Below the pieces are notes generated by a model. That model was not told the origin of the DNA. It saw only the letters and a list, made by a program, of their open reading frames with translations, and made no database searches. A stretch of DNA of 42,572 nt from Alphaproteobacteria bacterium (GTDB lineage Bacteria; Pseudomonadota; Alphaproteobacteria; Elsterales; Elsteraceae): NCBI GenBank assembly GCA_004292755.1, contig RDXE01000056.1, forward strand, positions 1-42,572. Direction: 5' to 3'. This document shows, piece by piece, positions 1-42,572 of this stretch. Each line of letters opens with the position of its first letter. Position 1 is the stretch's first letter. Position numbers and translations under genes: made by a program.

Positions 1-207
1 GACGCGGGCTTCCAGAAGAAGTGCATTGACCGGCTACGCCATCTGGCGGGCACGGGTGGGCGCTCGGTTCTGTTTGTCAGCCACGATATGGCCGCGGTGG
101 AATCCCTGTGCACACGCGCGATGGTGCTGGACCACGGGCGCAAAGTGTTTGATGGCGACACGGCAGGCGCGATTGCCGAGTATCGCGCGCGCCAGCAGCT
201 GTCATGA
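1..207 (+). CDS. ABC-type polysaccharide/O-antigen export ATPase, C-terminal end (partial)
   Basis: Only the last 68 codons are in the window; the gene begins before base 1 and ends in TGA at 205-207. The visible protein has the H-loop region SVLFVSHDMAAVESLCTRA, followed by LDHGRKVFDGD, and opens with DAGFQKKC. This DAxFQxKC...VSHDMxxVxxLC pattern is typical of the Wzt/RfbB/TagH family, which energises ABC-2 export of O-antigen, capsule or teichoic-acid chains across the inner membrane. Walker A, the signature motif and any C-terminal glycan-binding domain are not visible; the protein stops soon after the ATPase core, so it would lack the long Wzt carbohydrate-binding tail. The stop overlaps the next gene's start (ATGA), so the two are probably co-translated. 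The family call is fairly safe; the substrate is unknown. Confidence 0.8.
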   Translation, partial: DAGFQKKCIDRLRHLAGTGGRSVLFVSHDMAAVESLCTRAMVLDHGRKVFDGDTAGAIAEYRARQQLS

Positions 208-1148
208 GCCTGCCGCTGTTCACGCCGCCGCGGAGCCTGCCGCCTGGGTTTGAGCCTCTGCCCGACTGGCGTTGGCAGATGGTGACGGCACCCGATGGTG
301 CCCGGTTGCGCGTCGGCCACCATCCCCTGCCCGAGGCGCGCGCGCGCGTGCTGGTGCTGCCCGGCTTCAGCGAGTTTGCCGAGAAGTATTGGGAGATCGC
401 GCGCTGGCTGATCTCCCTCCAACTGGAGCCATGGACCCTCGATTGGCGCGGGCAGGGAGGCTCGACTCGTTCGCCCTTCAACCCCGAAGCCCTGCAGATC
501 ACTGGGTTTGAGCGGCACATCGCCGACCTGCGTCATGTGCTGGCGGAAACCGTGCCGAGCACCCTGCCGCGCGGCCTGCTCGCCCATTCCATGGGGGGAC
601 ATTTGGCCTTGCGCTTTGTCTGTGAGCATCCCGGTGTGGTTGCGCGGGCCGTGCTGTCCGCGCCGATGCTTGGGGTGCCAACGGGCGCCTTTCCGCTGCC
701 CGTTGCCCGTGGCATTGCCGAGGCGCATGTGCTGGCCGGGTTGGGCGCGCGCTTCGTCTGGGGGTTTGGCCCCTGGCGTGACCGACCGGCCCGCCGCGAG
801 GCGACCAGCCGGGATGAGACGCTGCGCCGGGTTCACACGGAATGGTTTGCTGCCAATCCTGTGTTGCGCATCGGTGGCCCGGCCTGGAGCTGGCTGGCCA
901 GCGCGCTCGCCTCCTGCGCGGTGTTGGCGCGACCGGCGATGCTGCGTCAGGCTCAGGTGCCGTTGTTGATCGGCAGTGCGGGAGACGAGCGGTTTGTCAG
1001 CCCCGCGGCCATTACCCACGCCTGCGCTTATTTGGGTACGGCCCAGCATCGCCACTACCCGGAGGCACGCCACGAATTGTTCCTGGAACTGCCAGCCGTG
1101 CGGGAGGCATGGCGCCAGGAAGTGGCAGGGTTCCTGGCGGCGCTGTAG
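204..1148 (+). CDS. alpha/beta hydrolase, lysophospholipase-like
   Basis: A 314-residue serine hydrolase of the alpha/beta fold, closest in pattern to PldB/monoacylglycerol lipase (Hydrolase_4) proteins. An oxyanion-hole strand VLVLPGFSEF lies near residues 49-58, DWRGQGGS near 80-87, and the nucleophile elbow AHSMGG places the catalytic Ser at 129. The probable acid is Asp261 (GSAGDERFV) and the base His290 (EARHELFLE), giving a full triad. There is no signal peptide or membrane segment, so it should be cytoplasmic. The start overlaps the stop of the export ATPase by four bases, implying one transcript. The likely chemistry is ester hydrolysis of lysophospholipid or acylglycerol; the true substrate cannot be read from sequence. 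Confidence 0.8.
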   Translation: MSLPLFTPPRSLPPGFEPLPDWRWQMVTAPDGARLRVGHHPLPEARARVLVLPGFSEFAEKYWEIARWLISLQLEPWTLDWRGQGGSTRSPFNPEALQITGFERHIADLRHVLAETVPSTLPRGLLAHSMGGHLALRFVCEHPGVVARAVLSAPMLGVPTGAFPLPVARGIAEAHVLAGLGARFVWGFGPWRDRPARREATSRDETLRRVHTEWFAANPVLRIGGPAWSWLASALASCAVLARPAMLRQAQVPLLIGSAGDERFVSPAAITHACAYLGTAQHRHYPEARHELFLELPAVREAWRQEVAGFLAAL

Positions 1149-1229
1149 CGCCTTCCGCCGCGGCAACAAGACACCTTGGTGGATCAGGCCCGGCATGACA
1201 CCCAATCCTGGCTTTGGGATAGGTGGTGG

Positions 1230-1988
1230 ATGGACACTCTGGACCATTTGCTGGACCGCAACTTGGCCTGGGCCAAGCGCAAGGCCAATGCGGACGCGAC
1301 CTATTTCCAGCGGATGGCCGAACAGCAAAGCCCGCACTATCTGTGGATTGGGTGTTCGGACAGTCGGGTGACGGCCAATTCCGTGATGGGGCTGGATCCG
1401 GGCGAAGTGTTTGTTCATCGCAACATCGCCAACATGGTTCACACCAGTGATTTGAATCTGCTGTCCGTGATTGAATATGCGTTGGAGGTGTTGAACATCC
1501 GCCACATCATTCTGTGTGGTCACTATGGCTGCGGCGGCATTCAGCGGGCTTTGACTGGCGCGCATTCCGCCCTGGTGGATCACTGGTTGCAACCCATTGC
1601 CATGCTGTACCGCAAGCATCGCGCGGTGTTCGACGCCATGGCGGACGAACAACGCCATGCCCGCCTGTGCGAGATCAACGTGGAGATGCAGGTTCGTCGC
1701 CTCGCGGCGACACCACTGGTGGAGGCGGCGTGGGCGCGCGGCCAGCCGGTGATGCTGCATGGCTGGATCTACGCCATCCATGACGGCTTGCTGCGCGATC
1801 TTGGCCCTCATCTTGACAGCGCTGCTGAGCGTGATGCGCTGCCCTCGATCGACTCGCGGGTGTCCCAGGCAGTCGACCCGCCGACGGCCGCTCGGCGCAA
1901 TGCGCTGCACGCGTTCTCTGCCATGGCGCCTGACCCAGTGGGGGCGTGCGCCTGTGGGGAGCTTGCAGCAACTCAGGCGGGGGAGTAG
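1230..1988 (+). CDS. can: beta-class carbonic anhydrase
   Basis: A 252-residue beta-carbonic anhydrase, catalysing reversible hydration of CO2 to bicarbonate with a zinc ion in the cytoplasm. All family residues are present: Cys42, Asp44 and Arg46 in the CSDSR motif, and His98 and Cys101 in GHYGCGG. Zinc is expected on Cys42, His98 and Cys101, with the Asp44/Arg46 dyad controlling access. I chose ATG 1230 because translation from here matches the usual N-terminus of the family and a purine-rich GGATAGGTGG precedes it; an in-frame TTG at 1176 would add 18 residues. The last 50 or so residues are a low-complexity tail longer than in the E. coli enzyme. It stands 81 bases after the hydrolase and could be transcribed separately. 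Confidence 0.93.
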   Translation: MDTLDHLLDRNLAWAKRKANADATYFQRMAEQQSPHYLWIGCSDSRVTANSVMGLDPGEVFVHRNIANMVHTSDLNLLSVIEYALEVLNIRHIILCGHYGCGGIQRALTGAHSALVDHWLQPIAMLYRKHRAVFDAMADEQRHARLCEINVEMQVRRLAATPLVEAAWARGQPVMLHGWIYAIHDGLLRDLGPHLDSAAERDALPSIDSRVSQAVDPPTAARRNALHAFSAMAPDPVGACACGELAATQAGE

Positions 1989-2018
1989 TGTGCGCGGCCC
2001 GAAACTGAGGGTGATCCC

Positions 2019-2276
2019 ATGACCGATGTCGGCGGCATTGCAGCAGAACAACTCCGCTCCTTCATCGAGCGCATCGAGCGCTTGGAGGAGGAGAAGAAAG
2101 CCCTTCAGTCCGACATCAAGGACATTTTCGCCGAGGCCAAAGGCAATGGCTTTGATGTGAAAATCATGCGCCAGATCCTGAAACTGCGTAAGATGGATCA
2201 GGCTGAGGTGGACGAGCAGGAAACCTTGTTGGACGTGTACCGCCAAGCCCTGGGCATGCTGCCGCCCACCGAGTAG
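2019..2276 (+). CDS. gapR: GapR-family nucleoid protein (DUF2312)
   Basis: An 85-residue protein with the full DUF2312/GapR signature: an N-terminal coiled coil (FIERIERLEEEKKALQSDIK) followed by DIFAEAKGNGFDVKIMRQIL and a short C-terminal helix. In Caulobacter, GapR binds AT-rich, overtwisted DNA as a tetramer and is needed for normal replication and chromosome organisation. The family is largely restricted to Alphaproteobacteria, which makes this one of the better taxonomic markers in the window. The ATG lies a few bases after a GAGGGTGATCCC stretch that can serve as ribosome binding site. Length and motif fit the family exactly. It has no functional link to its neighbours that I can see. 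Confidence 0.93.
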   Translation: MTDVGGIAAEQLRSFIERIERLEEEKKALQSDIKDIFAEAKGNGFDVKIMRQILKLRKMDQAEVDEQETLLDVYRQALGMLPPTE

Positions 2277-2319
2277 GGGTGCCCCAGACCCACCTGCGGC
2301 ACGACAGAGGAGAGACCGG

Positions 2320-2532
2320 ATGACCGACCTGACCCGCAGCATCGGTGCCGCCGCTGTCTCAACGGCGATGGCAGCCACCCGCGCCGCCACGGCCGTTGGC
2401 GAGGCGGAGCCCGACCAGCGCTCCGAAGCGGTGGTGCGCCTGTTCGGCCTCGGCACCCAGGCCAAAGCGACCGGCCTCGCCTTTCGCGAGAGCGCCGCGA
2501 CCCAGCGGCGCGTGCTGGACCTGATCGCCTAG
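2320..2532 (+). CDS. small Ala-rich protein of unknown function
   Basis: A 70-residue ORF starting at ATG 2320 behind a good GGAGAG ribosome binding site, 43 bases after gapR. The protein is rich in Ala, Arg and Thr, has no cysteine, no signal peptide and no membrane span, and is probably helical (AAAVSTAMAATRAAT, then GLGTQAKATGLAFRE). I do not recognise the family. Its good start signal, its G+C-rich codon positions like those of its neighbours, and its snug fit between gapR and the haemoglobin gene argue that it is real. The stop codon is 14 bases before the haemoglobin start, suggesting co-transcription. No function is assigned. Confidence 0.6.
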   Translation: MTDLTRSIGAAAVSTAMAATRAATAVGEAEPDQRSEAVVRLFGLGTQAKATGLAFRESAATQRRVLDLIA

Positions 2533-2546
2533 CAGGATTGCCGACG

Positions 2547-2996
2547 ATGGCGCTCAGCACCTATGACCGCTTGGGAGGAGGCGACGGCGTGCGCCGTTTG
2601 GCTGCGCGCTTTTATCAGTTGATGGACACCCTGCCCGAGGCTGCTGCCTGCCGCGCCGTCCATCCCCCCAGCCTCGCGCACGCCCAAGCGATGCTGGTCA
2701 GCTATCTGGACTACTGGTTCGGCGGCCCCGACGATTTCATCCGCCACCACGGCCCCCCCGCGATGCGCCGCCGCCACCTGCACGTTGCCATTGGCGAAGC
2801 CGAAATCCGCGGTTGGCTGGTGTGCTTCCATCAGGCCTGGGCCGAAACCGTCGCCGACCGCACGCTGGATGCCGAAGTGCTGCCCCGGGTGGAGCAACTC
2901 GCCTGGCACATGGCCAACCAACCGGGCGTCCAAGCACCCAACCTCCCGCACACCACACCGCCCGCGGTGCCGGTCTCGGCGATCCGGGTGGCTTAG
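2547..2996 (+). CDS. group II truncated haemoglobin
   Basis: A 149-residue protein of the 2/2 (truncated) haemoglobin family. It opens with the family N-terminus (STYDRLGGGDGVRRLAARFY), contains FGGPDDFIRHHGPPAMRRRH, then the proximal-histidine region RRRHLHVAIGEAE, and RGWLVCFHQAW carries the G8 tryptophan that marks group II. Such proteins bind O2, NO or related ligands and are linked to nitrosative or oxidative stress. The chosen ATG (2547) has AGGA nine bases upstream; an in-frame TTG at 2538 is less likely. The last 25 residues are a proline-rich tail beyond the globin fold. It may share a transcript with the 70-residue gene upstream. The group call is firm, the physiological role is not. 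Confidence 0.87.
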   Translation: MALSTYDRLGGGDGVRRLAARFYQLMDTLPEAAACRAVHPPSLAHAQAMLVSYLDYWFGGPDDFIRHHGPPAMRRRHLHVAIGEAEIRGWLVCFHQAWAETVADRTLDAEVLPRVEQLAWHMANQPGVQAPNLPHTTPPAVPVSAIRVA

Positions 2997-3127
2997 CCGG
3001 TTTACAGGTTACAATCAATTGCCCGAGGCGGCCTTTTGGCGACGCCGAAGACGGACGCGATTTTCCGCTCCCCTTCCTGTTATCGGCGTTGTCTTCTCCT
3101 TCGTCTTCTGAGATTCTCGCCCTGGGG
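2997..3127. other. intergenic region at the boundary to an AT-richer patch
   Basis: A 131-base gap between two convergent genes (haemoglobin on + and the PLD-fold gene on -). It contains pyrimidine-rich runs (CTTCTCC, CTTCGTCTTC) and short inverted matches such as GACGCCGA with TCGGCGTT, but no convincing terminator with a T-tract. Base composition begins to fall here. I saw no ORF, tRNA or recognisable end of a mobile element. Confidence 0.4.
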
Positions 3128-4387
3128 CTAGTTGTTCCGTCTTCTCAGAGAGAAAAGAATGTATGCTCCGGAATCTGGCGATGTTTGTTTGAGCGCCTCT
3201 TGATAAGCAACACCATATTCCGGCGCCTCCGGTACGAGGTCTTGAACCCGTTGCCAGGGTTGATCCTCTCGAGGGATTAAATTTAACGGTCTCAAAAGGC
3301 TACCCACATCCTCCGATGGTACGATGGCATTAGCATCGTCAAGAACTGGTATCCACCTTTGCCCATTACTCTCAAAAAAATACTCGAATTTTCCTCTGAC
3401 ATCATTGTATACACGCACGCGCACTTGTCTCATACCTGGGGAAGGCAGCGGTCGAAAGGGCTTCGGCGTGCGTTGAAGGTCAGGTTGAAATCTATCGTCA
3501 ATGAACCAGTCTGCAGCCAATTCCGCGGCTCCACCGTCGGCTTCCAGACCTTCAACTCTGCACCATAGCGAATGCGCAGCGTTTCCAACATGAGCGAGTG
3601 CAGTCACGGGGGATGACGGTGCCGTGGAAAAAAGATACATATGCACCTCAGCGTTGATCGCTTGAACATTTGCACCTAGAGCACTCGGCAACTCAAAGTA
3701 AACGATGTCGCCATTCTTTGGTACGCCCCCATTTTTGCTTACTGAAAGGACGAGAATAGTCCTTCTATTCTCAACATCATTAGGTGTATCACGGGTCTTG
3801 TCACCCATTCCTTGAATGAATTGATTGGTCCACCAAGCATATGCTTGTTTCATTGTCGGTTTGTAGGGTACAGCCTGGGCTGCGGCATTCGCAATATGCT
3901 GGCGAATAGCCTTGAACTGCTCGTCCTGCGAATCGCCCTCAAGTAGAACCCCTGCTTCGCCATTGAGTCCGAGCAGTGCAAAGCCGGTTAGGTTATGGGA
4001 ACCGATGAACGCTGCACTAGTGCCATCCGTCATTTCCATCAGGTAGACTTTACTGTGAAGCATCGGGTGGTATCGATAAAAGCGGTGGACCGCGTTAGGA
4101 CCTGTTGCCCGAGTGTGCCCAAGATGAACAAGCAGTGCCTTTTGATCGACACCTTGCTCAAGGAGGTGGTCCAGGGCGGCAAATGCGCGCCACGTTGCGG
4201 CGCCGACAACAAGCTGTGCAAGCTTTTCTGGATTTTCGCTCAACGGCGCCTGAATAGCGGCGACGCCCTCTACCGTAACAAACCCAGAAACAAGCCACGC
4301 TTGCCTACAGCGGGTGAGGCGGTCAGTTAGCAGAGTCTGTATCTTACTTTGCGGATTGTCGAATAGAACACGAGCATTGATCGCCAT
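3128..4387 (-). CDS. phospholipase D-fold protein with a single HxK motif
   Basis: A 419-residue protein of the phospholipase D/nuclease superfamily. One catalytic motif is visible near residues 109-133: MLHSKVYLMEM followed by FIGSHNLTG, i.e. HxK and GSxN with Glu in the place where many family members have Asp. A single HxK copy suggests it works as a dimer, as in the BfiI/NgoFVII-like nucleases. The C-terminal 250 residues are unassigned and may be a recognition or effector part. The start ATG 4387 has GGAG five bases upstream. The gene is clearly poorer in G+C than its neighbours: 25/60 at 3721-3780 and 30/60 at 3841-3900, against 42/60 at 5041-5100 in hutU, which points to horizontal transfer. 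No methylase or helicase partner is adjacent. Nuclease or phosphodiesterase activity is inferred. Confidence 0.72.
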   Translation of the reverse strand: MAINARVLFDNPQSKIQTLLTDRLTRCRQAWLVSGFVTVEGVAAIQAPLSENPEKLAQLVVGAATWRAFAALDHLLEQGVDQKALLVHLGHTRATGPNAVHRFYRYHPMLHSKVYLMEMTDGTSAAFIGSHNLTGFALLGLNGEAGVLLEGDSQDEQFKAIRQHIANAAAQAVPYKPTMKQAYAWWTNQFIQGMGDKTRDTPNDVENRRTILVLSVSKNGGVPKNGDIVYFELPSALGANVQAINAEVHMYLFSTAPSSPVTALAHVGNAAHSLWCRVEGLEADGGAAELAADWFIDDRFQPDLQRTPKPFRPLPSPGMRQVRVRVYNDVRGKFEYFFESNGQRWIPVLDDANAIVPSEDVGSLLRPLNLIPREDQPWQRVQDLVPEAPEYGVAYQEALKQTSPDSGAYILFSLRRRNN

Positions 4388-4615
4388 GGAAACTCCGTGC
4401 GCTTTGCGTCTACGTTGCTATAAACTAGACTTATCGCGCCAAAAACGATCTGATCAAGATAATTTTCGGAGTAATTTTTAACGCCATAATTGTAAGCCAC
4501 GGCCCACAAAAAAGAACCCACAAACAGGTAGTTCTGCGAGTGTGAGAAAATATTCTGTGTAGTCACCTACAACACTCGCTGTTCTTTTGGGGTCATAATC
4601 TGTGAATCCCACCCC
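4388..4615. other. AT-rich intergenic region upstream of the PLD-fold gene
   Basis: A 228-base AT-rich stretch (19/60 G+C at 4441-4500) between the PLD-fold gene and hutU. It must carry the PLD promoter on the minus strand; a weak pair reading TTGATC, 16 bases, GATAAG is present on that strand around 4430-4460. It also contains a 79-codon open frame that overlaps the PLD gene and lacks a ribosome binding site, which I do not accept as a gene. No attachment site or repeat is obvious. Confidence 0.45.
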
Positions 4616-6304
4616 CTACTCCAGAAACGGCAATTTCAACCCCTGCTCCCGTGCGCAGGTGACAGCGATGTCATATCCCGCGTCGGCGTGGCGCATCACG
4701 CCGGTTGCCGGGTCGTTCCACAGCACGCGTGCCACGCGGCGGGCGGCGTCTTCGGTGCCGTCGCACACCACAACCATGCCGGAGTGTTGGGAGTAGCCAA
4801 TGCCGACACCACCACCATGGTGCAAGGAGACCCAGGTGGCGCCAGAGGCGCAGTTCAGGAGCGCGTTCAACAGCGGCCAGTCGGCAACCGCGTCGCTGCC
4901 ATCCAGCATGGCTTCGGTTTCGCGGTTGGGGCTGGCGACACTGCCGCTGTCCAGATGATCGCGACCGATCACAATCGGCGCCTTTAGCTCGCCCCGGGCG
5001 ACCATCTCGTTGAACGCAAGGCCCAGCCGGTGGCGTTGGCCCAGGCCAACCCAGCAGATGCGCGCCGGCAGGCCTTGGAAGTGAATGCGCTCCCGCGCCA
5101 TGTCCAACCAGCGATGCAGGTGCGGATCATCGGGGATCAATTCCTTCACCTTGGCATCGGTGCGCCAGATATCCTCCGGATCGCCTGAGAGCGCACACCA
5201 GCGGAAGGGGCCGATGCCGCGGCAGAACAGCGGGCGAATATAGGCGGGCACGAAGCCTGGGAAAGCGAAGGCGTCGGCCACCCCCATCTCTTGCGCCATC
5301 GCGCGGATGTTGTTGCCATAGTCGAGGGTGGGGATGCCCATGGCGTGCAGGTCGAGCATGGCGCGCACCTGGCGGGCCATGCTGGCCTTGGCCGCCTGTT
5401 CGGTGCCAACGGGGTCGCTCTCGCGGCGGGTTGCATGCTCGTCCAAGGTCCACCCCGCGGGCAGATACCCGTTCAGCGGGTCATGGGCGGAGGTTTGGTC
5501 GGTCACCATGTCTGGTCGGGCGCGCTGGTCGCCGGCACGCACCCGGTGCGCAATCTCGGGGAACACCTCGGCCGCATTGCCCAGCAAGCCAATGGAGACC
5601 GGACTGCCACTGTCCCGCGCCTCGGCCAGCCACGCCAGCGCCTCATCCAGGCTGGCGGTTTGGCGGTCGAGATAGCCAGTGGCAAGGCGCTTTTCAATTC
5701 GGCTGGGCTGGCATTCCACGCCCAACAGCGAGGCTCCCGCCATGGTGGCGGCGAGCGGCTGCGCACCCCCCATGCCGCCGAGGCCACCGGTGAGAATCCA
5801 CCGCCCCGTCAAATCCCCGCCATAGTGCTGCCGACCAGCCTCGACAAAGGTCTCGTAGGTGCCCTGCACAATGCCCTGGGAGCCGATGTAAATCCACGAG
5901 CCCGCAGTCATTTGCCCGTACATCATCAGGCCCTTGCGGTCGAGGGCGTGGAAATGGTCCCAGGTGGCCCATTTGCCAACCAGATTGGAATTGGCGATCA
6001 ACACCCTGGGGGCATCGGCATGGGTGCGAAACACGCCCACCGGCTTGCCAGATTGCACCAGCAGGGTTTCATCGGCCTCCAGGCGCTCCAGCGCGTGGAC
6101 AATGCGGTCAAAGCTGTCCCAATCGCGCGCGGCACGGCCGATGCCGCCATACACCACCAACTCCTCCGGGCGCTCTGCCACCGCGGGGTCGAGGTTGTTC
6201 AGCAGCATGCGCAAGGCGGCTTCGGTCTGCCAGGACTTGGCGGTCAGAGCGGTGCCGTGCGGGGCGCGGAGGATGCGGGTGTTGTCCAAGTGCCGACGGG
6301 TCAT
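4616..6304 (-). CDS. hutU: urocanate hydratase
   Basis: A 562-residue urocanase, second enzyme of histidine degradation: urocanate plus water gives imidazolone propionate, using tightly bound NAD+. The whole length matches the family (usually about 555). Visible landmarks are [17 protein letters not shown] near the N-terminus, the NAD-binding [18 protein letters not shown], the [10 protein letters not shown] segment holding the conserved cysteine, and the near-invariant C-terminal runs [18 protein letters not shown] and [19 protein letters not shown] chose ATG 6304 because AAAGGA lies nine bases upstream; a TTG at 6334 would add ten residues. It follows hutF by 45 bases on the same strand, so the two probably form an operon. 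hutH, hutI and a formylglutamate hydrolase are not in the window. Confidence 0.97.
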
Positions 6305-6349
6305 CGCGAACAGTCCTTTGGGCAGAAAACGCAAGGGTTGAAGGGCGGG

Positions 6350-7732
6350 CTACCCTGTCACGTGGTCAAGCGCCCGGCGAAAGCCCGCGGCAATCGTCTC
6401 TTCATCCGCGTGGCGACCATCGCGGATCACCCACCGTCCCCCCACCATCACGTGGCGCACGGGGGTGGCGGAGCCAGAGAACACCCAGCTGTCAATCGCG
6501 AGGTTGCCGGGGCGATGGGTCAGCGCCGGGTGGTCTGGGTCCAGCACCACAAGGTCGGCCCGCAGGCCCGGCTCCAGTGCCCCAATTGGGCGCCCCAGCG
6601 CCTGCGCGCCCCCTGCCAGCGCCTGACGGAACAAGGCCGCCCCCGTGGAGGCGCCGGGCGTGGTTTCAACCAGATTGCGGCCCTGCTGTTCCAGGCGGCG
6701 GGTGTATTCCAGCCAGCGCAACTCCTCCACTGGGCTGGTGCCGACATTGCTGTCGCTGCCGATGCCAAACCGCCCGCCTGCTGCCAGATAAGGCAGCAGT
6801 GGAAACAAGCCATCGCCCAGGTTGGCCTCAGTGGTCGGGCACAAGCCTGCAACGGCGCCACTGGTGGCGAGGCGCTGAGTTTCGGCTGCCGTCATGTGGG
6901 TGGCGTGGATCAGGCACCAGCGCTCCGACAGGCCGATGTGATTCAACAGCCACTCGACAGGTCGTTCGCCAGACCAGGCGATGCAGTCCGCCACTTCCTT
7001 TGGCTGCTCGGCTGCGTGGATGTGCAGCGGCAGATTGCCCAGCTGGTGTGCCAGCGCCACCACCTCAGCCAGAGCCGCTGGAGGCACAGCCCGCAGACTG
7101 TGCGGCGCAAGGCCCAGGGCAATGTTCGGGTTCTGGTGATAGGTGGTGATCAACTCCTCCACCACGCGGGCGAAGGTGTCAGTCGACAAGATGAAGCGGC
7201 GCTGCCCCTCGGTTGGCGGAACGCCGCCAAACTGCGCGGTCTGATACAGCACCGGCAGCAGCGTCAGCGCGATGCCCGCTTGCTGCGCCCCGGCCACCAC
7301 ACGATGGGCCAACTCGGCTGGATCGGCATAGCAGTGACCGGACGGGTCACAATGCAGATAATGAAACTCCCCCAGGGTGGTATAGCCGTTGCGCAGCAAC
7401 TCCACCCCCAGTTGGGCTGTGATGGCCTGCACATCCTCAGGACGCAGGCGGGCGAGGAAGCGATACATCACCTCCCGCCAACTCCAGAAACTGTCGCCCT
7501 CGGGGCCGGCGCGTTCCGCTAGGCCAGCCATTGCGCGCTGGAAGGCGTGGCTGTGCAGGTTGGCCATGCCCGGCACAACCAATCCACCAGCTGGCGTGGC
7601 ATCGGGGTGAAGACCAGGGGTAATCGCACTGATGGTGCCCGTGGCATCAATTGCCACAGTGGCGGGACCAGCCATCGCCCCATCGCGCCACAGCGCTGGC
7701 GTCGACAGCAAATGCGATGCTGACACTGTCAT
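6350..7732 (-). CDS. hutF: formimidoylglutamate deiminase
   Basis: A 460-residue amidohydrolase-superfamily enzyme converting N-formimino-L-glutamate to N-formyl-L-glutamate and ammonia, the route of the five-step histidine pathway that avoids direct formimidoylglutamase. Metal-ligand and catalytic motifs are all visible: NLHSHAFQRAMAG (His60 and His62), HIHAAEQ, IHATHM and GIGSDSNVGTSPVEELRWLE. Length and architecture match HutF and not guanine deaminase or imidazolonepropionase. ATG 7732 is preceded by AAGGGTGG. It is the first gene of a hutF-hutU operon. A palindromic site 58 bases upstream of the start could be the operator. Products would feed a formylglutamate hydrolase (HutG type) encoded elsewhere. 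Confidence 0.95.
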   Translation of the reverse strand: MTVSASHLLSTPALWRDGAMAGPATVAIDATGTISAITPGLHPDATPAGGLVVPGMANLHSHAFQRAMAGLAERAGPEGDSFWSWREVMYRFLARLRPEDVQAITAQLGVELLRNGYTTLGEFHYLHCDPSGHCYADPAELAHRVVAGAQQAGIALTLLPVLYQTAQFGGVPPTEGQRRFILSTDTFARVVEELITTYHQNPNIALGLAPHSLRAVPPAALAEVVALAHQLGNLPLHIHAAEQPKEVADCIAWSGERPVEWLLNHIGLSERWCLIHATHMTAAETQRLATSGAVAGLCPTTEANLGDGLFPLLPYLAAGGRFGIGSDSNVGTSPVEELRWLEYTRRLEQQGRNLVETTPGASTGAALFRQALAGGAQALGRPIGALEPGLRADLVVLDPDHPALTHRPGNLAIDSWVFSGSATPVRHVMVGGRWVIRDGRHADEETIAAGFRRALDHVTG

Positions 7733-7787
7733 CCTGCCACCCTTATCCCCAGCGCAACCTCTACGACCCTACGCAGCCGTTGGATAC

Positions 7788-7800
7788 CTGTCTAGACCAG
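7788..7800. promoter_or_regulatory. palindromic candidate operator upstream of hutF
   Basis: The sequence CTGTCTAGACCAG contains a perfect 8-base palindrome, GTCTAGAC (7790-7797), 58 bases upstream of the hutF start and about 150 bases before the divergent rhodanese gene. GntR-type HutC repressors bind palindromes of a similar TGT-n-ACA layout before hut genes. The match is by shape only, and no hutC gene is in the window. Confidence 0.3.
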
Positions 7801-7951
7801 TCACGACAGGAGGGACAGATGCGACGGCGGCGCCGCGCGCGCCTGTGCCGCATGGTGATGTCGTCTGAGTGCGTCTATTGCTATACGCAGTTCGCGGATG
7901 GTCTGGGTGGCGGGGGCCTCAGACAGGATCGTCCGCGTCCGAGGGGACTGG

Positions 7952-8467
7952 ATGCTGCCGACGATTGACCCTAGTTCTGCTGCGACCATGGCCAACCAGG
8001 GTGACGCATTCCTGGTCGACATTCGCTCGCCTGCGGAGCACGCTCGCCTGCATATTCCGGGCTCCCATCTTGCTCCGTTAGAGCATGTGGAAGCAGCTGA
8101 CATTCCCGCAGACAAGGTCACGATTTTCCTGTGCCGCACTGGCCTGCGCACGGAACGCGCAGCGGATCGCTTGGCGGCCGCCGCGCCGGGTGTCGCTTAC
8201 ATGCTGGATGGTGGTTTGACTGCCTGGATTGCCGCTGGCTTGCCGGTGGTGGAGGATCGTCACGTTCAGATGGAGAGTGAACGGCAGGTTCAGATTTTGC
8301 TCGGCGTGATGGTGCTGTTGGGCATTGCCCTCGGTGAATATCTCGATCCGGCTTGGTACTGGCTGGCAGCCGCCACGGCAGCGGCTTTGGTGGTTACGGG
8401 GGTGACCGGTGGGTCGATGCTGGCCCGTTTTCTGGATCACATGCCCTGGAATCGTGCCCGCGGATAG
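7952..8467 (+). CDS. YgaP-like rhodanese with two C-terminal membrane helices
   Basis: A 171-residue inner-membrane sulfurtransferase. Residues about 5-105 form a rhodanese domain with the entry motif FLVDIRSPAEHARLHIPGS and the active-site loop FLCRTGLRT, whose Cys61 would carry the persulfide. Residues about 110-160 form two membrane helices ending in FLDHMPWNRA, the ending typical of YgaP/DUF2892 proteins. YgaP of E. coli is an integral-membrane rhodanese whose sulfur donor and acceptor remain uncertain. ATG 7952 is chosen because GAGGGG stands five bases before it; an upstream in-frame ATG at 7898 has no ribosome binding site. The MsrQ-like gene follows 36 bases downstream on the same strand, suggesting a shared redox or sulfur role. 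Confidence 0.85.
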   Translation: MLPTIDPSSAATMANQGDAFLVDIRSPAEHARLHIPGSHLAPLEHVEAADIPADKVTIFLCRTGLRTERAADRLAAAAPGVAYMLDGGLTAWIAAGLPVVEDRHVQMESERQVQILLGVMVLLGIALGEYLDPAWYWLAAATAAALVVTGVTGGSMLARFLDHMPWNRARG

Positions 8468-8503
8468 GCAAGGCTGGCCCCGCTGGCAGCCTTGGGGGAC
8501 AGC

Positions 8504-9328
8504 GTGTCACATACAAGCCGCATCGAGCTACCGGGGCTGGCGCCGCTGCTCAGCCCAACCATCATCATGCTTCTGGCCATCCCGGCGATCTGGCTTGGGT
8601 TGGATGGCGCCACTGGTGGTTTGGGTGTGCGCCCCTGGAAGCAGGCGGTGCATGACAGCGGGTGGTGGGCGATCTGGATGCTGCTGGCGGCCCTCTCGAT
8701 CACACCCATTCGGCGGTTGACCGGCTGGTCGGCGCTGGCGCGCATCCGGCGGGAGGTTGGCGTGGCAAGCTTCTGCTACGCGGCCTTGCATCTGGTGCTG
8801 CATGCAGCCGAGCAAAACTGGCGGATCGCTTCGATTGCAGTTGAGATCGTGGCGAGGCCCTATTTGACCCTCGGCGCACTGGCTTGGGTGATTCTGGCGG
8901 CGCTGGCGGTCACCTCCACCGATGGCTGGGTCAAACGCTTGGGTCGCCATTGGCGGCGGCTGCATCGGCTGGTCTGGATCGCCGTCGCGGCTGGCCTCGC
9001 GCACTACTTACTGCAGGTGCGGTTCGATCCGTCGTTGCCGATGGCGGCCATCGCCCTGGCGGTCTGGCTGTGGGCGGTGCGCCGCCTGGGCGCCGGTGCG
9101 TGGCGCGCCGCCCTCGGTGTGGGCTGTGCCATCGCATTCGCCGCCGCCGTGGGGGAGGCTGCGTGGTACGCCGCCAGCCGCGCAGTACCCGTGCCTGCAA
9201 TGCTGGCTGCCAACCTTGACCCGACCCTTGGCCTGCGCCCGGCCCATTGGGTGATGGCGATCACGGGATCCATCGCCATCACCGCGGCAGTGGTTGCTAG
9301 GATGCGTCCGCCAAGGAGAAATCCTTGA
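8504..9328 (+). CDS. MsrQ/YedZ-like haem-binding membrane protein, extended
   Basis: A 274-residue polytopic protein of the ferric-reductase-like/MsrQ family. MsrQ is the b-type-haem quinol-linked partner of the periplasmic methionine sulfoxide reductase MsrP. Visible family marks are a [20 protein letters not shown] segment, [18 protein letters not shown] with a haem-ligand His, and [19 protein letters not shown] with two more His. Canonical MsrQ is about 200 residues with six helices; this one carries about 80 more, including one or two extra C-terminal helices (around [19 protein letters not shown] and [17 protein letters not shown]). GTG 8504 is preferred over TTG 8492 because GGGGGA precedes it. 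No msrP is adjacent. The 3' end overlaps the convergent acyl-CoA ligase gene by 32 bases. The membrane haem role is likely, the partner unknown. Confidence 0.75.
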
Positions 9329-10928
9329 ACTGGTCGCGCAGGCGGGTTTTTTGGATTTTGCCGGTTGCTGTCAGCGGGATTTGGTCCACGAACACGATGT
9401 CGTCGGGCAGCCACCACTTGGCAACCTTGGTGGCGAGATAGTCCAGCAGCGCTTGCTTGTCGGGGGTTACCCCATCGGCTGGGACCACCACCAGCAAGGG
9501 CCGTTCCTCCCATTTCGGGTGATAGATACCAATCACAGCCGCCATCTTAACGCTGGCATGGCCGTAGGCTGCATTCTCTAGATCGATGGAGCTGATCCAC
9601 TCCCCGCCGGACTTGATCACGTCCTTGGTACGGTCGGTGATGCGCAGATAGCCATAGGGGTCGATGGTGGCAACATCACCCGTGGGAAACCACCCCTCGG
9701 CATCCAGGCGCTGACCACCTTCGCCCTTGAAGTAGCCAGCCGCTGCCCATGGCCCGCGCACCCACAGATCGCCAAAGCTTTTGCCATCGTGGGGAACCGG
9801 CGCACCGTCGGGGGTTTGCAGCTTCAACTCCAGACCGAACTGCACCCGGCCTTGCTGGCACAGAATGTCGTTGGCAACCTCGGGTGCCAAGGCCTCAACC
9901 TCGGGCGTTGCCGTTGCCATGGTGCCAAGCGGACTGGTCTCGGTCATGCCCCACAATTGATGCACGGTGCAGCCATAGCGGTCGCGCAGGGTCTCAATCA
10001 TCGCCCGTGGCACCGCACTGCCGCCGATGGCGACCCGGCGCAGGCTGTCAATCCGACCGCCCGTCTTTTCCATATGCTCCAGCAGCATGGTCCAAACCGT
10101 GGGCACGGCGACGGAGAAGGTAACCTTAAAGCGGTCGATCACCTCATGGATCGAGGCGCCGTCCATCTTCGGACCCGGCAACACTAGGTTCGCCCCACAC
10201 ATCGCAGCAATGTAGGGCAGGGACCAGCCATTGCCGTGGTACATCGGAGCAATCGGCATGATTGCATCGTGGACAGAGATGCCCATCGCCGCGTTGGACG
10301 AGGCCTGGAAGGCATGGATCACCGTGGAGCGGTGAGAGTACAGCACCCCCTTCGGATTGCCCGTGGTGCCCGACGTGTAGCAGAGCGATGACGCGGTGCG
10401 CTCGTCAAAGCTGGGCCAGGTGATCTCGCCGGACTGTTCGGCGATCCAGTCCTCATAGCACCACACGGGGGTGAGGGTTGTTTTCGGCATGTCCTCCCGA
10501 CGGCAGAGGATGACATACGCCTCCACTGTCTTCAGCTCACCCTGCATCGCTTCGACTTGGGTGACAAAGCTGGTGTCTAGGAACACCAGCCGATCTTCGG
10601 CATGGTTGATGATGTAAACGATCTGCTCTTGGAACAGCCGTGGGTTGACCGTGTGCAACACCGCACCAATGCCCGAGACACCGTAGAACAGCTCAAAATG
10701 TCGATAGGTATTCCAGGCCAGCGTCGCGATGCGATCCGCTGGCTTGATGCCATAGGACAGCAGTCCGTTGGCGACTTTGGCGGCGCGCTCGGCGGCCTCT
10801 GGATAGGTGTAGCGATGGAAGCCGCCCTCCACCGTCCGGCTGATCACTTCGCGGGTTCTGTGGTAGCGCGCGGCATAGGTCAGCAGATCGGATATCAGCA
10901 GCGGCTTGTCTTGCATCAGCCCGAACAT
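9297..10928 (-). CDS. fatty-acyl-CoA ligase (AMP-forming)
   Basis: A 543-residue member of the adenylate-forming family, activating a carboxylic acid to acyl-AMP and then acyl-CoA. The P-loop [18 protein letters not shown] lies near residue 180, the A5-type motif is [10 protein letters not shown], then GWFPTGDVA, and the C-terminal catalytic lysine motif is [13 protein letters not shown]. The overall pattern resembles the AlkK/medium-to-long-chain ligases and DmdB (3-methylthiopropionyl-CoA ligase), a group often misnamed, so the chain length and substrate are open. ATG 10928 has GGGGAGGG nine bases upstream; GTG 10934 is too close to that site. The gene stands alone on its strand. Its stop lies inside the end of the convergent msrQ-like gene. 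Confidence 0.88.
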
Positions 10929-11041
10929 GGGCACGGCCCTCCCCGACCGAATGTTTTGGTTGCCCGCATCCTGCCGCGGACATCGGAAGAGGACCAGAGG
11001 GAGACTGACCGTGACGCCTGACCACTCGTGGTGCGAAACAC

Positions 11042-11076
11042 GAAAACCCCCGGCGACGGGCCTCGTCGCCAGGGGT
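11042..11076 (-). terminator. intrinsic terminator of rpmB
   Basis: On the minus strand, 23 bases after the L28 stop codon, a 12-pair stem with one mismatch (ACCCC, mismatch, GGCGACG pairing with CGTCGCC, mismatch, GGGGT on the plus strand; five-base loop GGCCT) is followed by TTTTCG. This is a classic rho-independent terminator for the minus-strand gene. Confidence 0.78.
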
Positions 11077-11098
11077 GATCAAAACGCCATCGACTGAC

Positions 11099-11389
11099 TT
11101 AGGCGGCGGCAGCCAGCCGCTTCTCGATCCGCTTCTTCAACCGCCGCACTTCCAGCGACAGGTCGGCAGCGCTGACCGAGGTGAGATAGGCATCCAGGCC
11201 ACCATTGTGTTCAATGGTGCGGATTGCATTGGTCGACAGCCGCAGCCGCACCGATTGACCGAGCGCGTCGGAGACGAACGAGATCTCCTGCAGGTTCGGC
11301 AGATAGCGGCGCCGGGTCTTGTTGTTCGCGTGGCTGACGTTGTTGCCGGTCAGCACACCCTTGCCGGTCAGCGCGCAGCGTCGGGCCAT
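11099..11389 (-). CDS. rpmB: 50S ribosomal protein L28
   Basis: A 96-residue L28, a component of the large ribosomal subunit near the E site. It begins [20 protein letters not shown], continues [16 protein letters not shown] and [19 protein letters not shown], and ends in a basic helix, all diagnostic. ATG 11389 is supported by GAGGA eight bases upstream; the open frame runs further upstream without meaning. Only one cysteine of the possible zinc-type CxxC pairs is present, so it is not a typical zinc form. It is monocistronic, with a strong terminator right after the stop. Alphaproteobacterial L28 is usually a little longer than the E. coli 78 residues, as seen here. Confidence 0.97.
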
Positions 11390-11517
11390 GGTCGCAATCC
11401 TCAAAACGAAAACATCGGTCTCCGGGCGACACCACTGCCGCCCGACGGGAGGCGGTTCGATAGTCCAATCCACCCGGTGTCGTCAAGCGCGAAGGTGCAG
11501 CCGGACCGCTCTCGCGC

Positions 11518-12651
11518 TCACGCGCCCGGCGCCAGGGCGTGGAAGCGTACCAAGTGGCCCGGCGCCACGTCGCCTGTGCCTGCATCGATCTCGGCCAGGC
11601 CATCGGCGGCCAGCAGCGGACGGAAGCGGACGGAGCCGCCGCGACCCAAAATCTCGACGCGACCGTCGACCAGCCGGGCTGGCGCAAACTCGGTGCGCCC
11701 AGGGCGGCGGCGGTACAGCGTGGCGGCGGGCAGAGCAAGTGGGGGCATGCCACCGATGCCGCCCCCCTCCAGGGCGGCTAGCATCGGGCGCACCAGCAGC
11801 ATCCAGGTAATCAGGGCGGGCACGGGGTGGCCGGGGAGCACCAGCGCCACAGCACGGCCGTGCGTGGCGAGCACCAGCGGCTTGCCGGGTTTCAAAGCAA
11901 TCGCCATTGGCTCGACCGTGAAGCCCTGGGCCTCCAGCATCGCGACGCAGCCGAGGGGACCGCCCACGTCAACCCCGGCGGCCAGCACGATCAGATCGGC
12001 GGTGGTCTCAGCGAGTGCCTTCGGCGCCGAGGGATCGATGGTTCGGCTGCCCGCAGGCAGCGGGGTCACTCCAGCACTGCGGGCCAATCCCTCCAGCACG
12101 GCGAGGGTGGCGGACGCCTCCCCCTCGCGGTCGCCGAGGGCGCGCAGGTCAAGGCGCGGTGCGCGGCGAACCTCCACCATCGACACTCCCGCCATTGCCA
12201 GCAAGCCGAGATGGCGTGCCTGGAGGCGCGTGTCGGCGGCCACCAGAGGCTCGCCCGCTGTGATGTCCTCGCCCGCGCGGCGGATGTTGTCACCAGCTGC
12301 AACGGCGCGATGGAGCACGAGGCCATCGGCAGTCACCTGCGCAAAATCGCCCAGAATCACAGCGTCAGCGCCCGCTGGCAGGGGCGCTCCGGTCACCACC
12401 GGCCAGTGGTTTTGAACCACCGACCCAGCAGCAAGCCCTGCGCCAACCGTCAGCGCAAAGCCATCCATCGCCGATTGGGTGACCGTCGGCAGGGCGTGCG
12501 GGGCGGCAATGGTGGCAGCCAGCACCCGGCCCAGTGCCTCTGCCAAAGGTAGGCGGAGCGTGTCGCTGATCCGTGGGCACGCCGCCGCGACACGGGCAAC
12601 GGCGTGGTCCAAATCGATCAGCGGCGTCGGAAACCGTGGGAGCGCGGGCAT
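11518..12651 (-). CDS. MoeA-like molybdopterin molybdotransferase, divergent
   Basis: A 377-residue protein with MoeA architecture. MoeA inserts molybdate into adenylated molybdopterin in the cytoplasm. Conserved pieces are SAMDGFAL (Asp63), TGAPLPAGADAV, AAGDNIRRAGEDI, ALKPGKPLVLA and VLPGHPVPALI. Other key motifs are eroded: the usual STGDEL region reads RALGDREGE, the GGVSVGD motif reads AAGVDVGGP with Asp replaced by Gly, and LPGNP reads LPGHP. It is also somewhat shorter than E. coli MoeA (411). It may therefore be a paralogue with reduced or altered activity, or a fast-evolving true MoeA. No other molybdenum-cofactor gene is nearby. ATG 12651 is chosen by homology; upstream Shine-Dalgarno signal is weak (GCGGGG). 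It is divergent from the EamA gene. Confidence 0.78.
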   Translation of the reverse strand: MPALPRFPTPLIDLDHAVARVAAACPRISDTLRLPLAEALGRVLAATIAAPHALPTVTQSAMDGFALTVGAGLAAGSVVQNHWPVVTGAPLPAGADAVILGDFAQVTADGLVLHRAVAAGDNIRRAGEDITAGEPLVAADTRLQARHLGLLAMAGVSMVEVRRAPRLDLRALGDREGEASATLAVLEGLARSAGVTPLPAGSRTIDPSAPKALAETTADLIVLAAGVDVGGPLGCVAMLEAQGFTVEPMAIALKPGKPLVLATHGRAVALVLPGHPVPALITWMLLVRPMLAALEGGGIGGMPPLALPAATLYRRRPGRTEFAPARLVDGRVEILGRGGSVRFRPLLAADGLAEIDAGTGDVAPGHLVRFHALAPGA

Positions 12652-12719
12652 CCCCGCTGTCTTGCCGGGCCACCCCGGCGCTGACAAGCGACGAGGCCGC
12701 AAGGCTTGCCTGCGTGCGC

Positions 12720-12731
12720 CCAAAGCTTTGG
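12720..12731. promoter_or_regulatory. 12-base perfect palindrome between divergent genes
   Basis: CCAAAGCTTTGG is a perfect palindrome in the 192-base gap between the moeA-like gene and the eamA-family gene, 69 and 113 bases from the two starts. Further small inverted repeats (GTTC-n6-GAAC, CGGAC-n5-GTCCG) follow at about 12750-12785. It could be a regulator site for either gene; no regulator is identified. Confidence 0.25.
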
Positions 12732-12843
12732 CTCACCAGCCAAAACCCAGTTCGCGCAAGAACCGGGCGGACAAGCCGTCCGTGGTAACCGACACTGGCC
12801 GCAGCACGAACCCGCGCTGGTCCGCACCGCCGGAGAGGAACCG

Positions 12844-13755
12844 ATGGCCTATCGCATGGATGCTCAGGACTGGACGATGCTGCTGGCCCTGTCAGTGATC
12901 TGGGGCGGCTCGTTCCTGCTGGTGGCGCTGGCCCTGCCAAGTGTGCCGCCATTCACGTTGGTTTGGCTGCGGGTGGCTCTGGCCGCGCTCACGCTCGCGG
13001 CGGCAGTGCGCTGGTTTGCCTTGGCGTTGCCGCGCGATTGGGGATTCTGGCTGGCCTGTGTAGGGATGGGGCTGTTGAACAACGCCGTGCCGTTCAGCTT
13101 GATCGTGTGGGGGCAGACGCAAATCCCCTCCGGCCTTGCGGCGATTCTGAACGCCACTACCCCGCTGTTTGCCGTGCTGTTTGCCCATGTCCTGACAACG
13201 GACGAACGCTTGACCAAGGCGCGGCTGGCGGGGGTGGTGATTGGCTTGGTGGGTGTGGTGATTCTGGTGGGACCTGCGGCATTGGGTGGGGTCACGACCT
13301 CGCTGGCGGCCCAGGCAGCGGTGTTGGGGGCTGCAATCTCCTATGCGTTGGCGGGCCTTTATGGGCGCCGCTTTCGCGCCCGGGCACTCGATCCGCTGGT
13401 TCCCGCCCTCGGCATGACCATTGCCTCAACACTGCTGTTGGCGCCGGTGATGCTGTGGGTGGACCGGCCCTGGCATCTGCCGATGCCGCCTTGGTCCGCT
13501 GTTGTGGCGATCGTGGCGCTGGCGGTCGGGGCCACGGCCATCGCTTATATCCTGTACTTCCGCCTGCTCGCGCGGGCCGGGGCAACCAATCTGATGCTGG
13601 TGACGTTTTTGATCCCCGTGGGCGCCATCGCCCTCGGCGCCCTGGTGTTGGGCGAGCGCCTTGCGGTCAACCATCTGATCGGCATGGCTGGGATTGCTGC
13701 TGGCCTCGCCGCGATCGATGGTCGACTGCTCAGCCGCCGCCCGCGCGGTGTTTGA
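12844..13755 (+). CDS. EamA-family (DMT superfamily) exporter
   Basis: A 303-residue inner-membrane protein with about ten predicted helices arranged as two EamA repeats. The first repeat carries VIWGGSFLLVALAL and the helix-3/4 region PFSLIVWGQTQIPSGLAAIL; the second carries TAIAYILYFRLLARAGATN and VTFLIPVGAIALGALVLGE, both standard EamA motifs. Family members export amino acids, metabolites or drugs; the substrate cannot be predicted. ATG 12844 follows GGAGAGGAACCG, a good ribosome binding site; the open frame upstream lacks one. It is transcribed away from the moeA-like gene, and a weak terminator hairpin lies 22 bases after its stop. Confidence 0.88.
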   Translation: MAYRMDAQDWTMLLALSVIWGGSFLLVALALPSVPPFTLVWLRVALAALTLAAAVRWFALALPRDWGFWLACVGMGLLNNAVPFSLIVWGQTQIPSGLAAILNATTPLFAVLFAHVLTTDERLTKARLAGVVIGLVGVVILVGPAALGGVTTSLAAQAAVLGAAISYALAGLYGRRFRARALDPLVPALGMTIASTLLLAPVMLWVDRPWHLPMPPWSAVVAIVALAVGATAIAYILYFRLLARAGATNLMLVTFLIPVGAIALGALVLGERLAVNHLIGMAGIAAGLAAIDGRLLSRRPRGV

Positions 13756-13777
13756 AGAACACCTCACCTGCTGGTTG

Positions 13778-13796
13778 ATTGGGCGATGTGCCCAAT
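13778..13796 (+). terminator. hairpin after the EamA gene
   Basis: A perfect seven-pair stem, ATTGGGC and GCCCAAT with loop GATGT, begins 22 bases after the stop codon and runs directly into TTCC. The T-run is short, so termination is probable but may be incomplete. Confidence 0.4.
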
Positions 13797-13894
13797 TTCC
13801 ACCCAGACATACGACTGATTCGTGACTGACTGCCGCACTGCGACCCAACGTCCCGTCTTGGCATGCCGGTTGCCTTAAGAAGGCGATGGGCATT

Positions 13895-13914
13895 CCTCCG
13901 CATTCCGGCGGAGG
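13895..13914 (+). promoter_or_regulatory. hairpin in the leader of the first binding-protein gene
   Basis: CCTCCGC pairs with GCGGAGG around the loop ATTCCG, ending 20 bases before the start codon of the binding-protein gene and just before its ribosome binding site. A smaller stem (GCCTT/AAGGC) lies at about 13872-13884. They might affect mRNA stability or translation; no riboswitch class is recognised. Confidence 0.3.
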
Positions 13915-13934
13915 CGGTTCAGCGGGAGGATTGG

Positions 13935-15617
13935 ATGATGGCGGGTTGGTCTGGTTGGAGAGTGGGTCCAGGACGCGGCAAGACGGCGTGGCTCGCCGGT
14001 GCAGCCTTGGCGGTGGCACTGGCGACACCGGTGCTCGCACAGGAAAAGGTGCTGCGCATCGCGATGACGGCGGCCGATATCCCGCGCACGCTGGGTCAGC
14101 CCGATCAAGGCTTTGAGGGCAACCGCTTCACCGGCATCCCGATGTATGACGCACTGACCCATTGGGACCTGTCGAAGGCCGATGCGCCCTCGGTGGTGAT
14201 CCCAGGGCTTGCGACGGAATGGTCGGTCGACGCGACGGATCGCACCAAGTGGGTGTTCAAGCTGCGTCCCGGCGTCACCTTCCATGACGGTTCGCCCTTC
14301 AACGCCGCAGCAGTGGTGTGGAACGTTCAGAAGGTGCTGGATCAGCAGGCGCCGCATTTTGATGCGAGCCAGGTGGGTGTCACTGCCTCGCGCATGCCGA
14401 CGCTGCGCTCCGCACGCGCCATCGACAGCATGACCGTTGAGTTGACGACGTCGGAGCCGGATGCGTTCTTGCCGATCAACCTGACCAATCTGTTCATGGC
14501 TTCGCCCACCCATTGGCAAGCCTTGTTCCAGGCGGTTCCGGCTGATGTGACCGATCCCCGCCAGCGCGCCACCCGTGCCTGGGCGGCGTTTGCGGCCAAT
14601 CCATCCGGTACGGGACCGTTCCGCGGCGTGCGGCTGGTGCCGCGCGAGCGGTTTGAGATGGTCAAGAACGACCGGTACTGGGACCCCGCCCGCACGCCGA
14701 AGCTGGACCGTGTGGTGCTGTTGCCTCTGCCTGAAGCCAATGCCCGCACGGCCGCCTTGTTGGGCAATCAAGTGGACTGGATTGAATCGCCTGCCCCCGA
14801 TGCACTGGGTGCCATGCGGCAGCGCGGCTTTGTGCTCTATCAGAATCCGCAACCGCACGTTTGGCCGTGGCAGTTCTCGTTCCTGCCGGGCTCGCCGTTC
14901 CTCGATCGGCGGGTGCGCCATGCCGCTAACCTCTGCATCAACCGCGACGAGTTGCGCGAACTGCTGGGCGGTCTGATGGGGGTGCCGAAGGGTACGGTGC
15001 CGCCGGGCCATCCCTGGTGGGGCAATCCTGAATTCGACATCAAGTACGATCTGGCCGCGGCCCGCCGCTTGATGGGCGAGGCAGGCTTTGCTGCCAACCG
15101 GCGCTTGACGGTGAAGGTGCTGACCTCTGCCTCCGGCTCGGGTCAGATGCAGCCTGTCGCGATGAACGAGTGGCTGCAGCAGGCCCTGCGCGAATGCTTC
15201 TTCGACGTGCAGTTGGAAGTGATCGAGTGGAACGCGCTGTTCACCAACTGGCGCGAAGGGGCAAGCCACCCGAACGCTCGCGGTGCGCACGCAACCAACG
15301 TGACCTACGCGGCCATGGACCCCTTCTTTGCGATGGTCCGCTTCGTCACCCGCGGCGCCAATCCGCCGAACTCCAACAACTGGGGCTTCTTCAACTCCGA
15401 TGAGATGGAAACCCTGGTGCAGCGCGCCCGCACCAGCTTTGACGGTCAGGCCCGCGATGCCGCTCTGGCGGCCCTGCACAAGCGCATCGTGGAGGAAGCT
15501 CCCTTCCTGTGGGTGGCCCACGATGTTGGTCCGCGGGTGATGAGCCCGCGCGTCACCGGCGTGGTGCAGCCGCGCTCCTGGTTCATCGATCTGGCGACGA
15601 TGGACCTGCGCAATTGA
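13935..15617 (+). CDS. ABC transporter substrate-binding protein, family 5 (Sec-type signal)
   Basis: A 560-residue periplasmic binding protein of the DppA/OppA family (SBP_bac_5). Residues 1-35 form a Sec signal: basic start (RGK), hydrophobic core (TAWLAGAALAVALATP) and cleavage after VLA-35. Family marks are GLATEWSVD, KLRPGVTFHDGSPF, GTGPFR, and DRRVRHAANLCINRDEL. GGGAGGA stands before two adjacent ATGs (13935, 13938); either could be used. It is clearly a paralogue of the protein at 16470-18104: both begin the mature part with VLRIAMTA-DIP and share W-GNP and EWN motifs. It probably serves the same permease/ATPase set downstream, although an inverted racemase-family gene separates them. 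The ligand is unknown; peptides or peptide-like amino compounds are the family norm. Confidence 0.88.
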   Translation: MMAGWSGWRVGPGRGKTAWLAGAALAVALATPVLAQEKVLRIAMTAADIPRTLGQPDQGFEGNRFTGIPMYDALTHWDLSKADAPSVVIPGLATEWSVDATDRTKWVFKLRPGVTFHDGSPFNAAAVVWNVQKVLDQQAPHFDASQVGVTASRMPTLRSARAIDSMTVELTTSEPDAFLPINLTNLFMASPTHWQALFQAVPADVTDPRQRATRAWAAFAANPSGTGPFRGVRLVPRERFEMVKNDRYWDPARTPKLDRVVLLPLPEANARTAALLGNQVDWIESPAPDALGAMRQRGFVLYQNPQPHVWPWQFSFLPGSPFLDRRVRHAANLCINRDELRELLGGLMGVPKGTVPPGHPWWGNPEFDIKYDLAAARRLMGEAGFAANRRLTVKVLTSASGSGQMQPVAMNEWLQQALRECFFDVQLEVIEWNALFTNWREGASHPNARGAHATNVTYAAMDPFFAMVRFVTRGANPPNSNNWGFFNSDEMETLVQRARTSFDGQARDAALAALHKRIVEEAPFLWVAHDVGPRVMSPRVTGVVQPRSWFIDLATMDLRN

Positions 15618-15639
15618 TCCCGTGCCTTGGCGGCGGCTG

Positions 15640-16389
15640 TCAGCCGTGTTCGACAGCCGCCGCCAATGCCGCCGAGACCCCATGGCACGCAATCTTCGGC
15701 AGCAAGGCAGCATCATGACCGATGGTATTGGCTGGGGTGCGGGTGCGGGCGTGGTCGACGGCCTGTTCCGTCGCGGCAATGACGGCCGCGACACCGTCGA
15801 TCAACGGCACCGGCACCAGGGGTTGCAGCCTGTGGGTCAAGCCAGCAAGGCCAGCCCCACCCAAGATCACGCACTCGGCATGGTCAACACGCGCGGCCTC
15901 TGTGCAGGCAGCCGCCAGCAGAGCCAGCGCGCCATCGGGGTCGCGCGCAATGTCTGCCCCACTGGGCGCAACAGTGCGGATGCCAGCCAGCTGATCGGCC
16001 TTGCCACTCAACACCACCATCTCCCGCAGCATCGGCTCCCACAGGCGCCCGCCGGTAACAATGCCAAAGCGCCGGGTGCCAGCCGCGGCCAGCGTCGCCT
16101 CCACCATGCCGATCACGGGCACGGGCGACAGTTCTTTCAAGGCGGCCAACCCTGGGTCGCCAAAACACGCCAGCACCACGCCATCGACCCCCGCGCGATG
16201 CTCCGCCCAGGCGTCCAGCGCTGCATGGCCCGCGATGGCATAGGTGGCGCGTGTCGCGATGTAGCGCCCGCCGAACCGTCCCGTGACAGCGCGCAGAGTG
16301 GTGGTCGGGCGCCGAACCGCGTTGGCGGCGCGCAGCACCAGATCGGTGATTTCCACACTCGTGTTCGGATTGATCAACAGCACCTGCAT
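15640..16389 (-). CDS. Asp/Glu/hydantoin racemase family protein
   Basis: A 249-residue member of the Asp/Glu/hydantoin racemase superfamily, most like HyuE-type hydantoin racemases: MQVLLINPNTSVEITD at the N-terminus, VVLACFGDPGL in the first half and ECVILGGAGLAGL in the second. Racemases of this fold use two cysteines. The first is present (Cys75), but at the second, where LGCAG is expected, this protein has LGGAG (Gly178); a cysteine sits five residues earlier at 173. It may therefore not racemise by the normal two-base mechanism. It lies inverted between two plus-strand binding-protein genes. GGGGGTGAG precedes ATG 16389. Context suggests work on an amino acid, hydantoin or amide delivered by the neighbouring transporter; this is inference. 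Confidence 0.8.
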   Translation of the reverse strand: MQVLLINPNTSVEITDLVLRAANAVRRPTTTLRAVTGRFGGRYIATRATYAIAGHAALDAWAEHRAGVDGVVLACFGDPGLAALKELSPVPVIGMVEATLAAAGTRRFGIVTGGRLWEPMLREMVVLSGKADQLAGIRTVAPSGADIARDPDGALALLAAACTEAARVDHAECVILGGAGLAGLTHRLQPLVPVPLIDGVAAVIAATEQAVDHARTRTPANTIGHDAALLPKIACHGVSAALAAAVEHG

Positions 16390-16469
16390 CGCTCACCCCC
16401 ACCGCGTCGCCGGTCGTCGGCTGCTGTCCTGGTAGCAAGCGCAGGCGTTCACCCGCAAGGAGAGTACCT

Positions 16470-18104
16470 ATGACCCAACTTGATCGCCGTTCCTTTCTGG
16501 CCAGCAGCGCCGGTGCGGCTGCGGGTGTCGCCGCTGGCGCCGGCCTTGGTCTGTCTCCAGCGGCAGCCCAGGCTGGCGGGGTGTTGCGCATCGCAATGAC
16601 GGCCTCGGACATTCCATTGACCACGGGGCAGACCGATCAGGGCGGCGAAGGCCAGCGGTTCATGGGCTATACCGTCTATGATTCCCTGATCAATTGGGAT
16701 TTAAGCCGGTCCGACCGCTCCTCCAGCCTGACCCCGGGCCTTGCCACCAAGTGGGAGGTTGATCCCGCCAACACCAACCGCTGGATCTTCACCATCCGCG
16801 AGGGGGTGCAGTTCCATGACGGCAGCACCTTCACGGCAGAAGCGGCGGTGTGGAACTTCGACAAGCTGTTGAAGGAAGACAGCCCGCAGTTCGACCGCCG
16901 CCAGTCGGCTCAGGGCCGCTCGCGCATTCCGTCGATTGCGGGCTACCGCGCGCTGTCGCCAGGGGTGTTGGAGATCACCACCCGCGCGCCAGACGCCACG
17001 CTGCCCTATCAAGTCGCATGGATCATGTTTTCCTCGCCCGCTCAGTGGGAGGCGATGGGCCGCAATTGGGATGCCGTCGCCCTGCGCCCGTCCGGCACCG
17101 GGCCCTGGCGTCTGGACCGGTTTGTGCCGCGCGAGCGGGCGGAGCTGGTGCCGTTTCCTGGCTACTGGGACAAGGCGCGGGTGCCGAAAACCAGCCGGAT
17201 GGTGCTGCTGCCGATCCCGGAAGCCAATGCGCGCGTCGCAGCACTGCGCGGTGGTCAAGTGGATTGGATCGAGGCCCCGGCTTCGGACGCCATTGCCTCG
17301 TTGCGTCAGGCTGGCTTCCAGATCACGGCCAACGCCTATCCGCACAATTGGACCTGGCATTTCGCCCGCAATCCGGGCTCGCCCTGGAATGATGTGCGGG
17401 TGCGGCGGGCAGCCAATCTGGCGGTGGATCGCCAGGGCATGAAACAACTGCTGGCTGACATGATGATCCCTGCCGAGGGCTTCCTCACCCCCGGTCATGC
17501 TTGGTTCGGCAATCCAACTTTCAAGCTGCGCACCGATGTGGATGCCGCCAAGCGCCTGATGGCTGAGGCTGGCTTCACCCCGCAGCGCCCGTTGCGCACC
17601 AAGGTGCTGATTGCGCCGTCGGGCTCCGGCCAGATGCAGCCGCTACCGATGAACGAGCTGATCCAGCAGAATCTCGCAGATGTTGGCTTCGCCATCGAGT
17701 TCGAGGTGGTGGAGTGGAACACGCTGATCAACATCTGGCGCGCTGGGGCGGCACATCCGTCCTCCCGCGGGGCGTCGGCGATGAATTATTCCTACTTCAT
17801 CCAGGACCCGTTCACGGCATTCATCCGCCATTTGGCGACCGAACTGCAGCCACCAGCAGGGACCAACTGGGGCCTGTACTCCGACCCCGACATGGATCGT
17901 CTGTTCCAGGATCTGCGCACGGCCTTCGACCCCGCAGCACTGGATCGCGCAATGCAGCGCATTCACGAGAAGTATGTCGATGAAGCCCTGTTCTTGATGG
18001 TGACCCACGATGTTGGTGCGCGCGCCATGCATCGGCGTGTGCAGGGCTTTGTCCAGGCCCAGAACTGGTTCCAGGACTTCTCGCCAATCACAATTGCAGG
18101 CTAA
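16470..18104 (+). CDS. ABC transporter substrate-binding protein, family 5 (Tat-type signal)
   Basis: A 544-residue DppA/OppA-family periplasmic binding protein. Its leader reads DRRSFLASSAGAAAG, a twin-arginine motif (Arg6-Arg7, then xFL) followed by a weakly hydrophobic Ala/Gly core and an AAAQA cleavage zone near residue 35. It should thus be exported folded by Tat, unlike its paralogue upstream, which has a Sec leader. Family motifs include GLATKWEVD, TIREGVQFHDGSTF, SGTGPWRLDRF and DVRVRRAANLAVDRQ. AAGGAGAG lies before ATG 16470. The permease gene begins 63 bases after its stop and the five genes run in one direction, so this is the binding protein most closely tied to the transporter. 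Confidence 0.9.
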   Translation: MTQLDRRSFLASSAGAAAGVAAGAGLGLSPAAAQAGGVLRIAMTASDIPLTTGQTDQGGEGQRFMGYTVYDSLINWDLSRSDRSSSLTPGLATKWEVDPANTNRWIFTIREGVQFHDGSTFTAEAAVWNFDKLLKEDSPQFDRRQSAQGRSRIPSIAGYRALSPGVLEITTRAPDATLPYQVAWIMFSSPAQWEAMGRNWDAVALRPSGTGPWRLDRFVPRERAELVPFPGYWDKARVPKTSRMVLLPIPEANARVAALRGGQVDWIEAPASDAIASLRQAGFQITANAYPHNWTWHFARNPGSPWNDVRVRRAANLAVDRQGMKQLLADMMIPAEGFLTPGHAWFGNPTFKLRTDVDAAKRLMAEAGFTPQRPLRTKVLIAPSGSGQMQPLPMNELIQQNLADVGFAIEFEVVEWNTLINIWRAGAAHPSSRGASAMNYSYFIQDPFTAFIRHLATELQPPAGTNWGLYSDPDMDRLFQDLRTAFDPAALDRAMQRIHEKYVDEALFLMVTHDVGARAMHRRVQGFVQAQNWFQDFSPITIAG

Positions 18105-18167
18105 TGGGCTGAGCCACCGGCTTGGCACCTGAGGCAACACACACCCACCGGTGAGGATCAAACGGTT

Positions 18168-19121
18168 ATGCTTGCCTATATTGGCCGTCGGGTTGTTTAC
18201 ACCGTGCCGATCATGCTGGGCGTCAGCTTGGTGTGCTTTGCCCTGGTGCATATCTCGCCCGGTGATCCGCTGGTTTCCGTGCTGCCTGCCGATGCGTCAG
18301 AGCAACTGCGCCTGACCATGATGCGGCTCTATGGCTTTGACCGCTCGTATCCGGAGCAGTTTGGCCTGTGGCTGTGGCGGGCGGTGCAGGGCGACCTTGG
18401 CACCTCCATTGCGACGGGACGCGCCGTTGCGACGGAGGTGCTGCGCGCGGCTGGCAATACGCTGCGTCTGGCCGCCCTCGCCACAGTGATCGGCTTTGTG
18501 TTCGGCTGTTTGTTCGGCTTTGTGGCGGGCTATTTCCGCGACAGTTGGGTCGACAAGCTGGCCTCGCTGTTGTCGGTGATTGGCGTGTCGGTGCCGCACT
18601 ATTGGCTCGGCATGGTGCTGGTGATCGTGTTCTCCTCCCAACTCGGCTGGTTGCCCGCGACTGGGGCTGGCCCCGGTGGCTCTTCCAGCTGGGTGTGGGA
18701 CTGGGAGCATGTGAGCCACATGGTGCTGCCCGCGATCACCATGTCGGTGATCCCGATGGGCATCATCGCCCGCACGGTCCGCGCCCTGGTGGCGGAAATC
18801 CTGGCTCAGGAGTTCGTCATCGGCCTAAAGGCGCGTGGCTTGAACGAGGTCGGCGTGTTTGCCCATGTGGTGAAGAACGCGGCGCCGACAGCCTTGGCGG
18901 TGATGGGCCTGCAACTCGGCTATCTGCTGGGCGGATCGATCTTGATTGAGACCGTGTTCTCCTGGCCGGGCACTGGGTTCTTGCTGAACGCGGCGATCTT
19001 TCAGCGCGACTTGCCGCTGTTACAGGGCACCATCCTGGTGCTGGCGATGTTCTTCGTGCTGTTGAATCTGGCGGTGGACGTGGTGCAGACCATGCTCGAC
19101 CCCCGCATCGAGAGGGGGTGA
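18168..19121 (+). CDS. ABC transporter permease, DppB/OppB type
   Basis: A 317-residue inner-membrane permease of a peptide-type ABC importer. The N-terminus MLAYIGRRVVYTVPIMLGVS is the standard first helix of DppB proteins, followed by the periplasmic loop HISPGDP and GDLGTSI. The coupling (EAA) loop reads AEILAQEFVIGLKARGLNE, which contacts the ATPases. The end LAVDVVQTMLDPRIERG is also family-standard. About six helices are predicted. It is followed after three bases by the DppC-type partner, with which it forms the heterodimeric channel. Start ATG 18168 has GTGAGGATC upstream. The 63-base gap from the binding-protein gene contains CACCGG/CCGGTG inverted matches that might stabilise the upstream mRNA. 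Confidence 0.92.
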   Translation: MLAYIGRRVVYTVPIMLGVSLVCFALVHISPGDPLVSVLPADASEQLRLTMMRLYGFDRSYPEQFGLWLWRAVQGDLGTSIATGRAVATEVLRAAGNTLRLAALATVIGFVFGCLFGFVAGYFRDSWVDKLASLLSVIGVSVPHYWLGMVLVIVFSSQLGWLPATGAGPGGSSSWVWDWEHVSHMVLPAITMSVIPMGIIARTVRALVAEILAQEFVIGLKARGLNEVGVFAHVVKNAAPTALAVMGLQLGYLLGGSILIETVFSWPGTGFLLNAAIFQRDLPLLQGTILVLAMFFVLLNLAVDVVQTMLDPRIERG

Positions 19122-19124
19122 GCC

Positions 19125-20018
19125 ATGGCGCTTAGCCTTGCCCCAAAAGCCGCCGTGCCGCTGGTACCATTCGAACGCTCGCCTGGATATTGGGCGACGG
19201 TGTGGCGCAAGTTCCGTCGCGATCCCGTTGCCGTCGGGGCGGCGATCGTGATCCTGGCCTTGATTGTGATGGCGATTGCGGCCCCCTGGATCACGCCGCA
19301 GGATCCGTTTCGATCCTCCGTGCTGCGGCGGCTGCGCCCGATTGGCACCGATGGCTTCCCACTCGGCACTGACGAGCTCGGTCGCGACATGCTGTCCCGC
19401 TTGATGCTGGGGGCGCGGCTTTCGTTGTTCATGGGGGTCACGCCGGTGCTGATGGCCTTCGCTATCGGCTCCACCATCGGGATCATCGCGGGCTATGTCG
19501 GGGGCTGGGTCAACACAGCGATCATGCGCACGATTGATGTGTTTTACGCCTTCCCCTCGGTGCTGTTGACCATTGCCTTGTCGGGTGCCTTGGGGGCCGG
19601 GATCGGCAATGCGCTGTTGTCATTGACGGTGGTGTTCATTCCACCGATTGCCCGCGTGGCCGAGGCAGTGACCACCCAGGTGCGCAGCCGCGACTATGTG
19701 GAAGCCGCGCGCGCCTCTGGGGCCAGTGCACTCACCATCATTCGCGTTCATGTGCTGGGCAATGCGCTGGGGCCGATCTTTGTCTATGCCACCAGCTTGA
19801 TCTCGGTGGCGATGATCCTGGCCTCTGGCCTGTCGTTTCTCGGCTTGGGGGTTCGCCCACCCGACCCGGAATGGGGCTTGATGCTGAACACGCTGCGCAC
19901 CGCGATCTACACCCAGCCCTGGGTCGCGGCTTTGCCGGGGGCGATGATCTTCATCACCTCGATCTCCTTCAACCTGGTGTCGGACGGTCTGCGCTCCGCC
20001 ATGGATGTGAAGAGCTAA
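19125..20018 (+). CDS. ABC transporter permease, DppC/OppC type
   Basis: A 297-residue inner-membrane permease, partner of the DppB-type protein encoded three bases upstream. It has the N-terminal cytoplasmic stretch and first helix (AIVILALIVMAIAAPWI), the DppC marker GTDELGRDMLSRLMLGAR, the EAA loop VRSRDYVEAARASGAS, and the ending SFLGLGVRPPDPEWGLML then FNLVSDGLRSAMD. About six helices are expected. Length is normal for the family. It is in one operon with both binding-protein and ATPase genes; the next start is four bases after its stop, so translation is probably coupled. Confidence 0.92.
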   Translation: MALSLAPKAAVPLVPFERSPGYWATVWRKFRRDPVAVGAAIVILALIVMAIAAPWITPQDPFRSSVLRRLRPIGTDGFPLGTDELGRDMLSRLMLGARLSLFMGVTPVLMAFAIGSTIGIIAGYVGGWVNTAIMRTIDVFYAFPSVLLTIALSGALGAGIGNALLSLTVVFIPPIARVAEAVTTQVRSRDYVEAARASGASALTIIRVHVLGNALGPIFVYATSLISVAMILASGLSFLGLGVRPPDPEWGLMLNTLRTAIYTQPWVAALPGAMIFITSISFNLVSDGLRSAMDVKS

Positions 20019-20022
20019 GCCG

Positions 20023-21063
20023 ATGAGCGAGCAGCAATCCTTGCGCGATGACCGCGGTGGCCCAGCCCAGCCCCTGCTGACCGTCAGCGGTTTGGTCAAA
20101 CATTTCCCCCTCAAGAAGCGCTTGGGCCGACCGGCGGCCGTCGTGCGTGCCGTCGATGGCATCGACTTTGAGGTTTTGAAGGGCGAAACCCTGGGAGTGG
20201 TGGGCGAGAGTGGCTGCGGCAAATCCACCACCGCGCGCCTGCTGATGCATCTGATTGCCCCCGATCAGGGCGACTTTACCTTTGATGGCGAGACTGTCGG
20301 CGGGCCGGAGTTGCCGCTGAAATCCTATCGCCGTCAGGTGCAGATGGTGTTTCAGGACAGTTACTCCTCCCTCAACCCCCGCATGACCATTGAGGATTCG
20401 ATTGCCTTCGGGCCTAAGGTCCATGGGTTGAATGGGCGGGAGGCGATCACCCGGGCGCGCGATCTGTTGGCGCGTGTTGGGTTGGAGCCGCGCCGCTTCG
20501 CTGGGCGCTATCCTCATGAGTTGTCCGGCGGTCAGCGCCAGCGGGTTAACATCGCCCGCGCCTTGGCGTTGGAGCCGCGGATGATCATTCTGGATGAAGC
20601 TGTCTCCGCACTGGACAAATCTGTCGAAGCCCAGGTGTTGAACCTGCTGCTGGATTTGAAGGAGGCGTTTGGCCTGACTTACATCTTCATCAGTCACGAC
20701 TTGAACGTGGTCCGCTTCATGTCCGACCGGGTGATGGTGATGTATTTGGGTCGAGTGGCGGAGATTGGTCCATCGGAGGCGATCTTTGACGCCCCAGCCC
20801 ACCCTTACAGTGCGGCCCTGTTGGCGTCCATGCCATCGATGGACCCGGATGCGCGGACGGAGGAAGCCCCCTTGGCGGGCGATCCGCCCAATCCCATCGA
20901 CCCGCCCCCCGGCTGTCGCTTTCACACCCGCTGTGCTCTGGCGGAGGCGTCCTGCCGCAGTGTGGTGCCAAGCTTGACGGCCATTGGCCCCCACCACCGT
21001 GCGGCCTGCCTGATGGCGATGCCGGGCTCGGGCCATAGTCGCGCAACAGAGGAGGCGGCGTGA
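20023..21063 (+). CDS. oligopeptide-type ABC transporter ATPase, DppF-like
   Basis: A 346-residue cytoplasmic ATPase of the peptide-importer class. Walker A is GESGCGKST (near residue 65), the signature [16 protein letters not shown], Walker B MIILDEAVSALD, and the H-loop ISHDL. The C-terminal oligopeptide-transporter extension with its cysteine-containing PPGCRFHTRC and ASC motif is present. This is the DppF member of the pair; Walker B has DEAVSALD where most relatives have DEPVSALD, a mild variant. It comes before the DppD-like gene, and its TGA shares a base with the next ATG (TGATG). Confidence 0.93.
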   Translation: MSEQQSLRDDRGGPAQPLLTVSGLVKHFPLKKRLGRPAAVVRAVDGIDFEVLKGETLGVVGESGCGKSTTARLLMHLIAPDQGDFTFDGETVGGPELPLKSYRRQVQMVFQDSYSSLNPRMTIEDSIAFGPKVHGLNGREAITRARDLLARVGLEPRRFAGRYPHELSGGQRQRVNIARALALEPRMIILDEAVSALDKSVEAQVLNLLLDLKEAFGLTYIFISHDLNVVRFMSDRVMVMYLGRVAEIGPSEAIFDAPAHPYSAALLASMPSMDPDARTEEAPLAGDPPNPIDPPPGCRFHTRCALAEASCRSVVPSLTAIGPHHRAACLMAMPGSGHSRATEEAA

Positions 21064-22052
21064 TGACTGAGCCCTTGGTTGAGCTGCGCGACTTGACGGT
21101 CACCTTTACCGGTGGGCCAAAGCCGGTGGCGGCCGTCAATGGCGTCGACCTCACCCTCGCTCCCGGAGAGACGGTGGCGTTGATTGGTGAGTCGGGGTCT
21201 GGGAAGTCCGTCACTCTGCGGCAAATCCTGCGCCTCAATCCCGAGCGGCGCAGCCGCGTGAGCGGGCAGGTGCGGGTGGCGGGCCTGGACGTGCTGCGTC
21301 TGTCCGGCACAGAGTTGGCGGCCTATCGCGGCGCCGTTGCCTCGATGATTTTTCAAGAACCTCTGCTGGCGCTCGACCCGGTCTACACACTGGGCGACCA
21401 GATCGTTGAGGCGATCTGTCGGCACGAGGCCGTCAGCCGCGAGGATGCGCGGCGCCGCGCGCTTGATTTGTTCGAGCGGGTGCGCATCCCCTCGGCCGCG
21501 CGGCGGCTGGAGGCCTATCCCCATGAAATGTCCGGTGGGATGCGGCAGCGCGCAATGATCGCCCTGGCACTGGCGTGCCGACCAAAGCTGTTGCTCGCGG
21601 ATGAGCCAACCACGGCGCTGGACGCCACGGTGCAAATTCAGGTGTTGCTGCTGCTGCGGGATTTGCAGCGGGAGTTCGGGCTCTCCATCCTGTTCGTCAC
21701 CCACGACATTGGCGCCGCGGTCGAAGTCGCCGACCGCATGGCGGTGATGTATGCCGGGCGGATTGTGGAAGCGGCTGACGCGCGCACCATTGTCCGCGCG
21801 CCGCGTCATCCCTACACGATTGGCTTGTTGAAAAGCCGCGCCCATGGCGCGCTGCAAAAAGGTCAGCGGCTGGAGACGATTCCAGGCTCCCCACCCGACC
21901 TTGCCAATCTACCGCCGGGTTGCGCCTTCGCCGACCGCTGCTTTCTCGCGGCCGATGCCTGCCGCACCACGCCCCCTGCGGCAGAAGGGCTGGCGGCTGG
22001 GCATCAGGTTCGCTGCTTCCGCAGCGCTGACACCGCAGCCGCCTTGGCGTGA
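21063..22052 (+). CDS. oligopeptide-type ABC transporter ATPase, DppD-like
   Basis: A 329-residue ATPase, second motor subunit of the transporter. Walker A is GESGSGKS (near residue 40), the signature MSGGMRQRAMIALALA, the MSGGMRQR form typical of DppD/OppD, Walker [13 protein letters not shown], and the H-loop VTHDIGA. The C-terminal peptide-transporter domain with PPGCAFADRC and DAC is intact. ATG 21063 overlaps the stop of the preceding ATPase and is seven bases from GGAGG; a GTG three bases earlier is also possible. It is the last gene of the operon and converges on the acr3 gene 12 bases away. Confidence 0.93.
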   Translation: MTEPLVELRDLTVTFTGGPKPVAAVNGVDLTLAPGETVALIGESGSGKSVTLRQILRLNPERRSRVSGQVRVAGLDVLRLSGTELAAYRGAVASMIFQEPLLALDPVYTLGDQIVEAICRHEAVSREDARRRALDLFERVRIPSAARRLEAYPHEMSGGMRQRAMIALALACRPKLLLADEPTTALDATVQIQVLLLLRDLQREFGLSILFVTHDIGAAVEVADRMAVMYAGRIVEAADARTIVRAPRHPYTIGLLKSRAHGALQKGQRLETIPGSPPDLANLPPGCAFADRCFLAADACRTTPPAAEGLAAGHQVRCFRSADTAAALA

Positions 22053-22064
22053 GGCGATGGCTCC

Positions 22065-23120
22065 CTAGGCCTGTTGGGGGAACCAGTGGCGGGTGCGGTT
22101 GGCGATGGCAACCAGCGACAGCATCACTGGCACTTCCACCAACACCCCGACAACGGTTGCGAGCGCCGCACCGCTGTTCAGGCCGAACAGGCTGATCGCG
22201 ACGGCCACTGCCAACTCAAAGAAGTTGGAAGTGCCGATCAGGGCAGCGGGTGCCGCAACGGTGAAGGGCATGCGCCACAGCCGACACCAGACATAGGCAA
22301 TCACGAAGATGCCATAGCTCTGCAGGATCAGCGGCACCGCGATCAGCAGGATGACGAAGGGCTGCGCCAGAATCGTTCCGCCCTGGAACCCGAACAGCAG
22401 CACCACCGTCGCCAGCAGACCCAGGATCGTCCAAGGCTTACAGGTCGCCACGAAGCGATCAACGGCCATCCCATCGCCGCTGGCCTCCAATTGGCGGCGG
22501 GTGACGTACCCGGCCACCAGCGGTAGGACAACATACAGCGCCGTCGCGATCACCAGCGTGTCCCAGGGCACAATCACGTCCGCGACGCCCAGGAGCAGTG
22601 CGACAATCGGAGCAAACGCGAAGATCATCACGATGTCGTTCACCGACACCTGCACCAGGGTGTAGGTCGCATCGCCGCGGGTAAGCTGCGACCAGACAAA
22701 CACCATCGCGGTGCAGGGGGCGGCCCCCAACAGGATCATGCCAGCGATGTATTCCTTGGCATCCTGCGGGTTGACCAGATCGCGGAACACGTACTCGAAA
22801 AACAACACACCCAGGCCAGCCATGGTGAATGGCTTGATCAGCCAGTTGACCACCAGCGTAACGGTCAACCCCTTGGAGGCAAGGCCGACCCGGCGCAAGG
22901 ATTGGAAGTCCACCGAGACCATCATCGGGTAGATCATCACCCAGATGAGCACGGCGACCACGAGATTGACCTTGGCCACTTCCCATCCAGCCAGGGTGGC
23001 AAACAAGCCGGGGGCGACGACGCCAAGGCCGATGCCTCCGGCAATGGCGAGTGCCACCCACACGGTCAAGTAGCGTTCGAACAATCCCAGCGGCTTAGGC
23101 TCTGCGGTGATGGCAGTCAT
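22065..23120 (-). CDS. acr3: arsenite efflux transporter Acr3
   Basis: A 351-residue inner-membrane arsenite carrier of the Acr3 (BASS superfamily) type, exporting As(III) by proton exchange. About ten helices are predicted. The conserved [19 protein letters not shown] contains the cysteine essential in Acr3 proteins, and the second conserved region reads [20 protein letters not shown] 23120 is chosen because it gives the usual start ([15 protein letters not shown] follows) and overlaps the arsR-arsC stop by four bases (ATGA), so the two are translationally coupled. The upstream open frame to 23342 is meaningless overlap with arsC. Together with the fusion gene it makes a compact arsenate-resistance operon. 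Confidence 0.95.
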
Positions 23121-23983
23121 TGGGCAGCACTTTCCGCTTCGCCAAGGGAGTCCATGCGGGTCTGCAGTGTGAGCGAGTCGAGGGAGGCAATCGGCAGATT
23201 GGCGAAAGCTTCCAGGCGACGCTGAATCATGCGGTAGACGTCGGCTGTGAAGGCCGCCTTCTCGGCGTCGCTGCCCGTGGCTGCTGAGGGGTCGGGGAAG
23301 CCCCAATGGGCGGTCATCGGCTGGCCCGGCCAGATCGGGCACACCTCACCGGCGGCCTGGTCGCAGACGGTGATCACAAAGTCCAGCTGTGGGGCGTCCG
23401 GGGTGGCGAATTCTTCCCAAGTTTTGGAGCGGGCGTTGGACAAATCATAGCCCAGCTTGGTCAACAGCTCGGCGACGAACGGGTTGATCCGCCCCGTCGG
23501 GTGGCTGCCCGCACTGAAGGCCCGGAACCGGCCCATGCCGACCCGCGTCAAAATCTGTTCTGCCATGATGCTGCGGGCGCTGTTGTGGGTGCAAAGAAAC
23601 AGAACGGAGTAGACTTTCGACATGACCGGTCTCCGTAGGCGGGGCGGTGGGGACAAGGCGACGGGTAAAGCCAACGCTGTCGGCTGGCACAACTCCGGCC
23701 GACCGCCGCAACACTGCTGGGTGAGGAACCCAAGCAGTGCTGCGATTCCAGGTTCGTCTGCGGCGTAGAGGATCTGCCGGGCCTGCCGCCAGGACCGCAC
23801 CAGCGCCGCCCGCTCCAGCAGTCCCAGGTGATGGGACAGGGTGGAGGCTGGCACGCCAACCTCGCGGGCGATGGCGCCAGCGCTGATACCCGCCGGACCA
23901 GTGGCGATCACCAGTTGAAACACCCTAAGACGCGTGTCGTGTGCCAGCGCTCCTAAGGCGTCAACCGCAGACGTTATTTCCAT
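23117..23983 (-). CDS. ArsR-ArsC fusion: arsenic repressor joined to arsenate reductase
   Basis: A single 288-codon frame encodes two arsenic proteins. Residues 1-100 are an ArsR/SmtB winged-helix repressor (DNA-recognition region [16 protein letters not shown]) with a C-terminal [11 protein letters not shown] cluster (Cys91, Cys92, Cys99), similar to the As(III) site of Acidithiobacillus ArsR. Residues about 121-288 are a low-molecular-weight-phosphatase-type arsenate reductase: [11 protein letters not shown] with Cys131 and Arg137, and [15 protein letters not shown] with two further cysteines as in thioredoxin-coupled ArsC. The linker (about residues 101-120) is Pro/Leu-rich. An internal ATG (23623) has GGAGA six bases upstream, so a free ArsC could also be made. 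ArsR-ArsC fusions are known, e.g. in Leptospirillum. The start ATG 23983 has no clear ribosome binding site. Confidence 0.9.
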
Positions 23984-23985
23984 AA

Positions 23986-24001
23986 TTCGAACAATATCGA
24001 A
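23986..24001 (-). promoter_or_regulatory. candidate ArsR operator
   Basis: An inverted repeat, TTCGA-n6-TCGAA, ends three bases upstream of the arsR-arsC start codon in an AT-rich segment. ArsR-family repressors bind short imperfect dyads at their own promoters, so autoregulation is likely. Its position beside the start codon, with no Shine-Dalgarno sequence, would suit a very short leader. Confidence 0.5.
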
Positions 24002-24049
24002 ATGTTCTGCTGAGTCAAGCAGGCGCCATCGACCGTGCGCGTACCGCCG

Positions 24050-24751
24050 CTAGACCATGGCGACGGCGTGCGGGTCGAGAGAGTAGCCAGCCGAGCGCAC
24101 GGTGCGGATCAAATCCCGCTCGCCATCGGCATTGATGGCTTTGCGCAAGCGGCGGATGTGAACGTCGACGGTGCGAGGCTCGACATACACGTCGGCACCC
24201 CACACGCTATCCAGCAGCTGTTCGCGGCTGAACACCCGGCCTGGATGCTCCAGGAAATGGCGCAGCAGGCGAAACTCCGTTGGACCCAAGTGGATGTCGC
24301 GCCCGGCGCGCTTCACCCGATGGGCCACCAAATCCATCACCAAGTCTTCGCAGGACAGTTGCTCGGCATCATTGCCAGGCTTGGTCCGCCGCAGCACCGC
24401 GCGCACCCGCGCCATCAACTCTGACGGCGAGAATGGTTTGGTGACATAGTCGTCTGCACCGGCGTTGAGGCCGCGGACTTTGTCCGCTTCCTCGCCCCGC
24501 GCAGTCAGCATGATGATCGGCAGATTGCCGCCACCATTCAATCGCCGCAGCCGCCGACACACCTCAATGCCCGACAACAGGGGCAGCATCCAGTCCAGGA
24601 TCACCAGATCGGGCCGGTGCTCCTGGGCCAGCATGATCGCTTCCTCGCCATCGCGCGCGTCGACGACTTTGAACCCTTCACGCTCCAGATTGTAGCGCAG
24701 CAGGGTGATGATCGGGACTTCGTCTTCGACCACCAGCACAAGGGGCTTCAT
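24050..24751 (-). CDS. phoB: phosphate response regulator PhoB
   Basis: A 233-residue OmpR-class response regulator. The receiver domain (1-120) has the acidic pocket VVEDE (Asp10), phosphoacceptor Asp53 in VILDWMLP, and Lys105 in DDYVTKPFSPSEL. The C-terminal winged helix contains LGPTEFRLLRHFLEHPGRVF and the recognition helix region EPRTVDVHIRRLRKAI, matching PhoB closely. On phosphorylation by PhoR it binds PHO boxes and activates phosphate-starvation genes such as pst. It is the last gene of the phosphate cluster, nine bases after phoU. The ars fusion gene begins 66 bases downstream on the same strand with no clear terminator between. Confidence 0.95.
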   Translation of the reverse strand: MKPLVLVVEDEVPIITLLRYNLEREGFKVVDARDGEEAIMLAQEHRPDLVILDWMLPLLSGIEVCRRLRRLNGGGNLPIIMLTARGEEADKVRGLNAGADDYVTKPFSPSELMARVRAVLRRTKPGNDAEQLSCEDLVMDLVAHRVKRAGRDIHLGPTEFRLLRHFLEHPGRVFSREQLLDSVWGADVYVEPRTVDVHIRRLRKAINADGERDLIRTVRSAGYSLDPHAVAMV

Positions 24752-24760
24752 GATTGGCCT

Positions 24761-25519
24761 CTAGGGCTTGTCGCCGTCCGCCCGACCCGCGACGATGGTG
24801 TCGCCGGTACCGGGGTCGACGAGAGTCAAGCTGGTGACGTCAGACTTCGGCCGTGCTTCGCGCAAAGGCACACCGGTGATCGCATAGTGCAGCGTTTCCG
24901 CGATGTTGGTCGCGTGATCGCCGATGCGTTCCAGGTTCTTGGCGATGAACAGGATGTGCGTTGTCGCCGTGATGTTACGCGGGTCTTCCATCATGTAGGT
25001 CAACAACTCGCGGAACACGCTGTTGTACAACTCGTCAACGTGTTCATCGCGCGCGCGGACATCCAGACACTTGGCGGGGTCATTGTCCGCCATCGCGTCA
25101 AGGATTTCCTTCAGCAACTCCTGCACCAACCGGCCTAACGCCGGGATACCGCTTTGGGGGCGGATCATCTGAACTTGGTTGAGGGCAATGGTGCGCTTGG
25201 CAACATTGGCCGCGTAGTCGCCCACCCGCTCCAGATCGGAGGAGATGCGCAAGGACGAGACGATCCGCCGCAAATCGCTGGCCATCGGCTGGCGCAACGC
25301 CAGCATGCGCACGACTTGCTGGTCCACGGCCTCATAGAGTTGGTCGACCTTGACGTCGGCCGCGATCACCTGCTCCGCGCGGCGGGTGTTGCGCTGCTGG
25401 AAGGCGGCGATGGCCTCCTGGAGTTCGGCCTCCACCATGCCGCCCATCTGCACGAGCTTGGCCGACAGATCGTCCAGCTCGACGTCAAAGGATTTGACGA
25501 TGTGATCGTTGGTGGGCAT
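24761..25519 (-). CDS. phoU: phosphate signalling protein PhoU
   Basis: A 252-residue all-helical cytoplasmic protein with two PhoU three-helix repeats. Both metal-binding E/D-x3-D-type motifs are visible: RISSDLERVGDYAANVAKR and IAKNLERIGDHATNIAETL. PhoU links Pst transport state to PhoR and holds the kinase in its repressing mode when phosphate is plentiful. Its ATG overlaps the pstB stop by one base. The C-terminus (after about residue 215) is a short extra tail mentioning no known motif. The order pstB-phoU-phoB is typical for Alphaproteobacteria. Confidence 0.95.
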   Translation of the reverse strand: MPTNDHIVKSFDVELDDLSAKLVQMGGMVEAELQEAIAAFQQRNTRRAEQVIAADVKVDQLYEAVDQQVVRMLALRQPMASDLRRIVSSLRISSDLERVGDYAANVAKRTIALNQVQMIRPQSGIPALGRLVQELLKEILDAMADNDPAKCLDVRARDEHVDELYNSVFRELLTYMMEDPRNITATTHILFIAKNLERIGDHATNIAETLHYAITGVPLREARPKSDVTSLTLVDPGTGDTIVAGRADGDKP

Positions 25520-26325
25520 CAGCCGAACCGTCCCGTGATGTAACCCTGGGTGCGATCATCCCGCGGGTTGGTGAAGATCTGCGCCGTCTCCCCCACTTCC
25601 ACCAAGTCACCGAGGTGGAAGAAAGCAGTGCGTTGAGAAACGCGGGCCGCTTGCTGCATGGAGTGAGTGACGATCACGATCGTGAAGTTCGTCCGAAGCT
25701 CGTCGATCAACTCTTCAATCCGCGCGGTTGCGATCGGATCAAGAGCCGAACACGGCTCGTCCATCAGGATCACTTCTGGGCTGACGGCGATTGCGCGGGC
25801 GATGCACAAGCGCTGCTGCTGACCACCAGACAAGCTGGTGCCGCTTTCCTGCAGACGGCTTTTGACTTCTTCCCACAGGCCCGCCTTCATGAGCGAGCTT
25901 TCTACAATCTTGTCCAGATCGTCACGGCTGCGGGCGAGACCGTGGATCTTCGGCCCGTAGGCGACGTTCTCGTAGATCGACTTCGGGAAGGGGTTCGGCT
26001 TCTGGAACACCATGCCGACCCGTGCGCGCAGCTGCACCACGTCGATCGAGCGGTCATAGATGTCCTTACCGTCCAGGGTGATCTGCCCCTCCACCCGCGC
26101 CCCTTCAATCACATCGTTCATGCGATTGAGGCAACGCAGGAAGGTGGACTTGCCACAGCCAGAGGGGCCGATCAGCGCCGTCACCTCACGATCGCGGACG
26201 TCCAGGTCAATGCCCTTCAGCGCCAGCTTTTCGCCGTAGTACATGCGGACATTGCGGGCCGCCATCTTGGCTTTGGCTTCCGGCCTGTTGCCAGTTGCCT
26301 GTGGAAGTGTGGTTTGGATTTGCAT
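25519..26325 (-). CDS. pstB: phosphate ABC transporter ATPase PstB
   Basis: A 268-residue ATPase energising high-affinity phosphate uptake. Walker A is [10 protein letters not shown], immediately followed by [10 protein letters not shown] as in all PstB; the signature is [16 protein letters not shown], Walker [14 protein letters not shown], and the H-loop [12 protein letters not shown]. The PstB-specific ending [16 protein letters not shown] and YITGRFG is present. About 20 extra residues at the N-terminus precede the ATPase core. It sits four bases after pstA and overlaps the phoU start. Confidence 0.97.
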
Positions 26326-26328
26326 GGT

Positions 26329-27651
26329 TTACCACCGCCGCTCGAATTTCTTGCGCAGGTAGATCGCGATTGCATTCATGAACAGCAGGAACACCAGCAG
26401 GATCATGATTGCAGCCGAGGTCTTTTCAACAAAGCCACGTTCCGGTTGTCCCGCCCAGCGGAACACCTGAACCGGCAGCACGGTCGCCGCATCCAGCGGC
26501 CCGGTCGGCACATCGACCACGAAGGCGTTCATGCCAACCAGCATCAGCGGCGCGCTCTCGCCCAGGGCGTGCGCCATGGCAAGGATGGTGCCCGTCAGGA
26601 TGCCCGGCATCGCCAGTGGCAACACATGGTGTGTGATTGCTTGCAGCTTGGATGCCCCCAGCCCGATCGCAGCCTGGCGGATCGACGGCGGCACGGCGCG
26701 CAGCGAGGCGCGGGCCGCAATGATCATCACCGGCAAGCTCATCAGTGCCAGCACAATACCACCCGAGAGGGGCGAGGAGCGCGGCATTCCGAAGAAGTTC
26801 AAAAACACTGCAAGACCAAGCAAGCCGAACACGATCGAGGGAACCGCGGCAAGATTGTTGATGTTGACCTCGATCATATCAGTCCACTTGTTGCGCGGCG
26901 CGAATTCCTCAAGCCAGACCGCAGTCATCACGCCCAAGGGGAAGGCCAGCGCCAAGCAGATGATCAGCGTCCAGAACGATCCGACGATCGCCACCCACAT
27001 GCCCGCCAGTTCGGGCGAGGCAGAGTTGGCACCCACCAGGAAGCGGGTGTTGGCGCGGGCCACGAGGGCCCCCTGCTTCACGAACTCGTCATAGAAGGCG
27101 AGTTGGCGATCATTCACCGGACGCTGCGCTGGTGGGCCATCCCGATCAATGAAGCCCTTGTGCAGCATGTCGATGTTGGAGTGCGCCAACAGCCACAGGG
27201 TGTGCTTCTGGCCGATCAGCGACGGGTTCGCCAGCACAGCATCGCGCACCTGGGTGCCAGCACCCTGGCTCAACATGTCGTTGAGGAAGCGGCGATCCGA
27301 CCGTGGAACGTTCGGGAACCGCTCCGCCAGGGCGGAATTGACCATGCCGCGCCAGTCAGCGGTGCGCAGTGCGGTTTCCGTGCGCTTCTCGGCATCGCTG
27401 TCGCCCTCGATGCGGGCGGGGTCGATGAATACCTCCATCTGGATGGAGGTTTGCAGGAACGCGGTGTAGCCGTTGGACACGATGGTCCACAGCAAGAACA
27501 CCAGGGACAGCACCGCGAAGCCAATCGCTGTCAAGCCGTAAGCTTTGAAGCGCGCCTCTCGGGCATAGCGGGCCTTCAGCCGCTTGTAGGCAGCGTCGGA
27601 GGTATGGAGGCCGTCCGCGCCAAGGCTGGCGTTGATTGACATATCAGTCAT
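26329..27651 (-). CDS. pstA: phosphate ABC transporter permease PstA
   Basis: A 440-residue inner-membrane permease. The first 150-200 residues correspond to the DUF3333 extension found in alphaproteobacterial PstA: one helix (YGLTAIGFAVLSLVFLLWTI) and a long periplasmic part. The core permease follows, with LAFPLGVMTAVWLEEFAP, NINNLAAVPSIVFGLLGL and the coupling loop IRQAAIGLGASKLQAI. E. coli PstA lacks this extension and is about 296 residues, so the length is normal for the group rather than a fusion oddity. Its ATG lies inside the last codons of pstC (8-base overlap), with GGGAA upstream. Confidence 0.95.
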   Translation of the reverse strand: MTDMSINASLGADGLHTSDAAYKRLKARYAREARFKAYGLTAIGFAVLSLVFLLWTIVSNGYTAFLQTSIQMEVFIDPARIEGDSDAEKRTETALRTADWRGMVNSALAERFPNVPRSDRRFLNDMLSQGAGTQVRDAVLANPSLIGQKHTLWLLAHSNIDMLHKGFIDRDGPPAQRPVNDRQLAFYDEFVKQGALVARANTRFLVGANSASPELAGMWVAIVGSFWTLIICLALAFPLGVMTAVWLEEFAPRNKWTDMIEVNINNLAAVPSIVFGLLGLAVFLNFFGMPRSSPLSGGIVLALMSLPVMIIAARASLRAVPPSIRQAAIGLGASKLQAITHHVLPLAMPGILTGTILAMAHALGESAPLMLVGMNAFVVDVPTGPLDAATVLPVQVFRWAGQPERGFVEKTSAAIMILLVFLLFMNAIAIYLRKKFERRW

Positions 27652-29020
27652 AGCGTTCCCGATACTTGTTCACCACGCGCAGCGCGATGACGTTCAGGCA
27701 GAGGGTGACGAAGAACAGCACCAGACCAAGGGCAAAGGCCGACAGAGTCTTGGGGCTGTCGAACTCCTGGTCGCCAACCAGCAGGGTGGCGATCTGCACC
27801 GTGACCGTCGTGACGTTTTCGAACGGGTTGAGAGTCAAGTTCGCTGCCAGACCCGCGGCCATCACCACGATCATGGTCTCGCCGATGGCCTTGGAGATCG
27901 CCAGCATCACAGCCGCGACAATGCCGGGGAGAGCAGCCGGCAGCACCACAAGGCGGATGGTCTCCGACTTGGTTGCCCCCAGACCCGCCGAGCCATCGCG
28001 CAAGGACTGCGGTACCGCGTTGATCACGTCATCGGCGAGGGAGGAGACGAAGGGGATGATCATCACCCCCATCACCATGCCGGCGGCCAGTGCGGACTGC
28101 GCGCCGATCTCAATGCCCACCAGGGGGCCCAAGTCGCGGATGAAGGGAGCGACCGTCAGGGCGGCGAAGAAGCCGAACACCACCGTCGGGATGCCTGCGA
28201 TCACTTCCAGCGCGGGCTTGGCGACATCGCGCACCCGCTTCGGGGCATAGTCCGCGAGATAGACCGCGGACAACAGGCCGACCGGCACGGCGACCGCCAT
28301 CGCGATCAAGGTGATCAGCAAGGTGCCCGTGAACAGCGGCACAGCACCAAAGGCGGAGGAACCACCCACTTGATCGGGGCGGATGGCGTCCTGCGGGCTC
28401 CACTTCAAACCGAAGAGAAACTCGATTGGCGACACGCGCAAGAAGAAGTTGGCGGCTTCGAACAACAGCGACAGCACAATGCCCGCGGTGGTCAACACCG
28501 CGATCGTCGAGCAGCCGATCAAGATCCACTCCACCGTCCGCTCAACCGAATTGCGGGCGCGCATGGTGGGGGAGATGCGGCTGCGAGCATAGGCAAGGCC
28601 AAGGATGGCGACCACCAGGGCCACCACGGCCATCGCAATGTTCGCAAGGCTTTGCAAGGACGCCAATTGACCAGCGGCGGCAATCACCCCTGGGTTGGCA
28701 TCGCGTGGGCTCATGCCGCGGAAGGCGATGTTGCGAACCTCGGTCAGCACCAGATCCAGTTCAGCTGTGGGCAGCGCCTGGACGTCCGGTGGCAGGTTAC
28801 CAACAACCAGCGCCATAATGATGTTCGGTTGCAGGGTAAGCCATGCGAGCAGCAACATCACAGCCGGGATGCCGCACCACAGGGCCGCGTAATAGCCGTA
28901 GTAGCTGGGCAGCGAGTGCAATTCGCCGATCCCACCGAGGGCCATGGCGCGGGAACGACCCAGCGCATAGGCCGCCACCGTCATGGCGATCAGGATCAAG
29001 GTGAGCAGAAGGAGCGACAT
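27644..29020 (-). CDS. pstC: phosphate ABC transporter permease PstC
   Basis: A 458-residue inner-membrane permease, partner of PstA. The N-terminal 190 residues hold three or so helices and a periplasmic segment beyond the E. coli length of 319; this longer form is common in Alphaproteobacteria. The core shows FGAVPLFTGTLLITLIAMAV, VLEVIAGIPTVVFGFF and the coupling loop PQSLRDGSAGLGATKSETI. The start ATG 29020 has only a weak ribosome binding site. A 100-base gap with a strong hairpin separates it from pstS upstream, suggesting that the permease is made at a lower level than the binding protein. Confidence 0.95.
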   Translation of the reverse strand: MSLLLLTLILIAMTVAAYALGRSRAMALGGIGELHSLPSYYGYYAALWCGIPAVMLLLAWLTLQPNIIMALVVGNLPPDVQALPTAELDLVLTEVRNIAFRGMSPRDANPGVIAAAGQLASLQSLANIAMAVVALVVAILGLAYARSRISPTMRARNSVERTVEWILIGCSTIAVLTTAGIVLSLLFEAANFFLRVSPIEFLFGLKWSPQDAIRPDQVGGSSAFGAVPLFTGTLLITLIAMAVAVPVGLLSAVYLADYAPKRVRDVAKPALEVIAGIPTVVFGFFAALTVAPFIRDLGPLVGIEIGAQSALAAGMVMGVMIIPFVSSLADDVINAVPQSLRDGSAGLGATKSETIRLVVLPAALPGIVAAVMLAISKAIGETMIVVMAAGLAANLTLNPFENVTTVTVQIATLLVGDQEFDSPKTLSAFALGLVLFFVTLCLNVIALRVVNKYRERYD

Positions 29021-29058
29021 GCAACGCGTCCCAAGAAGACAAAGACTGGGCGGGTCTA

Positions 29059-29108
29059 CCCTCTCTCCAACCAGTCCATCACGCGGGATGAAACCGGCGG
29101 AGAGAGGG
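29059..29108 (-). promoter_or_regulatory. long hairpin between pstS and pstC
   Basis: CCCTCTCTCC (29059-29068) pairs perfectly with GGAGAGAGGG (29099-29108), ten pairs enclosing a 30-base loop that itself contains a CATC/GATG mini-stem. It begins 13 bases after the pstS stop on the minus strand and has no T-run, so it is more likely an mRNA-stabilising or partial-attenuation structure than a full terminator. Such structures commonly raise binding-protein over permease output. Confidence 0.6.
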
Positions 29109-29120
29109 CAGGTACCGGTG

Positions 29121-30161
29121 TTAGTTCAGCGTGGTCAGCACGGTGCGGTTCATCACCGAGGTGCGCTGGCCGCGACGGGTCGCGTCCGGCATCGGCACGA
29201 GGCCGCGGTCAGACAGGTAGCCATCGCTGCCGGCGGCGCGATCGCTCATGTACTCAGCCGCAAACTCCATGATGCCGGGGATCACGCCGACGTGGTTGTT
29301 CTTCAGGTAGACGAACAACGGACGCGAGACCGGGTACTGGCCGCCCGAAATGGTTTCCAGAGTGGCCGTCACACCTTCGATCGGGTGGGACTTAATCTTG
29401 TCGCGGTTTTGGTCATAGAAGCTGAAGCCGAACACGCCCATGGCCTCAGCCGAGGAGGTCAGACGCTGAACGATCAGGTTATCGTTCTCACCGGCTTCGA
29501 TGAACACACCGTCTTCGCGGATGGAGGCGCAAGCGCGACCGCGGGCGGCGTTATCCGTGATGGCGCGGATTTCCGGAATGTTCCGGCAGCCGACGTCCAT
29601 CACCAACTCGACGAAGCTATCGCGGGTGCCGGAGGTTGGCGGCGGGCCCAGCACTTCGATGCGGCGGTTCGGCAGAGCCGGGTCAACCTGGTTCCAGGTG
29701 CGGTAGGGGTTGTTGACCAGCTGGCCATTCACCGGCACCTGACGGGCCAGGGCCTTCCAGATCTGCTCGCGGGTCAGGCTGAAGTTCTGGCCGCCGAGAC
29801 GGTCAGCAACCACGATGCCGTCGAAGCCGACCGAGATTTCAACAACCTGGACACCATTGCGGGTGCAGGTTTCCAGCTCGCCGCGGGTGATCCGGCGCGA
29901 GGCATTGGTGAAATCCGGGTGCTCGGCGCCAACGCCTTGGCAGAACAGGCGCATGCCACCGCCGGTGCCGGTCGACTCGACCACCGGGGTGCGGAAGCGG
30001 CCTTGACGACCGAACTCTTCAGCCACCGCCGTGGTGAACGGGAACACCGTGGACGAGCCGACGATGCGGATTTGATCACGGCCCTGAGCGAAGGCAGCAG
30101 CGCCCGGCAGGGCCACAGCAGCGGCGACCGCGGCCGCGAGAAGGAAGGTCTTGGCAGTCAC
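29121..30161 (-). CDS. pstS: periplasmic phosphate-binding protein PstS
   Basis: A 346-residue periplasmic protein delivering phosphate to PstCA. The Sec signal is FLLAAAVAAAVALPGAAAFA, cleaved after about residue 25. Phosphate-contact motifs are IVGSSTVFPFTTAVAEEF and VESTGTGGGMRLFCQG, and a further GTRDSFVELV segment. It belongs to the longer PstS branch common in Alphaproteobacteria rather than the E. coli type. The start is GTG 30161, with GGGG upstream. It is first in the pstSCAB-phoU-phoB operon, and a three-repeat PHO box stands about 95-125 bases upstream, so strong induction under phosphate limitation is expected. Confidence 0.94.
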   Translation of the reverse strand: MTAKTFLLAAAVAAAVALPGAAAFAQGRDQIRIVGSSTVFPFTTAVAEEFGRQGRFRTPVVESTGTGGGMRLFCQGVGAEHPDFTNASRRITRGELETCTRNGVQVVEISVGFDGIVVADRLGGQNFSLTREQIWKALARQVPVNGQLVNNPYRTWNQVDPALPNRRIEVLGPPPTSGTRDSFVELVMDVGCRNIPEIRAITDNAARGRACASIREDGVFIEAGENDNLIVQRLTSSAEAMGVFGFSFYDQNRDKIKSHPIEGVTATLETISGGQYPVSRPLFVYLKNNHVGVIPGIMEFAAEYMSDRAAGSDGYLSDRGLVPMPDATRRGQRTSVMNRTVLTTLN

Positions 30162-30253
30162 GACGGACCCCTTGGACGTGGTTGAAACAGCGGCTCGGTC
30201 AGGCCCCTTGGGGCAACCGAACTCGGGCGGACGCTAGTCAGCCCTGAGCACGT

Positions 30254-30286
30254 CTGTACGACAGTTAGGTGACTATTTCGTTACAG
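30254..30286 (-). promoter_or_regulatory. PHO box upstream of pstS
   Basis: Read on the minus strand, three 7-base units follow each other with 4-base spacers: CTGTAAC-GAAA, TAGTCAC-CTAA, CTGTCGT-ACAG. This 11-base periodicity of CTGTCAT-like repeats is the PhoB-binding pattern. It lies between phoR and pstS and points toward pstS. Confidence 0.85.
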
Positions 30287-30328
30287 TGGCCCATCGCGAC
30301 GGCAGCCTGAGGCCGAGTCGGTGTGGGG

Positions 30329-31747
30329 TCAGGCCGAGGGATTTGCGACCGCTGGCAGATGAACGCTGAAGCGCGAGCCAACCCCCACCTCGGATTCAAT
30401 CGACAGCACGCCGCGATGGCGGGTGACGATGTGCTTGACGATGGCGAGGCCCAAGCCAGTCCCGCCCGCCTCTCGCGAGCGACCGACATCGACGCGGTAA
30501 AACCGTTCAGTCAAGCGGGGCAAGTGCTCGCGGGCGATCCCGTCCCCCCGGTCGGTGACGCTGATCACCACGGCGCGGCGCACATCCTTAGGGAAGCCGG
30601 GCGGCAGGTCTTTGGCGGGCTTCGCCTGGATCAGCACCCGCGTGCCGGGTCGACCATACTTGATCGCATTCTCGATCAGGTTCTGGCACAGCTGGGCGAC
30701 CTCCCGCTCGGCTCCCACCACAGCGGGCGTGTCGTCGGCAACGTCGACCACCAGTGTCATCGACCGACGCTCCGCCTGAAGGATAAGACCGCGCTGCACC
30801 TGGCCCAACAGGTCCGCTACGGTCACAGCCTCCGTTGGTGGGACGTGCTCCGACTGCTCAATCCGGGACAAGGACAGCAAATCCTCCACCAGCCGCCCCA
30901 TGCGCTGGGCTTGCTCGTGCATGATCTCCAGGAACTGGGAGTGGGCTTCGGGGTCGTCGCGGGCAGGTCCACGCAAGGTTTCGATAAAGCCCAGCAACGT
31001 GGCAAGCGGGGTGCGCAGTTCGTGGCTGGCATTGGCGATGAAGTCCGCACGCAGTCGCTCCGCCCGGCGACGGTCAGTCACTTCACTCATCGCCGCCACA
31101 AGCGTGATGCCGTCGGGGGTGGCGGGGATGGGCAGAGCGCGCACAACATAACTGCGCTCCACCGCCCCCACTTGATGCCACTCCGTCTCCCGCGGGGTCC
31201 GATCGCGCAAGCTTGCCTGCAATGCCTCCAGGACCGAGGGGGCGCGCAGCACGGCGCCGACATCGCGCCCGACTGAGTTTGGTCCCAGCATCTGGCGGGC
31301 TGCCGCATTGGCGAGGCGTACGCGCCCATCACCGCCGACGCCGAGAATGGCATCCGGCAGAACATCCAGAAGGGCAGCGCGGGTTGCGGTCAGGGCGTCG
31401 ATCTCTTGACGCCGCGCCCGCTCGGCTGCTGCCAGTGCAGTGGTGGCGCGGGCAATCTCCTGTGCGATCGGTAACCGGACGGCTGCGTCGGGTGGCTCAG
31501 CCGGTGTGCTGCCACCGGCCCCGAGAGCCAGCAGCTCTGCGTGACGGCGCGCGGCCGTCAGCGCCAGCAGTGCCGGGCGCAACACCACCCACAGCCCGAG
31601 GACAATGATCGTGAACCCGCCCAGCGCCGCCAGGGGGGCAAGATTGGCCTCTAGCACCAGGATGCCAAGAGCGGCTGCCGAGGGTATCGCCAGCGCCACA
31701 AGGCTCCCGATCAAATGGCCCATAGGGATGCGGGGTTTCATCGGCAT
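30329..31747 (-). CDS. phoR: phosphate-regulon sensor histidine kinase PhoR
   Basis: A 472-residue membrane histidine kinase. Two N-terminal helices (LIGSLVALAIPSAAALGILV and LAALGGFTIIVLGLWVVL) are separated by a minimal loop, so it has almost no periplasmic sensor, as in PhoR. A PAS domain follows (about 125-225), then the H-box ADFIANASHELRTPLATLL (His242), N-box NLIENAIKYG, and G boxes VTDRGDGIA and GGTGLGLAIVKHIV. It autophosphorylates and passes phosphate to PhoB when Pst/PhoU signal starvation. The start is uncertain (ATG 31747, 31741 or 31723); ribosome binding signals are weak. It precedes the pst operon on the same strand but the PHO box between them indicates a separate pst promoter. 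Confidence 0.92.
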   Translation of the reverse strand: MPMKPRIPMGHLIGSLVALAIPSAAALGILVLEANLAPLAALGGFTIIVLGLWVVLRPALLALTAARRHAELLALGAGGSTPAEPPDAAVRLPIAQEIARATTALAAAERARRQEIDALTATRAALLDVLPDAILGVGGDGRVRLANAAARQMLGPNSVGRDVGAVLRAPSVLEALQASLRDRTPRETEWHQVGAVERSYVVRALPIPATPDGITLVAAMSEVTDRRRAERLRADFIANASHELRTPLATLLGFIETLRGPARDDPEAHSQFLEIMHEQAQRMGRLVEDLLSLSRIEQSEHVPPTEAVTVADLLGQVQRGLILQAERRSMTLVVDVADDTPAVVGAEREVAQLCQNLIENAIKYGRPGTRVLIQAKPAKDLPPGFPKDVRRAVVISVTDRGDGIAREHLPRLTERFYRVDVGRSREAGGTGLGLAIVKHIVTRHRGVLSIESEVGVGSRFSVHLPAVANPSA

Positions 31748-31886
31748 GTCGGGGTAGCGGGCTTGCTTCGCGGCTGCAACCTTATTCTCGTGACAGTTGC
31801 CGCATGCGTCTCGCACACTGACGGCGCAAGGGTGGACAGCGGGGCGCGCCCCGGCCACTCGACCCCGGCTGCCGTGAGGATGCGGG

Positions 31887-32951
31887 ATGACCCCGGATGC
31901 AATCAGATCCGTGTTCGCTGATATCGAAAAAGCAGTGCACGCAAGCCGGTACGACGATGCACTCGCTCAGATCGAGAGTTTGAATGCTGCGGCGGGGGAT
32001 GTCATTCGTGCCACGCCCGATCTTGACTCGTGGTTGGTCAGCGCTTGGCGACTCGCTCTGATCGAATCTGGTCGCTATGGAGAGGCAGCGGAGTTGTTCG
32101 ACAGTCGTGTGGCGGAGGAGCGCGCGTTAATCGCGGCTTCCACGTCATCTTTGGTCCCGATCTTAGGGCAGGCTAAGCGTGTTCGTTACGCTGACATGAG
32201 CTTCAGTTTGTTCTTGTTTCGGCATGATATCTTGAGCAACCGGATTCTTGCCGGTGGCGGTTGGGAACAGGGGATCAGTGAGTATCTGGCCCAGGTGGTG
32301 CGCCCTGGCGATTTGGTGATCGATATCGGTGCCAACATCGGCTGGCACACCATTGCGGCGGCAGTGCGCGTCGGTCCAACAGGTCGGGTCATTGCGTTTG
32401 AACCAGAGCCAGTGGCCTTCCGACTGCTGGTGGACTCGGTGCGGGAAAACGGCCTGACCTGGGTGGAGGCCAGCCCAATGGCCATTGGCGCGGCCGAGGA
32501 GGTGGTGAGCTTGCATCGACCCTATGTCGCCGGAAACGCCCAACACAGCATCGTCGATCAAGGACTGTCAGGTGATACCGTAACCATCGCCGTGGCGCCG
32601 TTGACGGCTTTCAGCGATCAGATCGATCGTCGCATCCGCCTGTTGAAGATGGATATCGAAGGAGCGGAAGTGCAGGCCTTGATCGGAATGGAGCCAATCC
32701 TGTCAGGCCCCTATGCGCCAGAGGTGATGATCATCGAATTTTCACCGCGCTTACTGGCGTTGGCCGGCGCCGGACCGGAGTGGTTTGACGCGTTGACCAC
32801 GCGCTTTGGCTATGGCTACGCGGTTTTGTCGGCGGATACTGGAACCCAGGTGCATCTGGACCCTGGGCAATCGCTGGGGACGCTCTACCATCGCGTTTTG
32901 GCGGGTCAGACCGGCAGCGATACACAGTTCGATGTCGTTTTTATGCGCTAA
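31887..32951 (+). CDS. FkbM-family SAM-dependent methyltransferase
   Basis: A 354-residue protein whose C-terminal two thirds is an FkbM-type class I methyltransferase: SAM motif VIDIGANIGWHT (about 144-155), FEPEPVAFRLL near 171, and LLKMDIEGAEVQALIGME near 255. FkbM enzymes O-methylate sugars, polyketides or other metabolites. The first 90 residues are helical with a TPR-like look (YDDALAQIESLNAAAGDV, ESGRYGEAAELFDSRVAEE). It is divergent from phoR and has no biosynthetic partner nearby, so the acceptor is unknown. ATG 31887 follows GAGGATGCGGG. A 5-pair hairpin (GGGAC/GTCCC) lies immediately after its stop. Confidence 0.85.
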   Translation: MTPDAIRSVFADIEKAVHASRYDDALAQIESLNAAAGDVIRATPDLDSWLVSAWRLALIESGRYGEAAELFDSRVAEERALIAASTSSLVPILGQAKRVRYADMSFSLFLFRHDILSNRILAGGGWEQGISEYLAQVVRPGDLVIDIGANIGWHTIAAAVRVGPTGRVIAFEPEPVAFRLLVDSVRENGLTWVEASPMAIGAAEEVVSLHRPYVAGNAQHSIVDQGLSGDTVTIAVAPLTAFSDQIDRRIRLLKMDIEGAEVQALIGMEPILSGPYAPEVMIIEFSPRLLALAGAGPEWFDALTTRFGYGYAVLSADTGTQVHLDPGQSLGTLYHRVLAGQTGSDTQFDVVFMR

Positions 32952-33072
32952 GGGACCGCTTGTCCCGCCTGCGACATTCTGCAAATGCAAACGTCTCGCA
33001 TTTAGGCTTGAGCGGAGCGCACGCCTCGGCTATCCATCACCACAAGGATGATCATGCCAAACGGGGTGTGAG
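32952..33072. other. intergenic region with two small hairpins
   Basis: The 121 bases between the methyltransferase and bfd contain GGGAC-n5-GTCCC at 32952-32966 and AAATGC-n9-GCATTT at 32983-33003. Either could end the upstream transcript, but neither has a T-run long enough to be sure. No ORF or RNA gene is seen. Confidence 0.35.
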
Positions 33073-33282
33073 ATGATCGTGTGCGTGTGTCGCCGCATTT
33101 CCGACCGTGAAGTGACCAGTGCTGTGCAGCGCGGGGCGCGGTCGGTGGGCGAAGTGTTTCGCTCCCACGGCTGTCAGGTGCAGTGCGGTCGGTGCATTCA
33201 GCACATGCAGGGAATGCTTCCGCCCCGGACCGGCGCCTGCGGCGCAGGCGCTGGCACGGCAGCGCCGACACGGGACGGTTGA
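33073..33282 (+). CDS. bfd: bacterioferritin-associated ferredoxin
   Basis: A 69-residue [2Fe-2S] protein of the Bfd family, which docks on bacterioferritin and passes electrons to release stored iron. The four cluster cysteines are at exactly the E. coli positions: Cys4 and Cys6 (IVCVCRRIS), Cys38 and Cys41 (QCGRC). One extra cysteine is at 34. The C-terminal 20 residues are a Gly/Ala-rich tail not needed for the fold. It converges on bfr, 89 bases away, so the two partners are adjacent but separately transcribed. ATG 33073 has GGGGTG upstream. Confidence 0.92.
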   Translation: MIVCVCRRISDREVTSAVQRGARSVGEVFRSHGCQVQCGRCIQHMQGMLPPRTGACGAGAGTAAPTRDG

Positions 33283-33336
33283 GCGTTCGCGAACCAGCAC
33301 GCCGCCGGTCTGTCCCGACGGCGCCCCGGCCCGATA

Positions 33337-33355
33337 GCGCCCCGAAGGAGGGCGC
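33337..33355. terminator. hairpin between convergent bfd and bfr
   Basis: GCGCCC pairs with GGGCGC around a seven-base loop in the 89-base gap between two convergent genes. It could serve both directions. There is no T-tract on either side, so this is only a candidate. Confidence 0.3.
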
Positions 33356-33371
33356 GCCGGACTCCAGCCGG

Positions 33372-33854
33372 TTAGCTCGCGTCGTGTGGCTTCATCTGGC
33401 TTTGCAGGTAGTTCTGCAGGCCCACCTTGTCGATCAAGCCAATCTCCGTCTCCAAAAAGTCGATATGCTCCTCGGCATCCTCAAGAATGCCGGTCAGCAG
33501 ATCGCGGGAGACGTAATCCTTCGTGGTTTCGCACAGTGCGATCGCTGCCACCAAGTCGCTATGAGCCGCAGTTTCCAGCTTCAGGTCGCAATCCAGCATT
33601 TCTGGGACGGTTTCACCGACCATCAGCTTGCCGATGTCTTGCAGATTGGGCAGGCCTTCCAGGAACAGGATGCGCTCAATCAGCATATCGGCGTGTTTCA
33701 TTTCGCCGATGGACTCTTCATAGATCTTGCCGCCAAGCCGGACCAAACCCCAGTTCTTCAGCATCCGCGCATGCAGGAAGTACTGATTGATAGCAGTCAG
33801 CTCATTCTTTAGGCACACATTCAGGTGCGCAATGACAGACTCGTTTCCCTTCAT
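33372..33854 (-). CDS. bfr: bacterioferritin
   Basis: A 160-residue haem-containing iron-storage ferritin forming 24-mers. From ATG 33854 it aligns without gaps to E. coli Bfr over most of its length: Glu18, Glu51, haem Met52, His54, Glu94 and His130 are all in register. The sixth ferroxidase ligand, Glu127, is Ala here ([13 protein letters not shown]), with Glu at 128 and 129. The ending [15 protein letters not shown] is family-standard. The open frame extends 33 codons upstream to 33953, but homology supports the shorter start. A Fur-like box is located upstream. bfd is convergent and adjacent. Confidence 0.93.
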
Positions 33855-34165
33855 GGCCCCAGCCCCCAAGTGGATATCTCGGCTCGGCTTGATCTTACAT
33901 ACCTCTCTGGGCTTGGCAAGACTTTGCATGATTTCTGTTAGTTCACTCATCATTGTCTTGATGGGTCACTTGAATTATCTGAGACTGATTATCATTCGTT
34001 CGTCCATCCAGAGGCACTTGCGTGCTCCCCCCCTCGGTCAAAGGCCATGGACACCATTCGCCTGCAATGCCTAGACTGCGGTAGGTAGTCGCACCGGTGG
34101 CCTAACCCAGACGGTTAGAGACCCAACAACTGGGCGATCCTGGTGGGAAGGGAGGAGGCGGCCGA
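33855..34165. other. divergent intergenic region between bfr and the second peptide-transport operon
   Basis: A 311-base gap holding the promoters of bfr (minus) and of the fused ATPase gene (plus). It contains the Fur-like box at 33981-33999, a second ATTATC at 33974-33979, and a hairpin CTAACC-n5-GGTTAG at 34102-34118 in the leader of the plus-strand operon. No other ORF or RNA gene is recognised. Confidence 0.5.
33981..33999 (-). promoter_or_regulatory. Fur-like box upstream of bfr
   Basis: The 19 bases GAGACTGATTATCATTCGT match the palindromic Fur consensus at 14 of 19 positions, with a perfect core TGATTATCA. A second ATTATC repeat lies seven bases away toward bfr. Iron-responsive control of bfr is therefore plausible. 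Fur itself, or a relative, is not encoded in the window. Confidence 0.5.
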
Positions 34166-36220
34166 ATGTCGGCCATTGCAATGTCACCGACGCCCGTTGC
34201 GGCGGCGGAGCCCCGCCGCGCGTTGCTCGCCGTCGAGGATCTGTCGGTCCAGTTCGTCACGTCCCGCGGTGTTGTCCGCGCCGTGGAGCGATTGTCCTAT
34301 ACCGTCGCCCCCGGCGAGATTCTGGCGGTGGTGGGCGAGAGTGGCTGCGGCAAGTCCGTCTCCTCGCTGGCGATCATGCGCTTGCTGCCGAAGCAGACCG
34401 CGCGCATCCCCTCGGGTCGAATCCTGTTCGACGGCCGCGATCTGCTGGCGCTGTCGGATGAGGAGATGCGCAGCCTGCGCGGCCGCGACATCGCGATGAT
34501 CTTTCAGGAACCCATGACCAGCCTGAACCCGGTGTTGAGCATCGGCGAGCAAATCATGGAGCCCTTGATCATCCACCTGGCGATGACCCCGGCTGCGGCC
34601 CGCAGCCGTGCGGTTGAGTTGCTGGGTCTCGTCGGCATCACCGACCCGGAGCGGCGCCTGGACCAATATCCGCATCAGTTTTCTGGTGGGATGCGCCAGC
34701 GGGTGATGATTGCGATTGGCCTTGCCTGCAATCCCAAGCTGATCATCGCTGATGAGCCGACCACCGCCCTCGACGTCACCATCCAGGCGCAGATTCTGGA
34801 GTTGATGAAAGACCTCTGCCGGCGGCTGGACATTGCGTTGATTGTCATCACCCACAATCTTGGCATTGTCGCGCGCTACGCGGACCGGGTTCAGGTGATG
34901 TACGCAGGCGAGGCTGTGGAGCAGGGTGTTTCGGAACAGGTGTTCCAAACTCCGCGCCACCCTTACACCGAAGGATTATTGCGTTCGATTCCCCGGTTGG
35001 ATCGCCCGCGCGATGGGCGGCTCGCCACCATCGAAGGGTTGCCGCCCAATCTCTTGGCTCCGCCAGACGGGTGCCGCTTTGCCCCGCGCTGTCCCTATGC
35101 CGAAGCGGCGTGCCAATCCCCCCAAACTCTGGCTGAGGTGCGCCCCGGTCATCTGACCCGCTGTGGCCGCGCAGCTGAGATTGCGCGCCGTGGCATCAAT
35201 GGGTGGAGCCTCGCGGGGGAGGCTGCGGCCGAGGTTGCCTCCACTGCCCCGCTGGTGCTTGAGGTCGAGGGTCTGACCAAGCATTTCGAGGTTGGCGGCG
35301 GCCTGTTGCGCGGGGCGACAGCCGTCGTCAAGGCCGTCGATGGCGTCAGCTTCAGTTTGCGCGAAGGCGAAACCCTTGGCTTGGTCGGCGAATCCGGCTG
35401 CGGCAAGTCCACCGTCGGGCGCTTGCTGTTGAAGTTGGAAACGCCAACGGCTGGTCGCATCCGGTTTGAGGGGCGCGACCTCGCTGGGCTGGGGGATCGG
35501 GAGTTGCGCGACGTGCGTCGCCGCATCCAGGTGATTTTCCAAGACCCGTTCGCTTCCCTGAATCCGCGCATGACGGTTGGGCAGATCATCACAGAACCGC
35601 TGATGGTCTATCGGCTGGTGGCGTCAAAACGCGCCGCTGCCGACCGCGTTGCGGAGTTGCTGGGCCAAGTCGGCCTCTATGGCTATATGGCCGAGCGCTA
35701 TCCCCATGAATTGTCGGGTGGTCAGCGCCAGCGGGTTGGCATCGCCCGCGCCCTGGCGATGGAGCCGCGATTCATCGTCTGCGACGAGCCGGTTTCGGCG
35801 CTAGACGTGTCGATTCAAGGGCAAATCATCAACCTGCTGGAAGAGCTGAAGCTGCGTCTGGGCTTGACCTACTTGTTCATTGCCCATGATTTGGCGGTGG
35901 TGCGCCATATCTCCGACCGGGTGGCGGTGATGTATCTCGGGCGGATGATGGAGGTGGCAGCGCGCGATGCGCTGTATGCCGAGCCGCTGCACCCCTACAC
36001 CCAAGCGCTGCTGGATGCCGCCCCGGTTCCTGACCCAGTCGCGGAGAAGGCGCGCGCACCGCGCACCTTGGGCGGCGAGCTGCCAAGCCCACTCAATCCA
36101 CCCTCTGGCTGTGTGTTTCACACCCGCTGCGTTGCTGCCACCGAGGCGTGCCGCCGCGTGGTGCCCAGCTTGGAGGAGAAGCGACCCGGCCACTGGGTCG
36201 CCTGTATCAACGTTGCCTAG
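34166..36220 (+). CDS. fused double ATPase of a peptide-type ABC transporter
   Basis: A 684-residue protein with two complete DppD/DppF-type ATPases in one chain, like GsiA or YejF. The first half has Walker A GESGCGKS (57-64), signature [16 protein letters not shown] and Walker [13 protein letters not shown]; the second has [25 protein letters not shown] and [11 protein letters not shown]. Each half ends with the oligopeptide-transporter cysteine extension ([32 protein letters not shown]). It replaces the two separate ATPases seen in the other transporter of this window. ATG 34166 follows GGGAGGAGG. It leads an operon with a binding protein and two permeases. Confidence 0.93.
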
Positions 36221-36311
36221 AGCGAGGGATAGAACACGATCGGCGCTTAGGGCAACGCAATTGACGTTAACGTCGCGGAAGACGACGCAACTGAACGGGG
36301 GGAGGAGACCC

Positions 36312-37904
36312 ATGAAACACAGCATGCTTGCCGGGGCGGTTGCCGCGGTCAGTCTCGCCTTAGCGGTTCCCGCCATAGCTCAGGCGCCCAGTGCCACGCC
36401 CAAGCGGGGCGGTACATTGACCTTCGCGATCTCGGCCGAGGCGCCGACCTATGATTGCCACGCGGGCAACACCTATGCGGTGGTTCACGCTGTGGCGCCG
36501 TTCTACTCCACGCTGCTGAAGTTTGATCTGTCGAAGTATCCAGCCGTGGAAGGCGATGTCGCGGAAAGCTGGGAGATCAGCCCGGATCAGAAGACCTTTA
36601 CCTTCCGTCTGCGCGACAATGTGGTGTTCCACGATGGTACGCGCCTGACCTCGCGCGATGTGCGTGCCACCTATGAGCGGCTGCGCAACCCGCCGCCGGG
36701 CGTGGTTTCGGTCCGGCGCGCAAGCTATGAGGATATCTCCGAAATCCTTACCCCCGATGAGCGCACGGTGGTGTTCAAGCTGTCGGAGGCCAATCCTTCC
36801 GTGTTCCAGAACTTCGCCTCGCCCTGGGATTGTATCTACTCAGCCGCTAAGCTGGCAGAGGACCCGCTGTTTCCCCAGAAAACCATTATGGGCACGGGGC
36901 CGTTCAAGTTTGTGGAGCATGTGCGCGGCAGCCACTTCGCCGGGGTTCGCCACGAGCAGTATCACGTGCGCGGCCAGCCCTATTTGGACGGCTTTCGTGG
37001 TGTGATTTTCAGCCAGGGGTCCGCCATGCTGAACGCCCTTCAGGGGGGTCAGGTCCTGGCGGAGTTTCGCTCCCTCTCGCCAGCCGAGCGGGACCGGATT
37101 GTCGGCACGCTGGGCCAGCGCATCCGCATTGAGGAAGAAAGCTGGGTGCTGAAGCTGACGGTCGCCTTCAATGCAGAAAAGGCGCCGTTCAACGACCCGC
37201 GGGTGCGCCGGGCGCTCTCCATGGCGATTGACCGCTGGGGTGGCAGCCAGGGCCTGTCCCGCATTGCCACCTTGCGCGCCGTCGGCGGGGTGATGCGTCC
37301 AGGCTCCCCCTTTGCCACGCCGGAAGCGGAGCTGGCCAAGCTGCCGGGCTTTGGGCGTGACATTCGCGCGGCCCGCGAAGAGGCCCGCCGCCTGCTGCGT
37401 GAGGCCGGTGTGCCAAACCTGTCCTTCGTGTTGACCAATCGGACCCTGGCCCAGCCTTACACGCCGGGTGGGGTGTTCCTGGTCGATCAATGGCGCCAGA
37501 TCGGGGTGACAGTGGAGCACCGGCAGCTGGAGACCGCTGCCTACAATGCTGCCCAGGCCAATGGCACCTTTGATGTGATCCTGGACTTCTCCAACGAGTT
37601 CATGGATGAGCCAAACAACGGCCTGACCAAGTACATCTCCAGCGACCGCAGCCCGAACAACCCGGCTCGTGCTGTCGACCGCGATTTGGATCGCCTCTAT
37701 GACCAGCAACGCCGGGAAACCGATCCGGCCAAGCGCAATGCGATCATTCAGGAGTTTGAGCGTCTGGCGATGGAGCGTGCCTACACTGTGCCACTGCTGT
37801 GGTGGCATCGCATCGTCGCCACCCACCAACACCTGCGCGGTTGGCAGATGAGCCCGTCACACCTTCTTGGCCAGTCGCTGGCCGGGGTGTGGCTGGATCA
37901 GTAA
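36312..37904 (+). CDS. ABC transporter substrate-binding protein, family 5
   Basis: A 530-residue periplasmic binding protein of the DppA/OppA family. The Sec signal MKHSMLAGAVAAVSLALAVP ends at AIAQA, about residue 24. Family motifs are GDVAESWEISPDQ, FRLRDNVVFHDGTRL, MGTGPFKFVE, and DPRVRRALSMAIDR. GGGGGAGGAG precedes ATG 36312. It sits between the fused ATPase gene (91 bases upstream) and the permease genes (26 bases downstream). It is only a distant relative of the two binding proteins at 13935 and 16470. Ligand unknown; the GsiA-like ATPase context would fit glutathione, di- or oligopeptides, but this is inference. Confidence 0.9.
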   Translation: MKHSMLAGAVAAVSLALAVPAIAQAPSATPKRGGTLTFAISAEAPTYDCHAGNTYAVVHAVAPFYSTLLKFDLSKYPAVEGDVAESWEISPDQKTFTFRLRDNVVFHDGTRLTSRDVRATYERLRNPPPGVVSVRRASYEDISEILTPDERTVVFKLSEANPSVFQNFASPWDCIYSAAKLAEDPLFPQKTIMGTGPFKFVEHVRGSHFAGVRHEQYHVRGQPYLDGFRGVIFSQGSAMLNALQGGQVLAEFRSLSPAERDRIVGTLGQRIRIEEESWVLKLTVAFNAEKAPFNDPRVRRALSMAIDRWGGSQGLSRIATLRAVGGVMRPGSPFATPEAELAKLPGFGRDIRAAREEARRLLREAGVPNLSFVLTNRTLAQPYTPGGVFLVDQWRQIGVTVEHRQLETAAYNAAQANGTFDVILDFSNEFMDEPNNGLTKYISSDRSPNNPARAVDRDLDRLYDQQRRETDPAKRNAIIQEFERLAMERAYTVPLLWWHRIVATHQHLRGWQMSPSHLLGQSLAGVWLDQ

Positions 37905-37930
37905 CGGACATCGCGGGGAAGGGGCGGGAC

Positions 37931-38884
37931 ATGCTGCGCTATCTCGGCCGGCGGCTGGTGTTGATGATCCCCACTCTGTTGGGGGTGGCGATCATCACCT
38001 TCTTCATGCTGCGGGTGGTTCCGGGCGACATTGTGGAGGTGAAGCTGCGCGGCGATGGCGGCAGCGTCACTGCTGACGTGATCGCCGCCGAGCGGGCGCG
38101 GCTGGGTCTCGACCAACCCCTGCTGGTGCAGTTTGCCGATTGGATGGTCGGGTTGGTGACCTTCGACTTCGGTATCTCGATGTGGACCGGTCGCCCAGTG
38201 GTGGAGGAAATCGGGTTGCGCCTGGAGCTGTCGTTCCAGGTCGCTGTAATGGCAACCGTTGTAGCAGTGCTGATCGCCATTCCACTGGGCACCCTGTCTG
38301 CGTTGTTCCGCAATACTTGGATTGACTATGTTGTGCGGATCTTCACCATTGCTGGGCTGGCGGTGCCCAGCTTTTGGTTGGGCATGTTGGTGATTTTGGC
38401 GCTGCTGGCTTTGTTCAACTGGCTGCCGCCAATCACCTATACGCCCTTGTACGTCGATCCGATTGCCAACCTGTCGCAGTTGATCTGGCCGGCACTTGCG
38501 GTCGGCTATCGTTATGCGGCGGTGGTGGCGCGCATGGTACGCTCCTCCCTGCTCGAAGTGATGCGGGAGGATTACATCCGCACGGCGCGCGCCAAGGGCG
38601 TGTTTGAGCGGCTGGTGGTGATGCGCCACGCCATGGGCAACGCTCTTCTGCCCGCAATCACCGTGATTGGGTTGGAGTTTGCTTTCCTTATCGGTGGACT
38701 GGTGGTGACAGAGCAAGTATTTAACTTGAACGGTATTGGGCGCCTATTTGTCCAGGCGGTCAGCCGTAATGATTTTATGCTGATCCAAACCTTGGTCATG
38801 CTGCTGGCGGTGGTGTTCATCACGGTGAACTTGATTGTGGACTTGCTGTACGCCGCCCTTGACCCCCGCATTCGGTATAAGTGA
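37931..38884 (+). CDS. ABC transporter permease, DppB/GsiC type
   Basis: A 317-residue inner-membrane permease. It starts MLRYLGRRLVLMIPTLLGVA, then VVPGDIVEVKL, FDFGISMWTGRPV, and the coupling loop LEVMREDYIRTARAKGVFE; it ends VNLIVDLLYAALDPRIRYK. All are family-standard. ATG 37931 follows GGGGCGGGAC, a weak ribosome binding site; the longer open frame from 37799 overlaps the binding-protein gene and is not credible. The DppC-type partner begins nine bases after its stop. Confidence 0.92.
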   Translation: MLRYLGRRLVLMIPTLLGVAIITFFMLRVVPGDIVEVKLRGDGGSVTADVIAAERARLGLDQPLLVQFADWMVGLVTFDFGISMWTGRPVVEEIGLRLELSFQVAVMATVVAVLIAIPLGTLSALFRNTWIDYVVRIFTIAGLAVPSFWLGMLVILALLALFNWLPPITYTPLYVDPIANLSQLIWPALAVGYRYAAVVARMVRSSLLEVMREDYIRTARAKGVFERLVVMRHAMGNALLPAITVIGLEFAFLIGGLVVTEQVFNLNGIGRLFVQAVSRNDFMLIQTLVMLLAVVFITVNLIVDLLYAALDPRIRYK

Positions 38885-38892
38885 GGCCGCTG

Positions 38893-39789
38893 ATGGCTGT
38901 TGCATCTGCTCCCGCACTCCCCAGCCCTGTTGGTCGCCGCCGCGCGGCTTGGCTGGATTTCATCATCGCCCAGCCTCTGGGGGCAGTGGCGTTGTTCGTG
39001 GTGTTGGTGATGGCGCTGGCGGCGATCTTTGCCGACGTCGTTGCCCCCTATGATCCCCTGGAGATTGACTGGGGGGCGATGTTGTCTGCGCCATCGATGG
39101 AGCATCCCTTTGGCACCGACAGTTTTGGCCGTGATATCTTCACCCGTGTGATCTATGGCGCCCGTACAGCCTTGGCGATTGGGCTGTTGTCCTCGCTGAT
39201 TGGGTGCACCCTGGGTGCTGCCATCGGCATTGCCTCAGCCTATTTCGGCGGCCGGGTGGACATGGTGGTGCAGCGGTTGGTGGATATGTTCCTGGCCTTC
39301 CCGATCATCGTACTGGCTCTGGTGGTGGTGGCGATCCTCGGGCGGCTGCCGGTGCTGGGCGTCGACATGAACCTTGTGCTGGCGATTGCAGTGCCGATTG
39401 TGCCGAAGGTGGCGCGGGTCATCCGGTCGTCGGCGCTGACCATCGTCACCATGCCTTACATTGATGCGGCGCGCACGGCGGGTTACAGCCACCTGCGCAT
39501 CATCCTGCGCCACATCGCGCCCAACGTTGCCGCACCCTACTTGATCTTGCTCACTGCTTTCATTGCCCAGGCGATTCTGCTGGAGGCGTCGCTCTCCTTC
39601 CTGGGCCTTGGCGTGACCGAGCCGACACCTGCCTGGGGCCTGATGCTGTCCGGCAATGCGTCCGACTTCTATCGCGAGGCACCGTGGATGATCCTGTTCC
39701 CCGGCTTGGCGATCAGCCTGGCCGTATTCGCCTTCAACCTGTTCGGCGATGCTTTGCGCGACTGGTTGGACCCGAAGTTCAAAACCTAA
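38893..39789 (+). CDS. ABC transporter permease, DppC/GsiD type
   Basis: A 298-residue inner-membrane permease partnering the DppB-type protein. It has the first helix AVALFVVLVMALAAIFADVV, the family marker GTDSFGRDIFTRVIYGART, the coupling loop TMPYIDAARTAGYSH, and the ending LSFLGLGVTEPTPAWGLML. ATG 38893 is preferred, with GAGG six bases before it; a GTG at 38881 overlaps the previous stop. The next gene starts three bases after its stop, so a fifth protein appears to belong to this operon. Confidence 0.92.
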   Translation: MAVASAPALPSPVGRRRAAWLDFIIAQPLGAVALFVVLVMALAAIFADVVAPYDPLEIDWGAMLSAPSMEHPFGTDSFGRDIFTRVIYGARTALAIGLLSSLIGCTLGAAIGIASAYFGGRVDMVVQRLVDMFLAFPIIVLALVVVAILGRLPVLGVDMNLVLAIAVPIVPKVARVIRSSALTIVTMPYIDAARTAGYSHLRIILRHIAPNVAAPYLILLTAFIAQAILLEASLSFLGLGVTEPTPAWGLMLSGNASDFYREAPWMILFPGLAISLAVFAFNLFGDALRDWLDPKFKT

Positions 39790-39792
39790 CGG

Positions 39793-40140
39793 ATGCCCAT
39801 GCCAGCCCCAACCCCACGCCAGATCGCTGCCCTGCAACTGGATCGCTACAACGCCCGCGACCTGGACGGGTTCTGTTCCCTGTTCCAGGAGGACGCGGAG
39901 TTGTGGGAGTTGCCCGCGATGACCCTGCGCGCCCGCGGTATGGCCGCAATCCGCGCGATCTATGCCGATCGGTTCAGCAATCCGGACCTGTTCTGCCGGG
40001 TGCACGCCACCATCGACTTGGGCGAGGTGGCGATTGACCGCGAGACCGTCACGGGCGTGCCCGGTGCCCCATTGGAGGTGATCGCCCAGTACCACGTCGT
40101 CGAGGGGAAGATCGCCAAAGTGTTTTTTTGGCGCGGTTAG
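39793..40140 (+). CDS. SnoaL-like/NTF2-fold small protein
   Basis: A 115-residue protein resembling the SnoaL-like or ketosteroid-isomerase-like NTF2 fold: QLDRYNARDLDGFCSLFQED near the start, an RGMAAIRAIYADRF helix, and a strand-rich end VIAQYHVVEGKIAKVFFW. Proteins of this kind are small enzymes or ligand-binding domains with many roles. It starts three bases after the permease gene, so it is probably co-expressed with the transporter and may act on the imported compound. It has no signal peptide. Its stop overlaps the convergent binding-protein gene by four bases. The fold call is likely; no activity is assigned. Confidence 0.72.
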   Translation: MPMPAPTPRQIAALQLDRYNARDLDGFCSLFQEDAELWELPAMTLRARGMAAIRAIYADRFSNPDLFCRVHATIDLGEVAIDRETVTGVPGAPLEVIAQYHVVEGKIAKVFFWRG

Positions 40141-40913
40141 GGCTGTTCTAGGAGTTCAAAGCGCCGGATCAACCCGTCAACGCCAGCCGCTGCACTGGCG
40201 GCTTCGAATTGGCGGGAGGCGAGCAACTGGCCCAGCGCGTCATTGACCCGCGCCATGTCAGCCTCGCTGAAGCGCTCGTTGTTGAGAGCGATGGACAGGG
40301 TGATGGCGGAGACTGCGACGGGCAGCACGTCAATACGGTCCATTAGGTCCAACTCGCGGGCCTGGAACAGGCCTGTGATGGAGCCGGTGATCGCCGCATC
40401 CACGCGACCAAGGGCCACCAGCCGCAGGTTGTTGGCCCGCTCCGGTGTTGGTTGGAAGATGACGCCGGGCGTGCCGTCAAACCCTGGATAGGCAAAGCCA
40501 GTTTGGGTTCCGATCACTTTGCCCGCAGCATCCGCCGCGCGGGAAAACGGAAAGCTGCGCCCCTTCGGCACAATCAGCACCGAGTATTCCGTGACAATCG
40601 GTGTGGAATACCAAGCGGTGCGTTGACGCTCCGGCGTGCCAAACACCGACAGGGCACCGTCAATCTGCCGTGCCGCCAGCAGGGGATAGATGCGCCCAAA
40701 GGGCATCGCGACATAGCTCGGCTGGAAGCCAGCCTGCCGCAGTGCGGTGTCTGCCACCTCTGCGAGCACGCCCGACAGGCGCCCACCCTCCAGCACAGCG
40801 ACTGGATGGTTTGGTGGAACCGCCAACTCGAGAGCGCGAGCATGCACCCCCTCAGCCCCAATGCCACCAAACAGTACCAGGGCGACCAGTTTGGCAATTA
40901 TTCCGCGAGGCAT
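40137..40913 (-). CDS. periplasmic substrate-binding protein, family 3-like
   Basis: A 258-residue secreted protein. The leader IIAKLVALVLFGGIGAEG with cleavage near AHA/ARA makes it periplasmic. The mature part has the bacterial family-3 (PBPb) layout: ELAVPPNHPVAVLEGGRLSG, AMPFGRIYPLLAARQIDGAL, VIGTQTGFAYPG, and LVALGRVDAAITGS. Such proteins bind amino acids or related small molecules. No permease or ATPase is next to it. ATG 40913 has AAGGA eight bases upstream; earlier ATG/alternative starts (40922, 40934) lack this spacing. It is divergent from a chemoreceptor gene, which suggests that it might serve as a sensory rather than transport protein. Confidence 0.78.
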   Translation of the reverse strand: MPRGIIAKLVALVLFGGIGAEGVHARALELAVPPNHPVAVLEGGRLSGVLAEVADTALRQAGFQPSYVAMPFGRIYPLLAARQIDGALSVFGTPERQRTAWYSTPIVTEYSVLIVPKGRSFPFSRAADAAGKVIGTQTGFAYPGFDGTPGVIFQPTPERANNLRLVALGRVDAAITGSITGLFQARELDLMDRIDVLPVAVSAITLSIALNNERFSEADMARVNDALGQLLASRQFEAASAAAGVDGLIRRFELLEQP

Positions 40914-41118
40914 GATGGCCATCCTTAAGCGCAAGCTTACACGCTGACAGTCTTTGTCGCAGGGTCGTTACACAGCCAAGACAGAGTTGTGTCCGTTCTG
41001 TTGAGTATGATACCGAGGCAAACAACATCGGGCTGCTATCTTCGTTCTGTCATCAATGACGACTAAGGATGAAGCGGCCCGGACAGAGCGTAAGCTCCCC
41101 CCTTTTGAATGGTGTGCC
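40914..41118. other. divergent promoter region between the binding protein and the chemoreceptor
   Basis: About 205 bases, more AT-rich than the flanking genes. It holds the PHO-like site at 41036-41053 and an overlapping inverted repeat GTCAT-CA-ATGAC at 41049-41060. No clear Shine-Dalgarno sequence is seen before the chemoreceptor ATG. No small RNA is recognised. Confidence 0.4.
41036..41053 (+). promoter_or_regulatory. possible PHO box before the chemoreceptor gene
   Basis: CTATCTT, spacer CGTT, then CTGTCAT. The two 7-base units match the CTGTCAT consensus at 5 and 7 positions with the correct 4-base spacer, 65 bases upstream of the chemoreceptor start. The same bases overlap a small palindrome, so another regulator could be responsible. 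Confidence 0.3.
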
Positions 41119-42572
41119 ATGACCGCCGCAGCTTCCCCAGCCCACTCAACCCTTGTGCGAACGGCTCAGACAGGCTCGTTTGCGTCGCGCTCGCTGCTCA
41201 CGCGCGTGCTGCTGCCGGTCGCTGTGGTGTTGATCCTGGTGGCTGCGGGAGCCGTGCTGTACCTGGTGAACCAAACGCGCAGCGATGCGCGGGCGGCGCT
41301 CGCAGCGCGGGCCAGTCAGTCGGCCTCTTTGGGGGCCGGGGCAGCGGCAGAAGCCTTGTGGAGCATGGATGACCGCTCGGGCCGCACGCTGATTGAGGCG
41401 ATGGCCCGCGACGAGGATTTCATCGCCGTGCGCCTGTTGGATGATCGCGGCGGTGTGTTCTTGAGCCAAAGCCCCGAGGCCGTGCCGGACAGCGCTGTGC
41501 GTGTCTCCGCCCCTATCCAACGCGAGGGGCGGCTGATTGGCTCGCTGGAATTCGCCCTCTCGGTTGACCGGTCAGAGCAGCTGGCGACCCAGCGCGCGAT
41601 CAACCTCGCTCTCGGCGCCACGGGCGTGCTGGCGGTGGTGCTGGGCTTGCTTGCGCTGATCGTGCGGGGTGTGGTGCGGCCCGTGGTATCGCTTACCCAC
41701 ACCATGCAGGTGTTGGCCGATGGTGATTTGGAGCAGCCGATCCCGGCCACCGACCGCGCCGATGAAGTGGGTCGGATGGCCCGCGCAGTCGAAGTGTTCA
41801 AGGTCAATGCCCTCGAGGTGCGGCGTCTCGCCGAGGCACAGGCCGCTCTGGAGCAGAAGGCCAGTGCGGATCGCGCTCAACTGGTGGAGCGGGTGCTGGG
41901 TGAGTTCGAAGCCACAGTGGGCGAGGTGATGCGCGCTGTCTCCCACGCCAGTGCCGAGATGGCGACCAGTTCGACTGCGCTGGCGGATCGCTTGAGCATC
42001 ATCGAACAGCAGAGCGAGACCGTGCGCGCCGCCACCGCGGAAACCTCCGCCTCGGTGGAAACCGTGTCAGCCGCGACAGAGGAGTTGTCAGCCTCGGTTG
42101 GCGAAATCTCCAGCAAGGTGCAGGAAACCGCGCGCATGGCAGTGGATGCCGCTGCGGCCTCATCCAAGATGCGCACCGGCATTGAAACCCTGGCCGGTCA
42201 GGCTGCGCGCATCGGCGCCATTGTGCAGCTGATCTCCGACATCGCGGCCCAGACCAATCTGCTGGCACTCAACGCCACCATCGAAGCCGCCCGCGCCGGT
42301 GACGCTGGCAAGGGCTTCGCCGTGGTGGCGAGCGAGGTGAAGAACCTCGCCGCGCAAACCGCCAAGGCCACCGAAGAGATCACCACCCAGGTGAGCGCGA
42401 TCCAGGACGCCACCACCACGGCCGTCGGCGACGTGCAAGCCATCTCCGCGATGGCAGAGCGCAACCGCGAAAGCTCGGCCGGGATCGCTGCCGCCGTGGA
42501 ACAGCAAGGTGCCGCCACCCAAGAAATCGCCCGCTCGGTCTCCGAAGCCTCGCGCGGGACCTCGGTGGTTGC
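41119..42572 (+). CDS. methyl-accepting chemotaxis protein (partial, runs off the end)
   Basis: An open frame of 484 codons without a stop at the window edge. Residues about 25-53 form the first helix ([20 protein letters not shown]), followed by a periplasmic sensor of only about 110 residues, a second helix ([18 protein letters not shown]), and a HAMP domain ([20 protein letters not shown]). The methyl-accepting coiled coil follows, with the highly conserved tip [19 protein letters not shown] that binds CheA/CheW. The C-terminal methylation helix is cut off. The short sensor part is not a recognised dCache or sCache by eye. It is divergent from a periplasmic binding protein that might present its ligand. 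The start ATG 41119 has a poor ribosome binding site. Confidence 0.9.

Follow-up and report, generated by a model that had tools for sequence, protein, structure and literature searches.

A one-cysteine branch near the hydantoin/allantoin racemases, often encoded close to importer genes, in Alpha- and Betaproteobacteria

The window (the whole stretch of 42,572 nucleotides analysed here, contig RDXE01000056.1 of an Alphaproteobacteria bacterium of the Elsteraceae) contains at positions 15640..16389, on the reverse strand, an intact gene of the Asp/Glu/hydantoin racemase family, with ATG at 16389 and stop at 15640, that encodes a protein of 249 amino acids, P0002. The protein belongs to the PF01177 superfamily (151.2 bits against a cut-off of 31) and matches zero NCBIfam models at E<=0.001. 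On either side, on the forward strand, lies a gene for a family-5 solute-binding protein. The first (16470..18104; PF00496, 226.2 bits) is divergent from the P0002 gene across a gap of 80 bp and leads a Dpp/Opp-type ABC importer (18168..22052, forward strand) with permeases at 18168-19121 and 19125-20018 and ATPases at 20023-21063 and 21060-22052, for which the NCBIfam matches stay below the equivalog cut-offs; the second (13863..15617; PF00496, 219.6 bits) is convergent with the P0002 gene across 22 bp. In a genome of the same genus (locus L043), a binding protein is likewise found on each side of the homologue. No purine genes were detected among the ten window proteins scanned. Elsewhere, the window carries a second Dpp/Opp-type importer set (34166-39789, forward strand), the permeases of which cluster with those at 18168-20018, and, on the reverse strand (4616-7732), a urocanase gene (4616-6334) beside an amidohydrolase gene (6350-7732), probably a histidine-degradation pair.

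Alignment to the solved allantoin racemases places Cys75 of P0002 (motif LACFGDPG, codon TGT, 16165..16167, reverse strand as are all codons below) at the first catalytic cysteine position of the two-cysteine hydantoin/allantoin racemases and Gly178 (codon GGG, 15856..15858) at the second, where the LGCAG motif reads LGGAG; codons and alignment alike agree with the original prediction on these points. Because GGG is two base changes away from either cysteine codon, a single miscalled base cannot explain Gly178. Sequencing error and gene decay are ruled out by this codon, by the 30 other proteins with the Cys75/Gly178 pair and by a dN far below dS: against the 72%-identical relative in L043, dN is 0.22 and dS 1.70 (a rough NG86 estimate), which suggests purifying selection on the coding sequence. 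Three residues past the first site, Asp78 (16156..16158; Asp in 29 of the 31 Cys75/Gly178 rows of the alignment described below) aligns with Glu78 of the P. fluorescens allantoin racemase, which reportedly has a catalytic role. Another ionisable residue, His55 (16225..16227), to which no role is assigned, is present in 30 of these 31 rows and in 0 of the 15 rows that retain the second cysteine. In the window protein's own sequence, the loop 177-183 holds no ionisable residue and thus no substitute base.

The remaining cysteines of P0002 are at positions 162 and 235, and at 173 (codon TGC, 15871..15873). The last was proposed originally as a displaced cysteine, to be placed by family alignment and structure prediction. 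It is real, and an AlphaFold2 model of P0002 (4 sequences, mean pLDDT 82.2, pTM 0.81) does not put it at the second-cysteine position: it is the first residue of a predicted strand, 173-177, and Gly178 falls just past the end of this strand. Catalytic loops of the racemase fold sit at strand ends, where Gly178 falls. Column 173 over the 31 Cys75/Gly178 rows is Val in 12, Ala in 10, Thr in 4, Ser in 2, and Cys, Ile and Leu in 1 each. Being unique among the 31 rows and located at the start of the strand, far from 178, Cys173 would not substitute for the missing residue.

The family was analysed in an alignment of 56 family rows and two references, the allantoin racemases of K. pneumoniae (KpAllR) and P. 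fluorescens (PfAllR). The residues at 75/178 over these 58 rows are C/G in 31, A/G in 8, V/G in 3, I/G in 1, C/C in 13 (including KpAllR and the odd row L094) and G/C in 2 (including PfAllR); most relatives were collected because they resemble the window protein, and therefore neither the 31 C/G rows nor the 43 Gly178 rows represent frequencies. For tree building by maximum likelihood, L094 was dropped, leaving 57 rows, and columns 75 and 178 were masked. A single branch of the resulting unrooted tree (bootstrap 100, SH-aLRT 99) separates all 43 Gly178 rows from the others; position 178 changes once on the tree and position 75 four times, and Gly178 would represent a single loss if the two-cysteine rows serve as the outgroup. 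The clade of the window protein comprises 29 rows (100/99), and Cys75 and Gly178 are found in 29/29; the absence of the second catalytic cysteine, predicted from P0002 by itself, is a stable arrangement across this clade. A sister subclade of 12 rows (96/93) lacks both cysteines, with Ala (8), Val (3) or Ile (1) at position 75. The split that sets the two-cysteine rows apart from all others, PfAllR among the latter, has weak support (84/51), and the near-pairs L013/L014, L039/L042, L005/L006 and L004/L016 are not independent.

The segment GIVTGGRLWEPML of P0002 (residues 109-121, 16027..16065) corresponds to a changed half-site, VTGGxxWxxML, in which T112, G114, W117 and L121 are invariant in 31/31 C/G rows and in 29/29 rows of the tree clade, and Gly113 is kept in 28/31 C/G rows; the 31-row group was defined by Cys75/Gly178, which makes the conservation of these two residues within it circular, and the 29-row clade is the fair test. 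In the second-cysteine rows (n=15), columns 113, 114, 117 and 121 are mainly Ile or Thr, Leu, Ser or Thr, and His, respectively. The lost cysteine is thus accompanied by a changed half-site; the two make up one phylogenetic split, which gives no independent evidence of their coupling.

With the window protein as query, matches were obtained in 18/385 genomes of the class (E<=1e-35) and in 10/398 genomes of the phylum (E<=1e-40), and the named members of the branch are Alpha- and Betaproteobacteria; a homologue in Methylobacterium radiotolerans has the accession WP_012329582.1. In viral contigs, a pattern matched in 48 stretches, none of which was confirmed. The window genome itself encodes two further PF01177 matches at E<=0.001, on contigs C65 (two cysteines) and C48 (Val75/Gly178). 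The latter protein (L003, C48:18696-19304) and that of L011 combine Val75 with an LCGAA motif, in which the residue just ahead of the usual second position, 177, is a cysteine. On the plasmids of L063-L067, each Ala75/Gly178 sister protein has nearby both another member of the family and a gene of the dihydropyrimidinase cluster; this additional family member reads NGTS at the first site (SGTA in L067) and CTN at the second, and those scanned, in L063 and L065, match the Pfam arylmalonate-decarboxylase model PF17645. Among the papers listed by the nearest literature searches (20 of 36 in one of them), none named a one-cysteine branch, a weak absence given that subscription papers were mostly outside the search. 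Judging from the alignment and the tree, the Gly178 trait is more than a peculiarity of a single gene: it marks a branch that is well supported and apparently uncharacterised.

Comparison of the model with solved structures (Foldseek and VIA-align) assigns P0002 to the two-domain racemase fold, the top match being PfAllR (5lg5; Z 30.8, rmsd 2.6 over 222 residues), followed by KpAllR (Z 29.6), the P. horikoshii hydantoin racemase (24.4) and OpaE (23.0); maleate isomerase (19.1) and the Bordetella (aryl)malonate decarboxylase 3dg9 (18.9) score lower. A profile search of PDB sequences likewise left the allantoin racemases as the nearest entries, with KpAllR (3qvj) as the best match (5.8e-23). KpAllR has the pair Cys79/Cys184, whereas P0002 has Gly178 at the second position. 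PfAllR (5lfd, 5lg5; 28% identity to P0002) shares the fold, also lacks one cysteine and has the acidic Glu where P0002 has Asp78, but in the reverse arrangement, with Gly at the first site (AGYGEHG) and Cys at the second. The PfAllR structure is deposited as an allantoin racemase, and the enzyme, without its first cysteine, reportedly works as a racemase.

Published work points in both directions as to whether two cysteines are needed. In the hydantoin/allantoin-type Asp/Glu racemases NozR and OpaE, unlike P0002, both are present and required: as described in PMC10156859 and PMC12661438, mutation of either cysteine of NozR abolishes detectable activity, and OpaE retains 4.8% as C90S and 0.3% or less as C199S. 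In the EcL-DER aspartate/glutamate racemase, by contrast, the pair is unbalanced, Thr83/Cys197, with Thr in place of the first cysteine (P0002 has Gly in place of the second), and the reaction is quasi-unidirectional (PMC12661438). The initial assertion of a two-cysteine requirement for all racemases of this fold is accordingly not supported in that form, in view of PfAllR, with Gly at its first site, and of EcL-DER, with Thr. It had also been proposed that P0002 is a one-base enzyme or inactive as a racemase; the cysteine is indeed missing, and a one-base enzyme is plausible, but inactivity does not follow from the loss of that cysteine, given the Gly of PfAllR and the Thr83/Cys197 pair of EcL-DER. 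The missing cysteine alone does not exclude racemisation, and the reaction of the branch may differ from that of the textbook racemases.

Gene neighborhoods were compared between 28 loci, taking in as much as 10 kb on either side, and 20 control regions from 13 of the same genomes, with no plasmid among the controls. The 15 context queries came from case loci (the window, L006, L039, L041, L055 and L057), and the loose count takes in self-hits; for the strict count, self-hits were removed and an identity of at least 35% was demanded. By the loose count, any of three importer types occurs in 20/28 loci versus 2/20 controls: a family-5 binding protein in 10/28 versus 2/20, a second ABC type in 7/28 versus 0/20 (its binding protein is SBP_bac_8, and its permease is nearest to PotB but below the cut-off) and NCS1 in 4/28 versus 0/20. 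The same count gives 6/28 versus 0/20 for PuuE-like proteins and 7/28 versus 1/20 for amidases. By the strict count, importers remain in 14/28 loci versus 0/20 controls (family-5 in 6, the second ABC type in 5, NCS1 in 3), PuuE in 3/28, the amidase in 1/28 and any catabolic query in 5/28, all with 0 in the controls. L048, L050, L051, L058 and L059 match none of the 15 context queries, and the scanned neighbors in L046, L048, L050, L058 and L060 look unrelated.

A strong purine context is found in 3/28 loci, two of them from one genus and thus two lineages in all. On the Methylobacterium plasmids L039 and L042, the homologue lies with a PuuE-type allantoinase, an NCS1 permease, an MFS protein, two uraH genes, uraD, an FAD-dependent oxidoreductase and xanthine-dehydrogenase-family subunits; PuuE of L039 scores 516 bits (cut-off 424.6), and that of L042 was called by 65% identity. 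In L057 (genome G510), PuuE (519 bits, over the cut-off), an acetamidase-type gene and NCS1 accompany the homologue, and on the same contig UraD and a second PuuE lie 28 kb to one side and another UraD 24 kb to the other. In G510 and G288, which both encode UraD and PuuE, a glutamate racemase is the one protein besides the homologue to match PF01177 at E<=1e-15. The Polaromonas plasmid L041 carries a dihydropyrimidinase, a ureidoglycolate lyase and an importer. PuuE over the cut-off is present in 21/21 genomes with the gene versus 15/22 others (P 0.009), the 22 comparison genomes being hand-picked from earlier lists and unmatched for size or kinship; in this same comparison UraD is not enriched (17/21 versus 15/22, P 0.49).

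The genome of the window encodes purine functions on another contig, C66, with PuuE (547 bits), a hydroxyisourate hydrolase (132.7, cut-off 87.45), molybdenum-dehydrogenase subunits and an M20 protein that is over the hydantoinase/carbamoylase cut-off (390.5 versus 204) and under that for allantoate amidohydrolase (425.6 versus 452). Between PuuE and the M20 amidohydrolase in this locus (L068, C66:6000-25000) lies a gene for a pentapeptide-repeat protein. UraD was not found in this genome at E<=0.001; if the gene is really missing, spontaneous chemistry would yield racemic allantoin, and the cell could benefit from a stereoisomerase.

Taken together, these observations suggest, with a probability that we put a little short of even, that P0002, from a one-cysteine branch in the group of hydantoin and allantoin racemases, is a working enzyme whose substrate is an imported cyclic ureide resembling allantoin or hydantoin. 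The substrate would be small, and Cys75, with Asp78 beside it, would transfer the acidic proton at ring carbon C5 on one face; as the opposite face would lack a thiol, either water or a non-cysteine group would complete the stereoisomerisation, or the reaction would be strongly one-sided. There is precedent for one-way reactions by unbalanced catalytic pairs (PMC12661438), for exchange of a hydantoin racemase with solvent via an enolate (PMC8142540) and for turnover by the G74C/C188S variant of arylmalonate decarboxylase (AMDase), 20,000-fold slower until reshaped (PMC12576825). On the Methylobacterium plasmids and in G510, the homologue would fill the allantoin-racemase place of the urate-to-allantoate pathway; in the window organism, the Dpp-type importer encoded next to the gene would supply the substrate, which may be a different one. 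Against this explanation stand the need of NozR and OpaE for both cysteines, the persistence of the sister subclade without Cys75, the small number of loci with a strong purine context, the five loci that match no context query, the lack of UraD enrichment and the lack of a purine gene among the scanned window proteins. Plain allantoin as the substrate is disfavored by the pocket: according to PMC12661438, the ureido tail of allantoin is bound by the Thr118/Thr119 pair of KpAllR, and of the KpAllR residues Asn12, Thr118 and Thr119, P0002 keeps Asn9 and T112 but has Gly113 for Thr119, so the pair is half kept. It is a more doubtful extension, to which we give perhaps one chance in a few, that the entire branch relies on a single cysteine placed on one face, as a natural mirror of AMDase and the engineered G74C/C188G form, and in purine-degrading hosts provides a third route for stereoisomerising allantoin or N-alkyl-allantoins, with dedicated importers.

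Among the rival explanations, an unlikely one makes Cys75 a nucleophile in a covalent-thiol isomerase or hydrolase acting on a ring or an unsaturated acid. Maleate isomerase, for which such chemistry is indicated by the title of 2xed naming succinylcysteine, shares the fold at Z of about 19, and an amidase gene directly follows the homologue in L006 and lies near it in L056. Maleate isomerase uses a second cysteine besides the nucleophile, and PDB titles name its mutants C194S and C200A; in P0002 that second cysteine is Gly178, and the closest solved relatives are racemases. Rather improbable, too, is a binding or regulatory protein that serves the importer without catalysis. Such a role would fit the maintenance of the sister subclade without both cysteines, but C75, T112 and W117 in 29/29 clade rows are as expected of an active site, and catabolic genes flank several branch members.

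A one-face decarboxylase or lyase, the natural counterpart of engineered AMDases with the sole cysteine on the first face, is more improbable still. P0002 shares with AMDase the fold (AMDase chains align with the model at Z of about 17-19) and a single cysteine, and Cys75/Gly178 is the layout of the variants G74C/C188G, C188A and C188S, whose product is the (S)-enantiomer (PMC12576825); the G74C/C188 variants carry the cysteine on the Cys75 side. The likeness to natural AMDase that had been invoked is nevertheless mirror-imaged, since that enzyme has Gly74 and keeps the second cysteine, Cys188, as the only proton donor, and the other AMDase features are lacking in P0002. By the criteria of PMC4996985, the dioxyanion-hole and neighboring residues T75/S76 and C188/G189 correspond to F76/G77 and G178/A179, the motifs LMGTSLSF and ILLSCGGL are replaced by LACFGDPG and ILGGAGLAG, and the AMDase neighbors mandelate racemase and TTT are not among the ten window proteins scanned. 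PF17645, which is present in the searched Pfam library, does not match P0002 at E<=0.001. Membership in the arylmalonate decarboxylases or the maleate isomerases was rejected on these grounds. That P0002 is a normal two-cysteine racemase whose second cysteine has moved to 173 has next to no probability: Cys173 exists, but is five residues off at the strand start, in a column that is Val or Ala in 22/31 rows and Thr in the closest relative, L008, and it was ruled out as the catalytic residue.

Members of the branch are annotated as 'aspartate/glutamate racemase family protein', although the whole branch lacks one catalytic residue, and it provides a natural case on which to ask if acid-base groups are required on both faces in this fold. 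The branch is also a candidate, as a lead and not a result, for a missing step of caffeine degradation: in a review of C-8 oxidation, a trimethylallantoin racemase is proposed, with no homologue in the CBB1 cluster (PMC4408171), and on the coffee-root Methylobacterium plasmid the homologue sits inside a urate-type cluster. This cluster (L042, Methylobacterium sp. NMS14P) includes a three-subunit molybdenum dehydrogenase and an FAD-dependent monooxygenase, and it might serve methylated urates or caffeine.
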